Assembly (NCBI GenBank): GCA_019913005.1
Contig: JAIOHL010000177.1
Span: forward strand, 37,165 to 101,164
From: Anaerolineae bacterium
GTDB taxonomy: Bacteria; Chloroflexota; Anaerolineae; Aggregatilineales; J027
Reading direction: 5' to 3'
DNA: 64,000 bases
This document shows, one piece after another, positions 1 through 64,000 of this stretch; within the stretch, counting starts at the first letter, position 1, and every line of letters begins with the position of its first letter. The notes under the pieces were generated by a model that did no database searches, had not been told where the DNA came from, and saw nothing but the letters and a program-made list of their open reading frames with translations. The translations under genes were made by a program, and so were the position numbers.

Positions 1-1
1 G

Positions 2-1456
2 CATCCAGCCGCGTTGGGTGGTTTATTTGAGTCAACCCCACGTCCACTGCGACCCCGGCCCAACCGCCCGTCATCACAGCCGCCACCCACGCCATCTATC
101 ACCCCAAACGCTCTCGAACAACCCTCGGCTCCACCGCCACCCTCTGTTCCACTGTCTGGTGAATCCCTACACGGAGCACTCCCGCGTTGGTTGGAAACCT
201 ATGTGCAGTGGGCCAGCGCCGCGGGTAACCAGACGCCGGTCATCTTCCATCAAGCGGCTGGGTTGTGGTTACTCTCACTTGCCATTGGGCGGCGTCTATT
301 TGGTGAAGCACCTTGGGGTAGCAAGATATTCCCCAATCTCTATCTCATGTTCGTGGCTGGCACAACCTACTATCGCAAATCCACCGCCTACAAACTCGCC
401 GAACGCATTGCTCGTGAAGCCATTCCGCATATGCTCATGCCCACACCCGGTTCGCCGGAACGCTTTCAGGAGGCGCTGGCCGGCCAACTGCCCAGCAATT
501 TTGACAAACTCACCCCAACCCAGCAGGCCCGGCTGCGCCAAGCTTTACCTTTTGCTTCCCAGCGCGGTCTGCTCAAGGATGAGGTGGCGGGTTTATTCGG
601 CACCATCAACAAACGCGACTACATGGTCGGTATGAAAGACCTGCTGATGGAACTCTACGACTGCCCGGATTACTCTGATAAAGAGACTCAAGCCGGGGTG
701 ACCATTGTCGAGAACGCCGCTTTGTCTATTTTGGGTGTGACTACCCCGGCGGGCTTGTCCACCGCTGTAAGTGATGCCGATTGACTGGTGCGGTTTGCGT
801 TATTGACGCCTGAACCGGATTACACCGAGCGTCAGCCCTCAGCGACATTCCCTAAACCCCCGGCTTTGTTGGTTGAAGGCCTGCGCCGCCTGCATGAACG
901 GCTGCCGCCACCACAACAAACCGAACATGGTTTGACTCCACCTCTCGCCCTTGAGATGCAGGTACAGTGTTGGCCGGAATGCCAAGCCTACTCGGAGCGC
1001 CTACGCCGCCACTGTGCCCCCGATCAGGATACCGAACTGGATGAGCGCCTTAAGGGTGTCTATGGACGTTTGCACATCCAAGCCTTTAAGTTAGCTACGC
1101 TGGTCGCAGCACTGGATTGGATCGAGACCGAGGCCGCTGTGCCCACCCTGACCGCCACCCATTGGCAGATGGGGGAGACCTTAGCCGAAACATGGCGTTT
1201 GAGTGCCCATCGCCTGTTGACCCAGATGGATCGGGGTGGGGAGGCCATCACCGAACGTCGTCAACAAGATGCGTTACTAAATGCCATTCGACGAGCGGGT
1301 GAGGATGGTAGCAACCTGCGCACGCTCTATCGTGCCCTACACCTCACGGCTCAACGTGCCCGTCAATTGGCCCAAGACCTTGTCCGCGCCGGACTGGTGA
1401 TGGAGCAGCGGTTAGATGGTGCTGAGTGGTATGTTGCTGCCGAGCATACCCACTAG
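2..1456 (+). pseudogene. DUF3987 protein, interrupted by an in-frame TGA, 5' end outside window
   Basis: The reading frame is open from the left edge, so the gene begins upstream. The first part has a Pro/Ser-rich linker and then a DUF3987-type region, with a P-loop-like AGTTYYRKST stretch and the typical VTTPAGLSTAVSDAD block. A TGA at 782-784 stops the frame. The same frame then continues with LVRFALLTPEPDYTER, the next conserved DUF3987 block, and runs to 1456 with a C-terminal winged-helix-like segment. In family members a Trp and a few more residues usually sit between these blocks, so a TGG to TGA change, possibly with a small deletion, is the simplest reading (inference). DUF3987 proteins are usually found in prophages, plasmids and integrated elements with a primase or helicase-like role. 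Whether either half is still made is unknown. Confidence 0.75.
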
Positions 1457-1494
1457 TCTCTAAATTTAGGTGACAGTGGTGACGCCTGTGACAA

Positions 1495-1539
1495 CGTGAC
1501 AGTGCGACAAAAGTTCCCCATAGCTGTCGCGCTGTCACC
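1495..1539. repeat. GTGACA-type inverted repeat after the DUF3987 gene
   Basis: Arms at 1495-1509 and 1525-1539 match at 13 of 15 positions in inverted orientation, around a 15-nt loop. The surrounding 1470-1566 holds several more GTGAC(A) and TGTCAC copies in both orientations. There is no T-run, so it is not a typical terminator. It could be protein-binding repeats of the element that owned the DUF3987 gene, or a stem-loop at the end of its transcript. Confidence 0.5.
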
Positions 1540-1605
1540 TGTCACCGCTGGCACGCCTGTCACTGTAGATTGAGATATTGAGAACAGCCCCGAGATTTAG
1601 AATGG

Positions 1606-4023
1606 TTAGTAGCCATAACATCTCCAATTAAAAGCTATAGTAGGACTACTACCTTGAAGTAGTGCAAAGGCAGTTTGCCGATTGTAGGTCGCCCGGCAAA
1701 TTGCATCTAGTTCGTTTACACCTATTGGTAAAACCGCATTATTCGACGTGTCCTTACAGAACCACTCTGTCTCTGTGTGGTCGGCGGTATAGCCTAAGCC
1801 AGTACAATATCCTTCAATTTGCATATCACCGGGTGACAACTGTGCACCTGTCGAGAGGCCGATGCCACCTGTCAACAGTACGCTCCCCGGTGGCACGTTC
1901 ATTCGGTCTGGTGGAATCAGGAAAGACAGGGGGATTGCAAAGTCTATTGTGCAGGTATTCTCACCACAGAAGCCAATCATGCGGTTAGCATAATAGACTG
2001 CAAAAGGTTGTTCCCAGAAATTTTCCGCTTGGGTAAGGGCACCTACAACTTCACTGGGGTCGTTACACAAACCCGGTGGCAAATGCGCTTCATCTTTGGT
2101 ACGAACTACAGCACACTGCCCATTATTTAGCACGGTAACTTGCCATTGTGCGCCACTCAACTGTCCATTTTGATTGACAAGGCTCAAATGCGCTAATGGT
2201 AGTCCTGCCACTGTCAAGTTAAAAACGGCAAGGCTATCTTTATCCCGACCAATCATCAGCGCATAACCAATTTGTGGTTCATTTATAGGTTGTTGAGGGG
2301 CAAACTCAAGTGAACAGGGGTCCGATTCGCAAAATCCGACCAGTACCGTATCGTAATAAACCGCAAACGGCTCTTTCCAAAATTCCTTGCCTTCCATCAC
2401 TACTGGGCTAGCGGCCAAAGCACAATTAACATCTTGTTGGTTGATGGAATCGGAGGCGCGTTTTACTATCGCAAGGCACTGACCGTTAAATAATGGCGAA
2501 ATGTCTTGGAATGTAGCCTCAAGATTATTCTTACTACTTCGAAATACCAATAAAGCGGGGTTCAGCAGCGTTTGGCTACTATTGGCAATGATTAGACTGT
2601 CTTTTTTCCCCTGTGCTATCGTCATAGCGTAATTTCCAGCAACGGGTGGTATGACCTGTGTGGAAATAGAGACCTCAGAACTCACTGTTACAGGCAGAGT
2701 AAGTGTTGGGGCGAGGGTGGGGTCCGGAATTGTGGCTGCTGCGGAAGTGGTTAGAGTAGGGAATGGTGTGGTGGTTGAAGCAGGTAAAACGGAAGGCTGT
2801 CCAACGGCCAGTGTCACAGTGGGAGCAGGCGATCCAATAACAGCCTCACTTGGCCTTAGGGATAAGGTTTCAGGATTCTGACCTTGGGATTCGTCAGGTT
2901 CTTTTTCACCATCGTTCGTCAGCAATAGAACGAGTCCGCCAATTAATAAAAGCAATAAAACCACGCCTCCGCTTACTGCCGCCCATATCCACCGCTGATT
3001 TAACTTACGGTGTGGCATAGTGGTAGCAGCAGAGGTGGCTGGAACGGTTGCCAATTTGGGTGGAATTGGTCGCGTTGGGAGTGGTGCGTTTGCAATGGCT
3101 GGTGCGGGAGGGAGTGGATTACGTTTAACCTCTAAGGTGACCGCCTCAAGAATACTCTGACGTACAGCCAAAGTATTCGGCTGAATAGCATGATCAAGCG
3201 CAGTTGCTAATGCAGTGCCACTCGGATAGCGATTAATAGGTTCTTTTTCCAGTGTTTTCAGGATAACCGCTTCAATCTCCGGTGCGATTTCTGAGCGCAA
3301 TTGCCGAGGTGACGGCGGCGGCTCGGTCATGTGCAGCATGGAAATGTCTAGCGGGTTGACGGCATTAAAGGGAACTTGCCCTGTAAACATCTCGTATAAA
3401 ACGACACCCAATGAATAAAAATCACTTTGCGGGATAGCCCCCGATGAGGAAATCGCTTGTTCTGGTGAAATATAATGCGGCGAACCAAAAATTTCGCCCT
3501 GTGTTCCCACTTCCGTGAGCAGAGCGAGTCCAAAGTCCGTCAGAAAAGACCGCCCATCTTTGCCAATAAGGATATTATTTGGCTTAACATCTCTGTGAAT
3601 TACCCCTCGGTTGTGAGCATAATCTAGAGCGGCGCATATTTCACGCATGATACGACTGGCATCTTCTGGTGGAATGAATTCATCTTTATGGTGAAATTGT
3701 TCCAACAGTGTCGCAAGATCAGCTCCCTCAATGTATTGCATCGCCATGTAAAGCAGCCCTTCGGCTTCACCATAGCGATATAAGGTAACGATATTGGGAT
3801 GCTGCAACTGCCCAATGGCTTGTGCCTCACGTTCAAACCGATCAATGTAATCCGCTTCACCACGGAAGGGTTTGTCAATGACTTTAATCGCCACATAACG
3901 GCGTACTTTGGTATCCCAAGCGCGGTAGACTCGCGCCATACCCCCATGCCCCAACAATGTCTCAATCAGGTAATCATCTAGCATTTGCCCCGGCAGGGAA
4001 TCTGGGATATGCGGTGTTGTCAT
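1606..4023 (-). CDS. transmembrane Ser/Thr protein kinase with duplicated extracellular module
   Basis: Hanks-type kinase of 805 aa. The glycine loop GHGGMARVY is at about 25-33, the ATP lysine in VAIKVID at 47, HRDVKPNN at 143-150, DFG at 163-165 and SPEQ at 186-189. A single membrane helix at about 346-369 follows a Pro/Ala linker. Outside the membrane, after a Thr/Pro linker, come two copies of a Cys-containing module (roughly 465-590 and 595-700) and a third Cys-rich stretch. The modules open with YAMTIAQGKKDSL-like and YALMIGRDKDSL-like segments and end in FW.EPFAVYY...GFC...C. The ATG at 4023 is chosen because it overlaps the upstream kinase stop as ATGA; the TTG 18 nt further up is less likely. 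The kinase probably phosphorylates cytoplasmic targets in response to an extracellular signal; the ligand is unknown. Confidence 0.9.
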   Translation of the reverse strand: MTTPHIPDSLPGQMLDDYLIETLLGHGGMARVYRAWDTKVRRYVAIKVIDKPFRGEADYIDRFEREAQAIGQLQHPNIVTLYRYGEAEGLLYMAMQYIEGADLATLLEQFHHKDEFIPPEDASRIMREICAALDYAHNRGVIHRDVKPNNILIGKDGRSFLTDFGLALLTEVGTQGEIFGSPHYISPEQAISSSGAIPQSDFYSLGVVLYEMFTGQVPFNAVNPLDISMLHMTEPPPSPRQLRSEIAPEIEAVILKTLEKEPINRYPSGTALATALDHAIQPNTLAVRQSILEAVTLEVKRNPLPPAPAIANAPLPTRPIPPKLATVPATSAATTMPHRKLNQRWIWAAVSGGVVLLLLLIGGLVLLLTNDGEKEPDESQGQNPETLSLRPSEAVIGSPAPTVTLAVGQPSVLPASTTTPFPTLTTSAAATIPDPTLAPTLTLPVTVSSEVSISTQVIPPVAGNYAMTIAQGKKDSLIIANSSQTLLNPALLVFRSSKNNLEATFQDISPLFNGQCLAIVKRASDSINQQDVNCALAASPVVMEGKEFWKEPFAVYYDTVLVGFCESDPCSLEFAPQQPINEPQIGYALMIGRDKDSLAVFNLTVAGLPLAHLSLVNQNGQLSGAQWQVTVLNNGQCAVVRTKDEAHLPPGLCNDPSEVVGALTQAENFWEQPFAVYYANRMIGFCGENTCTIDFAIPLSFLIPPDRMNVPPGSVLLTGGIGLSTGAQLSPGDMQIEGYCTGLGYTADHTETEWFCKDTSNNAVLPIGVNELDAICRATYNRQTAFALLQGSSPTIAFNWRCYGY

Positions 4024-5858
4024 GGCAAATACACCTCGCAACGCTCCGCGCTAATTTCACATCGAGCGATTTCTTCTTCATTCCATAAGACACGAAATTG
4101 CATACTACTTGGGTCAGGGGTCCAAAATACAAAGCTGTCTTGTGCCTGTGGGGTGATGCTACTATTGTAACCCCGGCAGTCGCTTGGTCGGAGATACCCC
4201 GTTCGCTGCAAAATTTCCATCCGAGCACAATAATTGGAGTCAATCGTTGGATAGAAACGTGCCAATTGATTACCGTAAAAACGATTCGAAAAGTTACCCT
4301 CATTGAGAATGCGCTCGAACCCAAATGAAGTTACCTGAAGGCTGCCACCTGAGGCATTTAGAATATAAAAACTATCTGCATTATAGAGCAGCACCACACG
4401 CCGCCCATTCGGATATTTAATGGTTGGGACGGCAGAAACACTGAGTTGTTCAATTGTTGGAGTAAGGCTCGTAGTTGCTGTTGGAATAGGCGAATTTGTT
4501 GAAGTAGCCGTTGCTGTGAGGGTGGCTGTGGGAGTGGGAGAAGAAATAGCGGCTGTTTGTATCCCGACTGCACTGACTTCTTCCGTTGGACTTGCAGTAA
4601 AGGTTGGTATAGAGGTTGCATTGCCTTGTGGGGCTAAATCTCCGATAGTAACCGTTATTGAAGCCTCTACGGTTGCCGTAGCACCGACATTTTGTTCTTC
4701 CTCATCTCCATCACCGCTCAACAAAACGAATCCTGTGATGACTAACCCGACAATCAAAACAAATGCTAAACCTGCACCAATCAACCATCCCCATTTTTTG
4801 CTAGACGAGGCCATATTCGGAGGGAGGGCTTGTCGGCTCACTTCTGATGTTTGAAGGCTACGGCGGGTAGGAGGGAGGCCGGGGATTGGGTAAGCAGTCG
4901 AAGTTTGGGTTTCTTGGGTATGGCGAGCCAGCCAATCTGCAACACTGACCTGTGATAGGGATGTTTGAGGATGGAATTCCATTCCAGCGGGGAGTGGAGG
5001 CAGTTCAATGGGGGATGCAAAGGACTGGGTACCAAGGGCCTTTTCCAGAGCATCCATCAATTCGTACCCTTTTTGATAACGTTCGGCGGGCGATTTGCTC
5101 AGGGCTTTAATCAACACTGCTTCTGTCTCTACATTTAAGGCAGGATTGCGTTCACGTGGCGGTGGAAGCGGCAGAGTTAGATGTTGTAAGGCAACAGCAG
5201 TGGGCGAAGGATCATCATACGGAACAGTGCCTGTCAACATTTCATACAAGATAATGCCTAACGAATAAAGGTCGGACTGAGGAACGGCATTGCTGGAATT
5301 GCGGGCTTGTTCAGGTGCAATGTAGTGAGGCGTGCCAAATACTTCGCCCATTGTGCCTTGATGAGAGTCTAAGGCGAGGCCAAAATCCATCAATACAATA
5401 CGATCATCTGTCGCCACCATCACATTTGATGGCTTAACGTCGCGGTGAACCACTCCTTTTTGATGGGCATAATCTAATGCGCTGGCGATAGCTCGACCAA
5501 TCCGTATGACATCCTCTAGAGGCATTAACTCGCCATTACGCAAATATCGTGCAAGCAACCCCGCCAAATCGAGACCATCAATATATTCCATCACAAAGTA
5601 ATAGAAATCGCCTTCGTTATCGGCGTAATAGATTTGCACGATGTTTTCATGTCGCCATGTGGCAATGGTTCTGGCTTCTTGAACAAAGCGGCGGGCATAA
5701 GCAGGATTGCCGCGAAAACTCGCGTCAATGACTTTAACCGCGACAGGGCGTTGCAGTTTAACATCTCGTCCATAGTAGACTTGTGCCATGCCGCCCCGTC
5801 CAAGCACTCGCTCAATACGAAAATTTGCTACCTGTCTACCAATTAAAGGGTCGTTCAA
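4020..5858 (-). CDS. transmembrane Ser/Thr protein kinase, second of the pair
   Basis: Kinase of 612 aa with glycine loop GRGGMAQVYYG at about 20-30, lysine 42 in VAVKVID, HRDVKPSN at 138-145, DFG at 158-160 and TPHYIAPEQ. A membrane helix near 355-377 is followed by an acidic stretch, a Thr/Pro linker and one copy of the same extracellular module seen twice in the next kinase (opens VVLLYNADSFYILN, ends in RCEISAERCEVYLP). The start is TTG at 5858, 12 nt after the preceding gene stop, with AGGAT upstream; no ATG fits. The stop overlaps the next kinase start (ATGA), so the two are translationally coupled. The close pairing suggests the two kinases may act as hetero-partners (inference). Confidence 0.88.
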   Translation of the reverse strand: MNDPLIGRQVANFRIERVLGRGGMAQVYYGRDVKLQRPVAVKVIDASFRGNPAYARRFVQEARTIATWRHENIVQIYYADNEGDFYYFVMEYIDGLDLAGLLARYLRNGELMPLEDVIRIGRAIASALDYAHQKGVVHRDVKPSNVMVATDDRIVLMDFGLALDSHQGTMGEVFGTPHYIAPEQARNSSNAVPQSDLYSLGIILYEMLTGTVPYDDPSPTAVALQHLTLPLPPPRERNPALNVETEAVLIKALSKSPAERYQKGYELMDALEKALGTQSFASPIELPPLPAGMEFHPQTSLSQVSVADWLARHTQETQTSTAYPIPGLPPTRRSLQTSEVSRQALPPNMASSSKKWGWLIGAGLAFVLIVGLVITGFVLLSGDGDEEEQNVGATATVEASITVTIGDLAPQGNATSIPTFTASPTEEVSAVGIQTAAISSPTPTATLTATATSTNSPIPTATTSLTPTIEQLSVSAVPTIKYPNGRRVVLLYNADSFYILNASGGSLQVTSFGFERILNEGNFSNRFYGNQLARFYPTIDSNYCARMEILQRTGYLRPSDCRGYNSSITPQAQDSFVFWTPDPSSMQFRVLWNEEEIARCEISAERCEVYLP

Positions 5859-5870
5859 TGGGTGCTAATC

Positions 5871-8312
5871 CTATCTTTGAATGCGTGTTTCGCGGCTCGT
5901 GAGCGTGATTCGGCGTAAATCGTCAACATAGTGATTCAAGCCCATCGCATAGCTCTCAAGGTAATCCTGCGTGATACGTTGAGCGAGTTCAGGACATCCT
6001 GCGGCCTGCAAAATCCCAACATGCGCCCGAAAATCACGCAATGATAAACGCATGACGCCATTGGCATCAGTAATCACCCCCCAGACCAACAATTTTTTGT
6101 CGTTGTCGTCTTTCGCACTGATAAACCGCGTCAGAGTGCTGGATTTTACAACTGCCCCGACGTTTGAAAATACCTCCCGCCCTTTAATAAGATCATTCAG
6201 CATATCAAACCGCCCCGGAACCTCATCTAGTAATCGTTGTAAAGGGGTCGGAATATGGGCGAGGAGCTTGATAGTACCAACACTCATGCTCTCCCCTTCA
6301 ATGGCAATTTTTTTAGCACGGCCCAAGATTTCACCAAACCCTGCCAGCATCGCCAAATATTGCCGCTGTAAGTCATCAAATCGCTGATAATAAGGGGCGC
6401 GGTCTCCAGTGGCGCTTTCGTAAGCATTTAGTGCGCCAATCACCTCATCATGCAGTCCCATAAAATCCAATTCTGCAAGTGGCACTTCAAATGTCATTGG
6501 GTGAAGGCGATCACGTGGGGATCGTGGGCTGGCATCAATTGGAATGAGAATAACCGGATTTTGCCTCTCATTGATGACCTCCAAAACCCTTTTCATGTCT
6601 CTGATACGGGGACTTAGCTCCTCTAGTTGGCCGATTAGGGTAGACGACGGTTCGTAAGTCATGCTATGTAAGGCGCGGTACAAAATCAGCAGATCATTGA
6701 CAGTTAGTTGAATGAGATCACTGCGCTGTTTGAATAAATTACGCAGCGACAGAATGGGTCTCAATTTGATGCTATCCGTTTCTGCATTGGACTCTGGCAT
6801 CACATGCGGCTGATTCTCAATCAGTCTTCTGTCGGCAGTGGTGAGGTGAAATGGCAAAGACATTGGTTGTGTTTGCTTGGGTTGTGCAGGAGGCAAATTC
6901 AACAAATAGACTGCCCATGACAATGCCTCATTCGTCATTATTTCCGCCAACGCCGATCCCCACGCGCCATCAAAAAAGATGTGTGATTGGTCAAACACCA
7001 TCGTCTCACCTGTATCAAAAATAGTGAGGGCATGATCCCCAACTCCGCGTTCGGCTTGTCGGACTTGACTTAGAGGAAGATTTCGAGGGCGGCGATCAAG
7101 GTTAATAAGTATGGGTGCAAAACGCAGTGTTTCGAGTGCTTGCTGGAACTCCTTACTTAATTTGGAACGGAGGCCACCCAAAACCGGACGCTTGATACTT
7201 GCTAGGTACGATAAGCCATCTGATGTGCCGTTCGTTGGCTGTGATAGTATCGTTGCCATGTGCCTCCGGACATGATGGACATCCGCGACTTGTGCCGTAC
7301 CTGCTTGGCAAACTGGCAGTAGGTAGTAAAAGCCACGATAAATTACCCCAATAGCAACCTCCTCAAGTCGAATTGGTGTCCGCTTTTCACCATATGCCGT
7401 CGGTTCCAAATAGGCCAATATGGAGAGTTGCCGCTGGTAGTCGGCCAGAGATTCATTCTCTACAACTTTAATACACTGTTCGAGTTCATGCTTTAGTGTG
7501 CCATCCAGAGGCTCGATTATCTTGGCCCAAAATTGGTCAAATTTGTGGCGGCGATATTGGGGGTAGTCTTCAACTGAGGTAGCATCCCGCCCTCTCCCAT
7601 AGGGCCGCTGTTTTTCCCATTCACTATATACCCGTTTGTAACGGGCGGCATCCGGCAGATCGGTGGTCAAGTTTTGCAGGATGGAGGTATAGATGCGCTC
7701 ACGCCATTCATTTTCCAACAATCGAGGATATTGATGGAGGGTATAAATCGCGGTCATGGCCCATGCAGTCGCCCGATCAACCAAAGATAGATCAATCTTA
7801 TGCTGCTTGAGCGCGGTATCAAAACCATGTGTCTCGTTGGCATGGCGGGCCGTGTCTTCACGTAAGGCATAATCCAGATAGAACTGCCATGTCCCTTCTG
7901 GAAAAGATTCTTCCGGGTCTTTTCCAGCCAACTTCAGCAGATTCTGATACCCCCAAATGACGGCGGCTGGCCCCGCAAAAAAAGCCCCATACACGACTTT
8001 ATCTAAAGTTTGTTCCACCCCTCTAAATAACAGATTGATGTCGCGCTGGACGTTTTGTAAGGGTAATCGGCGGCTCGGTAAACGGGCGAGGCCACTTAGA
8101 ATCACGCCCGGTACATTGCCTGCTGGCACAACCTGCGCTACCAAGTCCGCTACTGCATCAATTTCCGGCAGCGACAGTTGAGAGAGTTCACGGACAGCCG
8201 ATTCACGCGCAATCGTTTTTAGATTTTGGCTCGTTTTGATTGAGGCTTGGGTAAAAGTAGCCTGTAAGTCCATGAGAGTTTGGCGGCTCCCTAGAGATTG
8301 GTGATGCTTCAT
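5871..8312 (-). CDS. 813-aa protein of unknown function heading the kinase operon
   Basis: I do not recognise the family with certainty. The protein has no signal peptide or clear membrane helix and looks cytoplasmic and mostly helical. Residues 425-460 contain VGDHALTIFDTGETMVF and then an HxxxDG motif (H444, D448, G449). This pattern recalls the catalytic His-containing core of carnitine/choline acyltransferases and the HHxxxDG motif of condensation enzymes. The resemblance is only motif-level. It is the first gene of a tight operon (12 nt to the first kinase), so it may be a kinase substrate, regulator or effector. A TATAAT on the minus strand ends 5 nt before the ATG, suggesting a leaderless message. 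Confidence 0.75.
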   Translation of the reverse strand: MKHHQSLGSRQTLMDLQATFTQASIKTSQNLKTIARESAVRELSQLSLPEIDAVADLVAQVVPAGNVPGVILSGLARLPSRRLPLQNVQRDINLLFRGVEQTLDKVVYGAFFAGPAAVIWGYQNLLKLAGKDPEESFPEGTWQFYLDYALREDTARHANETHGFDTALKQHKIDLSLVDRATAWAMTAIYTLHQYPRLLENEWRERIYTSILQNLTTDLPDAARYKRVYSEWEKQRPYGRGRDATSVEDYPQYRRHKFDQFWAKIIEPLDGTLKHELEQCIKVVENESLADYQRQLSILAYLEPTAYGEKRTPIRLEEVAIGVIYRGFYYLLPVCQAGTAQVADVHHVRRHMATILSQPTNGTSDGLSYLASIKRPVLGGLRSKLSKEFQQALETLRFAPILINLDRRPRNLPLSQVRQAERGVGDHALTIFDTGETMVFDQSHIFFDGAWGSALAEIMTNEALSWAVYLLNLPPAQPKQTQPMSLPFHLTTADRRLIENQPHVMPESNAETDSIKLRPILSLRNLFKQRSDLIQLTVNDLLILYRALHSMTYEPSSTLIGQLEELSPRIRDMKRVLEVINERQNPVILIPIDASPRSPRDRLHPMTFEVPLAELDFMGLHDEVIGALNAYESATGDRAPYYQRFDDLQRQYLAMLAGFGEILGRAKKIAIEGESMSVGTIKLLAHIPTPLQRLLDEVPGRFDMLNDLIKGREVFSNVGAVVKSSTLTRFISAKDDNDKKLLVWGVITDANGVMRLSLRDFRAHVGILQAAGCPELAQRITQDYLESYAMGLNHYVDDLRRITLTSRETRIQR

Positions 8313-8317
8313 TACAG

Positions 8318-8323
8318 ATTATA
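8318..8323 (-). promoter_or_regulatory. possible -10 box of the kinase operon (leaderless)
   Basis: Minus-strand TATAAT lies 5 nt upstream of the ATG at 8312. Transcription would then begin at or next to the start codon, giving a leaderless mRNA. No good -35 is visible 16-18 nt further up, so this is tentative. Confidence 0.35.
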
Positions 8324-8453
8324 GCGAAGGTGGATAAATTTGCTGGCTAGATGGGGCTTGAGGCCGTTAGATTCAGGCCCAACCCAATGATGGGCTTATG
8401 TGCAAATTGACATCTTAACAAAATGCTGACAATTCCACTGTAATGTTTGAGGT

Positions 8454-8468
8454 GTAAACGCGGTTTAC
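8454..8468. promoter_or_regulatory. 15-bp palindrome, possible operator
   Basis: GTAAAC-GCG-GTTTAC is a perfect inverted repeat with 6-bp arms. It lies 57 nt before the secreted protein start at 8526, in the divergent region between the kinase operon and the sigma cluster. Its position suits binding of a dimeric repressor or activator; the protein is unknown. Confidence 0.4.
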
Positions 8469-8525
8469 CTTATGTCGAGACCCGAATTCTGTCGGGTATT
8501 AAAAATTGAAAGGGATTTGCCGCAT

Positions 8526-9746
8526 ATGAACACACCATCCTCTTTTCGACGCATCGGCATCCTAAGTTTGATCTTATCAGCCCTTATTTTTGGTTCATTG
8601 CTTGTTACCCATTATGCGACAGCCCAAGACCCACAAAACGGCACTCCAGTAGACTTTGTGGGGACAATTGACTCGCTTACCACAAATACTGTGGTGATTG
8701 ATGGCATCTCAGTGGATATTGCCAATGTGCAAATTACCTCGACCCTGCAAGTCGGTATGACCATCCGCGTACAAGGGGTGCAAGTTCAGGCGAACCTTGT
8801 GGTTGCCCAAAGTATCACCATCATTATTACTTCGCAGACCACGCCAATCCCAACCTCGACCACGACGATAGGACTACCTCCCAGTAATGGTGATGATGAC
8901 GATGGTAATGGCGACAGAGAGCAATGCCCTAAAACGCAAGGCTATTGGAAAAATCATGGGGCAATTTGGCCCGTAACATCACTGACCCTCGGCAGCCAAA
9001 CCTATAGTCAAGCGGAACTATTGGCACTGCTTAATATGGAAGTCTCAAGTGATGCCAGTCTCAATCTCGCTCATCAATTGATTGCTGCCAAATTGAATGT
9101 GGCGCAGGGTTTTGGTGCTGATCAGGTGAGTGCGACCATTGCTCAGATGGATAGCATCTTAGCGGGCTATCCGGGTAGATTACCCTATGGTGTTGCTCCA
9201 TCATCCCCCGAAGGGCAAGTAATGGTTACAGGTGCAGGCATTTTGGATATCTATAATAATGGGCGGCTTGGCGGCTGTTTAAATACACCCACGCCCACCT
9301 CGACAGGGACACAAACCGTAACAGCCACCCCCAGCGGCACGCCTGCAACCGCCACCCCGACTTCTATAGGCACGCTTCCGCCTATTGTCGTTGTTGAAGG
9401 TATTGTGACGATTATTAACGTCAATGTGATCGTCATTAACAACCTGACCATTCAGTTAGATGCCAATAATCCGCTGTCCGCCGCAGTCCAGATCGGCGAC
9501 ATGCTGCATCTTGAAGGCGACCTCACGGTAGCCAGCAATAACACCGTTGTCATCATTGCGGTGGTCATCGTTTTTGTAGACGTAGATGTCTTCGTTTTGG
9601 ACGATGACTTCTTCCGCGATGACTCCGATTGTAGCAACCCACCGCCACCTTGGGCACCCGCGCATGGATGGCGTGCCCGCTGTGAAGGCGGAGGGGGTGA
9701 TGATGACGGTATGGGTGACGATGATGGTATGGGTATGGGCGATTGA
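8526..9746 (+). CDS. secreted protein with two DUF5666-type domains and a TQGYWKNH domain
   Basis: The ATG at 8526 gives a good signal peptide (Arg-containing start, hydrophobic core, cleavage near ATAQ); an in-frame ATG 54 nt earlier does not. The 406-aa product has a first DUF5666-like beta domain at about 35-95, a Thr/Pro linker, and a domain beginning CPKTQGYWKNHG, a motif common in secreted bacterial proteins of unknown role. A second Thr/Pro linker and a second DUF5666-like domain (about 285-350) follow. The tail is PPPPWAPAHGWRARCEGG followed by a Gly/Asp/Met-rich end. The second DUF5666 domain plus tail is closely matched by the C-terminus of the anti-sigma-like protein at 12354-13193. 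The stop codon shares its A with the next gene start (TGATG). The role is not known; the acidic tail might bind metal ions. Confidence 0.8.
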   Translation: MNTPSSFRRIGILSLILSALIFGSLLVTHYATAQDPQNGTPVDFVGTIDSLTTNTVVIDGISVDIANVQITSTLQVGMTIRVQGVQVQANLVVAQSITIIITSQTTPIPTSTTTIGLPPSNGDDDDGNGDREQCPKTQGYWKNHGAIWPVTSLTLGSQTYSQAELLALLNMEVSSDASLNLAHQLIAAKLNVAQGFGADQVSATIAQMDSILAGYPGRLPYGVAPSSPEGQVMVTGAGILDIYNNGRLGGCLNTPTPTSTGTQTVTATPSGTPATATPTSIGTLPPIVVVEGIVTIINVNVIVINNLTIQLDANNPLSAAVQIGDMLHLEGDLTVASNNTVVIIAVVIVFVDVDVFVLDDDFFRDDSDCSNPPPPWAPAHGWRARCEGGGGDDDGMGDDDGMGMGD

Positions 9747-11272
9747 TGACAACTAGGCCAATACAAAGTATATCAACAGAGTTTTCCATCAAGGGCTATC
9801 TGGCTTCGCGCCGGATGGCCTTTGCCCCTTTGATTTTGATATTTTTCAGTGGCATGAATCTTATTTTGATACAGTGGGTTTTGGTGCGGGAACTCACCGC
9901 GCTTTTGTTTGGTACCGAATTGGTTATCTTGCTAGTGAGCGCCGCTTATTTTCTGGGGATTTCGGTGGGGTATGTACTATCAAAACCCATTCACCTGAAT
10001 CATTTAAAGCCGCTGGCAGTCCTGACCCTGATCGTGCATTTAACCCTGCCCATCTGGTTTAGATTAATGGTGACTGGGCTGGATGGGGTGGGAGCCTATC
10101 CAGTCGCGTTTGTGCTGCTGCCTTTGCTGACGCCCTTTGTTGTCTCGGCTTTCTACAGCATCTTTTTACCGCTGTTGATAGATCATCAATCGGGCAGTTT
10201 AACCGAACTCTACAGCCTCGAATTGGTGGGGTCGGTCTGTGGTGTTGCGATATTGGTAATGCTGGGTGGGCTTGGATTACAGACCGTTTATATCCTGTAC
10301 GGCGCGGGCCTCTTGGCAATCCTCGCGGCACTAAAGATCAAGCGAACTTGGCTGGCCTTCATGACCGTTGCGGCGGGTCTCTGGTTAGTGGTTCTGCCAA
10401 CATTAAACACATGGAGCAATACCCTTTGGTATGTTCAGTTACGGAATTTGCCAGCGGGAAGCAAAACATTATTTTCCGGCTACAGTGCCTATCAAAAAGT
10501 GGATGTCCTCGAAACACCCTATGGAAAGCATTATCTCTATTTAGACGGCCTCGAACATTTCGGCTCGTATAGCGGCGAGCGATTAAATGTGGTCATGGGC
10601 CAAATTCCAGCCGCTTTGTTACAGCCCCCAAATGCCCTCGTGGTCGGGGCAGGCTCGATGCAGATGGAAGCCCTCATTGCCGAACACACTGGATACGTCA
10701 CGACGGTAGAGCTAGACCCGATGGTGGGGGAGGTCAGCCAACGCTATTTTACGCGCTATAACCACATGGATACCCTAACCAATCATCGCCTTATCATTGA
10801 TGACGCCAAACATTTTTTGGCAAATACCCATGCCCGCTATGACCTAGTCGCAACCGATGTACCAGCGGCTTTTTCGATTCAAACCGCTACCCTCTATTCC
10901 GAATCATTTTATCAATCTATTGCCGACCATTTAACTCCTCAAGGTGTTTTAGTGGTGGGATTAACCAGCACCTTCGCGCCGGATGATTTAGTCTCTCGGC
11001 GGATTGCAGCGTCGCTGTTAGTTGTTTTTGATGAGGTCATGGTCATTACGGCTCCTTCGGCGGGGTGGAGTTTTGCCTACGCCAGCAACGACATGCCGTT
11101 TGGCCGCGCTGAGGTTGAGACAGCATTGCAGGCCCGGTATGAAACGGGTTACGTGATTTATGATACCCTTGCTGTAGAAACCGTCGTGGGCGATGCCAAA
11201 CCTATTACCCTCGATTCAATGAATATTGTACTGAGGGTCAGTTTTGACCGAATCAAAAGCCGTTTTGAGTAG
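9746..11272 (+). CDS. membrane spermidine synthase-like (aminopropyltransferase fold) protein
   Basis: A 508-aa protein with an N-terminal half of about six to seven membrane helices (residues 25-215). It is followed by a soluble Rossmann-type methyltransferase/aminopropyltransferase domain (about 250-490). That domain has LVVGAGSMQMEAL as the nucleotide loop, VTTVELDP as the acidic strand end and DLVATDVPA as the motif IV-like region. The canonical GGGDG of spermidine synthase is replaced by VGAGS, so polyamine synthesis is doubtful. Fused membrane/SpeE-like proteins of this type are widespread and poorly characterised. The start at 9746 overlaps the preceding stop by one base, indicating coupling to the secreted DUF5666 protein. 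Confidence 0.78.
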   Translation: MTTRPIQSISTEFSIKGYLASRRMAFAPLILIFFSGMNLILIQWVLVRELTALLFGTELVILLVSAAYFLGISVGYVLSKPIHLNHLKPLAVLTLIVHLTLPIWFRLMVTGLDGVGAYPVAFVLLPLLTPFVVSAFYSIFLPLLIDHQSGSLTELYSLELVGSVCGVAILVMLGGLGLQTVYILYGAGLLAILAALKIKRTWLAFMTVAAGLWLVVLPTLNTWSNTLWYVQLRNLPAGSKTLFSGYSAYQKVDVLETPYGKHYLYLDGLEHFGSYSGERLNVVMGQIPAALLQPPNALVVGAGSMQMEALIAEHTGYVTTVELDPMVGEVSQRYFTRYNHMDTLTNHRLIIDDAKHFLANTHARYDLVATDVPAAFSIQTATLYSESFYQSIADHLTPQGVLVVGLTSTFAPDDLVSRRIAASLLVVFDEVMVITAPSAGWSFAYASNDMPFGRAEVETALQARYETGYVIYDTLAVETVVGDAKPITLDSMNIVLRVSFDRIKSRFE

Positions 11273-11279
11273 CAACAAA

Positions 11280-11813
11280 ATGTCTAATTCTCAATTGCTG
11301 CATCGTGTTTATCCTCTGCTAGTCGGGTTATTCCTCGGCTTTATCCAAACGGGATTGTTTTTTCAACTGAGTTTTACATTTTCGTCGAGTTTTCGCACCT
11401 ACGTCATGATGGTCATATGCTGGTTAGTGGGCAGTGTTTTGGGATTAAGAGTTGCCACCAAATGGGCTGTTCCAACAAATGGCTTTCTTCTGATCGCGCT
11501 GTTGGCTTATGGAATCAGTAGTGTGGCCTTGCACCTAAGGCCATTTGAAACCACATTCGGCATACTATATGCTCTCCTCATCATTCTCATGGGCATCTAT
11601 CCCGGCGTATTTTTCGCCCGCATGAGTTCCATTTATCAAGCCCGCCGGTTGTTTTTTCAAGAAAATAATGGTTTTATCATTGGATTAGTTGGTGCGACCT
11701 TATTATTTATGCTGGTGGGTCGTTTAGGAATCTGGGTAAGTCCAGTGTTGGTCGCTGGTTTGGTAACACTTTCGGGGATGTATGGCAACCAATACGACAT
11801 CCACCCTGCTTGA
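11280..11813 (+). CDS. small multi-pass membrane protein
   Basis: A 177-aa protein with five to six hydrophobic helices and short loops. It lies 7 nt after the aminopropyltransferase-like gene and overlaps the sigma factor gene by 32 nt. The ATG at 11280 is preferred over an upstream TTG inside the previous gene. No family is recognised. Its helices resemble in style the membrane half of SpeE-like proteins, and it may form one membrane unit with the preceding gene product (inference). Confidence 0.65.
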   Translation: MSNSQLLHRVYPLLVGLFLGFIQTGLFFQLSFTFSSSFRTYVMMVICWLVGSVLGLRVATKWAVPTNGFLLIALLAYGISSVALHLRPFETTFGILYALLIILMGIYPGVFFARMSSIYQARRLFFQENNGFIIGLVGATLLFMLVGRLGIWVSPVLVAGLVTLSGMYGNQYDIHPA

Positions 11814-12357
11814 GGGGGCACGGCGACGCGAACCCGATGCGGTAGCCGAACTCTATCGCCTCTATGTTCAGTCCATCGCACGATATATTGGCTATCGTAT
11901 TCCGGATGCCACCGTCGTTGAAGACCTGACAGCCGAGGTGTTTTTGCGTATGGTGGAGGCTCTCCCGCGTTATCGGCCTACCGGAGCGCCATTTGAGGCA
12001 TGGCTCTATCGCATCGCCGCAGCACAGGTAGCAAATTACTATCGGCATCACCAGCGCCATCCGCAGGCCAGCTTACATGAAGCGATAGGTAGCGAAAGCA
12101 CCCCTGTGGAGTTTAATGTGCAAAAGCAACAAGAAATTCACGAACTACAGTCGGCCTTAACCAATTTGAGCGACGAGCAGCGGACGATTTTGTTTCTACG
12201 TTTTGTCGAGCGCAAAAGCCATCAAGAAACCGCCCATCTGCTTGGTAAAACAGTTGAGTCTATTGCGACAACCCAACATCGTGCCCTCAAGCAACTTGCT
12301 AAAATCCTCGGTGCCGAAAAAACTGAGTCTCCATCTTTATCTGGAGGGGCATCATGA
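11782..12357 (+). CDS. ECF-type RNA polymerase sigma factor
   Basis: A 191-aa protein with sigma-70 region 2 at about 15-85 (AELYRLYVQSIARYIGYR, EDLTAEVFLRMVEALPRY, PFEAWLYRIAAAQVANYYR). Region 4 lies at about 120-180 (LSDEQRTILFLRFVERKSHQ and a following helix-turn-helix). The start lies inside the previous membrane gene, and the stop overlaps the next gene as ATGA, so it is translationally coupled to the membrane protein that follows. It should direct transcription of an envelope- or surface-related regulon under control of that partner. Confidence 0.93.
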   Translation: MATNTTSTLLEGARRREPDAVAELYRLYVQSIARYIGYRIPDATVVEDLTAEVFLRMVEALPRYRPTGAPFEAWLYRIAAAQVANYYRHHQRHPQASLHEAIGSESTPVEFNVQKQQEIHELQSALTNLSDEQRTILFLRFVERKSHQETAHLLGKTVESIATTQHRALKQLAKILGAEKTESPSLSGGAS

Positions 12358-13193
12358 CAATACCACCTGATGATCCCTTTGATTTGATAGGGCGCTTGGA
12401 CGAACTTATTCCGCCCAATCAAGCGGGTGCTGTTTCTCAAAACAATGACCCTCTGATTGAAATTGCCCGACGCATTACTGAACTACCCCGACTGACGTTG
12501 CCTGAGTCTTCGGTTGCCAGTATTGAGGCGCGTCTACGGGATGCTGCTCTGACTCTGGGTACACCTAGACCTCGCCTGTCGCGTTGGGGTAGACGTCATA
12601 TTTTATTATCCACTGCAACAGTGATGCTGGTAACGGCTCTATTATGGGTCATTTTTGATACCGATCCTGACGACAACACCAACCTACCGATTTCCACAGA
12701 TACTCCGACTTTAACCGCTACTGCGACGGTCACAGCTTCTAGCACTGTTACCCCAACACCCACCTTTACCCCCTCTTTGACGAGTACAGCCTCCGTTACA
12801 CCGCCCCCTACGATCACGCCGACGCCCGCGCCAGTAGGTACACTGGTGATTGAAGGGCCAGTTGAGGTAGTTGATGGCACAACGGTGGTCATTTATGATA
12901 TTTTGGTTCAACTTGACCCCCATGACCCCCTCACGCCAAGTATCCGAGTCGGCGATTTGCTGCATGTGGAAGGTGAAATCGGTGTTGTCGGGAATAGAAT
13001 TGTTGTGTTGGCAACGGTCACGGTACTAATAGAGGTTGAGGTCTACATCAGCGACAGTGGTGAAATCTTCCGTGATGATGCCCCATGCGATACACCACCT
13101 CCTGCTTGGGCACCGGCCTATAGGTGGCGTGCCCGCTGTGAAGGAGGACAACCCCCTTCTGAAGGCATGGGCATGGGTGACAATGATGATTAA
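12354..13193 (+). CDS. membrane anti-sigma-like protein with extracellular DUF5666-type domain
   Basis: A 279-aa protein. About 80 cytoplasmic residues precede one membrane helix (about 84-103). Outside are a Thr/Pro linker and a DUF5666-like domain (TLVIEGPVEVVDGTTVVIYD ... VGDLLHVEGEI), ending in PPPAWAPAYRWRARCEGG and a GMGMGD-type tail. The layout and the ATGA coupling to the ECF sigma gene make an anti-sigma role likely. No zinc HxxxCxxC motif is visible in the N-terminal part, so this is not a classic ZAS domain. The outer domain is a close relative of the C-terminal part of the secreted protein encoded at 8526-9746. Confidence 0.78.
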   Translation: MTIPPDDPFDLIGRLDELIPPNQAGAVSQNNDPLIEIARRITELPRLTLPESSVASIEARLRDAALTLGTPRPRLSRWGRRHILLSTATVMLVTALLWVIFDTDPDDNTNLPISTDTPTLTATATVTASSTVTPTPTFTPSLTSTASVTPPPTITPTPAPVGTLVIEGPVEVVDGTTVVIYDILVQLDPHDPLTPSIRVGDLLHVEGEIGVVGNRIVVLATVTVLIEVEVYISDSGEIFRDDAPCDTPPPAWAPAYRWRARCEGGQPPSEGMGMGDNDD

Positions 13194-13206
13194 AAAGAGG
13201 ACAGCC

Positions 13207-14319
13207 ATGACACACTTGAAACACTGCGGCAGCTTGGCTCTCTTGGTAATGTTAACTATGTTTCTGTTGAATCCATCTATCCCATTGCGGGCACAGGATG
13301 GCACAAATCCTCCTCCGCAACCGGGGCTTGTGCCCGACTTGACAGGGTTGAATTCCGCCCAAGCAGCAGCCCAGTTAAATCGCAATAGCCTTGTGTTGGG
13401 GAACGTTTTCACAGTGAATTGGACAGCCACTTCACCCATTCCCCCCAATCTTATTGGCCCCGGCGGTCAATCCGTAACTCCCGGTCAAGTGCTGCCACTG
13501 GGCACACCTGTAGATATAGCCATCTCGCGTACACCCAATGCAGCACTAGTTTACGATGACAACGACATTACCTTGATTAATTATGCGGGTGTCCCCCTCG
13601 ACATCGGTAATGTGAGTTTCTCCAATCTTGATGGACCCTCTATTGCTTCGTTTGCGGCGAATCGCTGGGGATCGAGCCTGCGTGAGAATCGCTGTATGCA
13701 ATTATGGTCGGTGGGGCGAAATGGGCCAAAAGCTGTAGAGGGCTGTCAGTTTATTCAGGGATGGTTGACCACGACCAATGTAGCTGAACATTTTTGGACA
13801 GGCAACAATGGCGCAACCCAATTTCAGGTCGTGCAAAACAACCTACTGATGGGCGTATGCGTGATCGCAGCACAAAGATGTGACTTTCATTTGGAGGCAG
13901 CCGGAACGCCAAGCGATGAGGTCAATTATATCTATCTGGCCTATACCACTGACCGCTTGATTATCATGAACAATTCGTCTGACCAATGGATGCCGCTGGT
14001 GGGAACAGTCCTAGTCAATAATGTGGTGGCGCAGCCCGGTGTTCCACTAGCGATTGGCGACCCGACCCTCTATGGCAATCCGGTGGTCTATGGTCGCATT
14101 GATCGTCTTGCTCCCAGTCAGTGTCTCTATTTCACCAATGGCACTCCGGCTGACCCAAACACCCCTCAGCCGTGTGATGTCCTGACGCGCCTAGACCTCG
14201 CCCCTAATACCATTTTTTGGGCAGCGGCTTTTGAAATTGACGCCGTGACTCGTGACCGCAATAGCACCTGCCCAGCGGCGACCCCCGGACGGTTGACCAT
14301 CTGTGCTATGCCGCGCTAG
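13207..14319 (+). CDS. secreted PASTA-domain protein with kinase-type extracellular modules
   Basis: The ATG at 13207 follows AGAGGA and gives a signal peptide ending near LRAQ; the frame is open further up but only as overlap with the previous gene. The 370-aa product has one PASTA-like domain (about 40-103, LVPDLTGLNSAQAAAQL to VDIAISRTP). Two modules follow (about 107-215 and 225-370) that match the extracellular modules of the two Ser/Thr kinases: they open with ALVYDDNDITLINY-like and YLAYTTDRLIIMNN-like segments and carry paired cysteines and an FW motif. PASTA domains bind muropeptides or beta-lactams in other kinases. Here the PASTA domain and the kinase-type modules are in a secreted protein rather than in the kinase, so it may present or compete for the ligand (inference). 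Confidence 0.78.
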   Translation: MTHLKHCGSLALLVMLTMFLLNPSIPLRAQDGTNPPPQPGLVPDLTGLNSAQAAAQLNRNSLVLGNVFTVNWTATSPIPPNLIGPGGQSVTPGQVLPLGTPVDIAISRTPNAALVYDDNDITLINYAGVPLDIGNVSFSNLDGPSIASFAANRWGSSLRENRCMQLWSVGRNGPKAVEGCQFIQGWLTTTNVAEHFWTGNNGATQFQVVQNNLLMGVCVIAAQRCDFHLEAAGTPSDEVNYIYLAYTTDRLIIMNNSSDQWMPLVGTVLVNNVVAQPGVPLAIGDPTLYGNPVVYGRIDRLAPSQCLYFTNGTPADPNTPQPCDVLTRLDLAPNTIFWAAAFEIDAVTRDRNSTCPAATPGRLTICAMPR

Positions 14320-14424
14320 AAAAAATCTGTGGCATGGCGGTATGTTGAACAGACCTGTCATCGCTACAAACGTTTTTCTTTGGGTATCGTCATTTTTGAA
14401 GCCGCGATTCAAGTGCTGCATTTA

Positions 14425-14442
14425 AGCCCTAACGGGCTTTTT
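14425..14442 (+). terminator. rho-independent terminator of the sigma cluster
   Basis: Stem AGCCC/GGGCT with a 4-nt loop followed by five T. It lies about 105 nt after the last gene of the cluster. Confidence 0.65.
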
Positions 14443-14534
14443 CGGGTGAAAATTTTGCATGGTGTTTCACAAATTTGCAAATATTGGCGGGCTAGACTAC
14501 CAATATTTGAGGGGGTATAGAAGTTTGTGCGAGT

Positions 14535-14575
14535 AAGCTCCTTTGTAGAACAAATAAAACAACGCAGAGGAGCTT
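14535..14575 (+). promoter_or_regulatory. inverted repeat that covers the ribosome binding site of the RHH gene
   Basis: AAGCTCCT (14535-14542) and AGGAGCTT (14568-14575) are perfect inverted 8-bp arms. The right arm contains the AGGAG ribosome binding site of the gene starting at 14579. In the RNA the two arms could pair across a 25-nt loop and hide the site. On DNA it could be an operator for the encoded ribbon-helix-helix protein. Confidence 0.5.
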
Positions 14576-14578
14576 GTA

Positions 14579-14788
14579 ATGAACCACCAAAACCCACTCA
14601 GTCTCCCCAAACCACTTGCGAAGCGTAACACTTCACTCAATATACGTTTGACCACAGAAGAAAAACAATGGATCGAGGGATTAGCCGCTGCTTTAAATGT
14701 GGCTCCTTCTACTCTCGCCCGACATTTCGTTATTCAAGCAGTACGTTTCCATCTGGCTCGCAAGTCAACTGAAAATAGCAATGGCTAG
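14579..14788 (+). CDS. small ribbon-helix-helix DNA-binding protein
   Basis: A 69-aa protein whose core NTSLNIRLTTEEKQWIEGLA fits the strand and first helix of an RHH (CopG/Arc-like) fold; a second helix follows. AGGAG lies 7 nt upstream of the ATG, inside an inverted repeat. It overlaps the next small gene by 8 nt and heads a short module that ends with a serine recombinase, so a regulatory role for the module is likely. Confidence 0.7.
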   Translation: MNHQNPLSLPKPLAKRNTSLNIRLTTEEKQWIEGLAAALNVAPSTLARHFVIQAVRFHLARKSTENSNG

Positions 14789-15023
14789 TCATTTAGCAGA
14801 TTTTCCCAATGAACAGTCTCAGGTCAAACAGGCTGAAATCTCTATGGAATCGCTGTTATCTCGCCTTCATCCCGATTTTCAGTCCAGTTTTGTACCTCTT
14901 CCCCCAACCGATGTTGCGCTGGATGCCGAGCAATTGAAATCTTTCTTTGGTGGGGATATTAGAGCAGCACATGAGCTAATACGTCTCGCCCGAACGATTG
15001 TCGAAACTCGTATGGTGGATTGA
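14781..15023 (+). CDS. 80-aa protein of unknown function
   Basis: The ATG at 14781 overlaps the RHH gene stop region by 8 nt. The product (MASHLADFPNEQSQ...) is acidic and helical, without a recognised domain. An upstream frame extension lies entirely inside the RHH gene and is ignored. It may be an accessory factor of the recombinase module. Confidence 0.55.
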   Translation: MASHLADFPNEQSQVKQAEISMESLLSRLHPDFQSSFVPLPPTDVALDAEQLKSFFGGDIRAAHELIRLARTIVETRMVD

Positions 15024-15147
15024 AAAAAAGATTGCGATATTCGGGCAAGTTCATTAGGCTCATACGTATCTGCAATCTAGCGAAAGGAGGTTCCGCAGCT
15101 GAAGTCTTTGGTTCATTCGTTCAGGATAAAAGAAAGAGAGACCCCAA

Positions 15148-16737
15148 ATGGTTCGAGCAGTTATATGGTGTGCAGTATCGTCTCATGCCCAACATCAACC
15201 GGACAAAATAAGTTTACCACAGCAAGAGGCTGATGCTCGTGCGGTTGCTGAGATTAATGGGTGGGATATTGTAGATTTGATGATGGTGTCGGGGCATAGT
15301 CGGCGTTACATTGATTTCCATGAATTAGCAGATCATGCCGCAAAAGAAGGTGTAAATGCGTTCTACAAGCTTCAAAACCACTGGGAAAATCGGGACTTTG
15401 ATATTCTCATCGTCCGTGATGGTGATAGGTTTGCTCGCACTCAAGCACTCCATGCTTATATCACAGAACGCACCATTGCAATTGGTGCTCGGATTTACTC
15501 TTTACATGATGGTTGGATTGACGATACCAATTATCGTCTATGGATTGCGATGTCAGGTTATAAATCTGCAGGAGATATTGATCGGCTAATTAAGCAGCGG
15601 GATTCCGCGATGACTGGCCGTGCCAAACGAGGACTTCCAGTTAGTAGTCGGATCCCAATTTCTCATAAACTCATCCGAGATCAAGTGACAGGCAAGGCCC
15701 TACGTCTTGAAGTCAATGAAGATCTAAGCCGCTTATGGGATGATTTAGCAATACTCATAGTTGAGGGGGTCGCATGGGAAAAAATCGAGTATGAACTCTT
15801 TCACCGTTTTGGTCACATAGATCTGAATGGCGACCCCTACTATCCAGGCTTCATGTACAAACTTATCATGAAGCCATGTTTTTGGGGACACATCGCACGC
15901 TATCACCATAGCGCAAGGAGTAAGAATGGTTATCGACTAGGATCGTGGATCTACGAAATTGGTGAACCTGTTCCTGAAGGCGCACTGGTTTTTAGAAATA
16001 CCCACCCAGCGGTATGGACAGGCGATACAGCCGATTTTGTCAAAGCGGAATTACTGCGGAGGTCGAATGCGGTTCGTGGCAACGCCGATCCACAGTTTAC
16101 CCATCGCTTTAGCGGACTTGGTATATGCGCCGAATGCGGGAGCTTCTTATCAACCTTTGTAAAAAAGGATTATCGTGGGTTAATCTGCCCTGCGGCAAAA
16201 TCGAAGTCTTTGCGGTTACCAAAGTGTAGCAATGGGAAAGTCATCAACGAGAAAAAGGTCATCGCTTTGATGAACGCCTATCTACATCAGATGATTCAGC
16301 ATGATACAACCAACGTCTTCGATTCCTTAGCCGATGACCGTAAAAAACTAGATAGTCGTATCGAAGTCTTGACCACTGAAATAGAAAAGGAGGAGTTACA
16401 TGCCAAAATGCTCATTCGTGATCGATTAACTGTTGGAGACGAGATCCGTCATCTTTACGACGAAGAAATGACGCAAATCAATATGCGACTAAAAAGCATG
16501 AAGGCAACCAGTACGATGCTCAAGACTCAATTACAGAGTCTCCAAAGAGAAACTACGTCGCAGCATACAACGCTAGGGGAATTAGCTGAACTCACACTCG
16601 AAGCCTTTTGGCAACAAGAAAGTCGGCTCATCAATCAGGTGCTCCATCGCCTTATGGGGAAAAATCGATTGCTTTTGCTACAAGGTCAAATTATTGGAGT
16701 AGTTGAAGTCAATCGTCGGCAACGCAGCCATACTTAG
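15148..16737 (+). CDS. large serine recombinase
   Basis: A 529-aa protein. The resolvase catalytic domain spans about 1-150, with AVSSHAQ supplying the nucleophilic serine and IVRDGDRFARTQ the conserved Asp/Arg region. A Recombinase domain (about 180-290) follows, then a zinc ribbon (CAEC ... C ... C, about 325-365), a coiled coil (about 370-465) and a short C-terminal domain. This is the layout of phage-type integrases and transposon large serine recombinases. The AUXRVSS-type motif is slightly off (CAVSS), but the key serine is present. The start is the first ATG, with GAAAGAGAG upstream. No att sites or cargo are evident beyond the two small genes before it, so it may be a minimal or remnant element. 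Confidence 0.9.
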   Translation: MVRAVIWCAVSSHAQHQPDKISLPQQEADARAVAEINGWDIVDLMMVSGHSRRYIDFHELADHAAKEGVNAFYKLQNHWENRDFDILIVRDGDRFARTQALHAYITERTIAIGARIYSLHDGWIDDTNYRLWIAMSGYKSAGDIDRLIKQRDSAMTGRAKRGLPVSSRIPISHKLIRDQVTGKALRLEVNEDLSRLWDDLAILIVEGVAWEKIEYELFHRFGHIDLNGDPYYPGFMYKLIMKPCFWGHIARYHHSARSKNGYRLGSWIYEIGEPVPEGALVFRNTHPAVWTGDTADFVKAELLRRSNAVRGNADPQFTHRFSGLGICAECGSFLSTFVKKDYRGLICPAAKSKSLRLPKCSNGKVINEKKVIALMNAYLHQMIQHDTTNVFDSLADDRKKLDSRIEVLTTEIEKEELHAKMLIRDRLTVGDEIRHLYDEEMTQINMRLKSMKATSTMLKTQLQSLQRETTSQHTTLGELAELTLEAFWQQESRLINQVLHRLMGKNRLLLLQGQIIGVVEVNRRQRSHT

Positions 16738-16862
16738 GGCAAGATTTTTTACGGCAATTATTTTAGATTATGAATTTGTGATTTGAATCAGAAACTGTAC
16801 AATTAGATATAGGGAAAGGTGCAGCGGAAATTACTCCGCCACACCCAAAGTCGCTGGATGTT

Positions 16863-17768
16863 TTACCAGCCACGTTTCCCAAGCACCAGTGTGTCTGGCG
16901 TGACATTAATGCCGACCATCGCCTCACCCAACCCCCGGCTGACCTTCGCAATAATATCCGGGTCGTTGTAATGGGTGGTCGCTTCAACAATCGCTTTGGC
17001 ACGTTTGGCGGGGTCGCCGCTTTTGAAAATGCCGCTGCCAACAAACACCCCATCCACGCCAATTTGCATGAGCAGGGCGGCATCCGCAGGCGTCGCAATT
17101 CCACCTGCCGCGAAATTCACCACAGGTAATTTACCTGTCTCCGCCACTTCGACCACCAAATGATAGGGTGCCCCGATATTTTTGGCATAGGTCATGAGTT
17201 CTTCGGGGGGCATATTTTGTAGGCGGCGGATTTCCCCTAGCACAGCACGAGCATGACGGACGGCTTCGACCACATCCCCAGTCCCTGCTTCACCTTTGGT
17301 ACGCATCATCGCCGCACCCTCACCAATGCGACGCAGCGCCTCGCCTAAATTACGGCAACCACAGACAAAGGGGATTTTGAAGGCGTGTTTGTTGACATGA
17401 TACTCCTCATCGGCGGGGGTCAATACTTCGCTTTCGTCAATGTAATCCACCCCAATGGCTTCCAAAACTTGGGCTTCCACAAAATGCCCGATACGGCACT
17501 TCGCCATGACAGGGATGGTCACAGCGTTAATAATCCCTTCAATCATATCGGGGTCGGACATACGGGCAACACCCCCTTGTACCCGAATATCAGCCGGAAC
17601 CCGTTCGAGTGCCATGACCGCAGCGGCCCCGGCATCTTCCGCGATTTTGGCGTGCTCTGGCGTGACCACATCCATAATCACCCCACCCTTGAGCATTTGG
17701 GCAAGTCCGCGCTTGACTGTCTCGGTGCCTTTTTGCACCCCATTGCCGGAATGACCATTGGTAGACAT
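16863..17768 (-). CDS. pdxS: pyridoxal 5'-phosphate synthase lyase subunit PdxS
   Basis: A 301-aa protein that forms PLP from ribose 5-phosphate, glyceraldehyde 3-phosphate and glutamine-derived ammonia. The family is visible throughout: [51 protein letters not shown] with the first active-site lysine region, [25 protein letters not shown], and the C-terminal phosphate loop [14 protein letters not shown]. Its length is normal. The glutaminase partner PdxT is not adjacent, which is unusual since pdxS and pdxT are often together. AGGAGAGG lies a few bases upstream of the ATG. Confidence 0.97.
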
Positions 17769-17813
17769 TGAAAACCTCTCCTTAATATCCGAACCCTAAT
17801 TTGCTGCCATGCA

Positions 17814-17829
17814 AATCCACCAGTGGATT
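17814..17829. promoter_or_regulatory. inverted repeat upstream of pdxS
   Basis: AATCCAC-CA-GTGGATT is a perfect palindrome with a 2-nt centre, 45 nt upstream of the pdxS start. It could be an operator. Confidence 0.35.
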
Positions 17830-18036
17830 AAAATTTGGCCTTGAGTAACTTTTTTATAAACAAGGCAGCGTAAACACCTTCAATATTTTAATATAGAGCT
17901 ATTTTTGCTGAGAAAAGTTCGGCGAATTTGATTGTAGAGCTACATTTCAAAATCACTATTATTATACACTATCCCATTCACAAAATGATTGGTCAGAATT
18001 GCTCATTTTAAGCGAATTAGGGGGATAATTCATACC

Positions 18037-18064
18037 TTGCCGCTTCTATAAGACGCACTATAAT
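18037..18064 (+). promoter_or_regulatory. sigma-A-type promoter of the BMP gene
   Basis: TTGCCG at 18037-18042, a 16-nt spacer and a perfect TATAAT at 18059-18064. A GACGC/GCGTC inverted repeat flanks the -10, which may mark a repressor site. Confidence 0.6.
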
Positions 18065-18114
18065 CTAAAGCGTCGTAAAAAAGTAATTAATTAAATAGTC
18101 AAGGAGCTTTGACA

Positions 18115-20118
18115 ATGCGACGCTTTTTCTCTAGTGTAATTGCTGTCACGCTTGTGATAGCCATTGCAGTAATCGGCCTTACCCCAACGTTTGCTGCCGA
18201 TGATAGTACCCTGAATTCGCGCACAGCCCGTCAAGCCCCGCTCAAAATTGGTCTTGTGACCGACGTAGGGCAGGTAGACGATGGTAGTTTTAATGAAAGT
18301 GCGTGGAATGGCGTGCAAATGGCTGGTGAAGAACTCGGCGCTGAGTTTGATTACATCGAAACCCAAGATGCCGCCGATTATGCCACCAACATCGCCGAAT
18401 TTGCTGACAATGGTTACAACGTGATCGTGACTGTCGGTTTCGCCCTCACACAGGCAACCGTTGAAGCCGCCGCCAACTATCCCGATGTTCATTTCATCGG
18501 TGTTGACCAATTCCAAGGTGAAGCGGTTCCTAATGTGACTGGTCTAATCTTCCCCGAAGATAAATCCGGTTTCCTCGCTGGTGTGCTGGCTGCCGGCCTT
18601 ACTCAATCCGGTACGATTGCCGCCGTACTGGGCACCGACCAAGTTCCCCCAGTCGTGGCTTTCAATGAAGGCTATCGCTCTGGCGCGGAATGGGGTGCTG
18701 AACAACTCGGCAAAGAACTCAGCATCATCAGCACTTATCACCCCGGTGGTTTAGATGTGGCGTTCACTGACCCCGCGTGGGGTGCTGCGACGGCCCGTCA
18801 GGCCCTTGATCAGGGTGCAGACGTGGTATTTGCCGCTGGTGGTAAGACCGGTAATGGTGGCTTGATTGAAGTCGCTGGTGCTGTCACCGCTCCCGGTGAA
18901 GTGCCCTTCTGCATCGGCGTTGACACCGACCAGTGGCTAACTGTACCCGAAGCGCACCCGTGCCTCGTTTCCAGCGCCACCAAACTGATTGATGTCAGTC
19001 TTGTGACTCTCATCAAAGCCTATGCTGAAGGTGCAATCCCCAGCGGCAACTATCTTGGCGAAGTTGGCCTCGCGGACTTCCATGACCTCGCGGCTTCGGT
19101 TCCGGCTGAAGTGCAGGCGTTGATTAAACAAGCCGAAAATGGTCTGCGGACTGGCGCGGTTTTGACCTGCTATGGCCTCGATCTAAGTGAACTGAGCATT
19201 GGTCTGGTTACAGACGTGGGTCAGGTAGACGATGGCAGCTTCAATGAAAGCTCATGGAACGGCGTGCTGGCGGTTAGCCGCTGCGGTGCCACCGTTGACT
19301 TCATCGAAACCCAAGATGCCGCCGACTATGCGACCAACATTGCTGAATTTGCCGAACAAGGCGTGGACATCATCGTGACCGTTGGCTTCGCTCTCGGTCA
19401 GGCAACTGCCGAAGCCGCTGCTTCCTATCCCGACATCCGTTTTATCGGCGTTGACCAATTCCAAGGCGCAGTTACCCCCGGCGTCACGGGCCTCATTTTC
19501 CCTGAAGATCAGGCGGGTTATCTGGCGGGTGTTTTGGCTGCTCGTCTAAACCAGACTGGCACGATTGCGGCGGTTTTGGGGACTGACCAAGTTCCACCCG
19601 TTGTCGCGTTCGCTGAGGGCTATCGCCTCGGTGCGTTGGCAACCAACCCCGACATCAACGTCCTGCTGACTTACCATCCGGGTGGTTTAGATGTGGCGTT
19701 CACTGACCCCGCGTGGGGTGCTGCGACGGCCCGCCAAGCGCTCGATCAAGGTGCGGACGTGGTATTTGCCGCTGGCGGTAAGACCGGTAATGGCGGCTTG
19801 ATTGAGGTCGCTGGTGCGGTTTCCACCCCCGGTGGCGCTCCCTTCTGCATTGGTGTAGACACGGATCAATGGTATACCGTGCCTGAAGCTCATTCCTGCT
19901 TGATTTCCAGCGCGATGAAGCTGTTGGATGCTGGCGTGGCGACCCTAATTCTCCAATTTGCCAACGGCACCATTGCGGACGGCAACTTTGTGGGTCAGGT
20001 GGGTCTCGCGCCCTTCCACGATCTGGCTGGTTCCGTTGCCCCCGAAGTGCAGGCTGAACTGGAACAACTGGCGATTGATCTGGCCGCTGGTGAAGTGACG
20101 ACTGGCTACGGTAGCTAA
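18115..20118 (+). CDS. BMP-family substrate-binding protein with two tandem BMP domains
   Basis: A 667-aa secreted protein. AAGGAG precedes the ATG at 18115; the signal peptide covers about 1-27, and there is no lipobox cysteine. Two nearly repeated BMP (PnrA/Med-like periplasmic binding) domains follow, at about 44-350 and 362-665. Each starts with IGLVTDVGQVDDGSFNES and contains FIETQDAADYATNIAEF, IFPED, GTDQVPPVVAF, TYHPGGLDVAFTDPAWGAA and FAAGGKTGNGGL. Single-domain BMP proteins (about 350 aa) bind nucleosides for ABC import. Stretches of the two halves are almost identical at the DNA level (compare about 18748-18795 with 19684-19731), which points to a recent internal duplication or gene conversion. 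No ABC permease or ATPase gene is adjacent. Confidence 0.9.
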   Translation: MRRFFSSVIAVTLVIAIAVIGLTPTFAADDSTLNSRTARQAPLKIGLVTDVGQVDDGSFNESAWNGVQMAGEELGAEFDYIETQDAADYATNIAEFADNGYNVIVTVGFALTQATVEAAANYPDVHFIGVDQFQGEAVPNVTGLIFPEDKSGFLAGVLAAGLTQSGTIAAVLGTDQVPPVVAFNEGYRSGAEWGAEQLGKELSIISTYHPGGLDVAFTDPAWGAATARQALDQGADVVFAAGGKTGNGGLIEVAGAVTAPGEVPFCIGVDTDQWLTVPEAHPCLVSSATKLIDVSLVTLIKAYAEGAIPSGNYLGEVGLADFHDLAASVPAEVQALIKQAENGLRTGAVLTCYGLDLSELSIGLVTDVGQVDDGSFNESSWNGVLAVSRCGATVDFIETQDAADYATNIAEFAEQGVDIIVTVGFALGQATAEAAASYPDIRFIGVDQFQGAVTPGVTGLIFPEDQAGYLAGVLAARLNQTGTIAAVLGTDQVPPVVAFAEGYRLGALATNPDINVLLTYHPGGLDVAFTDPAWGAATARQALDQGADVVFAAGGKTGNGGLIEVAGAVSTPGGAPFCIGVDTDQWYTVPEAHSCLISSAMKLLDAGVATLILQFANGTIADGNFVGQVGLAPFHDLAGSVAPEVQAELEQLAIDLAAGEVTTGYGS

Positions 20119-20126
20119 AAATAACT

Positions 20127-20184
20127 GGACGGGTGATAGCCCATCCGTTTTTCAAGAGAGTCGGCCTGATGGTCGGCTCTTTTT
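20127..20184 (+). terminator. tandem rho-independent terminators after the BMP gene
   Basis: The first hairpin GGACGGG/CCCATCC (20127-20146) is followed by GTTTTT. The second, AGAGTCGGCC/GGTCGGCTCT (20157-20180, with two G-U pairs), is followed by TTTT. Confidence 0.8.
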
Positions 20185-20269
20185 GTATCATTTCAATGGT
20201 TTTCAGAAATAAAAACCTGCTCAATCCCATTGGGTGAGCAGGTAGAATAGTTTTTGATGTTACAAAAAG

Positions 20270-20311
20270 TCGGGGTGCGCGGGATCGAACCGCGGACCTC
20301 TGCGTCGCCAA
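20270..20311 (-). tRNA. 3' half of a tRNA gene (attachment-site remnant), anticodon GGC if read as Ala
   Basis: On the minus strand the segment reads exactly as tRNA positions 32-73: a 7-nt anticodon loop with GGC, the 3' strand of the anticodon stem CGCAG, a 5-nt variable region, T stem CGCGG, loop TTCGATC, CCGCG, the acceptor 3' strand CACCCCG and discriminator A. The bases before it do not pair with CGCAG, and no D arm or 5' acceptor strand is present, so it is a fragment. Tyrosine integrases often recombine in the anticodon/T-arm half, and an integrase relic lies next to it. The fragment is best read as an att repeat. Confidence 0.75.
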
Positions 20312-20325
20312 GACACCCTGATAGG

Positions 20326-20575
20326 TTATCGTGCCTTTCGGATAGGGATGATTTTTGAGGGTTGGATGTCATCCTCCTCAGGTTTCACCACTAGCTCGCG
20401 GATGGCTTGCTCGGCATGTTCGTAATCATTGGGCCAATAGTTCTCCATCGTGGTCATGGGGTTTTCATGGCCGAGAGCTGGGCCACAACAGTGACCGCGC
20501 CCCGTGCATCTGCCGACTGGAATCCATTCCGGTGTCACAGGCTATGAGATCGCAAGCTGCGGATTTCCGTAGTAT
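20326..20575 (-). pseudogene. tyrosine integrase C-terminal fragment, decayed
   Basis: The minus strand gives a recombinase C-terminus. A box-II-like LRSHSL is followed by a stop (TGA, plus-strand 20535-20537), then HRNGFQSADARGAVTVVAQL. After a one-base frameshift near 20470-20482 it continues as LGHENPMTTMENYWPNDY, where H and Y match the LGH..(T)..Y box. The frame ends at TAA, 20326-20328. The N-terminal part is missing. It sits 14 nt from the tRNA fragment, as integrases of tRNA-targeted elements do. Confidence 0.75.
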
Positions 20576-20633
20576 AAGACGCACGCCGAATCACCTGACT
20601 GATGGACGCGGCCAATAGCGGGCCGTTATCGCC

Positions 20634-21290
20634 GCAAGCCACCCACCGAGAAACAACACGCGGCACAGGCCAAGCGCAAAGCGGATGAACTCAAGGCGCG
20701 TACCTGTACCCGTGCGGAGACGTTCAGTATTTCAAGCGCGACCTGAGTGCTGGATTGTGTGAGTTTTGCTGGTTAGGGGTCAAGACAGCGGAGTGGGCCA
20801 AGCGGGTGCTGGCGGACGGCTGTGTCATCTTGGACATGGAAACCACTGGGTTGTACGACGCCGAGCCAGTCGAGATTGCCGTCCTAGACCACACCGGGGC
20901 GCATGGTCGAGCCTGATCCTGACACAGGCGTTGCAGCAGTCTATATTCATAGTATCCGGCCCGAAGATTTGGCGAATGCGTCGTCCTTCGGTGAGATTTA
21001 CCCGGCACTTTATGAGGCGCTGCATGGCAAACATGTGGTGATCTACAACAAGGCTTTTGATCTTCCCATCCTCCGGGCCACCCGAAAGGAATGGGACTGT
21101 GCGCCGTTTGAATTTGAGAAGTCGTCGTGCGCGATGCGGTGGTATGCCCAGTTTTGCGGGGATTGAAGTGATTACTGGGGGTCGTATCGGTGGCAGCCGC
21201 GCCGGGTGGTGACCACTTGGCGCAGGGGATGCACGGGCGACGTTGGAAGTGCTGCGCGAGATGGTGGCGAGTTTGATCCAAGCGGAATAG
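20634..21290 (+). pseudogene. DnaQ-like 3'-5' exonuclease, multiply frameshifted
   Basis: Pieces of one protein lie in changing frames. A basic stretch ends in LKARTCTR, then after a shift near 20714 come CGDVQYFKRDLSAGLCEFCW (a CxxC pair), CVILDMETTGLYDAEPVEIA (exonuclease motif I, D and E), and a stop near 20911. A second frame has VVIYNKAFDLPILRATRKEW (motif II) up to a TGA at 21164-21166, with WGSYRW beyond it. After another shift GDARATLEVLREMVASLIQAE ends at TAG, 21288-21290. At least two frameshifts and two premature stops make decay certain, unless the assembly is very poor here. Confidence 0.72.
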
Positions 21291-21454
21291 CCCAGAGGCG
21301 CGGAAAGATCTTGTGTTGATTTGCAAGGCGTGTCGTCAGCCCATGACTAAGGCATTTGTTGAACCTCACTCCGAGCAGGCCAAGACCCACGGCAGGGGTA
21401 GGCAAAAAACCTATCGGATGGCCTTCTTTTGCATTTACGGTCAAGCGCTGCCAA

Positions 21455-24400
21455 TTACAAAATTTCATCACCATAGACCAAATTACCAACATAGACCGTA
21501 CAGGCATACAACCACTTTTCGAAATCGGGAATTTCAATGGCTTTGAGAAACCCCCAAGCTAAAATCTTTTGTGAGATGAACATATTTCTGTTTTTGAGAG
21601 CAGCCACGACAAACAGAATCGCAGCAACGCCAAATATGACATCAAAATTCTCCTGTCGTTTGGCAGAACCCAGACGTTGCCTTACTTTTAGTGGAATCTC
21701 GTCATCTCGCTGGATTTGAGCCACGAGTTGGTCATAGTGCTCCCCTAAATTAGTCGTATAGAGTAATATTCCATCGGTCAGCAAGTTCCAAAGCGCATCC
21801 CTACGTGGATTCTCTAGTTGATTCAGGTAAGGTTTCATGGTCTGTATTGCTGTATAAATTCCCTCAGCGCTTTCTTTAGGAAGAATCATGTCGGCTAGCC
21901 GACTCGGCAATTGTGCAAGTCGACTGTCCTCTTGGCGCTTTAGGAATAGCTCTGTTAGCCTTTTTACCTGCTCGATACCCAAATCTAAAAACCCAAAAGC
22001 AAAAGCGCTCACCATACTGGCGGGCAGAACTGCATTCCGTAATGAAGAACCTGTGCTCAATTTTGAGACACCCCAATAACGTTCTTCATGTAAAAACTCT
22101 GTATCCATAATCTCCAGTACGACTGACTGGAGTGCATCCCGGTCTATTTGCCCTCTAAAATTGATAATATTGCCAAAAGGCACGGTCATCATAACCGCCC
22201 ATAAGCTCGCGGTAGGGATTTTGGGGTCAGTGGTTGGTTGATATAAATCGTCGAATCGATGTTGAAGCTTGTTTAAAGCGTGCGTGGTCGCTATTGGGTC
22301 ATTAAAAAAGTGGGATGCCATCCCAATGAGAGCTAGGCCAATCGTCAAAAAATCATTGTAACCCTCGGCAGCTAACTTGTGTATGTAATCAGCAAATAGA
22401 TCGACTTTTGTCGGTGCAAAACCAGCCGCCGCATCGATATGCTTGAGTAGATAATCAAAAATTTCCTCACGGCCTTTTGCGCTCGTAAAGGCATATTCAA
22501 AATCTTCAAAATCAAAAAATATCTCACCCGTTGCTCCGCCAGCACTTCGAATAATAACCCGTATCCGTTTCACCAACAGGCGTAATATCAACCTACGTAA
22601 GGCACGAAGGCCTAGTTCTATGGGGCGCACATTGCTGACAAGCATCAACCGGTTGATAACTTGTCTCCATAGATTTTGGAGTAGAGGAATAACCTGTGTT
22701 TTGTCGCCTTCAAACCAGTAGTCAAACAACAAGAGCAAAAAGGAGCACCGAATGAACGTTTCGATATCCTGCTGGAAAGTGCGCACATGCCACAGTCGGA
22801 TACGGTCAGCCAGATTCGTGATTAAGTTGGCAGCGATTTGATGATCTTGTTTCCAAATCAGCTGAATATCCTGTACAACCAAATAACGCACCGTATCGCG
22901 GGGGTCGCGCAAGGCGAGGTTCAGGATATCTTCGATTTTACAGTTGACGGCCAAATTCGCGGCCAGACGCGGGGCTAGGCTACTATGCTCATTCGAAGCG
23001 AACCACTTCAGCAGTACAGCATGGATTTGAGCCTTATGAGTTGCATACTGCTGCGATAAAATACTCGAAAGCAATTCATATTGCATCGTGTCGTTGGTAT
23101 AGCCTAGCGATTCAATTAAAGTATATTCCCCTTGCTTGAGCAGATCGACCAACAGGTTGCTCATACTTCCCCATAAAAATGGGGCTTCATTTAGGTATCG
23201 CATGTGCAGTCTGAAAAATGCCTGTCGATCCGCAGCAGTTTTGTATTGGTCAAACAGGTATTTACCAACAAAATAGTCGTAGAAATACTCGTAATGAAAA
23301 CGGAGTTCATATCGGCTTGGCACACCAATAAATGCAAGCCAGCCCGTGCGCATTAGGCGTTGGACACGCGCATTTACGGTGGTCCCGTCTGTGTATTCAG
23401 TGGAGTCAATCACCAAAGCATCTAGGCTCCGATTGACATCGACGTCTTCTACCCAAACACTCTGCAGCGTACTCTTGCTAAGTCCAGCACGTGGGAGTTT
23501 CCCTTCTGGCAAAAACTGCGGCACGATCCATTTCTGGAGAAACTCGAAATCCTCATGATAAAGATTGACCTCTTGATTGCTGATAAGGCCTTCAATAAGG
23601 CGTTCAATAATTTCGTCCGAACGCATCTCTTTAGGAATTGGTTTGCCCTCAAAAGCCTGACACGTAAACCGCATCAACAAGGGTTCTTGCATTGCTCGCT
23701 GTAATGACTTATCCAAGTGCTCCAAGTCGGGTTCTGTTATCCGATAGTAGGCTGCATATTTGTCAAAGGCACGCACCAACTCACTCCCCTGATAAGGGGT
23801 CATGACGAAACTATCGTTTTCTGCCTTAATGAGGGTGTTATCTAAACCCTCTGGGAGGTGGGTCATGTAGTTATAACTCTTAAAACGCAGTTGGAGCACC
23901 TTGCTTTTGGCGTGCGTCCAAACCTGCGGACGAGTTGTCACCACCATGCGAATCGGCCCACCTACCGGAAACTCCAAAGCTAAATCGTTGACGCGATTGA
24001 ATACCTGTAATGGATGATTGTTCTCATTCAAGCCGTCGATCAACAACACCAAGCGTTTATCCGCAAGGTGGGTAGTCAATATTTCACGAAGGAATCGGAG
24101 TGCTTGTGTCTCATCTTCCGATGCCGGGTTAAAATTAAATACTGGGTCCCATGCTGACAAAATGGTCTCGGCTAAACTGAGGTCAGGTTTCAAAATCGCG
24201 CCATCGAGCCACAACGTGATGGATTGCGAGTCGTGCTTGAGTACCGTTCGATAGTAATGGTAGATTAAGTTGGTCTTGCCCACGCCTGCATTTCCGGAAA
24301 TTACCATGATTGGCTCTTTGGTATTCAGGAAGCTGTCTAAGAGCTGATTGAATTCATCTCTTTCGATGTAGGCTTGTTCGATATACTTCCCGGCAGCCGT

Positions 24401-25393
24401 CATGGTCTGTCGCTCAGTATATTCCTCACAGGCCAAGCGTAAATTCAATTCATTAATTGGACGTACTGCGGTTAGCGCCTGTTGTTTTCTTGCCAACTCG
24501 TGGTCATATAAATGCCGGAACATCGCAACCAAATCGCCTGAAACAGCCTTTGCCTCATTGGTTGCCAGCATAAAGTAGACAATCTCATCGTCTTCAACGT
24601 CTTCCGTATCTTTATCTCTAAATTCCTCATATACACCTGTGTCGTCGCGGTAACGATCTCCGAGACGGCGCAGGTAATCGCCACTGATGATTAACGGATG
24701 TAACTCTAGGAGTCGGTTCTGTCTATCTCGAACATAGAAGTGGCCTAGTTCAAGGCGGCTCATCGTATCGAGTGAAATATCTTCAAGCCTTGGGTGTCGG
24801 ATGCTCTTTTCTTGTCCTTTGTACACCTCTACTGTCAATCGGTTACCTTGGATCTCGTGGAGATACCATAATTCATAATGACGCAGAAAAACGAATTGTT
24901 CTAGGACACGGCGAAGCATTCTCTGTAATTCATCGGCTGCTGCTTCTAGGTCAATGCGTTTATCCTGTACATCATTGCTAAACCGCGCCATTTCAAGTAG
25001 CAATTGCCAAGTCTCTTGTTTGGGCGTGGCTTCGGCTTCATTTGTATCCCAATAAAGATCATAAAGTTCTGGCACAAACAAAAGGTCTTTGCGATTTTGA
25101 TAGGCCTGCAAGGTCTTTTGGAGGAGATCAGCCCAATACTTGGTGCGGGGTGTTTTGAGATAGTCTTGAATTCCTTTATTCAACTGCTCATTGTTGATGA
25201 CTTCGGGCGGCTCGGCTAAATAACGCATGATGGCTGCAAAAGCAATCGCTCGAATGGTGAAATGGAAGGTCTGGACACATTCTAGACTGCGGGCACGAGC
25301 ATCTTCAGTCGTCAATAAATGTTGATAGGCTAAGGCGATGGGATAAGGAAATTCTCGGAGAATAATTTCGTCAATATTCGTCAAGGAGTTCAT
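21455..25393 (-). CDS. large NACHT/STAND-type NTPase
   Basis: A 1312-aa protein. An N-terminal helical domain (about 1-340) of unknown type precedes a STAND/NACHT NTPase core. Walker A GNAGVGKT lies at 367-374 and Walker B LVLLIDGLNE at 448-457, with VVTTRPQVW as the sensor-1-like region. A long helical C-terminal part (about 620-1230, HEAT/ARM-like in character) and one hydrophobic helix near 1245-1262 follow. Such proteins are signal-transducing ATPases and many act in antiphage defence (Avs and related). The start ATG has GGAAGGA 7 nt upstream. It is divergent from a TIR-FGE gene. No effector nuclease or peptidase motif is recognised at the N-terminus. The product is probably a sensor; a defence role is inferred from the context. 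Confidence 0.82.
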   Translation of the reverse strand: MNSLTNIDEIILREFPYPIALAYQHLLTTEDARARSLECVQTFHFTIRAIAFAAIMRYLAEPPEVINNEQLNKGIQDYLKTPRTKYWADLLQKTLQAYQNRKDLLFVPELYDLYWDTNEAEATPKQETWQLLLEMARFSNDVQDKRIDLEAAADELQRMLRRVLEQFVFLRHYELWYLHEIQGNRLTVEVYKGQEKSIRHPRLEDISLDTMSRLELGHFYVRDRQNRLLELHPLIISGDYLRRLGDRYRDDTGVYEEFRDKDTEDVEDDEIVYFMLATNEAKAVSGDLVAMFRHLYDHELARKQQALTAVRPINELNLRLACEEYTERQTMTAAGKYIEQAYIERDEFNQLLDSFLNTKEPIMVISGNAGVGKTNLIYHYYRTVLKHDSQSITLWLDGAILKPDLSLAETILSAWDPVFNFNPASEDETQALRFLREILTTHLADKRLVLLIDGLNENNHPLQVFNRVNDLALEFPVGGPIRMVVTTRPQVWTHAKSKVLQLRFKSYNYMTHLPEGLDNTLIKAENDSFVMTPYQGSELVRAFDKYAAYYRITEPDLEHLDKSLQRAMQEPLLMRFTCQAFEGKPIPKEMRSDEIIERLIEGLISNQEVNLYHEDFEFLQKWIVPQFLPEGKLPRAGLSKSTLQSVWVEDVDVNRSLDALVIDSTEYTDGTTVNARVQRLMRTGWLAFIGVPSRYELRFHYEYFYDYFVGKYLFDQYKTAADRQAFFRLHMRYLNEAPFLWGSMSNLLVDLLKQGEYTLIESLGYTNDTMQYELLSSILSQQYATHKAQIHAVLLKWFASNEHSSLAPRLAANLAVNCKIEDILNLALRDPRDTVRYLVVQDIQLIWKQDHQIAANLITNLADRIRLWHVRTFQQDIETFIRCSFLLLLFDYWFEGDKTQVIPLLQNLWRQVINRLMLVSNVRPIELGLRALRRLILRLLVKRIRVIIRSAGGATGEIFFDFEDFEYAFTSAKGREEIFDYLLKHIDAAAGFAPTKVDLFADYIHKLAAEGYNDFLTIGLALIGMASHFFNDPIATTHALNKLQHRFDDLYQPTTDPKIPTASLWAVMMTVPFGNIINFRGQIDRDALQSVVLEIMDTEFLHEERYWGVSKLSTGSSLRNAVLPASMVSAFAFGFLDLGIEQVKRLTELFLKRQEDSRLAQLPSRLADMILPKESAEGIYTAIQTMKPYLNQLENPRRDALWNLLTDGILLYTTNLGEHYDQLVAQIQRDDEIPLKVRQRLGSAKRQENFDVIFGVAAILFVVAALKNRNMFISQKILAWGFLKAIEIPDFEKWLYACTVYVGNLVYGDEIL

Positions 25394-25664
25394 ATAAAGT
25401 CCTTCCCAAAAAAATGTTTTTCCAGAAGGCTATTTGTTTGAGTATAACGCATTGTTACAGGATGGGGTTTCTGACTTTTTGTTAGTTTTGTGGGTATGGT
25501 ATTAAAATTACCTATGTAATCGAGCGAAGAATTTGACAGTAGTTTGTGATCAATCCTAAAGATAGTGAACTCCATCACAGTTTTGCTGTACTTTACCGCA
25601 CAGTTGAATTCACTGACCATCTTATTTCTTCTCTCGATTGTGCTGTATCAGCGAGGAGATAGTT

Positions 25665-26852
25665 ATGATGGATTTGGAAAGTGTCTTTTTCAGTTACAGC
25701 CGCGCTGATCAAGCGATTGTTCAGCAATTCTACAGGGACCTGAAATTACATGGGATGCCGTCCATTTGGATGGATCTTGAAGAGATCGAAACTGGCGATA
25801 AATGGTGGATGCAAATTGAAACGGCTATTCATCAATCCAAAGCGTTGATTTTGTTCGCCAGTCACCCATCCCTCATGTCTGCTCCGGTGGAAAAAGAATA
25901 CTCCCTTGCTCACCATCTAGGGAAACCCATCATTGTGGTCATCCTCGATGATGTCGAGATAAGCCTCCTCCCAGAAATTTTGCAAGAATATGACATCAAG
26001 CTGAATGTTCGATGGGACGGCTATCCCACAACATTGAAAAAACTCGTCAAAGTATCTTCTTTACCGCGCTCCTACACCTTGCCACGCGAATTTAAATATG
26101 TGCCGGGTGGTACATTCACGATGGGGGCACCCACCGAAGAGCATGTTGTCTCGATTGAAGGTTTTTGGATGGCCCAAAACTCAGTCAGTGTAGCCGAATA
26201 TGCCACATTCATCCGATCTGGGGGATATGACCAAGATACCTTTTGGATCGAGGGTTCTCACGCATTAGCCGAGAACCATGTTCCCCGTTGGTTTTCTACC
26301 CTTGATCACTTCGAAGAATTTGCGCTCGATAAACCATCACAGCCTATGCGGGGTGTGGCGTGGTATGAAGCAATGGCCTATTGTAAGTGGCTGTCGGTGA
26401 TATCTGATCACCCATTTATTCTGCCGACCGAAGCACAGTGGGAAAAAGCTGCCCGAGGCACTGACAAAAGACGATGGGCATTCGGGGATCATTGGAACGC
26501 TTCGTGTGCAGATGTAAAAATCGGTTCCACGCCTAATTTAGAACCCAAGGACTGTGGTATCGCTGGTAGTGAAAGTTTCTTTGGATGCCAAGATATGGTG
26601 GGCCAAGTTTGGAACTGGACTCTATCAATCGAACTACCGCTACCCTATATTCCAGATGGATCAAGAGAAGCGCTCATGCCGCAGGACTTTAAGGAACCAC
26701 GCATTATTCGAGGAGGAAGCTGGCTTCGCCCGGTTGAAAAGGCTTATACCTATCATCGTGAAAGCCAGTTTCCATTGCCTGACTACTACCGACATGAAAT
26801 CGGTTTTCGCTTGGTGACTCTACAAGACCCAGTTTACCTATACAAATCATAA
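25665..26852 (+). CDS. TIR domain fused to a formylglycine-generating-enzyme-type domain
   Basis: The ATG at 25665 follows GAGGAG at 7 nt. The 395-aa product has a TIR_2-type domain at about 4-130 (VFFSYSRADQAIVQQFYRDL, GDKWWMQIETAIHQSKALIL, and PVEKEYSLA with a glutamate where TIR NADases keep the catalytic one). An FGE-sulfatase (SUMF1-like) domain follows at about 145-390 (YVPGGTFTMGA, PMRGVAWYEAMAYCKWLS, LPTEAQWEKAARG, IIRGGSW, GFRLV). FGE-like domains without sulfatase partners act as binding modules in TIR and caspase-type defence proteins. A divergent 271-nt region separates it from the NTPase gene. Confidence 0.9.
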   Translation: MMDLESVFFSYSRADQAIVQQFYRDLKLHGMPSIWMDLEEIETGDKWWMQIETAIHQSKALILFASHPSLMSAPVEKEYSLAHHLGKPIIVVILDDVEISLLPEILQEYDIKLNVRWDGYPTTLKKLVKVSSLPRSYTLPREFKYVPGGTFTMGAPTEEHVVSIEGFWMAQNSVSVAEYATFIRSGGYDQDTFWIEGSHALAENHVPRWFSTLDHFEEFALDKPSQPMRGVAWYEAMAYCKWLSVISDHPFILPTEAQWEKAARGTDKRRWAFGDHWNASCADVKIGSTPNLEPKDCGIAGSESFFGCQDMVGQVWNWTLSIELPLPYIPDGSREALMPQDFKEPRIIRGGSWLRPVEKAYTYHRESQFPLPDYYRHEIGFRLVTLQDPVYLYKS

Positions 26853-27072
26853 CTTGACGGAGGGTACCGTAATCAGTAGTCTTGATATTTGGCACTCAAC
26901 AGCGATAATGGGTTGAGATCAAGATGTGAAATGGTCAATTTCCTAAATCTCCTCTTTTCAGTTGGCTTACTAGCTTTCTTAGCGCCGAGTTTCTATAATT
27001 TTGCATTCTCTGTAGGGGTGCGTAATATTATAGGAGATACCATCTACTGTTTACATTGGGCTTGGATGTTCC

Positions 27073-27668
27073 ATGCCACTCAACATTCCCCTGATTCGTA
27101 TCTTTCTCTCCTCACTCGGCGATGTTGCTGAAGAACGCCGTCTGGCCCAACAGGTCATCCAAGAACTGCCGAATCAGCCTGTCTTTCGCAACAAGGTCAA
27201 ATTGGCCGTGATTGCATGGGATGACCTCGCCAGCAGCACGCTGACGGAAGCCTCCCTGACCTCGCAAGCCGCTATCAACAAAAGGCTTCCCCAACCGAGC
27301 CAATGCGACATTACCGACACAATTTTTTTTGGTCCCGTTTGGGCACGCCGTTCACGGACAAAGACGGAACACTTTATCAAAGTGGCACGCATTGGGAATT
27401 ACTCAATGCGCTCAATTCACCGTCGCGGACGTACATCTACCGCCGGAATCAGGGCCCTGAATTGGGAAGGGGCAGGGATCCGAAATTTGAGGAAAATCTC
27501 GCTCATTATAAACCGTTGCAGGCATTTCTGAATGGCGACCTGTTTTACAAAAACGGGCAAATCCTCCGCAGCGTGGTCCCCCAGTAGCGCTTCTCCTATG
27601 TCCTGCCACCGGAGCGTACCGCCACCGCCATCAATCGTTTCTATGAAGGTCTCAACGGGCTGGAATAA
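27073..27668 (+). pseudogene. DUF4062-type protein broken by a poly-T frameshift
   Basis: The frame starts with IRIFLSSLGDVAEERRLAQQ, the DUF4062 opening, and runs to SQCDITDTIF at an 8-base T run (27323-27330). With one more T the protein would continue in the other frame as FFWSRLGTPFTDKDG, GTHWELLNALNSPSRTYIYR and KFEENLAHYKPLQAFLNG, the expected next parts. A TAG follows at 27585-27587, and a further in-frame stretch ends at TAA, 27666-27668. DUF4062 domains are N-terminal effector-like modules of STAND and defence proteins; the usual C-terminal sensor is missing. The single homopolymer shift could be decay, a sequencing error or slip-strand phase variation. Confidence 0.72.
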
Positions 27669-28477
27669 GTTTTAGCATCCTCGTCTGTTTTGTTCACTTT
27701 AGGTCGGGGCTGGCATCGTGCAAATAATAGATTGAGCGCGGCGGGAAATACCACAGCCCCGGCTAAAATTCCAGAGAGATAAGTCCCGTAGAGTGATTTA
27801 CTTCGCAATTCTGGTTGTAACAGAATGTCGTGATATTCTGAGGGTATCTGCTGCTCAATGCTTTCGTGAGGTTCCTCAGGGTTATAGACGATGCTGTAAG
27901 GTTATCCAATAATTTCGGCACGAAACGCTGCAAGTGTTTGCCCGCCCTCAAAATGAACATACTCCCATTCGTGAATGATGGAATAACGATTGTCATATGT
28001 GATCCCATCAACCTCATAGGCATAGATTTTCCTGATTTCTCTACCATCATCCTGACGTGTTTCGATGTCATGAATCGTAGCCTGTGTTGGAATCCATGTG
28101 TAAAACTCATGGGCTTTGATGATAAGGCTATCTCTAACCGTCAAGCACAAAACACTTAGAGCAATCAAAATCGTCGTCAAGAGGAATAGAAAAAGCGCAC
28201 TTCGTCGTGGGTACTTGATAAGTTGTTTAGTATCGTAGTTGGATGGCTCATACAAGGTGGCTGAGTAGGGGTGATATTCCTCTAATCTGACATCTTTACC
28301 CAGTGATTCAAATGACTTAAAAAAGAGGGTTTTGTTCCAATAGTTACATGGCTTTAGGACAATTAATCGGTTTTGTTCTCGTTTGATCGAGCCAATTATT
28401 CCATAGCGGATAAACACAAGAGCAACAAAAAATATCAGACCAGTTTTCAGACAAGCAATACCAATAATCTTTTCCAT
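27641..28477 (-). pseudogene. DUF3592-like membrane protein with an in-frame TAA
   Basis: The ATG at 28477 gives a 191-aa frame with a helix near 5-25, a helix near 100-120 and a DUF3592-like extracellular segment (WIPTQATIHDIETRQDDG, YAYEVDGITYDNRYS, GGQTLAAFRAEIIG), then TAA at 27902-27904. The same frame continues for 86 codons with PYSIVYNPEEPHES, the block expected next in DUF3592, and a hydrophobic helix (GTYLSGILAGAVVFPAALNL) before a TAG at 27641-27643. So a single nonsense change has cut off the last domain and helix. A frame 19 codons longer upstream is ignored. Its 3' end overlaps the converging DUF4062 relic by 28 nt. Confidence 0.75.
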
Positions 28478-28778
28478 GATTACCCCCGAACTTAATCCAT
28501 CTAATATCGAGTGTAGTACCCACCTCAAGCCCAATACAGCCCTATTTAATGGGGGTCTAATCAGCGAATTTGTCTAAAATTTGTGCGGCTTTTGTGGATT
28601 ATGCTCAACCTCACACCCTTTTGATGTGGCGTGGGCTTGAACCCCTTATAAAACCCTCCTATAATGTTTAAGCGTGTTAAAATTCATTTAAGAATCGTAA
28701 TCGTTACCAGTACCCTGCTTAAATTTTGTAATCACCATCATCCGTCATTATCGAATCCATTCATTCCCATAGGTTGAT
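28478..28778. other. intergenic region before the glycosyltransferase gene
   Basis: 301 nt without a supported ORF. It contains one convincing promoter at 28637-28665; nothing else is evident. Confidence 0.6.
28637..28665 (+). promoter_or_regulatory. sigma-A-type promoter
   Basis: TTGAAC at 28637-28642, 17-nt spacer, TATAAT at 28660-28665. It lies 113 nt upstream of the membrane glycosyltransferase start. Confidence 0.65.
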
Positions 28779-30455
28779 ATGCCATTCCAGAATTCCCGTT
28801 TCATCGCGTTTTGTGTCCGTAACAGCCGAACCTTTATCTTTATCGGACTGGCGGTGCTTGTTCTGTTGACCTCGCTGACCAATGTGCCCTCACTGCGACC
28901 ACAGGGCCGGGACAGCGGTATTTTTGCCTATACCGGGCAGGTCGTCAAGGAAGGTGGCGCACCTTACCGCGATGCGTGGGACAACAAACCCCCGCTGGTT
29001 TATTTGCTGAACGCGGCAGCATTTTCGATGTTCGGGGTGAATCGCTGGGCCATCTGGATAATCGAAATTATCATGCTGGCGGTGACGAGTCTGTTGTTTT
29101 TTAATCTCGTCCACACCCTCTATAAACGCCAGTGGTTCGCCCTGTTCGGCACGCTATTATTCATTATGTTAATGCGTCAGCCCAAATTGATCGGTGACGG
29201 GAACTACACCGAAAGTTATGCCCTACTGTTTCAGGTGCTGTGCCTCATTTTTGGCTTTCAATTTCTACAAAAACCCGCTGCCAAATGGTGTTTCTGGTTC
29301 GGCCTGACTGCCAGTCTCGCATTTATGGCAAAACAAACCAGTGCTGGGGTCGCGGTAGTATTCATCCCCGCCCTTTTTCTGGCCCGCCATGAGATTATTC
29401 ATTCGCCCCGCCGCAAGACATGGTTAACCGCAATGGGACTGGGCACGCTGGCAGGCTTGGGCGTGATGGCGCTTTATCTGGCCTACAATCAGGCATTGGT
29501 GGAGGGCGTTGAAGCCATTTTTATTACCCCCTCCCAACTGCATAGCTGGATTAGCCGCCGCAATGTGCCGATTTGGGAAACGGTCTATACCTCACTAACG
29601 AATAAACTCGTTCAATCGCTGCTGTTCCCATTGGCCCCGCTCTATCTGACAGGCGCGGTGGTCGCTATTCGTTCGGCGGTGCGGCGTGCCTCGGATAATG
29701 CTGAATCGCTGACCCTTATGACCTTTCAGGTATGGGTGGCGCTGTGTTTTATGCTGGACTTCGTAGCTGCCAACATCACCAACCGCACCTACTACCACTA
29801 TTACATTACACCCCTGCCCGCCATGACCTTGCTAATTTTGATGGGCCTGATCGCCCTATCCAAACTGCATTGGTCACATCCGGTCTATCGGGTCGTTCGA
29901 GTCGGGGCATGGTCATATACCACCGTCGTCTTTATCAGCCTTGCCGCTCTGATTATCTCGACTTTCGTCTATTTTGAGCGTAACGGGGATTTGTTCGGGC
30001 CGGCTATTGAATGGCGACTAGCAGATTATGCCGAAGCCCACACCGACCCAAACGACAAAGTGTTGGTCTGGGGGGCCGCCAGTGGCATCAATTTCCAATC
30101 AGATCGCCGCAGTCCCACTAATTTGCATTATGCTTATCCACTGCTTGTGCCGGGTGAAATCAGCGAAGAATATGTGGCGGATTTGCTGCAAGATTTAAAT
30201 GAAAATCCGCCAGAAATGATTATTGATACCACTTTGCAAGATGGCAATCGCGTCCCACCGCTTGATCCAGCCCTGCGCCATGAATGGTGGCGTTCCGGCG
30301 GGCGGCGTGATGTTGAAAATCTGAAGCCGATTTATGATTTTGTGGATGAACACTGTGTCATCGTGGATGAAATCCGGCAGGCCATGATTTACCGCTGTCA
30401 TTATTTCCAAGTGTTTGAATTTAACGCGCCTGCCACCCGCGAACCAAGTTTTTAG
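28779..30455 (+). CDS. membrane glycosyltransferase of the PMT/ArnT (GT39/GT83-like) type
   Basis: A 558-aa protein with about ten membrane helices in the first 410 residues and a soluble C-terminal domain. The first loop carries GRDSGIFAYTGQVV and APYRDAWDNKPPLVYLL, the Asp-containing motif of GT-C enzymes that use polyprenyl-phosphate sugars. It should transfer a sugar from a lipid carrier to a protein, lipid or glycan on the outer face; the acceptor is not known. AGGTTGAT precedes the ATG. The lipoprotein gene follows on the same strand. Confidence 0.83.
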   Translation: MPFQNSRFIAFCVRNSRTFIFIGLAVLVLLTSLTNVPSLRPQGRDSGIFAYTGQVVKEGGAPYRDAWDNKPPLVYLLNAAAFSMFGVNRWAIWIIEIIMLAVTSLLFFNLVHTLYKRQWFALFGTLLFIMLMRQPKLIGDGNYTESYALLFQVLCLIFGFQFLQKPAAKWCFWFGLTASLAFMAKQTSAGVAVVFIPALFLARHEIIHSPRRKTWLTAMGLGTLAGLGVMALYLAYNQALVEGVEAIFITPSQLHSWISRRNVPIWETVYTSLTNKLVQSLLFPLAPLYLTGAVVAIRSAVRRASDNAESLTLMTFQVWVALCFMLDFVAANITNRTYYHYYITPLPAMTLLILMGLIALSKLHWSHPVYRVVRVGAWSYTTVVFISLAALIISTFVYFERNGDLFGPAIEWRLADYAEAHTDPNDKVLVWGAASGINFQSDRRSPTNLHYAYPLLVPGEISEEYVADLLQDLNENPPEMIIDTTLQDGNRVPPLDPALRHEWWRSGGRRDVENLKPIYDFVDEHCVIVDEIRQAMIYRCHYFQVFEFNAPATREPSF

Positions 30456-30511
30456 TATCGTAGGTGGGTATTGATAGCAGGTATAGGTTTAGTCATAAGG
30501 AAATTTTCGGG

Positions 30512-31072
30512 ATGCGACACAAAACACTTTTCATTGCGCTCATCGCCTTGCAGCTATTTTTGGCGGCGTGCCAGAATGACGACGATTCTTCCGACGGTGG
30601 CAGCAATGGCAATCCAACATCACCCACTCTGACCCCAACGGCGGCATTAAGCCCCGTGACCATTAACCCTAACCCCGGCGGAATTCAATCGGAAACGATT
30701 CCTACCCAAAAGCTCTCCCCCGGTGAAGGGCGTCTGGTCTTAAATATTTCGATGCCAGAGGGCTATAAATTTAACAACCTTGCCCCGTTTGTTGGTGAAT
30801 TTAGCTCGGATAACAGTGCCGTTTCAATTACTGAGGCCGACGCCAAAATTGAAGCAATCGAACCTAAGCTGCCCATTGTGATTCCAATTACCCTTCGCCC
30901 CGGTGAAGCCACGATGACGCTCAATCTCAGCATCTATTGGTGCGAGGCCGTCAATGAAACCTTGTGTTTTGTAGATCGCCGTGAGGTCAAAGTGCCACTG
31001 ACAATCTCTGCCGATGGCATTACTACACAGGCGTTGGCGGAGATCGCGCTTGTGCCACCTGTTGCGCCATAA
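30512..31072 (+). CDS. putative lipoprotein
   Basis: The ATG at 30512 (TAAGGAA upstream) gives a typical lipoprotein signal, LFIALIALQLFLAAC, with the lipobox cysteine at about residue 20. The mature part has a Ser/Asp/Gly-rich linker, a Thr/Pro stretch and a beta-rich domain of about 120 aa (LVLNISMPEGYKFNNLAPF). That domain is similar in style to the C-terminal domain of thiol-disulfide or DsbD-like N-terminal folds, but it is not assigned. An in-frame GTG 48 nt upstream is disfavoured. A terminator follows. Confidence 0.7.
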   Translation: MRHKTLFIALIALQLFLAACQNDDDSSDGGSNGNPTSPTLTPTAALSPVTINPNPGGIQSETIPTQKLSPGEGRLVLNISMPEGYKFNNLAPFVGEFSSDNSAVSITEADAKIEAIEPKLPIVIPITLRPGEATMTLNLSIYWCEAVNETLCFVDRREVKVPLTISADGITTQALAEIALVPPVAP

Positions 31073-31080
31073 ATTGTAGG

Positions 31081-31108
31081 GAGGGCGGTGTAACAATCGC
31101 CCTCTTTT
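31081..31108 (+). terminator. rho-independent terminator
   Basis: GAGGGCG/CGCCCTC 7-bp stem with a 10-nt loop, followed by TTTT. It sits between the lipoprotein gene and the converging YhhN gene. Confidence 0.75.
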
Positions 31109-31110
31109 GA

Positions 31111-31746
31111 TTACCGCATAATAGACAAGGCAATTAACCACTGCGCCGAAAAATACGTCCCCAAAATTACTAAACGAGAAAGATGGAAGGGCTGTTTAAA
31201 GCGGTTATAGGCCAGCACCGCATCGGAAGCCATAAACAGCGTTGCCCCCAGCGCCGCCAACCATGACCCAGTTTGATCAGTATCAACCCAGCGCCCAATC
31301 GCCATCCACCCCATCGTCAAGATGACCAGCATGTAGACCATAACCGGGATTTTCATCTCCCCCAACGTTGGCAGCAAAATCGCCACCATGCCCGCGCCGA
31401 AAATCAGTAGTGGGACAGCCACCCACAATACAATTGGCAAATCGCCTTCGACAGCAAATGCGACGATGTAAAAAATATGGGCAATCAAAAAGCTGACAAG
31501 GCCGGGAACAAAACGATCTTGGGGCAGCATCAAGAAAGTATCGCCACCGACGGAAAAAAGCAGGCCAATTACAATTAGGATTTTATAGGTGTCCGAGATG
31601 GGGTCTAACAAAAGCGCCATGACAATGATGAACGCCATTGTTAGGGGTTTAAAAAGATAGATATGCTTCTGTGGCCCAAAATATTCGGCCCGGATATGCA
31701 AAGCACCTGAAATCAACGTCAGTATGGAAAGCACCGCGATTAACAA
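31111..31746 (-). CDS. YhhN/TMEM86-family membrane protein (lysoplasmalogenase-like)
   Basis: A 211-aa protein with about eight membrane helices, the normal size for YhhN. Family signatures are YLFKPLTMAFI (conserved Lys-Pro), FSVGGDTFLMLPQ (Asp), FLIAHIFYIVAF and GATLFMASDAVLAYNRF (Ser-Asp). The family hydrolyses the vinyl ether bond of lysoplasmalogens in animals; the bacterial substrate is uncertain. The start is TTG with GGAAAGGGA upstream, 21 nt after the copper protein gene, so it is the last gene of that operon. Confidence 0.85.
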   Translation of the reverse strand: MLIAVLSILTLISGALHIRAEYFGPQKHIYLFKPLTMAFIIVMALLLDPISDTYKILIVIGLLFSVGGDTFLMLPQDRFVPGLVSFLIAHIFYIVAFAVEGDLPIVLWVAVPLLIFGAGMVAILLPTLGEMKIPVMVYMLVILTMGWMAIGRWVDTDQTGSWLAALGATLFMASDAVLAYNRFKQPFHLSRLVILGTYFSAQWLIALSIMR

Positions 31747-31767
31747 GGTCGAATCCCTTTCCAGTGT

Positions 31768-34542
31768 TTAGGGCGCGACCTGTACCACCTTGGTCTTTGT
31801 CCATGTTTCCGCATCGGGTGATGACCACAACGCCGCGCCGGAAGAATCCAATACCCAGAGTGTACCCGTCATCCCCAACCCATAAAAGTAGGCATTCTTT
31901 GAATCTGGGATTTTGATGACCTGCCATTCCCCATTGGCCCAGACGTACAATTTGCCACCCGCCAGCACAAAAAATCGCCCATTCAATTGACGAATCGCGT
32001 CAATCGGCTGATTGTCGGGCAAGGGAATAGGTTTGCTCCATGTCGCGTCGGCATAATTCCAGCGATAGACCCCCTGTGTGGTAACGGCTATTAAATTCTC
32101 ATCCTCATCAAACCATATGGATTTAACCGGGGCAGGCGCATTAATCGGCTTCCATCCCAAGCCCAAATCCGGTGTCTGGAAAAGCTGATCGCCATTTTGC
32201 AGGATATGGGTGTGATTGCCCATCATCACTAGATCACCCGTTGGTTGGTCAGTGAGGGGAACATCCAGCAGTGCCCAATGATCCGGCCCGCGCATCATTT
32301 CGCCCATGCCCATCGAAAATAGATAGCCATGTGTCATTTCCAAAAGCTGCGCTGGTACATCGTCCACTACTGTCCATTTTCCATCTCGATTGACCCGCAA
32401 CCCTTTGTCGGTAGCGGCCCATAACACACCGTTCGGATCAACATACAGGTCATTGACAGGTATCTCAAACGGAACAAGTAGCCATTGCGGGCCATCATTA
32501 TCGAATTCGATAGGTCGCAAAATGACCCCATCGGCGGTAAGCAGATAGGGATAACCCGCCGAACTGGTAAAAATCATCCGAATTGGCGCACCGGGGGCAG
32601 GATGAAAAGCAGAGGCTTTGGTCGAAGGTTCTACCATATCGGTTGAGCTAATCGCCCCACTGACCAGTAGTATTGCGCCGACTATAACCAAACCCGCCCC
32701 CACTAATTTTTCGCCGCGAAGCCACTGTCGCCGATTTTGCCCGATGACCCATCCACCTAAACCAGTTGCGGCCAATCCAGTCAATAAGACGGCAATACCC
32801 TGATGCGATAAGGGAGCACTGGTATCAGGCAGCGGTGGGGCAGCAAGCGCAGGAGGCAGATTCACTTGGGGGTTAAAATCCACCACCGTATCATAAACGT
32901 TCGGGCGCTGGATATTCACGCGGATTTGCCAATCGCCGGGGGTGCTGAGATTACTACCGGAGGCCCTATAAACGCCGTCCCCTTGATAGGTGGGGTTGAG
33001 TTCACTACCGCCCAAATTCTCGGCTTGATTTTCAAAACGCAGGCGAATGAGGCTGGCATCTTCAATCGGGCTGCCACTGAGGTCAGTCAGGTGTATGGCG
33101 AATGTATTTCCCCCCACATAACCGGGGCGGATGTCCAATTCAATATTCATGCCATCCACCGTTTGGGTTTCAGCAATCGGGTTCGGCGGGGGTTCAGTCT
33201 GAACAGATGCTTGGGCCTCCCGTAATTCAATCACCCCCCGCGCCGGAGCAATCGCGGTCATTACGCCAACAACTATCAAAATCCCGCACACCAGTGCAAT
33301 TTCGAGTCCAACCAATCCCTGCAATCGCCCTGCCCAGATTTTTTGACCCTGCTGTAATCCCCGCTGCGTCCAAATGAGATTGAAACCTGCGATGCCGAGT
33401 AGCGGCAAGATCAGCAATAATTTCACCAACAGGGCCTGTCCATACTGCGTATCCAACAGCCCATCCACCGAGCCGACTTGCAGCCACGCCGCGTAACTGC
33501 CCGTGATGATAAGCGCCATCACCGTAACCCGCGCCATATTGGAAAAATAACCAACCAACGCCGCAATCTGCCCCATATCAGCGGAATTTCGGCGCAGCGG
33601 GCCAAGCACATGGATAAACTGCGCTAAACTGCCGAGCCACAACGCCGATGCCAATAAGTGCAGCCAATCCGCCGCAACCGCCGCCGTTTGTTCTTGAGCA
33701 GCACTGGCATGGCTAAAGAGGCTGTGGGTCAACAAAATCACCCCGCCCAAAATCAGCGCATTCCAATAAAAGCGCCGATCCTGTTTCGCCAACCACAGAA
33801 TAATGCCAAGTACACCCCACAGCCCCATACGCGCCAACCACAAGCGTCCAAAGCGCGTTTCCATGACGATTTGTTTCAACACGGTCTGGCTGATAGGGCT
33901 AAAAACGGCATTGCCTGTTGCCTGCGAAATTTGTAGGAGGAGAATCAGCACCCCGGTTAAGCCCAATAGCCAGTATCCCACCCATATCCATTTCCGCATA
34001 CGGGATTCAATGATGGGCTGTGTATCGCCAAACACAGGCTGCCATATAAATAACCAGAATCCAATCCCCCCCATCATAAGGGCGAGGCTTATCAAATTGA
34101 GCCAACGAATGGCGGCGCTGTCCGTCGGAATGGCGCCACTATCCTGACCCGCCAGCCCTGCCCCTGCAATCGGTTCGCCGATGGTAAACGCAAAACTGCC
34201 GCGTGTTTGATGTCCATCCGCTGATGACACCACCCGCCATGACACCGTATATAAACCGTCCGGCAGGGGGTCGGGGTGCATAAAAAGCTGGCGCGAATCG
34301 GTAGGGTCAAGCTGGGAAGGTGGGGTTTGAATCGCTACTCCTTCGCGGTCACGCAGCGAAAAACTGCTAAAATCGGCTTCCAATGCCTCGGTAAACCATA
34401 AGCGAATTTCGGTGGGCGATTCCTCTAATACCGCATTCGCCGCCGGATTGGAATGATAGAGATTGGCATGGGCCTGTACTGATGCTGCCACCCACAGCGC
34501 CGCCCCGATCATTCCGATGAGAATCGAAATCCGTTTCAGCAT
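31768..34542 (-). CDS. CopC-CopD fusion with a C-terminal propeller-like domain
   Basis: A 924-aa protein. After a signal peptide the mature end begins H-A (QAHANLYHSNPA). This gives the N-terminal His of a CopC copper site, with SADGH supplying the second His (domain about 28-125). A CopD membrane part of eight helices follows (about 150-430), then an extracellular FixH/YtkA-like beta domain (about 470-575). Another one or two helices come next, then a sensor-like propeller of repeated short blades (LLTADGVILRP, DPNGVLWAATDKGLRV, IAVTTQGVYRW, LYVWANGEWQVI). CopC and CopD handle copper at the membrane; the propeller is an unusual addition. The ATG at 34542 (CAGGGA upstream) is preferred to an upstream TTG. 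Confidence 0.87.
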   Translation of the reverse strand: MLKRISILIGMIGAALWVAASVQAHANLYHSNPAANAVLEESPTEIRLWFTEALEADFSSFSLRDREGVAIQTPPSQLDPTDSRQLFMHPDPLPDGLYTVSWRVVSSADGHQTRGSFAFTIGEPIAGAGLAGQDSGAIPTDSAAIRWLNLISLALMMGGIGFWLFIWQPVFGDTQPIIESRMRKWIWVGYWLLGLTGVLILLLQISQATGNAVFSPISQTVLKQIVMETRFGRLWLARMGLWGVLGIILWLAKQDRRFYWNALILGGVILLTHSLFSHASAAQEQTAAVAADWLHLLASALWLGSLAQFIHVLGPLRRNSADMGQIAALVGYFSNMARVTVMALIITGSYAAWLQVGSVDGLLDTQYGQALLVKLLLILPLLGIAGFNLIWTQRGLQQGQKIWAGRLQGLVGLEIALVCGILIVVGVMTAIAPARGVIELREAQASVQTEPPPNPIAETQTVDGMNIELDIRPGYVGGNTFAIHLTDLSGSPIEDASLIRLRFENQAENLGGSELNPTYQGDGVYRASGSNLSTPGDWQIRVNIQRPNVYDTVVDFNPQVNLPPALAAPPLPDTSAPLSHQGIAVLLTGLAATGLGGWVIGQNRRQWLRGEKLVGAGLVIVGAILLVSGAISSTDMVEPSTKASAFHPAPGAPIRMIFTSSAGYPYLLTADGVILRPIEFDNDGPQWLLVPFEIPVNDLYVDPNGVLWAATDKGLRVNRDGKWTVVDDVPAQLLEMTHGYLFSMGMGEMMRGPDHWALLDVPLTDQPTGDLVMMGNHTHILQNGDQLFQTPDLGLGWKPINAPAPVKSIWFDEDENLIAVTTQGVYRWNYADATWSKPIPLPDNQPIDAIRQLNGRFFVLAGGKLYVWANGEWQVIKIPDSKNAYFYGLGMTGTLWVLDSSGAALWSSPDAETWTKTKVVQVAP

Positions 34543-34559
34543 GATTTTTCCCTGCAAAA

Positions 34560-35141
34560 CTACTGGCCTTGCAGTTCGGTCAATTGGGCCTGCAATTCGG
34601 CGATGAGGGCTTCCAGTTGGCTAATCTGAATTTGCAGTCCTTCAATCGAGGCTTCGGGTTCGGGGAACAGCACATCACTGATGGGTTCAACCGAGCTAAA
34701 TTCACCATCTGCCGAGGAGAAGGTTTCATCTACTGGGGTCTCGCCAATCGTGCCCGTCAGGTGGAAGGTATAATCGCCGGCGCGGGTGGGAATGATGGCA
34801 GCGATATAATGATTGGTTTCATCTCCGGCCAATTCGAGATCAAGCACTTTGGTGGCATCCCCAAAACTTACCTCGATTTGTAGATTGGCTTCAATTGGCT
34901 CGGCTTCGACATGTTCATCGGTGGCCTCATCCGTGTGTTCATCCTCATCCACGCTGATATGCACCTCTACGCCATTATAGACACCAGCATAAGCAGGCTC
35001 GACCACCCAACCTAGTTCAACCGTGTAGGGGCCGACTTGCCGACCCTCATGCGCTTTGGCCGATTGATCAGCGGCTGAAAGAAGACTGACACTCAATAAC
35101 ATCACCAGCAAAAACACAATAAAAAAGCGACGCTTGTTCAT
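34560..35141 (-). CDS. secreted partner of the CopC-CopD protein
   Basis: A 193-aa protein with signal peptide MNKRRFFIVFLLVMLLSVS, then an immunoglobulin-like beta domain (YTVELGWVVEPAYAGVYNGV, acidic His/Asp/Glu-rich loop, AGDYTFHLTG) and a C-terminal coiled coil (IEGLQIQISQLEALIAELQA). The acidic His-containing loop could bind metal. The frame is open 27 codons further up, but the signal peptide fixes the start at 35141. It is 17 nt upstream of the CopC-CopD gene and in the same operon. Confidence 0.75.
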   Translation of the reverse strand: MNKRRFFIVFLLVMLLSVSLLSAADQSAKAHEGRQVGPYTVELGWVVEPAYAGVYNGVEVHISVDEDEHTDEATDEHVEAEPIEANLQIEVSFGDATKVLDLELAGDETNHYIAAIIPTRAGDYTFHLTGTIGETPVDETFSSADGEFSSVEPISDVLFPEPEASIEGLQIQISQLEALIAELQAQLTELQGQ

Positions 35142-35225
35142 AGGTACAGATAAACCTTTCTCAATAGGGAATGGGCAAAAAAGTGACGACCCCAGAAATT
35201 TGTAGCAACCATATCTATACATTAA

Positions 35226-36098
35226 TCATCTACGGCGACCCCACCGCCGTGCCACCCATGTGAGAGGTTGGGTGAGTGCATACCACACATGCTCCCAATT
35301 GCTGGCTTCTGGTGCTTCCGATTTCATGCGACGCCAGCGTTTCCCCAGTCCAAGCCGAGCTATGGGGGTATGAGTTTGTGCATCACGGTCTAGTGATTTT
35401 TCTGACCGCCCATAACGATAAGTCGAGCGCAGCCGCTGTCCCAAACTCAAAAAATAATAATGCTCGACCCATGCGGCAGGCTCATAATAAACCAGTACCC
35501 CTTGTTCACGGAGTCGCAGGTCTATAGAGTAATCGTCAAAATACCAGTCATTGGATTTAGACTGCGCGGCTAACCAGACATCTTTGCGAAAACTGCGATT
35601 GCCCCCAAACGTAAACCATGCCTGTCCAGATTGGGCATTGGTGATGCCAAGCGGGGCATTGAGACGGTCAAAATAGGCCATGTGCCCACGATACTGCTTC
35701 CAACCCGCCACGTTCATTTTGTCGCCATGTTGCAGTCCCCCTCCCACACCAACCGCCGAGGCAAGCCGTTCATAAACTGCCGCGTAGGTCGCTAACCAGT
35801 CCGACGGGGCTTGGCAGTCATCGTCCAAAAACACCATAATTTCGCCTCGACTGTGCCGCACACCGTTTAATCGCGCCGCCCCCCATCCCTGCTGGGATTG
35901 ACGGAGGTAACGAATGAGACCGGATTGATGATAGGGCATCAAGATTTTGCCAGTGCCGGGCCGACTACCGTCATCCACTACAATGATCTCAAAATCGTCA
36001 GCGGGAAAATTCTGAGTTAATAGACTTTCAATACAGCGGGTGACGAGTGCGGGGCGATTATGGGTAGTCACAATAACCGAAAAATACAGGTTTTTCAT
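35226..36098 (-). CDS. GT2 family glycosyltransferase
   Basis: A 290-aa GT-A enzyme: SVIVTTHNRPALVTRCIESL at the N-terminus, IIVVDDGS for nucleotide binding, MVFLDDDC as the DxD metal site and a WFTFGGNRSFRKDVW acceptor-side motif. It adds a sugar from a nucleotide donor to a growing glycan at the cytoplasmic face. Its ATG overlaps the stop of the upstream GT2 gene (ATGA). It is the last gene of a five-gene glycan operon. Confidence 0.9.
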   Translation of the reverse strand: MKNLYFSVIVTTHNRPALVTRCIESLLTQNFPADDFEIIVVDDGSRPGTGKILMPYHQSGLIRYLRQSQQGWGAARLNGVRHSRGEIMVFLDDDCQAPSDWLATYAAVYERLASAVGVGGGLQHGDKMNVAGWKQYRGHMAYFDRLNAPLGITNAQSGQAWFTFGGNRSFRKDVWLAAQSKSNDWYFDDYSIDLRLREQGVLVYYEPAAWVEHYYFLSLGQRLRSTYRYGRSEKSLDRDAQTHTPIARLGLGKRWRRMKSEAPEASNWEHVWYALTQPLTWVARRWGRRR

Positions 36099-37042
36099 GA
36101 TGGTCCTTCAAAATAGCCTGCCTCTTGCAGCCAAGCCTGAATTTGGATAGAGGGGGGTCGCTCAGAGGGAACATAGCCCCATAATTTGATCGGACGGGTG
36201 ACGTATTTTTTGCGGCGCAGGGTGCGGGCGAGGAACAGCGCAGCAGATCGGGCGACAATTTCCGGAAGCTGCCATAAAAACAGGGCCGGGAGCAAAGTGG
36301 ACCAGTCACGCGGTTGACTAAATCGCAGGAAAAAGAGGGCATGGTTGCGCGTGCGGAGATAGGTCTGCCACAAAAAGCGTTTTTCGCCCGAACTGCCTAC
36401 CGCATGAATCACCTTCGATTGCAGTGCCACCGCCGTCATATAGCCTAATTTCTTAGCCCGCAGGCACAATTCGGCGTCTTCAAAATAGGCATCGTAAATC
36501 GGTGCTAACCCACCCACCTTTTCCATGATCTCGCGGCGGGCCATCAGCGTACAGCCCCACACATAATCAATTGGTAGCCAATTTTTAGCAATAGGGGTTT
36601 CATCGGTACAGCGCCGCAACAGCACCCGCCCCCATCGAAAATCAAGGTCGCCTCCCATGTCAATCACATCAGGGCGTAGAGTCCGCTGCATCAATGGGCC
36701 AATCACGCCAATTTGGGGATTTTCGTCGCCAACCCGCACCATCTCGGCCAATGCGTCCGGCTGCATGACAACATCATTATTCAGCAGGAGTATCCATTGA
36801 CAGTCCTGCCCCATCAGGTAATCAATGCCTTGATTATTGGCATGGACATAGCCTGTGTTGCGTTCGTTTTGGATAAGACACACTTCAGGAAAATAGTCGG
36901 CAATACAATCGGGTGTGCCATCCTGCGAGGCGTTATCCACCACCACGGCCTGCCATTGGGGATAGGTTTGGTGGCGTAGCGAAGTCAGACATTTAAGCGT
37001 GTCATGCAGGCCGTTCCATGTCACAATCACAATACCAATCAA
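36095..37042 (-). CDS. GT2 family glycosyltransferase (WcaE/rhamnosyltransferase-like)
   Basis: A 315-aa enzyme: GIVIVTWNGLHDTLKCLTSL, AVVVDNASQDGT, RNTGYVHANNQGI, and ILLLNNDVVM as the DxD-like site. WGCTLMARREI and YFEDAELCLRAK are typical of the family. The start is TTG, overlapping the stop of the GT4 gene as TTGA, so it is coupled on both sides. Confidence 0.9.
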   Translation of the reverse strand: MIGIVIVTWNGLHDTLKCLTSLRHQTYPQWQAVVVDNASQDGTPDCIADYFPEVCLIQNERNTGYVHANNQGIDYLMGQDCQWILLLNNDVVMQPDALAEMVRVGDENPQIGVIGPLMQRTLRPDVIDMGGDLDFRWGRVLLRRCTDETPIAKNWLPIDYVWGCTLMARREIMEKVGGLAPIYDAYFEDAELCLRAKKLGYMTAVALQSKVIHAVGSSGEKRFLWQTYLRTRNHALFFLRFSQPRDWSTLLPALFLWQLPEIVARSAALFLARTLRRKKYVTRPIKLWGYVPSERPPSIQIQAWLQEAGYFEGPS

Positions 37043-38247
37043 GTGCTTTCCCTTTGAGTGGCGAGGGCAGCACGATAGGCCGCCTCAAAAGTATGGATGG
37101 AAGTTTGCCAGTCAAACTGATGACGTACAAATTCATATCCCCCACTGGCGATGGTGTCCCAATACAAACGATCACGCAAAAGACGCAACACCGCAGCAGA
37201 AAAATCCTCTGCATCCCTCCCTAACTCTACCGCAATTCCGACAGGTGCTCCAATCCCCTCGTTGCCAAAAGGGGTCGTCACAACAGGCCGACGGGCCGTC
37301 ATCGCTTGAACAATCTTGGTGACTTGCCCACCGCCAATCAAACTTGGCAGCACCGCTACATCCGCCGCCGCCCATTCCGCCGCGATGTTCGAGACATACC
37401 CTGCAATTGTGATCTGAGGATGATCCGCCATGCGTCGCACCAATTTTGGCGATGGATTCGCCCCAGCGATACGTAGGGTTGCACTAGGATGTTCGGCGAT
37501 GACCAGCGGGAATACTTCTTGAATCAAAAACTCGGCGGCGGCCCCATTCGCTATCCGATCCATCGCACCGAAAAATACTAACCGCCCCAGCACAATTTTT
37601 TCCATTGGCAGGGGATTCCATTCCGATTCCGACCACACTGGCGCAACTGAAACCCGTCGAGCGTCTATCCTATCCGACAGCCATGCCCGATCTGTTTCAG
37701 AACACACCACTAGATGATCGGCTTGCTGCATCGCCAACTGCTCTAAGCGAATCAGTTTGTGGGTACGGCGCATGGCTTGAAATTTCGCCAATCCGAATGG
37801 ATAGAGATTTAACTCACGGGGGCGAACAACCGCTTCAATATCGTGTAAATGAACCACTGTGCCGACCTGCGCCGGAATCACATCCAGATAACGCGCCATT
37901 TCTGTCCATGCTAGATGCGCCACCTCAATTTGGGCCGATTCACAAATATGCCGAATGGCATCTCGCATTTCAAGGTGGGTACGCCTACCAAGTTTATGGG
38001 GATGCCGCCAACCGCGCCGCGCCTCCCCCAATTTTTGACGCCATGTATAGGCAGGGGTGATAATGGTGATGGATGCACACAGTCCACGAATCGCTACAAG
38101 TTGTTCTGCCGATTCACCCCGCCCATAGGCCAACAAATGCAGTTCATGATGGGGGGCGAGATCGTGCATCAAGTGATAAAGAAGCTGTCCCCCGGCGTGT
38201 AAAATTTCGGGATGGGGCACAAAGGGGGATATAAACAACAACCGCAT
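37039..38247 (-). CDS. GT4 family glycosyltransferase
   Basis: A 402-aa GT-B enzyme. The N-terminal acceptor domain has LLFISPFVPHPEILHAGGQ. The C-terminal donor domain has RLVFFGAMDRIANGAAAEF and LRIAGANPSPKL, and VAVLPSLIGGGQVTKIVQAM corresponds to the ExxxxxxE-type nucleotide-sugar loop, with gaps from consensus. Its ATG directly follows the flippase stop (TAA-ATG). Confidence 0.9.
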   Translation of the reverse strand: MRLLFISPFVPHPEILHAGGQLLYHLMHDLAPHHELHLLAYGRGESAEQLVAIRGLCASITIITPAYTWRQKLGEARRGWRHPHKLGRRTHLEMRDAIRHICESAQIEVAHLAWTEMARYLDVIPAQVGTVVHLHDIEAVVRPRELNLYPFGLAKFQAMRRTHKLIRLEQLAMQQADHLVVCSETDRAWLSDRIDARRVSVAPVWSESEWNPLPMEKIVLGRLVFFGAMDRIANGAAAEFLIQEVFPLVIAEHPSATLRIAGANPSPKLVRRMADHPQITIAGYVSNIAAEWAAADVAVLPSLIGGGQVTKIVQAMTARRPVVTTPFGNEGIGAPVGIAVELGRDAEDFSAAVLRLLRDRLYWDTIASGGYEFVRHQFDWQTSIHTFEAAYRAALATQREST

Positions 38248-39492
38248 TTAATGACTACCCCGTTCGCGCCAACCTAAAATCATCCACCCCGGCACGACAC
38301 TGCCTGTCGCCAAGATTGCCATGCCCCACAACCCCGCTTGTGGCAAGAAAATCACCGCCCCGCCTACCATAATCCCAATTCCCAATAGGCTGCCAATCAC
38401 CGGCGGCCATGTATGGCCCTGCGCGAAATGTTTCAAAATCAGCGGCTGCAAACTGGTCAGCAGCCAAAAACGCGGCAGCAGTATCAAAATCGCCTGTGTT
38501 GTTTGTCGTCCCGCCGTCCACCGATTTTCTATGAGCGTGAGCATTAACAAAGCAAAAAGCGCTGCTGCCAAACTCAACAGCGTGCCTAGTCCCACAACGC
38601 GCTTAAATGACCATCCCAATAGTCGCTGGGTGTCAGCATTTTTGGCCCAATGGGGATAGGCGGGCATGACAAAACCGGACACGACCAACGCCATCAGCGC
38701 CTCATAACCGCGCCCCGCCACATTAAACGCCGCGACATAACCTGTCCCTAATGACAAAATCGCCCCTCGTTCGACCAACAATTGCAGATGTACCAACCCC
38801 GCCGCCGCGCTAATGCCTGCCATTGCCCGCCCTAGCAATTTGAGTTCCGGCGAAAATTGTCGGAGCAGGCTACGGCTGATGTTAAATCCGAATCCGCCAC
38901 ATAGATACCACGTCCATCCTGCTGCTATGACTGCCGCGCCACATGTCACCGCCGATAACGTCAGCGCAGGTCGCCCTCCCATCAATAAATAGCCCAACAT
39001 CGTCACAACACTGCCGATGAATAACGTCATGCGGGCCGCGCTGAGTCGTTCACGGGCCACCAATACCCCTCGACCAAGCCATGTCAACGCGGTGGGCAGA
39101 ATTTGAAATCCCAGCAATGCCCCCATGCCTAAACTGGTCGCAATTGGTAAATCGGCCCGCTGCGCGAACATAAAAATGATACCCCCGCTGATAAACGATG
39201 CAGCTAGAGCGATGATGAGGGTAATGGCAAACAGGAGGTTCAGAAAATGGCCGGTATCGTCGGTGCGATGATAGGCCGCTGGCAGGGCCATTTCGAGGCC
39301 GGAAATCAAGAGGGCCGCGCTGACCAGCCAAGGAACCCCACTGACCGCCAAAAATAAGTCGGTTTCGAGGTGGGGCGACCAACGAGCCAATAAAATAACC
39401 TGACTCAGAATCCCGATGCCGATTTGACCAATTTGCAACCCCATCAACTGGCGGCTGTGGCGGTTGACTTGTTGGGTATCTACCGGCGCCAT
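38248..39492 (-). CDS. polysaccharide flippase (Wzx/MurJ-like, MOP superfamily)
   Basis: A 414-aa protein with about 12 membrane helices and no soluble domain. The opening QLMGLQIGQIGIGILSQVIL and the DLFLAVSGVPWLVSAAL segment fit MOP flippases. It is placed between a GT4 and an O-antigen ligase, so it should flip the lipid-linked glycan. The ATG at 39492 overlaps the ligase gene end by 13 nt; a TTG two codons earlier is possible. Confidence 0.8.
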   Translation of the reverse strand: MAPVDTQQVNRHSRQLMGLQIGQIGIGILSQVILLARWSPHLETDLFLAVSGVPWLVSAALLISGLEMALPAAYHRTDDTGHFLNLLFAITLIIALAASFISGGIIFMFAQRADLPIATSLGMGALLGFQILPTALTWLGRGVLVARERLSAARMTLFIGSVVTMLGYLLMGGRPALTLSAVTCGAAVIAAGWTWYLCGGFGFNISRSLLRQFSPELKLLGRAMAGISAAAGLVHLQLLVERGAILSLGTGYVAAFNVAGRGYEALMALVVSGFVMPAYPHWAKNADTQRLLGWSFKRVVGLGTLLSLAAALFALLMLTLIENRWTAGRQTTQAILILLPRFWLLTSLQPLILKHFAQGHTWPPVIGSLLGIGIMVGGAVIFLPQAGLWGMAILATGSVVPGWMILGWRERGSH

Positions 39493-41405
39493 ACCCAATT
39501 ATCCCATTTTTCTTGGGCCTCTAGCGCCAACTGCTGCCATGTTTGGGCGGCAGCAACATCCCCTTGCATAGAGGCATAGACCGACATCGCCCCGTAATAG
39601 CGGGGGTAGTCGTCCAATAGCATGTTGGCTTGTTGAAAATCCGCCATCGCAAAATTCGGTTCCCCCATCTGCAACCAGACTAGTCCACGATCCAGCCACA
39701 AATCGGGGTCGCGGGGGCTTAACACGAGAGCATGAGAATATTCATCAATCGCATCAGCGGCGATTTCGTTATTCTGTTCGGCGGCACTCCAGCGGCGCAA
39801 ATAGAGGGCGTAGGCTTGGCGGAATTGTACAATCGTCGGGTAGCGGTCTACCAATTTTTGCAGGGCATCACCGCCTGCCTGCCACTCATGGTTTGAAGCG
39901 GCGGAGGCATTCGCTAGGGCCATCTCAAAAACTTCGGGCGTTGGGGAGAGGTCAACTGCCCATTGAAGCGTTTGGGCCGGATCGCAATCCGCGCTCTTAC
40001 CACACTGCGATTCCCCACGATAGGCCAACATGTCCGGAATGATAATCAGGCCCATTGCCGACACTCCGAGCCACGCTATCCCCACTCCGATAATCGGCAG
40101 TCTGCGGGTTGTGGGTAACATTATCGGCGTCGTTTCAGTGTGAGCCATGCCCGCTAATACCCAAAACAAAAACACGGTTGCCGCGCTCTCAAATGAAAGC
40201 TGTGTCCCGACGACATTGGCACTCAACGCTGCCAAGAGGCCGATTTTTATGGAATTGGCAGATGGGGCAGATGTCAACACCTGCCTAATGAGAGGCATAA
40301 ACAAGGCCACCAGCAAGCCGATATAGACCACTAAACCCACGCCACCCGTCTCAATCCCAATTTCAATCAGCCGATTGTGGGGGCGGCCTCCTAATGCCTC
40401 CGCACCGCCAAAGGGAGCAAGTTCTGGCGGGAGATGCCATTCTAATGCCATGCCATAGCTCGCAGGCCCATACCCCAAAATCGGACGCTCTTGGATGGCA
40501 TCCACAGCCGCCTCCCATCCCAAGAAGCGGATTTGTGTCGTCGCGCCTTTCCAGCGAAACATATTAGTCAATGTTTGCAGCACATGGGGCACATCACTGG
40601 GCAATGGTGGCAGCATACTCAAAGCAAACAAGGGGATGAGTCCAGCGATAGTCCCAATCAACAGGAGGCGGGCTAGATTTTGGCGACCTCGATTCCATAG
40701 CCACAATCCTCCCAAAATACTGACCCCTGCCAATGTCGCCAGCCAACCTGCCCGTGAATAGGTAAAAATAAGACACCCCCCCTGCCCAAGCAAAATCACC
40801 ACACCTATTTCCAACCGCAACCAGCGATTCAGCATCAGGGTCAGGGTGAGGGGTATCGTCATCGCCAGATAGAGGGCCAGCAGATTCGCATGGGCCAGTG
40901 TTGCCGAAGCACGCACGGTATCTTCATCATTGATAAGGGGATTGAGGCGCAGTTGTTCCAATATGCCGTATAGCGAAACAAGGGCACTTGTCCAAACGAC
41001 GGTTTGCAGCAACAGGCGTTGAGTATCAGTGGACAATAGCTGGCGGCGGGCCAAACCAAATAGAATGGCGCTGGCAAGCGTCAATAAAAAACCGTTGCGC
41101 CATGCCGGATCACCCCATAAGCTCCAATGGGGCAACTCCGAACCAAACACCGCCAGCAAATTGACCAGCAAAAAGGCGGCCAACCACTTTTCAGCATAAT
41201 TTTTGGAAGGTCGCGGACTCATCCCTTGCCAGAAAACTGCCCCCAACAAAACACCTGTGAAAGCTAACAACAGGGCCACCTTATCCGGTTCATATTGCCA
41301 ACGACTTAGGGGATTATAGGCCAGTGGCAAAATAATCAACGCCGCCAGCCATAGTTTTGTGGGAGGAGGGAGGGTCATCAAGCATTGGCCTATGGATAAT
41401 TTCAT
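39480..41405 (-). CDS. O-antigen ligase/polymerase family protein with C-terminal TPRs
   Basis: A 641-aa protein with about 12 membrane helices (1-445) including the Wzy_C/O-antigen ligase signature region (RFLGWEAAVDAIQERPILGYGPASYG and HNRLIEIGIETG, given here as parts). A soluble tail of TPR-like repeats (about 480-640, DAIDEYSHALVLSPRDPDLW, PNFAMADFQQANML) follows. It polymerises or ligates a surface glycan. It is the first gene of the glycan operon that runs down to 35226. Confidence 0.87.
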   Translation of the reverse strand: MKLSIGQCLMTLPPPTKLWLAALIILPLAYNPLSRWQYEPDKVALLLAFTGVLLGAVFWQGMSPRPSKNYAEKWLAAFLLVNLLAVFGSELPHWSLWGDPAWRNGFLLTLASAILFGLARRQLLSTDTQRLLLQTVVWTSALVSLYGILEQLRLNPLINDEDTVRASATLAHANLLALYLAMTIPLTLTLMLNRWLRLEIGVVILLGQGGCLIFTYSRAGWLATLAGVSILGGLWLWNRGRQNLARLLLIGTIAGLIPLFALSMLPPLPSDVPHVLQTLTNMFRWKGATTQIRFLGWEAAVDAIQERPILGYGPASYGMALEWHLPPELAPFGGAEALGGRPHNRLIEIGIETGGVGLVVYIGLLVALFMPLIRQVLTSAPSANSIKIGLLAALSANVVGTQLSFESAATVFLFWVLAGMAHTETTPIMLPTTRRLPIIGVGIAWLGVSAMGLIIIPDMLAYRGESQCGKSADCDPAQTLQWAVDLSPTPEVFEMALANASAASNHEWQAGGDALQKLVDRYPTIVQFRQAYALYLRRWSAAEQNNEIAADAIDEYSHALVLSPRDPDLWLDRGLVWLQMGEPNFAMADFQQANMLLDDYPRYYGAMSVYASMQGDVAAAQTWQQLALEAQEKWDNWVWRR

Positions 41406-41500
41406 GCCGAGTCAACAATGTGAGTGTATAGCGGTTAGAGTGGAAGGGAAAATTTCCAAGTCACTTTTGGCGAGAAGCAACGAACGGAACAGCTTACAGC

Positions 41501-41528
41501 AATTGCTTGGGCATTGGAGCAAGCAATT
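41501..41528. terminator. hairpin between GNAT and glycan operon
   Basis: AATTGCTTG (41501-41509) and CAAGCAATT (41520-41528) are perfect 9-bp inverted arms with a 10-nt loop. It lies just past the end of the minus-strand GNAT gene. There is no T-run, so termination is uncertain. Confidence 0.35.
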
Positions 41529-41542
41529 AAGGTAGCCAATAA

Positions 41543-42031
41543 TCAGAGGCGGGTACTTTCGTCTGGCAAATCAGCAACAACCAGCTTCAACATCAACATA
41601 TCCTGTAAACGTATACCGTTTTCATACACAGGGGTCGGAAAATAGTCAAAAAAGTTCTTGCGTACCGAATCCATGCGGAAGCCGCACTTTTGGTAAAAGG
41701 CGATGTTATCCAAGCCCGCATTGGCTGTACCTACGAGAATTTCTGCTGTGCCCCGCCGCTGTGCTTCTTCGATAATCCAGCGCATGATCGCCTTGCCATA
41801 CCCTTGACCGCGCCACGCAGGTTCGGTAGCGATATAGACAATTTCGCTTTCGGCTGGTGTCCATCGCACGACCACTGCCCCAACAATATTATCCCCAACT
41901 TGGGCAAGGTAAGCGGTAGTGGATGGGTCTTCAATCGCCTTTAAAATACGCTCGTCGCCTTCTTCTGCTTCATGCAAAATGGGGACAAGGATCGTCGCAT
42001 CTTTGGACGGCACGATTTCAATGGTCAACAT
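41543..42031 (-). CDS. GNAT family N-acetyltransferase
   Basis: A 162-aa protein with the GNAT core: IVYIATEPAWRGQGYGKAIM holds the R/QxxGxG/A acetyl-CoA loop and NIAFYQKCGFRMD the C-terminal motif B. The substrate is unknown. It follows the ABC transporter gene by 26 nt with GGAAAGGGG upstream, so it is probably co-transcribed with the exporter genes. Confidence 0.88.
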   Translation of the reverse strand: MLTIEIVPSKDATILVPILHEAEEGDERILKAIEDPSTTAYLAQVGDNIVGAVVVRWTPAESEIVYIATEPAWRGQGYGKAIMRWIIEEAQRRGTAEILVGTANAGLDNIAFYQKCGFRMDSVRKNFFDYFPTPVYENGIRLQDMLMLKLVVADLPDESTRL

Positions 42032-42057
42032 TTCTACCCCTTTCCTATCCTCCGAGC

Positions 42058-43875
42058 TTAATTTGCCAGAGCGTAGGCTTTTTCAATATATTCCAAACTC
42101 TGATGGCGGAAATAGGTGTTATACAACTCGGCATAGTGTCCACCGGATTCCAATAGCGAATCGTGATTACCCTCTTCAATAATCTCCCCCTGTCGCAGCA
42201 CTATAATGCGGTCAGCATTGCGAATGGTGCTGAGGCGATGGGCAATGACAATCGAGGTGCGATGATGCAGTACCAAATCCAACCCTTCTTGGATTTGCGC
42301 CTCGGTCAGCGGGTCAACACTCGCCGTCGCCTCATCCAAGATAAAAATGGAGGGGTCTTCCAGCAGCACTCGACTGAGAGCTACCAATTGGCGTTGCCCC
42401 ATGCTGATGCCCGTCCCGCGTTCACCCACTTCGGTATCAAGGCCATTCGGCAGGGTCTCGACCCATTCCCCGCCCGCGATTTGAGCCGTCATTGCTTCAA
42501 TTTCGGCGTCAGTAGCCTCCGGTTTACCATAGCGGATATTTTCACGCACCGTGCCGCTGAACAGGAAGGGGCTTTGGTTCACAATTCCCAGATTCCGCCG
42601 ATAGTCACTTAAATCAAAGGTACGGATGTCACGCCCATCAACCAACAACTGCCCGTCCTGAAATTCATAGAACCGGGCAATCAACTTGCCGAGGCTAGAT
42701 TTTCCTGCGCCCGTATGCCCCACCAACGCAATCGTTTCGCCCTGTTTGATCTTGAGGTTAAACCCTTCCAGCACCGTTTCTTCGGCGGTATAGCGAAAAT
42801 CTACATCTTTGAACTCAATCTCACCTTGCAATCTGCTGACGGGCTGATTATCGGTCTGCACAACTTTGGGTTCGGCGTCAATCAAGGCAAACACACGCTC
42901 ACTGGCACTCAACCCGCTTTGGAATTGACTCCAGAATGACGCGATGCTGGTCAACGGGAACCAGAATTGCTCAAGCCCCAAGATGAATAGATACCATTGA
43001 CCGGGGGTGAGGTGAGCGTCAACTACCCGAGATGCCCCAAAATAGACAATCGAAGTGGTCCCAATCACCGATGCCGTGAAATTTAGCAGGGGGAAAATCG
43101 AACTAAAGGTAAACTCTGTCCGCAGGTTAATGCGAAAGGCGCGGCGGTTGACATTGCTAAACGTGTCATAGATGGCTTGTTCTTGGCGATAGGCTTTCGC
43201 CACCGAGATACCACTGATGCTCTCCTGAATATTGGAATTGACCTCCGCCAAAATACGGCGCGATTGTTGGGTCGTCCAGCGGGCAAAACGGCGGAACGCG
43301 AGGGCGATAATCACCACCAATGGGGCAAAGGACACGACTAACAACGACAGGATGGGGTCAATAATAAATAGAACAATGGTCATAAACAGCACCAGCATCA
43401 CTTGACTCATCAAGTCAATCGAAAGCTGGACGACATTAGCAAAATCTTGCGTATCGGAAGTCACGCGCGACACAATCTTGCCCGTCGGGTTTTCATCATA
43501 AAACGATAGGTCGCGTTCGGTGACAGCTTTAAAGGCGCGTTCACGTAGCGCTAAGACCACATCATTGACCGCACGGGCCGAGGTACGCCGTCGGATGTAA
43601 TTCGATACCCACGACGACACCCCCGAAAAGCTAATCACCCCAACCAGCAGAACAATCGTGCCGATCTTAGCTCCCTCCGCCAATAGGTCAATACTGCGGG
43701 AGAAGAACAGCGGCAGGGCAATGTCAAACAGGGCCGCCAGAAAAACCGTTATCCCGACAATGGTCATCCGGCGATATTGTGGACGGAAAAATGCCCAGAT
43801 GCGGCGGATAAGCTCCCCGTCGGTGTAGCTGCGATCATAGCTCTCGGCCTCAAGGCCATCCATGATAAAACCCAT
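42058..43875 (-). CDS. ABC exporter half-transporter (membrane and ATPase domains), second subunit
   Basis: A 605-aa protein with six membrane helices (about 35-330) and an ATPase domain. Walker A is GHTGAGKSSLG, Q-loop VNQSPFLF, signature GTGISMGQRQ (M instead of the usual S-G-G form), Walker B IFILDEATASVD and the H-loop IVIAHRLSTI. AGGAG lies 10 nt before the ATG. It pairs with the next upstream gene as a heterodimeric multidrug/lipid-type exporter. The altered signature SMGQ versus LSGGQ in the partner suggests unequal ATP sites. Confidence 0.9.
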   Translation of the reverse strand: MGFIMDGLEAESYDRSYTDGELIRRIWAFFRPQYRRMTIVGITVFLAALFDIALPLFFSRSIDLLAEGAKIGTIVLLVGVISFSGVSSWVSNYIRRRTSARAVNDVVLALRERAFKAVTERDLSFYDENPTGKIVSRVTSDTQDFANVVQLSIDLMSQVMLVLFMTIVLFIIDPILSLLVVSFAPLVVIIALAFRRFARWTTQQSRRILAEVNSNIQESISGISVAKAYRQEQAIYDTFSNVNRRAFRINLRTEFTFSSIFPLLNFTASVIGTTSIVYFGASRVVDAHLTPGQWYLFILGLEQFWFPLTSIASFWSQFQSGLSASERVFALIDAEPKVVQTDNQPVSRLQGEIEFKDVDFRYTAEETVLEGFNLKIKQGETIALVGHTGAGKSSLGKLIARFYEFQDGQLLVDGRDIRTFDLSDYRRNLGIVNQSPFLFSGTVRENIRYGKPEATDAEIEAMTAQIAGGEWVETLPNGLDTEVGERGTGISMGQRQLVALSRVLLEDPSIFILDEATASVDPLTEAQIQEGLDLVLHHRTSIVIAHRLSTIRNADRIIVLRQGEIIEEGNHDSLLESGGHYAELYNTYFRHQSLEYIEKAYALAN

Positions 43876-43911
43876 TGTGATCGTTCTCCTCTTGTTTTAT
43901 CTATTTGGCCC

Positions 43912-45726
43912 TTAGGCAACGGGTTCAGCTTCGGCCTGCATCAGAGGTGGCAGATCCACTTCATAACGCGCAAAAATACTGCGATAATCGGCACTGGTCG
44001 CCAGTAGATGTTCATGTGATCCCTGTGCCACAATCCGTCCTTTTTTGACGACCAGAATTATATCGGCCCAACGGATTTGGCTCAGACGGTGGGTAATCAA
44101 CACAACCGTGCGCCCTTCTTGTACCCGCCGAATCGCTTTTTGAATTTCATCTTCGGTGGCACTGTCTACGGCGCTGGTCGAGTCGTCCATAATCAAGACG
44201 CGCGGATTGGTCAAAAAGGCCCGTGCCAAGGCGATGCGTTGACGTTGACCGCCGGAGAGCGTAACCCCACGTTCTCCGACCATCGTTTCATAGCCGCTTT
44301 CAAATTTCATGATGAAATCGTGGGCCTGAGCAGCTTGGGCAGCCCGTTCGATGTCGGCTTGGGTCGCCCCCGGCACGCCAAATGCGATGTTTTCAGCTAC
44401 CGTGCGGGAGAATAAAAACACATCCTGCTCAATCACACTAATCTGAGAACGCAGACTGTCCAACGCCCAATCGCGTACATCCACCCCATCCAATATAACC
44501 TGTCCAGAGTTGGCGTCATAGATGCGATTGATAAGGCGGGTGATGCTGGTTTTGCCACTGCCCGTCTGCCCGACAATCGCCACTGTTTGTCCGGCTTGCA
44601 CCTTAAACGAGACATTTTTCAGCACCGGGTTATCCGCGCCATAATATCCAAAGCTGACATCCTTAAATTCAATATCGCCTCGAATGGTGGCCCGATGTCC
44701 CGTCGTATTTTCATCAATATCGGCTTCGGCTTTAATCAGCGACAAAATACGGGTCGCCCCGGCATACCCCAACTGCACCAGCGAAAAGGTGAAGATGCTG
44801 ATAAAGGTCGGGAATCGCAAAATCCCAAAAATGCCGATATAGGCGATAATCGTGCCCACCGGGATTTCACCCCGATCATATAAAATAACCGCGTGTAAAA
44901 ATCCGGCGGTGATGGCAAGGCTCAACATGAGCAGCGGCAGATAGCGCCCTTCTATTTCGCCCTGCTGTACCATATAATCGCGGTATTTGCGGGCATTTTG
45001 GATAAACTTGGCCTGTTCTTGTTGTTCTTGGGCGGAAGATTTGACCAGTTCGATGCCACTAATCGTTTCCTGCAATCCGGCGTTCATGATGCCAAAGGTG
45101 TTACGGGAATGCGTGGTCACAGGGCGTAGGCGTCGTGTATAGTCCCACAGGGCGATGTAAAACAGCACGGTGAAAACGACGGGCGAGAGCAGCAGTTCCG
45201 TCCGCAGCAGGGCAATCGAAATCAGCGGCACAATCAAGCTCATAGACGACCCAACAATGAGCATTAGGCCCGGATTGAGCATCATATTGAGTTGGCGCAC
45301 GTCGTCAGTGGCGCGGGCCATCACATCGCCAATCCGCTGGCGGTCATGAAAGGTCTGGCTTTTACCCAAAAGGCTGATATACAGTTCTTCGCGGGTATCA
45401 CGTTCAAGGCGTTGAGCCAGCAATCCAAAAGAGTAATTGCGGCAAAGTTGGCCTGTTGCATAGAATAACCCTAACAGTCCGATATACAGGACATAGGTGC
45501 GAACCTTATCCAGATCAGGTGAGTCCTGATTGATGACATCAAAGGCTTTGCCAGTAAAAAATGCGATGGCAGCCTGCCCCGCGCTATTAATGATTGAAGC
45601 GGCAACGGCAAGGAGAGCAAAGGGCCAATGGCGTGCCAGATGTGACAATAACCAGACGGTGGTGCTGGAATGATTATAGGTCTTAGCATTCTGAACGTTG
45701 AATTCGCTTTTGGTGGTGTTGGTCAT
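43912..45726 (-). CDS. ABC exporter half-transporter (membrane and ATPase domains), first subunit
   Basis: A 604-aa protein with six membrane helices and an ATPase domain. Walker A is GQTGSGKTSI, signature VTLSGGQRQR, Walker B VLIMDDSTSAVD and H-loop VLITHRLSQI. The Walker B is followed by Asp (DDSTS), not the catalytic Glu (DEATS) seen in the partner. One ATP site in the pair is therefore likely degenerate, as in heterodimeric exporters such as TM287/288. It is divergent from folC; the substrate is unknown. Confidence 0.92.
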   Translation of the reverse strand: MTNTTKSEFNVQNAKTYNHSSTTVWLLSHLARHWPFALLAVAASIINSAGQAAIAFFTGKAFDVINQDSPDLDKVRTYVLYIGLLGLFYATGQLCRNYSFGLLAQRLERDTREELYISLLGKSQTFHDRQRIGDVMARATDDVRQLNMMLNPGLMLIVGSSMSLIVPLISIALLRTELLLSPVVFTVLFYIALWDYTRRLRPVTTHSRNTFGIMNAGLQETISGIELVKSSAQEQQEQAKFIQNARKYRDYMVQQGEIEGRYLPLLMLSLAITAGFLHAVILYDRGEIPVGTIIAYIGIFGILRFPTFISIFTFSLVQLGYAGATRILSLIKAEADIDENTTGHRATIRGDIEFKDVSFGYYGADNPVLKNVSFKVQAGQTVAIVGQTGSGKTSITRLINRIYDANSGQVILDGVDVRDWALDSLRSQISVIEQDVFLFSRTVAENIAFGVPGATQADIERAAQAAQAHDFIMKFESGYETMVGERGVTLSGGQRQRIALARAFLTNPRVLIMDDSTSAVDSATEDEIQKAIRRVQEGRTVVLITHRLSQIRWADIILVVKKGRIVAQGSHEHLLATSADYRSIFARYEVDLPPLMQAEAEPVA

Positions 45727-45761
45727 GGGGAAACCTAGAACATCTGTTTGTTTTGATTAGA

Positions 45762-45773
45762 GTAGTATACTAC
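45762..45773. promoter_or_regulatory. 12-bp perfect palindrome in the divergent exporter/folC region
   Basis: GTAGTATACTAC lies 36 nt upstream of the exporter gene start and 75 nt upstream of folC. Its position and symmetry suit a MarR- or TetR-type repressor site. No regulator gene is adjacent. Confidence 0.4.
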
Positions 45774-45847
45774 CGTTACAGCATAGCTTCAAGGCTATCA
45801 TAGCTAACTGCACATTGACTATGTACTAAGGAACAGTTCACTTCATC

Positions 45848-47209
45848 ATGAAACGCCTCACTTACGAGGACGCCCTCAACTTCCTCTATAGCTACATTGA
45901 TCGGGGGGGCAAAAAACCCCCGCAACAAGACGAAGCCCGCCCCGCGCGTACCCGCTATTTACTGGAACTCATGGGCAACCCTCACCAGCGTTATCCCACC
46001 TTACATATTACGGGGACAAAAGGCAAAGGTTCTGTCAGCGCCATGTGTGCCTCCATCCTACGGGCGGCGGGGTATCGCGTTGGGATGCTGACTTCCCCTC
46101 ACTTACAAGAACTGCGCGAACGCTACCAGATTAATCAAGCAATGGTCAGCGAAGAAACCTTAACCAATGCGGTTGCGGAAATCAATCCTACTTTAGATAG
46201 GTTTCCTGAAGCCCGCTGGCCGGAGGTTATTACCAGTTTGGGGTTTTATATGTTTGCGCAGGAACAGGTGGACATTGCGGTGGTCGAGGTCGCTTATGGG
46301 GGACGGCTAGATTCAACCAACGTGATTACCCCCATCACTTCGATTATTACCAGCATCAGCTATGACCATATGCACCTGCTTGGCAATACGCTGGCTGAAA
46401 TCGCGTGGGAAAAATCAGGTATTATCAAACTCGGTGTGCCCGTTGTCAGTGCGCCACAAAAAGACGAGGCCCGTTTGGTCATTGAAAAAATCGCCGCCGA
46501 ACGCCATTCACCGCTGACACGAGTCGGGCGTGATCTACCCTTCAAAGCCCTGCCTCCTTCATTAGATGGGCAGAGTGTGAGTATCGAGTATCCCAATCAA
46601 CCGCCCAAAACCTATACCAGCGCCTTGATTGGTCAGCACCAAGCGATTAATACCGCCGTCGTGTTGGGGGTGATGGAACGGGTCAAAGAGGCAAATTTTG
46701 CTATACCGGAGACCGCCATCCGCGCTGGATTATGGAATGTCAACTGGCCCGGACGCATGGAAATCATTGACCAGAACCCCATTGTATTGTTGGATTCAGC
46801 CCATAATGGCGAATCAGGTCGCTGGCTGCGCGAAAATATCCAAAAAATGTTTCCCCAACGTCCCCTCGTGTTGGTTTATGGCTCGAAACCAAACAAGGAT
46901 ATTGACAGTACCCTCAGTGAGCTTATCCCAATGGCAGATTATCTGATATTGACCCGTTCGGTCTATCCCGCGACGGTTGACCCCGATCAACTTATTGACT
47001 TTGCGCGTCATGCAGGGTTTACTGGCTCCATCGAAACCATTGCCGATTTACCCACCACGATTGAACGTGCCAAACAATTAGCCAGCTCAACAGGGTTGGT
47101 CTGCATTACGGGATCTATGTTTATCGTCGGGGAGGTGCGGACGCTGTATGGCTTGCGTCCGAATGAGGCGGTTAGGGTGAGTGATACCCACCCTACCGGA
47201 TTGGATTAA
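45848..47209 (+). CDS. folC: bifunctional folylpolyglutamate synthase/dihydrofolate synthase
   Basis: A 453-aa Mur-ligase-type enzyme that adds glutamate to dihydropteroate and folates. The P-loop is LHITGTKGKGSVSAM, with LTSPHLQELRERYQIN, VEVAYGGRLDSTNVI (Glu and metal site), SYDHMHLLGNTLAEIAWEKS, and DSAHNGESGRWL in the C-terminal domain. Its length is normal. It is divergent from the ABC exporter. Confidence 0.95.
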   Translation: MKRLTYEDALNFLYSYIDRGGKKPPQQDEARPARTRYLLELMGNPHQRYPTLHITGTKGKGSVSAMCASILRAAGYRVGMLTSPHLQELRERYQINQAMVSEETLTNAVAEINPTLDRFPEARWPEVITSLGFYMFAQEQVDIAVVEVAYGGRLDSTNVITPITSIITSISYDHMHLLGNTLAEIAWEKSGIIKLGVPVVSAPQKDEARLVIEKIAAERHSPLTRVGRDLPFKALPPSLDGQSVSIEYPNQPPKTYTSALIGQHQAINTAVVLGVMERVKEANFAIPETAIRAGLWNVNWPGRMEIIDQNPIVLLDSAHNGESGRWLRENIQKMFPQRPLVLVYGSKPNKDIDSTLSELIPMADYLILTRSVYPATVDPDQLIDFARHAGFTGSIETIADLPTTIERAKQLASSTGLVCITGSMFIVGEVRTLYGLRPNEAVRVSDTHPTGLD

Positions 47210-47219
47210 CTACGGAGCA

Positions 47220-48380
47220 TTAGATTACACGGACCAATGTGCCAACCTCGGCCCAATTAAAAAACCACTCGGCTTCGCTGGTCGGTAAATTCACGCAGCC
47301 ATGACTCATGGGGCGACCAAAGGAGTTGTGCCAATACGTCCCGTGTATCGCGTACCCCTGATAAAAATACATGGTATAGGGCACTTGGGGCAGATAATAG
47401 CCCGGCCCAGCCATGTCATCGGCGGCCAGTTTGACGTAGATATGATAGTCCCCATACACCGTTGGTGTATCGGGCAGACCCGTCGAAACGAGATGCGAAT
47501 GTACCAGCACCCCGTTTTCGTAGGCATAGATGCGCTGATAATCTATAGACACCACGATCTCTTTGCCGATACCTGTCGGGGCAGGCGGAGCATCAGCAGC
47601 AGAGGGAGCGTAGACGCCACCTGCCGGGATAATCAGTTCTTGCCCGACAAAAATCACATCGGGGTTATCCAAATCGTTGAGTGCCAAGATGTCGTCAATC
47701 GAGACGCCGTATTCTTTGGCAATCAAGCCTAATTCCTGACCGCGCTCCACCACATGCACAGTGGTCTGCCCTGAATTGGCCTGTACATTTTCTTGAACAG
47801 GCGGCGCGACCTCAATCATGCTCAAATCCAACACCCCGTCAGCGATTTCCGCGTTTAGGTTGACACGCAGGCGTTCCAACATCACCGGAATTTCAATCGC
47901 CCGACCATTTTGGGCCGGACTCGTAGAAGCCGGGATATTGGCAAGGTCGCTGAGATAGATAAAGCCGTTCTGGGCTTGAACCAAATCCACTGTGTAATAC
48001 GGCTGCACGTTTTCACCCGCGCTGGCATTTCGGGCCGCGTCCAGTGTGGCATCTACATTGATGTTGATGCCCAAATGCGCTAGTTGCAGTGACCAACTGC
48101 GTGTGCCATCGGTCAGCAGCAGCGGTTGGGCCGGAATGTTTTGAGACAGATAGGTTTCCGCCTCATTCGACGACATACCACCTACTGGCAGTCCTGCCAC
48201 CGTGACATTACCCGCAATATCGTCTTGGTTTAGATAAAGAATGACCCCCACCGCCAAAAGTACCAATAGCAAAACTGTTCCCATCACCACCGCGCCCGCC
48301 ATCAATAACCATGCGGTTGAATTGGGGCGTCGAAGGGGTGGGTTTGAAGGAGTCGAGGCTGGATGAGGGATGATATTCAT
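47220..48380 (-). CDS. L,D-transpeptidase (YkuD) with LysM and PG-binding-like domain
   Basis: A 386-aa membrane-anchored enzyme. A helix at about 27-52 is followed by a PG_binding_4-like region (VTVAGLPVGGMSSNEAETYL). Next come a LysM repeat (about 206-250, GQELGLIAKEYGVSIDDI) and a YkuD domain (about 268-386). The active-site motif is split as HGTYWHNSFGRPMSHGCVNL, with Cys as nucleophile. It cross-links peptidoglycan 3-3 or anchors proteins. It converges on folC with 10 nt between the stops. Confidence 0.93.
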   Translation of the reverse strand: MNIIPHPASTPSNPPLRRPNSTAWLLMAGAVVMGTVLLLVLLAVGVILYLNQDDIAGNVTVAGLPVGGMSSNEAETYLSQNIPAQPLLLTDGTRSWSLQLAHLGININVDATLDAARNASAGENVQPYYTVDLVQAQNGFIYLSDLANIPASTSPAQNGRAIEIPVMLERLRVNLNAEIADGVLDLSMIEVAPPVQENVQANSGQTTVHVVERGQELGLIAKEYGVSIDDILALNDLDNPDVIFVGQELIIPAGGVYAPSAADAPPAPTGIGKEIVVSIDYQRIYAYENGVLVHSHLVSTGLPDTPTVYGDYHIYVKLAADDMAGPGYYLPQVPYTMYFYQGYAIHGTYWHNSFGRPMSHGCVNLPTSEAEWFFNWAEVGTLVRVI

Positions 48381-48630
48381 ATACTGTGTTATTCGATGTT
48401 ACGATTTTGCTCCACTAACGATACAGTCTACTATTATAGACGTAACCAGCGATGGATGTGCGCCGCCTGCCCGCCCACCGATTTCCCTACGCCTCATGAT
48501 TCATAATATAGAGGTTTAGGCTTTTTTAAACTTCTTGACACAAAACAAACGTTCTGTTACCCTGTAATAAACCAAGAACAAGTGTTTTATCGCTTTGTGG
48601 CTATTGGAGATGTTTTTTGGGAGGTGGCCG

Positions 48631-49581
48631 ATGGGCGCACGACAGTTACCATTGTTTGAATCAGCCAACGGGCGTGAACATCGTCTGACTGGTCGCAGCA
48701 CACTTGCCGAAGCCGTAGTGCCATTTCAAGCCTATTTACGCGGTGAAGGCAAAACCCAAAACACCCTTATCAGTTTTACGTCGGATATGCGCGTGCTGAC
48801 CGAATTTTTCGGGCCAGATATGGCGCTTGGCAAGATTAGTACCGCACGCCTGAATGAATTTTTGCACTGGCTGGAGCACGGACGCGGAATTCCATGCAGT
48901 CGCAAATCCTACGCTCGGCGTGTGACGACCCTCAAGGTCTTTTTCAAATGGCTGCAAGAAGATCAAGTCCGCCGTGACAATCCTGCCGAGCCAATTTTGC
49001 AGCGGTCTGGCCCTGCACCCTTACAAGCGATCTTGACCGAAGCCGAAATCGAGCAGATGCTGGTCTATTGTGAATCGTTGGCCTATGCCGAAAAACCCGA
49101 TTCGCGCCCCTATGTCCTGTTTAAACTTTTGCTGGATACAGGGATTAAAAAGAGCGAAACGGTGCAAATGACTACTGAGGATATTGAGCGCACTAACCCG
49201 CGTCAGCCTATGCTCGTCATCGGTCACAAAAATCGCCAAAACATCTTTCAAGAACGGCGTGTTCCCCTCGACCCCACTTGGCCCGTGATGTTGGAACGTT
49301 ATCTAGCCGAACATAAACCCAAAGGCGGACGCATCTTCGACTGTACCGCCCGCAATTTGGAATATGTGCTCACCGATACGGCGAAGGCGGCAGGGATTGA
49401 ATCGCGCATGTCGTTTGAAACCCTGCGTTGGACATGTGCTGTGCGAGATTATCGAGCGGGAATGGGCCTTGAAACCCTGCGCGAGAAGATGGGCCTCAGC
49501 AAAATTAGCTGGCGCGAGACGAGCCAGAAAATTATGAGGCTGGCGGCAGGGGAGACGATGGAAGAACTGGTTGAGGATTAA
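48631..49581 (+). CDS. tyrosine-recombinase-fold protein lacking catalytic residues
   Basis: The ATG at 48631 has GGGAGG 6 nt upstream; the frame is open 12 codons further up. The 316-aa product has a SAM-like N-terminal core-binding domain (about 35-125, VPFQAYLRGEGKTQNTLISF) and a C-terminal domain laid out like XerC/XerD. However, the first catalytic Arg position reads DTGIKKSETV (Lys), the box-II HxxR reads FETLRW (Glu for His), and no LGH...Y box is present; the equivalent region is MGLSKISWRETSQKIM. It is therefore probably a DNA-binding, not strand-exchanging, protein. It overlaps the convergent RimI-like gene by 50 nt. Confidence 0.78.
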   Translation: MGARQLPLFESANGREHRLTGRSTLAEAVVPFQAYLRGEGKTQNTLISFTSDMRVLTEFFGPDMALGKISTARLNEFLHWLEHGRGIPCSRKSYARRVTTLKVFFKWLQEDQVRRDNPAEPILQRSGPAPLQAILTEAEIEQMLVYCESLAYAEKPDSRPYVLFKLLLDTGIKKSETVQMTTEDIERTNPRQPMLVIGHKNRQNIFQERRVPLDPTWPVMLERYLAEHKPKGGRIFDCTARNLEYVLTDTAKAAGIESRMSFETLRWTCAVRDYRAGMGLETLREKMGLSKISWRETSQKIMRLAAGETMEELVED

Positions 49582-50038
49582 GGCGTTTTTCCATTTCGAT
49601 GCCATCTTCGCCATCTCGATAGTAGCTGCGACGGCGGCGTAATTCGGTATAGCCTGTTTCGGCATACAGAGTATAGGCCGCCATATTCCCTGCCCGCACC
49701 GTTAGGCGAATACACTCAGCCTGCAACTCGCGCTCACACCATTGCAGTAAAAACCGCCCCAACCCTTTGCGTTGATATTTTGGATTTACCCCTAACGTGA
49801 TAATCCACCCCGAACGCCCCATGGTGCCCACCGTGCCAGAAATAAACCCAGCCATCTCGCCATTCGGAGCGATCATTTTAAAATTCCGGCTAATGGGAGC
49901 CAAAATCAACATCACGATTTCTAGTAGTGGATAGGCATCTTGCGGAAATACCATCTTTTCCAATTGGCGGATTTTCCAAACATCCTGGAGAGTCGCCCGC
50001 TGCAATTGGTAATCTCGGTAGGTTGCCAGTGAATTCAT
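49532..50038 (-). CDS. RimI-like GNAT acetyltransferase
   Basis: A 168-aa protein: WIITLGVNPKYQRKGLGRFL carries the acetyl-CoA loop and NMAAYTLYAETGYTELRRRR the motif with Tyr common to RimI (ribosomal protein S18 alanine acetyltransferase) and relatives. No S18-specific evidence exists here. It lies 4 nt after the membrane coiled-coil gene in the PspA cluster and overlaps the recombinase-fold gene on the other strand. Confidence 0.83.
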   Translation of the reverse strand: MNSLATYRDYQLQRATLQDVWKIRQLEKMVFPQDAYPLLEIVMLILAPISRNFKMIAPNGEMAGFISGTVGTMGRSGWIITLGVNPKYQRKGLGRFLLQWCERELQAECIRLTVRAGNMAAYTLYAETGYTELRRRRSYYRDGEDGIEMEKRLNPQPVLPSSPLPPAS

Positions 50039-50042
50039 GGAA

Positions 50043-50867
50043 TTAGGAAACGGCGTACATCCCCGTCGCCTGCACTTCTTCGAGGGCTTCCAAAGTGTCC
50101 TTCAGCGACAACACTTCATCCACAATTTCTTGGCGCAATCGGTTGGTGCTGCGTCCATCAATGCTCTTGGCATCTAGCAATTGAATCTGGGTGTAAATCG
50201 TGCCCAATGCGGCAAGGGTGTTATCCAACTGCACATCAGCCCGTTTGACATTGGCTTCCAAATCTCGCAAATGACTCAATTGCAATTCTTTGCTGCGAAT
50301 AGCGTCCCGCAGTTCAGCCTTGACCCGTTCGTCTTGTTCTTTGTCCAGCCGAAGCCTGAGTGACTGTAATTCATTTGGTACACGCACGCGGTCACGGCTG
50401 ATAATATCGCTTGATTCATAGTCATCAATCCGCCGGGCCAATTTGAAAACCTGCTCCAACCAATGATTGACCTCATCGGCGGTGCTTTCAATTTGCAGCC
50501 GCATCGCCCCACCGCGTGTTTGGGCCAATGCTCGAATGTTTTCTTGATATTCAAGCGCCTGTGCCACCCGCTGACGGGCATGATGGTTTCGTACTTCGTT
50601 TATATCGTATTGTTGGGCAAAAATCCGTTCTACTGCCTCAGCGTTTTGCTGGGGATCACTGACCGTCGCCAGCACAAAAATCAGTTCGGCCACCGCGCCA
50701 AACGCTAACCAAATGGCTGAGGTCACGCCTAAAAAACTGATCCCCAAAATCCAACACATCACCGCAAGCGCGATGATGGTCAGGCTTTGGGGCTTGCTTA
50801 CGGCATTTAAAAAGATGGCACTTTGCGCCCGCTGCCGAATAGAATCACGAGTAGGATTAGATGACAT
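50043..50867 (-). CDS. membrane protein with long coiled coil, partner of PspA
   Basis: A 274-aa protein with two adjacent membrane helices near residues 28-70 and a long helical, charged region (about 95-270; LRLRLDKEQDERVKAELRD) predicted as coiled coil. No known family is recognised. It is 8 nt downstream of the PspA-like gene, so the two probably work together at the membrane, with this protein perhaps serving as its anchor (inference). Confidence 0.75.
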   Translation of the reverse strand: MSSNPTRDSIRQRAQSAIFLNAVSKPQSLTIIALAVMCWILGISFLGVTSAIWLAFGAVAELIFVLATVSDPQQNAEAVERIFAQQYDINEVRNHHARQRVAQALEYQENIRALAQTRGGAMRLQIESTADEVNHWLEQVFKLARRIDDYESSDIISRDRVRVPNELQSLRLRLDKEQDERVKAELRDAIRSKELQLSHLRDLEANVKRADVQLDNTLAALGTIYTQIQLLDAKSIDGRSTNRLRQEIVDEVLSLKDTLEALEEVQATGMYAVS

Positions 50868-50875
50868 GGGTATAC

Positions 50876-51556
50876 CTACTCAGAAATCCCTAAGCGTTTG
50901 CGGCGTTCTTCCAGTTGAAGCTCAATTTCGCTTTGCCCGATGACATCCTCTACCTGATTTTGCAGGCGGCTGGATACCATATCGGCTTCAGCCTCGACTT
51001 TATCCAACCGAGCATAAATCTGGTCGGCGAGGCGCTTGATGTCTTCATCCCCGATACCTGCCAAGTCGTCAATACTGCGGATAGATTTATTGGTCAACTG
51101 CTTAGCTTCGGTTAATTCAATCAGGGCTTTGAGTTGTTCACGCTGCTGCTGAATTGCCACCAAACGGGCTTCCAGCTTCAGGCGGGCATCCATGATCTTG
51201 CGATATTCTTCTTCTTGCCCGCGCCATTGGTCGTGATATTCCTGTGCAATCTGGCGTTTGTTATTGAGGTCGGTTTGTGCCGCCAACGCCAATTCATTCT
51301 TGCCCTTCACCAGCAAAGTATCAATGTCGCGGTCAAGTTTTTCGACCTGCGCCATAAACTCATCATACTTGCGTTTGAGGGTTTTGACCGTGCCGCCGAT
51401 GGTTGCCGCCGTGTCTTCCAATTCCTCAAGATTAGTTTCCGCCTGCCGGATATATTCATCCATGACCTTCAATGAATGGGTCTCCAATGCACGGTCTACC
51501 ATTGAATGAAGATTCGCAGAAATCAAGGTGTTCACTTTTTGCAGCACAGAGGCCAT
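50876..51556 (-). CDS. PspA/IM30 family protein
   Basis: A 226-aa all-helical protein starting with an amphipathic segment (VLQKVNTLISANLHSMVDRA). It continues with the PspA coiled coil (MDEYIRQAETNLEELEDTAA, EYRKIMDARLKLEARLVAIQ). The size matches PspA/Vipp1, which form membrane-remodelling ESCRT-III-like assemblies under envelope stress. It is upstream of the two-helix coiled-coil gene and downstream of the hybrid kinase, which may control its expression. Confidence 0.88.
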   Translation of the reverse strand: MASVLQKVNTLISANLHSMVDRALETHSLKVMDEYIRQAETNLEELEDTAATIGGTVKTLKRKYDEFMAQVEKLDRDIDTLLVKGKNELALAAQTDLNNKRQIAQEYHDQWRGQEEEYRKIMDARLKLEARLVAIQQQREQLKALIELTEAKQLTNKSIRSIDDLAGIGDEDIKRLADQIYARLDKVEAEADMVSSRLQNQVEDVIGQSEIELQLEERRKRLGISE

Positions 51557-51651
51557 TTTAAACCCTTCTCACTCCCAATAATGCTTGAGGATCAATCTAT
51601 GCACCTAGTACGCAGGGCAATATCCAAAAGTTGCATTTACATATCGTTCTG

Positions 51652-52815
51652 TTAGTTGCGTTGGGCAGGCAGCAACACCAATACACTTGTCCCGGAGCCG
51701 GGGGTACTTTCCACCACCACCTCGCCATTATGCGCCTGTACAATGCCTTTGACAATTGCCAAACCAACCCCACCGCCCTGATCTTCGAATTCCTTGCGGT
51801 TAATCTGATAGAATACATCAAATATCTTGGCGACTTCTTCCGGGGCAATGCCGCGTCCGGTGTCGGATATTTCAAAACACACACATTCCTGTGCTTGTTC
51901 GCCATCTCCAACCAGCATCGGCATTACACGCACCACAACCTGATTAAAGGCTTGGTCTTTGCCAAAATAATCCCGATCTCTCCCAAATTTTAGGGCGTTG
52001 TCCACAAGCGCCTGTAATGCCTTCACAAAATGATCGTGATAAATTTGAGTTGGTGGAGTATCAGGGTCAACTTCAACCTTCAATGACTGGCGGGTAGCGT
52101 CCAATCGCATCCTAAAAGGGTCGGTGACTTCAGCCAGCAGCGTTGCATAATCTTTGATGACGATACGATGCAGATTAAAAGCATCCACCGCTTCGCCGGT
52201 CTCAATTTCTACCAACATAATAAAATTTTCAACAAGCCGACGTAGCCGAGAAGCCCCTTCATCAATTCCCACCAAATAACGGCGTAGGGTTTCGGCGCTC
52301 AAAGCGTCGGCATCCTGCTTGAGCATCTCATTATAGGCCACCACATAGGTCAGCGGGGTGCGAAATTCGTGATACAGCATTTCTAAAATCCGCTGTTTGA
52401 GGTTCAGAATTTCGCTTTCATGCTGTTGGCGTAGTTGACGATGCCGTTCTAATTTGGAGGACACCGCAATGCGCAGATCGTCGGGGCCAAAAGGCTTGGT
52501 GACATAATCATCCGCCCCCAGTTCTTTGCCCTTATTGGCATCCGATCTTTCACCTTTGGCCGTCAAAAAAATAAAGGGGATTTTGTTCCAGAGGGCTTTC
52601 CCGCGCACTTCCCGCAATAAGTCGTAGCCATCCATGCCCGGCATCATTATGTCAGAAACAATCAAATCAGGCAGTTCTTTTTGTTTGCGCAGTACGTCAA
52701 GGGCATTATTACCACTACCAGCAGTGAGAACCTGATAGCCATCGAGTTCAAGAATGTCTTTTATCCCTTCCATTAAATAAAAATCATCTTCAACCACTAA
52801 AATTTTTACTGGCAT
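51652..52815 (-). CDS. hybrid response regulator-histidine kinase
   Basis: A 387-aa cytoplasmic protein. A receiver domain at about 1-120 has acidic pair VVEDD, phospho-acceptor Asp in LIVSDIMMPGMDG, Thr in FLTAKG and Lys in VTKPFG. HisKA follows at about 145-210 with MLYHEFRTPLTYV (His phosphorylation site). HATPase_c lies at about 250-385 with the N box NALKFGRD, G1 DTGRGI and G2 GGGVGLAIVKG. A receiver before the kinase, with no sensor domain, suggests it receives phosphate from another kinase. The start at 52815 gives the compact receiver; the frame is open another 30 codons upstream. Confidence 0.9.
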   Translation of the reverse strand: MPVKILVVEDDFYLMEGIKDILELDGYQVLTAGSGNNALDVLRKQKELPDLIVSDIMMPGMDGYDLLREVRGKALWNKIPFIFLTAKGERSDANKGKELGADDYVTKPFGPDDLRIAVSSKLERHRQLRQQHESEILNLKQRILEMLYHEFRTPLTYVVAYNEMLKQDADALSAETLRRYLVGIDEGASRLRRLVENFIMLVEIETGEAVDAFNLHRIVIKDYATLLAEVTDPFRMRLDATRQSLKVEVDPDTPPTQIYHDHFVKALQALVDNALKFGRDRDYFGKDQAFNQVVVRVMPMLVGDGEQAQECVCFEISDTGRGIAPEEVAKIFDVFYQINRKEFEDQGGGVGLAIVKGIVQAHNGEVVVESTPGSGTSVLVLLPAQRN

Positions 52816-53015
52816 AGTAATTGTTCTGGTAGCATCGCCCTCCGCGAAACTACCCATCCTTTCTCTCCGACTCACTGACAGATGTGGTGTGTTTCTCAGT
52901 CCCATTTTAACTCAAATGATACAGCCTTGAAATATCGCGGGTCAATAAGCCATGAGGCCCATGATGGGGTTACTAAAGGCATAACTTTGGCAGTGGATTG
53001 TGGGGTCGAGCGGAA

Positions 53016-53120
53016 GGCACGGGCAAAGGGGACGCTGTGGGATATATCTTATTATGAGATATGGAGGGAGAGTGCTTGGCCCTCACAACCACCGATAACC
53101 CACCTCTATCGGCCCGCGCC
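53016..53120 (-). ncRNA. Y RNA-like unit B (distal end of the array, no clear tRNA-like module)
   Basis: The terminal stem GGCGCGGGC/GCCCGTGCC closes the unit. The 5' strand on the minus strand continues CCGATAGAGGTGGGTTATCGG, the pattern of the Ro-binding stem of Y RNAs (written here in parts: CCGATAGAGG and TGGGTTATCGG). The 3' strand has CCCACAGCG then CCCCTTTGCCC. The insert lacks the TTCGA T loop of the neighbouring units and instead has an ATATCT/GAGATAT hairpin. It is 26 nt from unit C. Confidence 0.65.
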
Positions 53121-53146
53121 TCATATCTATCAACATTTTATGGTGA

Positions 53147-53293
53147 GGCATGGGCAAAAAGGGTGATATGGGAGAATGTCATTCCCCTTTGCCACTCGGG
53201 ACATCCCGTGCAGCATCCCGCACAGGAGAGGGACTCGAACCCTCGAAGGCATCCACCAAATGATCCGATAACCCATATCTATCGGCCCATGCC
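53147..53293 (-). ncRNA. YrlA-like Y RNA, unit C, tRNA-like module with class-II-type D arm
   Basis: The terminal stem GGCATGGGC/GCCCATGCC is perfect, and the inner stem GATATGGG/CCCATATC is perfect. Between them, on the minus strand and in this order, come a T arm (GAGGG, TTCGAGT, CCCTC), then an acceptor-like stem TCCTGTGC/GCACGGGA closed by an 8-nt loop, then a D arm (TCCC, GAGTGGCAAA, GGGG). The order is circularly permuted relative to a tRNA. The D arm resembles tRNA-Leu/Ser. A 105 to 160-nt size and this layout match YrlA RNAs, whose tRNA-like module replaces the anticodon arm by the Y stem. Confidence 0.85.
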
Positions 53294-53314
53294 ATTACAA
53301 TCAAATCTGAGGGT

Positions 53315-53442
53315 GGTACAGGCAAAGAATCGTGTCTGGTAAAAGCTCTATCCAATTAAGCTACTGATACCGAAGCATCAGGCAGGACTCGAACCCGCAC
53401 CCCATCGTTGGAGACGATAACCCAGTCACAGCGGCCCGTACC
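53315..53442 (-). ncRNA. YrlA-like Y RNA, unit D, acceptor stem closed by TTCG
   Basis: The outer stem is GGTACGGGC/GCCTGTACC. On the minus strand the unit continues CGC...TGGGTTATC, then the T arm GCGGG-TTCGAGT-CCTGC (plus 53382-53398). The acceptor strands CTGATGC and GTATCAG follow, paired over 7 bp and joined by a TTCG tetraloop (53364-53381). The D arm is GCTT-AATTGGATA-GAGC (53345-53361). The D loop carries the GG that docks with the T loop in tRNA. The order is permuted, and the anticodon arm is replaced by the Y stem. Confidence 0.88.
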
Positions 53443-53465
53443 ACTTTATCCGATTTATGTGAGAG

Positions 53466-53626
53466 GGTGTGGACAAAAGGGGCGACATTGGAAATTTGTT
53501 CCTGCTATCGTCCACTCAGCCACAGTATTGAGTCACCCCAACACCGGAAGGATTCGAACCTTCGATAGAGTAACAGACCCTATAGGGGGAAGTCAGCCCG
53601 ATAACCAATATCTATCGGCCCACACC
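53466..53626 (-). ncRNA. YrlA-like Y RNA, unit E, with long variable-type arm
   Basis: The outer stem is GGTGTGGGC/GTCCACACC. The 5' strand holds CCGATAGATATTGGTTATCGG in Y-type order, with a CCAATGTCG partner. A hairpin-rich stretch (CCCCCTATAGGG) sits where a long variable arm would be. The T arm is GAAGG-TTCGAAT-CCTTC, the acceptor-like stem CGGTGTTG/CAATACTG (8 bp with G-U pairs) and the D arm GCT-GAGTGGACGAT-AGC. This is the longest unit (161 nt). Confidence 0.82.
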
Positions 53627-53653
53627 CATTTTGCTATTCGATTGTTAAAAACC

Positions 53654-53786
53654 AGTGCGGACAAAAAGGTGCATATGGGTAAACCTTCACCAGTTGCCTA
53701 GTGAAGTCCCGCCACCATGAGTTTAGGGGTGGCGGTCTGGAGTCGAACCATTGTTAACCGATAACCCACACACGTCGGCCCACACC
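53654..53786 (-). ncRNA. YrlA-like Y RNA, unit F
   Basis: The outer stem is GGTGTGGGC/GTCCGCACT, with G-U pairs. The 5' strand reads CCGACGTG then TGTGGGTTATCGG. The T arm is short (TGG-TTCGACT-CCA), the acceptor-like stem CCGCCACC/GGTGGCGG is a perfect 8 bp, and the D arm is CTTCAC-TAGGCAACTG-GTGAAG with GG in the loop. The 3' strand has CCCATATGCACCTTTTTGTCC in parts. The gap to unit E is 27 nt. Confidence 0.82.
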
Positions 53787-53806
53787 GATTGTTCAGCATT
53801 TTGGAA

Positions 53807-53933
53807 GATGCAGGCAAAGGAGCGTATCTGGAATCGCGCTCTGCCATTGAGCTACAGATTCAGTTGAATCTGGTGGGAGTCGAACCCACACCTCGTCGTC
53901 CCGAACGATAACCCAAACACAACGGCCCACATC
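53807..53933 (-). ncRNA. YrlA-like Y RNA, unit G, best tRNA mimic of the array
   Basis: The outer stem is GATGTGGGC/GCCTGCATC. The Y-type 5' strand contains TTTGGGTTATCG. The T arm is GTGGG-TTCGACT-CCCAC (plus 53873-53889). The acceptor-like stem CAGATTC/GAATCTG is a perfect 7 bp with an AACT loop (53855-53872), and the D arm is GCTC-AATGGCA-GAGC (53838-53852). All three arms are canonical in size, in permuted order. The gap to unit F is 20 nt. Confidence 0.88.
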
Positions 53934-53948
53934 TTCAGATATTCAATT

Positions 53949-54012
53949 TTGAGAGTTTCGGAATGATAGCGTCTGAGCAGACCGAAATCTACGAAGTCAC
54001 CATCACTCTCAA
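53949..54012 (-). other. structured spacer between minimal Y RNA and the array
   Basis: Nested inverted repeats TTGAGAGT/ACTCTCAA (53949-53956 and 54005-54012) and TTTCGG/CCGAAA (53956-53961 and 53982-53987). A further hairpin CTTTCTT/AAGAAAG lies at 54047-54063. The motifs of the Y stem (GGGTTATC) are absent. It may be a processing structure in the polycistronic transcript or a diverged unit. Confidence 0.4.
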
Positions 54013-54114
54013 CTCTGCCGCATAAAATTTTGGTTAAGCCTGCCTTCTTTCTTGCCAAGAAAGCGCATCGGGCTATCAAACCAACATTTCTTGTGGCCAA
54101 TTTTGGTGATAGGT

Positions 54115-54179
54115 GGTGTGGGCAAGTTGCCGTAAATGGGGTCATTTCAGTTGATAACCCATTTACTCCGGCCCACACC
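54115..54179 (-). ncRNA. minimal Y RNA, unit I, directly downstream of rsr
   Basis: A 65-nt unit with the perfect outer stem GGTGTGGGC/GCCCACACC (extended by T and A on each side). After CCGGA comes the inner stem GTAAATGGG/CCCATTTAC, also perfect, and TTATCA follows the inner 5' strand as in Y RNAs. The loop is only about 17 nt, so there is no tRNA-like module. It begins 15 nt after the rsr stop and would be cut from the rsr transcript. Confidence 0.82.
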
Positions 54180-54193
54180 AATTTTATTTTACG

Positions 54194-55897
54194 TCAAATG
54201 GCGCCTCGACCAAAATCCGCAATCAACGCCGGAGCCGAGGCATCGAAACCTACAACGTCCAACATCCCCGCGTCGTTCGGGTCGGCAATTGTAAATCCAT
54301 TCGACACCATCCCGACCACGACCAGTTTCGACGGAATGCCCATCTTCTCACGATATTGAGCAAGAGCTTGAACTGGGTGTAGCTGAGGATTCGCCCACGT
54401 CTCGCTATCGGTGTAGATGACAAACGTATCCACTGCGATTTTGTGTTCTAGCGCATACAGCATCGGTTGAGCGCAGTCTGTCGCCCCGAAAGGCAACCCA
54501 TTCGTTATGCTGACCACATCTGTCAACCGCATCCGCGCCGAGATGTTCAGCGGCACGATTTTGTCTTGGAACGAGATCACCGTGTAATTCGGCTCCGAAC
54601 GCGCCGTGACCATTGCCATTGCCGCACTGCCTTCACGCGGCGTTAACCCCGGCACACCTGCAACCATCCCGCCCGACATCGAACCCGATACGTCCAATGC
54701 CAGCATGATGCGCTTGTTAGTCGGCTCGACGTTTTTGAAAGCTAGTTCAAAAGCCATGTCGAGCGCATCCAAGACACGTGGGGTAGACGTCCAACCAGCC
54801 GATTTTTCAGCCCCGGCCTGCCCCCGACGATTGACCTTACCCTTGAGCGCGTACCCCAGCGAATAGGCCCGCAGCGCAATCAGCACCGCGATGGGGTGAA
54901 CTCGTGCCTTCCGCAGCACATCGGCATTGGTCAGGCGTTCAACCACCGTGTTTTCCGCCTCGCTGAGTGGCTTCAGTAGGCCAATCCGCGACATCACCCC
55001 CAAGTTACGGATGAGGGCAGTCATCGGCATTTTGGTCAACAGCGCCGCCCAAACATCCGGGTCATTCAGCCATTGGGTTGGCAGTGCTTCACGCGGCAGA
55101 TCATAGGCTTCAATCAGCTTGACCACCGTAGCTGCATCAGCCGCCTTCTGGACTCGTTCAAACGCCCAGATAAACGCAAGAGCCTGATCTTCCGGCACAT
55201 TCAAAGCCTCGGCCCATTCCAGCGGATTAGTGACCGCCTCACCTGTTTCGCCCGTGCCGTTTTCTTTGGGCTTATACGTCACCCATTTGAAAATCGCGCC
55301 CTGTGTATCATTGGCGGGTGTCGGGTGCGCCAACCGAAGGGTGTCGGTGTGCGTCCAGCCGTTGCGCTGACGATATTTCACCAGTTGGTAAGCCAGCGAA
55401 CGGTTATCCATCGCCAAATACCAACCACCTACCGCTCGACGCAAGCCGCGCCCCCAGCCACGCATCCCATTGACCAGTTCCGCAAAGGTGAACAAATGCG
55501 TTCCTGTGCGGCACACTTCGGGCAATGCCTTAAATGCCGCCTGCCGGGTTGCCTCATCGCCTTTGGTCACTGCCAACGCTAGGGCAAAAATCGCCGGATC
55601 GTTTTTCGGCGCACGGCCTTCTTGCGAAATCGCTACGATTTCATTGACCGCACGCACCCCGTCGGTTTGGATACACTTGAGGACGTTGTTGGCGTTTTCC
55701 AGCGTTAGAGCACGCTCACTGGCATAATACGACCCGCCTTCGCTCCCCAAAATGAGAAACCGACGCAGGCGACCCCACTCATCCACCGCCCAGCTATACC
55801 CACCTGCCGAGTTTGCAACCTGCGTTGTCCCCGGCAAGGGCGCATTTTGCGGTGTGGGTTCTTTGGTAATCAGGTGTGTCAAATATTTCTTCATCAC
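54194..55897 (-). CDS. rsr: Ro60 ortholog, TROVE and vWA domain RNA-binding protein
   Basis: A 567-aa protein. The TROVE HEAT-repeat ring domain covers about 20-370 (EWGRLRRFLILGSEGGSYYA, FAELVNGMRGWGRGLRRAV, THTDTLRLAHPTP, PMTALIRNLGVMSRIGLL). The vWA domain has a complete MIDAS: DVSGS at 402-406, Thr/Asp in GATDC at 473-474 and TDSE at 496-499. Rsr binds Y RNAs on its outer surface and RNA 3' ends in its central hole, and with PNPase it takes part in RNA decay and rRNA maturation in Deinococcus. AAGGCGG precedes the ATG. Y RNA-like genes lie on both sides on the same strand, with no terminator between, so one transcript could carry all. No rtcB, rtcA or pnp is adjacent. Confidence 0.96.
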   Translation of the reverse strand: MMKKYLTHLITKEPTPQNAPLPGTTQVANSAGGYSWAVDEWGRLRRFLILGSEGGSYYASERALTLENANNVLKCIQTDGVRAVNEIVAISQEGRAPKNDPAIFALALAVTKGDEATRQAAFKALPEVCRTGTHLFTFAELVNGMRGWGRGLRRAVGGWYLAMDNRSLAYQLVKYRQRNGWTHTDTLRLAHPTPANDTQGAIFKWVTYKPKENGTGETGEAVTNPLEWAEALNVPEDQALAFIWAFERVQKAADAATVVKLIEAYDLPREALPTQWLNDPDVWAALLTKMPMTALIRNLGVMSRIGLLKPLSEAENTVVERLTNADVLRKARVHPIAVLIALRAYSLGYALKGKVNRRGQAGAEKSAGWTSTPRVLDALDMAFELAFKNVEPTNKRIMLALDVSGSMSGGMVAGVPGLTPREGSAAMAMVTARSEPNYTVISFQDKIVPLNISARMRLTDVVSITNGLPFGATDCAQPMLYALEHKIAVDTFVIYTDSETWANPQLHPVQALAQYREKMGIPSKLVVVGMVSNGFTIADPNDAGMLDVVGFDASAPALIADFGRGAI

Positions 55898-55927
55898 CGC
55901 ACCGCCTTAACAATAAACCGTCTGAGG

Positions 55928-56008
55928 TGGTGGGCAAAAATCGCATTTGGGAGCAAGCATCGCTTTACCTTAACAGGGTAATGATAACCCAAACACATCG
56001 GCCCACCA
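55928..56008 (-). ncRNA. Y RNA, unit J, upstream of rsr
   Basis: An 81-nt unit with terminal stem TGGTGGGC/GCCCACCA. The 5' strand continues CCGATGTG then TTTGGGTTATC. The inner stem TTTGGG/CCCAAA and the 3' stretch CGATTTTTGCCC follow the Y pattern. The insert has no T-arm motif. A promoter 8 nt upstream (56017-56044) places the expected transcription start at the 5' end of the RNA. A Y RNA directly 5' of rsr is the arrangement known from Deinococcus radiodurans. The unit ends 30 nt before the rsr start. Confidence 0.85.
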
Positions 56009-56016
56009 GAATCTAT

Positions 56017-56044
56017 GATATAACAAAACCTATCTAAACGTCAA
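56017..56044 (-). promoter_or_regulatory. promoter of the Y RNA-rsr locus
   Basis: Minus strand TTGACG (56039-56044), 16-nt spacer, TATATC (56017-56022). The expected start is 7-9 nt downstream, at the first base of Y RNA unit J. Confidence 0.6.
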
Positions 56045-56194
56045 TAAGCATATTTAGGGTTCACTACGGTTCAATTGTTACGGTATTGTCAAATAGCGGA
56101 CAGCAATTCGTCAGGCAAGCAGTGTTTCTTTTCAACAACTCAGCGATTATCATTTGTCGCCGTTCGATAGGTGTATTCAAATTTTGAGGCGAAT

Positions 56195-57748
56195 ATGAAA
56201 CAGCGTGGATTTTGGCTCGTATTGATTGCGGCAAATTTGGTGATTCTATTTGTGGCGCTCCCAACGGCATGGAGCAGTCCGACCCGCCAATCCGCTGCCA
56301 CACCGACCTCAACCGCTACCGTTTTTGCTGAGGCTCTTAATCCCAACGCCAATATCCGCAATCAGCCCAACATCAACGGTGAGCGTATTGCCAGCATTCA
56401 ACCCGGCGAATCCTATCCCGTGCGGGGCTATTATTTTGAATGGCTGCTGATTGAATTTCCGACCTCACCGAACGGTTATGCGTGGGTGCATCAAAGCGTC
56501 GTGGCGCTAACCGGTGATCGCACAGGCTTGCCACAAATTGACCCTGCCGCGCTGCCTTCTACTCGTCCCTCCACCAACACGCCGATTGAAAATGCCGCCG
56601 CCATCACAACCACGCCGACCACCGAGCAACCCATCGTCACCCTAACTCCCACCGCGACTATTCCCGGCCTTGATTTTACGACTCTGCAACGTGAGATATT
56701 GACCTATCTGGCTTCACGCGGCATCGTCTACAATGGCCCGAATAGTGTCGTTTCAATTTATGTGCAAGATTTGGAAACGGGCGCGGCGATGGGTATCCAA
56801 GAAAATGTACTGCAAAACGCCGTCAGCACCGCCAAAATCGGGGTCATCGCCAATTATTTCCGCTATGTTTATCAGCCGCCCAATCAAGATATGGAGTTCC
56901 GCCTTGCCGCGACAGTGATTTGTTCCTCCAATGCCAATGCCAACGTCTTGATGGAATCTACTGACCCGGCTGACCCCTTAAGTGGCATCCGCCGCACGTC
57001 CGATACCTTTTGTCGGAGTGGAGCAAGCAATACACTGGTAGACCGCCATTTCTGGATCGGTGATGCGGGCGACGGCGCAGTTCCATCCGATTATTATGCC
57101 TCCGTCGGTGCAACTCCCTGTCTCGCTGATGCTGCCAGTCCGGTGGATACCTCGGTGAGCGCCGTGATTGATCCGCAGTTGCATACCACCGCCGCCGATA
57201 TGGGCCATTTTCTGAGTCAACTTTATGAATGTTCGGAATTTGGAGCAGGGCTGGCGCAGATTTTCCCCGATGAAATCACCCAGACAGAGTGCCAGTGGAT
57301 GATAAATTTGCTGCTCGGCACCAATTTCAATCACATGATGGAACTGGGTGTACCGGAGGGGGTGCGGGTTGCCCATAAGGTCGGTTATGGCGCGGAGGCC
57401 GCAGGTGACGCAGGCATCGTCTTTTCCCCCGGCGGTGATTATATTTTGACCGTTTATATCTGGGATGACCGTCTCGACCAGTTTGATTCCTATGCGCTGG
57501 CCCGTTGGATGGCAATTGGGGAAATTTCGCGCCTCGTCTACAACTTTTTTAATCCCGATGCACCCCTAGCCACCATACGTATCCCGCCGAATTCAGCGGG
57601 TGGGTCGGCCTGTGTGCTGCCGAATGATCGGGACGTCATTGACCTCAATGATCTTTCAATTGGGCGCTTTGATGCACAGGGCAACCCACTCTCCACCGCC
57701 TGTTATGATTGGCCCAACTGCCGTGCGTTTGAGGGGTGGACACAGTAA
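56195..57748 (+). CDS. secreted SH3b and beta-lactamase-like serine hydrolase
   Basis: A 517-aa protein. The signal peptide runs from the ATG at 56195 (a GTG 24 nt upstream is less likely) to about residue 30. A bacterial SH3 domain (about 45-105, NIRNQPNINGERIASI, YAWVHQSVVALTG) and a Thr/Pro linker follow. The last domain (about 165-470) is a class A beta-lactamase-fold domain with the SxxK motif in NAVSTAKIGV and a KVGYG (KTG-like) segment late in the domain. It probably acts on peptidoglycan or is an inactive relative; drug hydrolysis is not implied. It is divergent from rsr. Confidence 0.8.
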   Translation: MKQRGFWLVLIAANLVILFVALPTAWSSPTRQSAATPTSTATVFAEALNPNANIRNQPNINGERIASIQPGESYPVRGYYFEWLLIEFPTSPNGYAWVHQSVVALTGDRTGLPQIDPAALPSTRPSTNTPIENAAAITTTPTTEQPIVTLTPTATIPGLDFTTLQREILTYLASRGIVYNGPNSVVSIYVQDLETGAAMGIQENVLQNAVSTAKIGVIANYFRYVYQPPNQDMEFRLAATVICSSNANANVLMESTDPADPLSGIRRTSDTFCRSGASNTLVDRHFWIGDAGDGAVPSDYYASVGATPCLADAASPVDTSVSAVIDPQLHTTAADMGHFLSQLYECSEFGAGLAQIFPDEITQTECQWMINLLLGTNFNHMMELGVPEGVRVAHKVGYGAEAAGDAGIVFSPGGDYILTVYIWDDRLDQFDSYALARWMAIGEISRLVYNFFNPDAPLATIRIPPNSAGGSACVLPNDRDVIDLNDLSIGRFDAQGNPLSTACYDWPNCRAFEGWTQ

Positions 57749-57750
57749 GA

Positions 57751-58680
57751 ATGCGGAAACTGATATGTCTACTCGTGATTTTTATCGCCCTTGTGCCAAT
57801 TAAGGCCTATACAATCCCTGTTGCATTGAGTCAGCAAAATTCGACTGAAATGGTACTTGCACTTGCTTGGAGTCCCTCAGGTGAAATACTTGCAGCAGGC
57901 CGTATTAACGGTTTATGGCTATATAACAAAGCTGGCAAGGAAATCGATCATCTCGCTTTGAATATGGTTAATTCAATAGTATGGCGACCCGATGGTTCTC
58001 AAATAGCTGTATATGAATTTGCAGCTCTTAAAACGTATATCCTTGAAGTTCCGACTTTGGAAATCGTGAATGATGAAATCCAAGCTAACGGAAATGAAAT
58101 TGCTGTGCCCTTAGCTTGGAGTCCAGATGGAACTTTGTTAGCAGTTGCTAATCAAGATGAAATCGTTCTTTTGGATACCACTATATGGCAACAAAAAGCC
58201 ATTCTTAAAGGACATACACGAGAGATCGGAGCATTAGAATTTAGTTTAGATGGGTCAAGACTCGCTAGTGGGGGTTTAGATCAGACTGTACGAATTTGGG
58301 ATGTCGCCTCAGAACGACAGGTAGACCTGATTACGGAATTTTCCGGCTACGTTTCTGATATTCAATGGAATGCAGAAAATACGGCCCTAGTTATTGCAGG
58401 GGCATCAATTTTGATTTGGGATTTAGAGAGAGGTGAAGTTATAGCAGAATTACCTTTTGACTCATATGGCGTTTGGGACATTGATTGGGACAATAACTTA
58501 CTTGCTGCAAGTGTTCAGAATCTTGGGGTTTTAATATGGAATGTAGATACACAGGAAATTGTGCAAACTATCGAAACTGATTTTTATAATTTCTCAATAT
58601 GTTTTACGCCGGATGGGAAAAGTATAACTTATTCAAACGAAGGCTACCTCATCCAAACCACTCCAATAGACATGGATTAA
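57751..58680 (+). CDS. secreted WD40-repeat protein
   Basis: A 309-aa protein with signal peptide MRKLICLLVIFIALVPIKA and then five to seven WD40-like blades (LAWSPSGEILAAGRINGLWL, LEFSLDGSRLASGGLDQTVR, IWDVASERQ, ILIWDLERGEV). It is 2 nt after the SH3b gene stop (57746-57748) and probably co-transcribed with it. Its DNA is clearly richer in A and T than the neighbouring genes, hinting at recent acquisition. It is likely a binding scaffold; no enzyme domain is present. Confidence 0.82.
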   Translation: MRKLICLLVIFIALVPIKAYTIPVALSQQNSTEMVLALAWSPSGEILAAGRINGLWLYNKAGKEIDHLALNMVNSIVWRPDGSQIAVYEFAALKTYILEVPTLEIVNDEIQANGNEIAVPLAWSPDGTLLAVANQDEIVLLDTTIWQQKAILKGHTREIGALEFSLDGSRLASGGLDQTVRIWDVASERQVDLITEFSGYVSDIQWNAENTALVIAGASILIWDLERGEVIAELPFDSYGVWDIDWDNNLLAASVQNLGVLIWNVDTQEIVQTIETDFYNFSICFTPDGKSITYSNEGYLIQTTPIDMD

Positions 58681-58851
58681 TATTCAAAAAGACATTTTAT
58701 TCAAAGACTTGTTGCTTTCGACATATTTAGGAAACAGCCATCTCGCGTTATACTCATGTCCGCGTGCTGCCCGTCGCCCACGTAACATTTCGCCTATTCC
58801 GACTGTCCAATCATTGGGCACGTCAATGTCAATTATGAGGAGTCCCCTTTC

Positions 58852-60861
58852 TTGACCACCCAATCACTCGATAACCGCGCAATCAATACGATTCGTTTTC
58901 TCGCAGTAGACGCTGTTCAAAAAGCCAATTCCGGTCATCCCGGCCTACCTATGGGCGCGGCGGCAATGGCCTATGTGCTGTGGACGCGCTTTCTAAAACA
59001 CAATCCAACCAACCCCAAATGGCCTGATCGTGACCGCTTTGTGCTGTCGGCGGGTCATGGTTCAATGCTGCTCTACGCCCTGCTGCATCTCACGGGCTAT
59101 GATTTACCGCTGGATGAACTCAAAAATTTCCGTCAATGGGGCAGCAAAACCCCCGGTCATCCCGAATATGGACACACCCCCGGCGTCGAAACCACTACTG
59201 GCCCACTCGGTCAGGGTTTTGGCAATGCCGTTGGGATGGCAGTCGCCGAAGCATTCCTAGCAGCCCGTTTTAATCGCAACGGCCATAAGGTGGTAGATCA
59301 TTACACCTATGCCATTGTCAGCGACGGCGACGTGATGGAAGGCGTCGCCCAAGAAGCCGCCTCCCTTGCCGGACATCTTAAACTCGGCAAGCTGATTATG
59401 CTCTATGACGACAACCGCATTACCCTTGCCGCCCCCGCCGATGTCACATTTACCGAAGATGTGCCCAAGCGTTTTGAGGCCTATGGCTGGCACACCCTCA
59501 AGGTCGAAGATGGCAACGACCTAGACGCAGTTGCTGCCGCCATCCAACTCGCCCAAAAAGTCACCGACAAGCCCTCGCTAATCAGCGTGCGTACCATCAT
59601 TGGCTACGGCAGCCCCAAAAAAGCGGGGACGTATCATGCACACGGCTCACCGCTTGGCCCGGATGAGGTCAAGGCCAGTAAAGAAAATCTCGGTTGGCCG
59701 CTGGAACCCGATTTCCTGATTCCCAAAGACGTTCAGGCACATTTCCTCGGCGCTGTCGAACGTGGTAAAGCCGCCGAAGCCGATTGGCAGCATCATTTTG
59801 CCGCTTATGAAGCCGCCTTCGCCGATCTTGCCATACAATTTAAACGCGCTCAAGCAGGTCAACTCCCTGATGCATGGGATTTTGACATTCCCAAATATGG
59901 CCCGAACGCCAAAGGTGCAGCCACCCGCAATGCCTCCGGCCAAATTTTGAATGCCATCGCCAAGCGTGTTCCAACCTTTATGGGGGGTGACGCTGACCTT
60001 GCCGAAAGCACCAAGACCTTGATTGATGGCGAAGGCAATTTCGGCGTGGATGGCTACGATCAGCGTAACCTACGCTTTGGCATCCGTGAACACGCGATGG
60101 GGTCAATCGCCAATGGCTTGGCCTTGCATGGCGGCATCATCAAACCCTACACCGCGACATTCTTAGTCTTTTCGGATTACATGCGTCCGACTATCCGCCT
60201 CGCTGCCCTGTCCGGTATCGAGCCGATTTTCGTCTTTACGCATGACAGCATTGGTTTGGGTGAGGACGGCCCAACCCACCAGCCCGTTGAACATCTCGCG
60301 GCCCTGCGAACCATCCCCAACAGCATCGTACTACGCCCTGCCGACGCCAATGAATCTGCTGCCGCATGGAAAGTGGCAATGGAACATAAAGGCGGCCCGG
60401 TCACGCTGGTCTTTACCCGCCAAAATGTGCCAATTTTGGAACAGTCCGCCGTCTGGGAAGGCGTTCCGAAAGGCGGCTATGTGCTTTCCGACTCCAAAGG
60501 TGAACCCGATGTTCTGCTGATGTCCACTGGCTCGGAAGTCCAGTTGATTATGAAAGCCCAAGAGTTATTGGCCCAAGACGGCATCCAAGCCCGCGTCATC
60601 AGCATTCCCTCGATGGAACTATTCGAGGCGCAGGGTGCGGATTACATCCAATCCGTTCTGCCACCGAACGTCAAAGCACGGGTGGCAGTCGAAGCAGGCG
60701 TTAAACAGGGCTGGCAAGAATATTTGCAAGGTGGTCACTTCATCGGCCTCAATCGTTTTGGTGCGTCTGCTCCCTATGAGCAAATTTATCAAAACCTCGG
60801 CATTACCGCTGAAGCCGTCGTCGAAGCCGCCAAGATGCAAGTGGCGCTGCAACAAGCATAA
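58852..60861 (+). CDS. tkt: transketolase
   Basis: A 669-aa thiamine diphosphate enzyme of the non-oxidative pentose-phosphate and Calvin-type pathways, of normal length. Markers are [53 protein letters not shown], the TPP motif around [16 protein letters not shown]...DDNRI, and the pyrimidine-domain [16 protein letters not shown] and [20 protein letters not shown]. The start is TTG with GAGGAG about 10 nt upstream. The Tal-Pgi gene follows 119 nt downstream on the same strand. Confidence 0.97.
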
Positions 60862-60875
60862 ATCGCATTTTTAAT

Positions 60876-60905
60876 GAGGTGGCTTTTCGTTAAAAGGGTC
60901 GCCTC
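60876..60905 (+). other. hairpin between tkt and tal-pgi
   Basis: GAGGTGGC (60876-60883) pairs with GTCGCCTC (60898-60905), with an inner TTTT/AAAA. Only TTC follows, so it is at best a weak terminator or attenuator between the two genes. Confidence 0.4.
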
Positions 60906-60980
60906 TTCATCTGAATTCAGCACGGCGGCTCTGGCCCCGTGTTACAAGAACAACATGGTTTTCATCAGGAGTAACACCTT

Positions 60981-63857
60981 ATGACAGGCAATCCCCCGGT
61001 AGATGTCCAAAAGCTAGGACAAAGCATCTGGTACGACAATATCAGCCGCCAACTCATCCAGAATGGCGAAATCAAGCGTATGGTGGATGAAGATGGCGTG
61101 CTGGGCATGACCTCCAACCCGACCATTTTTGAAAAGGCCATCGCCAATTCCAATTTCTACGACGCCACCATTGCCCAACATCTCGATTCCGACGCCAACA
61201 GCATTTTTGAGGCCTTAGCCAAAGATGATATTCGCGCCGTCGCCGACATCTTGCGCCCGATTTTTGACCGCACCAATGGCGCGGATGGTTATATCAGCCT
61301 CGAAGTCTCGCCCCTCGTCGCCAACGACACCGCCACCACCACCCGCGAGGCCTTCCGGCTGTTCGAGATGGTAGACCGCCCCAACGTCATGATTAAAATT
61401 CCCGCCACCGACGCGGGTCTCCCGGCCATTGAGGAAGCCATTGCAGGCGGCGTCAATATCAATGTCACCCTGATTTTCTCAGTGGAATACTATAAGCGCG
61501 TGACGGAAGCCTACATTCGCGGTTTGGAACGACGCCTTGCCAAAGGGCAGGATGTCACCCAAATCGCCTCAGTCGCCAGTTTCTTCCTCAGCCGCATTGA
61601 CTCAATGGTAGACCAGCAGCTAGACAGCAATATCCGTGCCGCGCAGGGCCGTTTATTAGATCGGGTCGCCGCCAACCGTAAATTGTTGGGCACTGCCGCC
61701 ATCGCCAATGCCAAACTCGCCTACCGCGAATTTAAGAACATTTTCGAAGGCGCACGCTTTAAACAACTGCGTGAGGCTGGGGCGCAAGTTCAGCGTCCGT
61801 TGTGGGCCAGCACCAGCACCAAGAACCCCGCCTATCCCGACACCATGTATGTGGACACCCTGATTGGCGCTTATACTGTCAATACCGTCCCGCCGGAAAC
61901 ACTGGTCGCCTTTAAAGATCATGGCACGGTCGCCGCCACGCTCGAACAGGATTTGGATAAAGCCGCCGACACAATGGATATGCTGGCCGAGGTCGGCATT
62001 GATATGGCGCTAGTAACCAACAACCTCCTGTTGGATGGCGTCGAAAAATTCACCGCCTCCTATAACGCTCTCTTGGAAGCCATCGAAGGCAAACGCAAGA
62101 TGCTCAAGGCAGGCATCATCAAGCGGCAATCAGGGGTGGTCGGTCAATATGAACCCGATGTACGTGAAACAATGGATCGTATGAAGGACGCCCCCAAGCA
62201 GATTTGGGAACGCAACGCCGCATGGTGGAAACCCGAACCTGCCCACATAGAAGTCATCAATAATCGCCTCGGCTGGCTGACGATTGCCGTAGATGGTCGC
62301 ATTGACCGCCAACGCCTGCACAACCTCAAAGCCAAAGCACGCAATAATTGGAAACACGTCGTTCTGCTTGGTATGGGTGGTAGCAGTCTTGCCCCGGAAG
62401 TGTTACGCAAGACCTTTGGACAGCAGGCAGGTTATCCCGATTTGCTTGTCCTGGATAGCACTGTGCCAGCCACCGTCCAGCGCATCGAAAAGCAGATTGA
62501 TCCCAAGCAAACGGTGTTTATCGTCGCCAGCAAATCCGGCACAACCATCGAAACCGCCGTCATGTTCGACTACTTCTATGACAAGCTGGTCAAATTGGTC
62601 GGCGCGGACAAGGCGGGTCAGCATTTTATCTCGATCACCGACCCCAGCAGCGAACTTGTGACGCTCTCCCAACAGCGCAAGGTCTATGACATTTTTGAAA
62701 ATCCCGCCGATATTGGGGGACGCTATTCCGCCCTCAGTTATTTCGGCCTTGTGCCCGCCGCGCTGTTGGGTCTCGACCTTGACACGATTTTTGCCCGTGC
62801 CGAGCGCATGACCGATGCGATTGACAAAGCAGTGGCCCACAAATTCAATCCAGCCCTGTGGTTGGGAGTGGTCTTGGGCACGATTGCCAAAGAAGGCCGC
62901 GACAAAATCACCATTATCGCCTCACCCCAAATCGAAAGTTTTGGTGATTGGACCGAACAATTGATTGCCGAAAGCACGGGCAAAGAAGGCGTCGGATTCC
63001 TGCCTGTTGTTGGCGCGACGGTGGGCCATCCCCACGATTACGATGATGACCGCATGTTTGTCTATATGCGCCTCGATAACGATCCCTCGCTGGATGAGCA
63101 GGTGCAAACGCTGCGTGAGGCGGGTCATCCGGTCTACCTGCTGGAATTGCAGGACGCCTATGACTTGGCAGGGGAGTTTTTGCGCTGGGAATTTGCGACG
63201 GCGGTCATGGGCCAGATGTTGAAGATTAACCCCTTTGACGAACCCGATGTCACCTCCGCCAAAAAAGCGACCAGAGCCTTGCTCGATATTCATCAAAAAG
63301 AAGGCCGCTTCCCGGCTGAAAAGCCTGTTATTTCAGAAGGCAGTGTCGCCCTCTATGCCGATGCCCGTACTGGCGAGATGCTCAATCGCATTTGCACCCA
63401 GCGCCACTACGATGTCAGCAATCTGGCCGGCATGTTGGCGGCTTTCATCAGTCTGGCCCGATCTGGTAACTACTTTGCTTTGCTGGCCTACATGGATGCC
63501 AATGACGACAACGAGACTGCCCTTGAGACGATCCGCCGTCGTCTGCGCCATGCCACCTGCCGCGCTGTGACCCTCGGTTATGGCCCGCGCTATCTGCACT
63601 CCACCGGACAACTGCACAAGGGTGGCCCCAACAACGGCGTGTTTATCTTGATTACGGTGGATGATGACGCCGAACTACCCATCCCCGGTCAGCCATTTAG
63701 TTTCAGCATTTTGAAACAGGCACAGGGGCTAGGTGATCTCGAAACCCTGCGTCAGCGTCACCGCCGCGTCGTTCGCCTGCACATCTCCGGCGATGTGAAA
63801 TCTGGCCTCCAAACCATCATGGAAGCCATCCAAGCGACTGAGGCGAAGCTGATTTAA
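60981..63857 (+). CDS. transaldolase and glucose-6-phosphate isomerase fusion
   Basis: A 958-aa bifunctional enzyme. Transaldolase spans about 1-375 (WYDNISRQLI, GMTSNPTIFEKAI, the Schiff-base lysine region NVMIKIPATDAGLPAIEEA, VTLIFSVEYYKRV, STSTKNPAYPD). Glucose-6-phosphate isomerase spans about 410-950 (VVLLGMGGSSLAPEVLR, IVASKSGTTIETAVM, DIGGRYSALSYFG, and a C-terminal LGYGPRYLHSTGQLHKGGP). Such Tal-Pgi fusions are known in several bacteria. It links pentose-phosphate intermediates to fructose and glucose 6-phosphate and follows transketolase, so three linked reactions are encoded together. The ATG follows CAGGAG. Confidence 0.95.
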   Translation: MTGNPPVDVQKLGQSIWYDNISRQLIQNGEIKRMVDEDGVLGMTSNPTIFEKAIANSNFYDATIAQHLDSDANSIFEALAKDDIRAVADILRPIFDRTNGADGYISLEVSPLVANDTATTTREAFRLFEMVDRPNVMIKIPATDAGLPAIEEAIAGGVNINVTLIFSVEYYKRVTEAYIRGLERRLAKGQDVTQIASVASFFLSRIDSMVDQQLDSNIRAAQGRLLDRVAANRKLLGTAAIANAKLAYREFKNIFEGARFKQLREAGAQVQRPLWASTSTKNPAYPDTMYVDTLIGAYTVNTVPPETLVAFKDHGTVAATLEQDLDKAADTMDMLAEVGIDMALVTNNLLLDGVEKFTASYNALLEAIEGKRKMLKAGIIKRQSGVVGQYEPDVRETMDRMKDAPKQIWERNAAWWKPEPAHIEVINNRLGWLTIAVDGRIDRQRLHNLKAKARNNWKHVVLLGMGGSSLAPEVLRKTFGQQAGYPDLLVLDSTVPATVQRIEKQIDPKQTVFIVASKSGTTIETAVMFDYFYDKLVKLVGADKAGQHFISITDPSSELVTLSQQRKVYDIFENPADIGGRYSALSYFGLVPAALLGLDLDTIFARAERMTDAIDKAVAHKFNPALWLGVVLGTIAKEGRDKITIIASPQIESFGDWTEQLIAESTGKEGVGFLPVVGATVGHPHDYDDDRMFVYMRLDNDPSLDEQVQTLREAGHPVYLLELQDAYDLAGEFLRWEFATAVMGQMLKINPFDEPDVTSAKKATRALLDIHQKEGRFPAEKPVISEGSVALYADARTGEMLNRICTQRHYDVSNLAGMLAAFISLARSGNYFALLAYMDANDDNETALETIRRRLRHATCRAVTLGYGPRYLHSTGQLHKGGPNNGVFILITVDDDAELPIPGQPFSFSILKQAQGLGDLETLRQRHRRVVRLHISGDVKSGLQTIMEAIQATEAKLI

Positions 63858-63932
63858 AGAGGAAGTGATTCAAACTTATCTAGGGGCTGGCTCAAAGGTA
63901 TAATGCTCAACGACTAAGGAGAGCAAAAACCG

Positions 63933-64000
63933 ATGAGCCAGATTCCAACAAGTGTAACGGAAGAGCAGTTTGAAAACCATATTCGCCCCTATTTGAGTGT
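63933..64000 (+). CDS. start of a gene, possibly an IS transposase (truncated by window edge)
   Basis: AAGGAGAG lies 9 nt upstream of the ATG at 63933. Only 22 complete codons are visible (MSQIPTSVTEEQFENHIRPY...). The wording TEEQFE..IRPYLS is what I recall from N-termini of a group of IS transposases in Chloroflexota. This is from memory of the family, with no inverted repeat confirmed. TAGGGGCTGGCTCAAAGG just before could be an IS end. Confidence 0.4.
   Translation, partial: MSQIPTSVTEEQFENHIRPYLS

What the first reader, a model, noticed from the sequence alone, without database searches (positions are those of the whole stretch)
53016..56008. Rsr (Ro60) locus with an array of at least eight Y RNA-like genes
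A TROVE/vWA Rsr gene is bracketed on the same strand by one Y RNA upstream, one minimal Y RNA directly downstream and six further units with 20-27 nt spacers. Each has the outer stem (GG...GGGC with GCCC...CC), the CCGA...GGGTTATC strand and the CCCTTTTTGCCC-like partner strand of Y RNAs. Characterised bacterial Rsr loci usually have one to a few Y RNAs. Eight in tandem suggests a set of interchangeable RNA adaptors on one Rsr ring.
Basis: partly seen in the sequence, partly recalled or inferred. Interest (0 to 1): 0.95.

Follow-up and report, generated by a model that had tools for sequence, protein, structure and literature searches.

The report
Ro60 RNA array displaying anticodon loops
This uncultured bacterium carries eight small RNA genes around its gene for a Ro60-like protein, at least four of them holding a rearranged tRNA shape and two showing an exact copy of a real tRNA anticodon loop, and together they likely act as decoys for toxins that cut tRNA, which is untested.

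Summary
In detail: eight Y RNA-like units lie on the minus strand around a TROVE/vWA rsr gene at 53016-56009, and the array is conserved in four congeneric genomes with unit gain, loss and loop swapping. U3, U5, U6 and U7 hold circularly permuted tRNA modules (T arm, closed acceptor stem, D arm); U7 is Tyr-like. Just after GGGUUAUC many units form a hairpin whose 7-nt loop is a real anticodon loop: Asn(GUU) in U1 and Pro(CGG) in U3 here; Ile, Cys, Trp, Met and Gln in congeners; Lys and Asp in other families. In the discovery set 14 of 64 distinct windows match exactly (0.2 expected). A held-out set gave 4 of 52 (0.14 expected), only two of them new lineages. Units of two other families carry the 23S sarcin-ricin loop core. 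Anticodon loops and that loop are known VapC toxin targets, so my best reading is a Ro60-bound set of ribotoxin-target decoys. The function is inferred, and PIN gene number does not track the array inside the genus. It is a new variant of the bacterial Y RNA kind; key Y RNA papers were not held, so priority is unproven.

The parts
54194..55897 (-). rsr, Ro60 orthologue (TROVE + vWA), 567 aa
   Evidence: Pfam hits; PDB sequence matches
55927..56009 (-). U1: Y RNA-like unit upstream of rsr, no tRNA body
   Evidence: fold z -3.6
55965..55981 (-). U1 hairpin UUACC-CUGUUAA-GGUAA, loop identical to the tRNA-Asn(GUU) anticodon loop
   Evidence: tRNA list
54115..54179 (-). U2: minimal Y RNA-like unit
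   Evidence: RF01656 above gathering score; fold z -4.3
53807..53933 (-). U3: Y RNA-like unit with permuted four-arm tRNA module
   Evidence: fold shows hairpin, T arm, 7-bp acceptor stem, D arm; YrlA 39.5 bits, below cut-off
53896..53908 (-). U3 hairpin UCG-UUCGGGA-CGA, loop identical to tRNA-Pro(CGG); Ile(GAU) loop in congener G002
53654..53786 (-). U4: Y RNA-like unit with a degenerate T-arm-like and acceptor-like part
   Evidence: present in all five congeners
53466..53626 (-). U5: Y RNA-like unit with Ser-like class II permuted module; loop CUGACUU here, Cys(GCA) loop CUGCAAA in G002
53315..53442 (-). U6: Y RNA-like unit with permuted tRNA module, UUCG-closed acceptor stem
   Evidence: fold; YrlA 36 bits, below cut-off; compensatory changes
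53403..53419 (-). U6 hairpin UAUCG-UCUCCAA-CGAUG; 7-nt loop, not an exact anticodon loop
53147..53293 (-). U7: Y RNA-like unit with Tyr-like class II permuted module
   Evidence: closest tRNA is Tyr(GUA), summed score 1.31 against 0.83 for the next
53016..53120 (-). U8: Y RNA-like unit without tRNA body
   Evidence: weak fold z -1.5; present in all five congeners

Best explanation
The locus encodes eight Ro60-type Y RNAs, of which two show exact copies of real tRNA anticodon loops and at least four hold a permuted tRNA body, and they likely work as decoys that the Rsr protein would hold out to RNA-cutting toxins. Shown by sequence: the Y stems, the tRNA modules, the anticodon loops, loop swapping between congeners, and sarcin-ricin loop cores in units of two other families. 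Inferred: that the units are transcribed, that Rsr binds their lower stem, that anticodon nucleases or ribosome-cutting toxins recognise the loops, and that a bound or cut decoy spares real tRNA and rRNA. RtcB and PNPase, encoded elsewhere in these genomes, could repair or clear the cut decoys (inferred).
For: 14 of 64 distinct windows carry an exact anticodon loop against 0.20 in shuffles, at most 2 in 2000; background 63 of 17355 windows, and 1 of 1705 TATC windows without the Y motif. Held-out 4 of 52 against 0.14. Nine stem-loops tested are not copies of this genome's anticodon arms, so only the loop is kept. U3 keeps its stem while its loop goes from Pro(CGG) to Ile(GAU) between congeners. 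Sarcin-ricin core at the same place in units of G077 and G056. VapC toxins cut anticodon loops, and two studied ones cut the sarcin-ricin loop (PMC6459853, passages). An anticodon-nuclease inhibitor role was suggested for the YrlA tRNA-like domain (PMC7790460, passages). RtcB and PNPase genes in 5 of 5 congeners. Ro-like genes in 343 phage records.
Against: No expression, binding or cleavage data. In the window only 2 of 8 units have an exact loop. The held-out set adds only two new lineages; 48 of its 52 windows do not match. PIN counts in the genus (17, 2, 1, 4, 10) do not follow the array; the excess in ten rsr-positive genomes (mean 7.3 against 4.1, p 0.025) is not significant per Mb (p 0.16). 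Sarcin-ricin units are rare: 1 of 396 class genomes (G056 was not drawn) and 0 viral contigs. In Salmonella YrlA was not cut by the nuclease studied (PMC7790460).
Confidence: 0.4

Rival explanations
1. Adaptors: the tRNA bodies and loops recruit tRNA-binding partners (modification enzymes, PNPase, RtcB) to the Rsr ring, each unit for a different partner or substrate class, as in the YrlA/RYPER model.
For: YrlA is modified by DusA and TruB and binds PNPase through its tRNA-like domain (PMC8394870, passages). PNPase and RtcB are in all five congeners. U3, U5, U6 and U7 have tRNA bodies.
Against: Does not explain why short units without a tRNA body show anticodon loops (U1, and the Gln and Trp units of congeners), nor the sarcin-ricin units.
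Confidence: 0.3
2. Sensors: the displayed loops are bait whose cutting is read out, for example by released fragments that switch on repair genes.
For: Same sequence evidence as for decoys. In Salmonella tRNA fragments switch on the rsr-yrlBA-rtcBA operon (PMC7790460, passages).
Against: No regulator gene was identified beside this rsr: the neighbours are a hybrid response regulator/histidine kinase, a beta-lactamase-like protein and others, and rtcB lies on other contigs. In Salmonella no YrlA fragments were seen.
Confidence: 0.12
3. Generic loops: the hairpins are just stable U-turn loops; matches to anticodon loops follow from a shared loop grammar without any mimicry.
For: N-U-NNN-R-A loops are common in Y windows, 31 of 166 against 2.5 shuffled. 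Several are not real loops of this genome (such as CUAUAAA, CUAUGAA, CUGUGAA).
Against: 8 of 11 distinct CUNNNAA loops are real where 21 of 64 would be by chance, p 0.008. G37 goes with G36 as in tRNA, p 0.019. The sarcin-ricin core does not follow this grammar.
Confidence: 0.12

Closest known systems
YrlA bacterial Y RNA (Rfam RF02553; Chen et al. 2014 and Wang et al. 2018, neither held)
   Same: Y stem closing both ends, permuted tRNA-like part with T, acceptor and D arms, gene next to rsr
   Different: Below the Rfam cut-off. The Rfam consensus has no hairpin in the anticodon position; here there is one, often with a real anticodon loop. Class II bodies. Eight units in one locus.
rsr-yrlBA-rtcBA RNA repair operon of Salmonella (PMC7790460, passages)
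   Same: Rsr with Y RNAs, tied there to tRNA damage
   Different: Two Y RNAs there, eight here; rtcB is on another contig here
Deinococcus Rsr / Y RNA / PNPase complex (RYPER; described in PMC8394870 and PMC4726728, passages)
   Same: Same protein family; PNPase present
   Different: No PNPase complex tested here; single constant RNA there, a set of varied loops here (number of Deinococcus Y RNAs recalled)
Nematode stem-bulge RNAs (RF01656)
   Same: U2 passes this model's cut-off
   Different: Animal family; the match reflects the shared Y stem with UUAUC motif
Phage tRNAs that evade anticodon nucleases (PMC10264068, passages)
   Same: Extra copies of tRNA features set against tRNA-cutting defences
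   Different: Those are working tRNAs with changed loops; these are Ro60-type RNAs that show loops and could not be charged in the closed-acceptor form (inferred)

Membership tests
Bacterial Y RNA (Ro60-associated) | Gene beside rsr | tested here: met
   All 7 strict motif hits in the genome lie in the rsr array
Bacterial Y RNA (Ro60-associated) | Ends paired in a conserved lower stem with an upper stem above it | tested here: met
   Outer stem 7 or 8 of 8 in the eight window units (a selection rule); upper stem 60 of 64 against 50.3
Bacterial Y RNA (Ro60-associated) | Bound by Rsr in the cell | not testable with these tools
   needs RNA co-purification
YrlA (RF02553) | Scores above the Rfam gathering cut-off | tested here: not met
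   39.5 and 36 bits of 69
YrlA (RF02553) | Permuted T arm, closed acceptor stem, D arm inside the Y stem | tested here: met
   Folds of U3 and U6; U5 and U7 by sequence. U1, U2 and U8 lack it, U4 is degenerate
Anticodon-loop mimic | 7-nt hairpin loop identical to an own anticodon loop | tested here: met
   2 of 8 window units, 15 of 41 congener units, 14 of 64 distinct windows overall
Ribotoxin decoy (proposed) | A toxin binds or cuts the unit and real tRNA or rRNA is spared | not testable with these tools
   needs cleavage assays
tRNA gene | Recognised as tRNA in the window | tested here: not met
   ARAGORN finds 0

The most novel reading that the evidence does not exclude
Ro60 Y RNA loci are libraries of ribotoxin targets: a constant Ro-binding stem presents exchangeable copies of the sites that RNA-cutting toxins attack (anticodon loops of many tRNAs, whole permuted tRNAs, the sarcin-ricin loop), in bacteria, plasmids and phages, and the loops are swapped between species like cassettes in an arms race. 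This would give bacterial Ro60 a job: shielding or sensing the weak points of the translation machinery.
Probability: 0.38. Interest if true: 0.95.

Novelty: new variant of a known kind. Interest (0 to 1): 0.87.

Why it matters
What bacterial Ro60 and its Y RNAs are for, and why they imitate tRNA, is largely open. If the displayed loops are toxin targets, the question becomes directly testable, because each unit predicts which cutter it meets. It would tie phage Ro-like genes, phage tRNA clusters and RNA repair into one conflict over tRNA cutting. It also gives a simple sequence rule (a 7-nt anticodon loop just after GGGUUAUC) for finding such RNAs, which gene finders can take for tRNAs (one in L105).

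Tried and rejected
Rejected: (1) Plain tRNA genes: ARAGORN finds none in the window. (2) Recent copies of tRNA anticodon arms: none of nine stem-loops tested occurs in this genome's tRNAs. (3) Body and anticodon from one tRNA: the closest-tRNA ranking does not show it; only U7 (Tyr, no anticodon hairpin) and, loosely, U5 (Ser) have a clear nearest isotype in the window. (4) The 13-14 base 23S match as strong by length alone: shuffled segments reach 14-15 bases somewhere in E. coli rRNA; the case rests on two units hitting the same known site at the same place in the Y RNA. (5) Wide occurrence of sarcin-ricin Y RNAs: 1 of 396 class genomes (G077; G056 was not drawn), 0 viral contigs. (6) A scan of named genome contigs with the bare protein found 4 loci, all congeners. 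(7) Decoys against the cell's own VapC set: PIN counts do not track the array (the six genomes with only a distant TROVE relative were counted as negative).

Rows dropped before counts: 14 motif places judged spurious by hand (inside genes or a tRNA, or a duplicate) were left out, leaving 78 units and 64 distinct windows from 16 of the 17 loci searched (G223 gave none). The 14 matching windows include homologues (two windows each for the Asn unit U1, the Gln unit and the Met unit). The motif missed U6 of G001, U1 of G003, one unit of G004 and the TTACC units of G056. In one search, 52 units picked by hand from those with a closed outer stem were used, 46 distinct. In some searches the windows outside the discovery set are all motif places on both strands, not checked to be Y RNAs. 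U5 was not refolded because of its length.

Literature: Chen 2014, Wang 2018, Sim and Wolin 2018 and Sim 2020 are not held; what I say of them is recalled or taken from citing papers. Searches pairing Y RNA, YrlA, Rsr or Ro60 with anticodon, mimic, sarcin-ricin or decoy words were seen as listings; passages only were read of PMC7790460, PMC8394870, PMC4726728, PMC9569102, PMC7824862 and PMC4810234. None showed a report of anticodon loops in Y RNAs; one in an unheld paper is possible.
Full report
WHAT IS THERE. The window lies in a 7.65 Mb genome whose named near relatives are Chloroflexi / Anaerolineae metagenome assemblies. On the minus strand rsr (54194-55897) encodes a full-length Ro60 orthologue with TROVE and vWA domains. 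Eight Y RNA-like units surround it: U1 upstream, U2 to U8 downstream. Each closes with 7 or 8 of 8 outer pairs. That was a selection rule, so the fair test is the upper stem: over 46 distinct units of eleven genomes it pairs 332 of 368 positions with its own partner strand and 279.5 (sd 5.1) with partners swapped among units.

THE ARRAY IN RELATIVES. Of 101 genomes in the relatives search, the window's own included, 16 encode an rsr relative; ten of these are at 56% identity or more, and all five genomes of the genus are among them. The congeners keep the array with gains and losses. By script plus eye there are 8 units in G000, 8 in G001, 9 in G002, 9 in G003 and 10 in G004. U1, U3, U4, U7 and U8 occur in all five, though G003's U1 has a replaced interior. 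Units with Gln loops (G001, G003, G004) and Met loops (G002, G004) come and go. G002 has its own Trp unit. G003 has one unit that by eye holds a complete tRNA-like sequence in normal order, but its minimum-energy fold is not a clean cloverleaf. Wider surveys: 11 of 298 class genomes and 16 of 400 phylum genomes have the vWA_Ro60 domain over its cut-off.

tRNA BODIES. In U3 and U6 the minimum-energy fold inside the Y stem is a tRNA opened between the D arm and the anticodon arm: hairpin, T arm (5 bp, 7-nt loop), a 7-bp acceptor stem closed by a short loop (UUCG in U6), D arm. U5 and U7 have the same order with a class II body. U7's D arm is nearly that of this genome's tRNA-Tyr and the summed score is highest for Tyr (1.31; next 0.83), although its T arm alone ranks Tyr fourth; U5 is nearest to Ser. 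U4 is degenerate; U1, U2 and U8 have no tRNA body. T, acceptor and D arms are known from YrlA (PMC8394870, passages). A hairpin in the anticodon position is not in the Rfam YrlA consensus.

ANTICODON LOOPS. I fixed a rule after seeing examples by eye in the genus: the 30 bases from the TATC of GGGUUAUC onward, hairpins of at least 3 bp with a 7-nt loop, and exact identity to one of 45 anticodon loops (positions 32-38) of this genome's own tRNAs. Of 64 distinct windows (78 units; 17 loci searched, 16 gave units) 14 match; dinucleotide shuffles give 0.20 on average and at most 2 in 2000. In the window U1 shows Asn(GUU) and U3 Pro(CGG). In congeners there are Ile(GAU), Cys(GCA), Trp(CCA), Met(CAU) and Gln(UUG). 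In other families there are Lys(CUU), Asp(GUC) and Asn(GUU). Of the 41 units of the five congeners that the rule tested, 15 carry an exact loop. The background rate is 63 of 17355 windows, and 1 of 1705 windows that start with TATC but lack the Y motif.

REPLICATION. On 25 loci whose sequence I had not looked at (15 Chloroflexota, 8 phage, 2 plasmid) the same rule gave 4 of 52 windows against 0.14 expected, at most 3 in 2000 shuffles. Only two are new lineages: Asn in G723 and Ser(GCU) in Gordonia phage BearBQ. The other two are homologues of the Picosynechococcus unit seen before. In eight phage and plasmid loci inspected by eye first, the rule gave 2 of 18 and, widened to TTACC, 3 of 24. So the feature reaches beyond this class, but most windows elsewhere have no exact match to this genome's loops.

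IDENTITY OR ONLY GRAMMAR? Loops of the form N-U-NNN-R-A are strongly enriched (31 of 166 windows against 2.5, at most 9 in 1000 shuffles). Within CUNNNAA, 8 of 11 distinct loops are real anticodon loops of this genome where 21 of 64 would be by chance (p 0.008), and G37 goes with G36 as in tRNA (p 0.019). Grammar is therefore firm and identity moderately supported. The nine stem-loops tested are not those of real anticodon arms, so it is the loop that is kept. U3 keeps its hairpin stem while the loop is UUCGGGA in three congeners, UUCGGGG in one and CUGAUAA in one. U6 keeps its loop while the stem changes by a compensatory G-C to A-U exchange. A phage parallel: Cashline has a Cys(GCA) loop where the similar unit of BearBQ has Ser(GCU).

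SARCIN-RICIN LOOP. A unit of G077 and one of G056 hold CUAGUACGAGAGGA and AGUACGAGAGGAC at the same place, right after GGGUUAUC or GGGUUACC, on otherwise different stems. By length such a match to rRNA in general is not rare in shuffles, but both hit the same known site. The predicted folds do not show the special sarcin-ricin hairpin, which standard pairing rules cannot draw (the last point is established knowledge). Neither genome is of the window's family, and no such unit is in the window.

HOW IT LIKELY WORKS. A constant Rsr-binding stem (binding inferred) presents exchangeable loops. Anticodon loops and the sarcin-ricin loop share one known property: VapC-type toxins cut them (PMC6459853, passages), and other anticodon nucleases cut the former (PMC10264068, passages). 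I therefore favour decoys, with sensing as a close variant. Hughes et al. raised competitive inhibition of an anticodon nuclease for the YrlA tRNA-like domain, and saw that YrlA itself was not cut (PMC7790460, passages). Against it: PIN gene number does not follow the array within the genus (17, 2, 1, 4, 10), the excess in ten rsr-positive genomes is not significant per Mb, and nothing was tested at the bench. Foreign toxins or phage-triggered nucleases rather than the cell's own VapCs would fit better (inference). Ro-like genes occur in 343 phage records, and annotated tRNA genes lie in the fetched stretch of 7 of the 12 phage records I opened, which fits such a conflict.

NOVELTY. The locus belongs to the Ro60/Y RNA kind. 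The displayed anticodon loops, the class II bodies, the swap of loops between species and the sarcin-ricin units are not reported in anything I could search. The defining papers were not held, so this is a guarded claim.

Noticed in passing
L104 5252-5373 (+) and L109 (-) 5803-5931: tRNA-like molecules in normal order whose anticodon arm is replaced by a Y stem with sealed end, so the acceptor end stays open; folds agree in outline.
   Followed up: partly
L110 (-) 4587-5350: By eye, complete small Y RNAs are nested in the acceptor-end loop of larger permuted-tRNA Y RNAs.
   Followed up: partly
L105, L107, L108: rsr loci next to long runs of tRNA genes (20, 11 and 10 ARAGORN calls); one Asn call in L105 (10546-10617) overlaps a Y unit with an Asn loop.
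   Followed up: partly
L026 1470-3030 (+): A distant TROVE relative (35% identity) is preceded by ten T-loop motifs; by eye several belong to permuted-tRNA units with a different outer stem, and ARAGORN calls four tRNAs there.
   Followed up: no
53938-54112 (-): The stretch between U2 and U3 holds a segment conserved in all five congeners with a CTTTCTTGGCAAGAAAG hairpin; possibly another small RNA.
   Followed up: no
L115 2387, L118 2330, L167 1343 and L110 (-) 4996: Loops that look like anticodon loops with A at the wobble position (CUAUCAC, CUAUGGA, CUAUGAA, CUAUAAA), two of which become real loops of this genome if A34 is read as G34.
   Followed up: partly
48595-49581 (+): A tyrosine recombinase gene about 3.4 kb from the array (Phage_integrase 2.3e-12); I did not look for a mobile element around rsr.
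   Followed up: no
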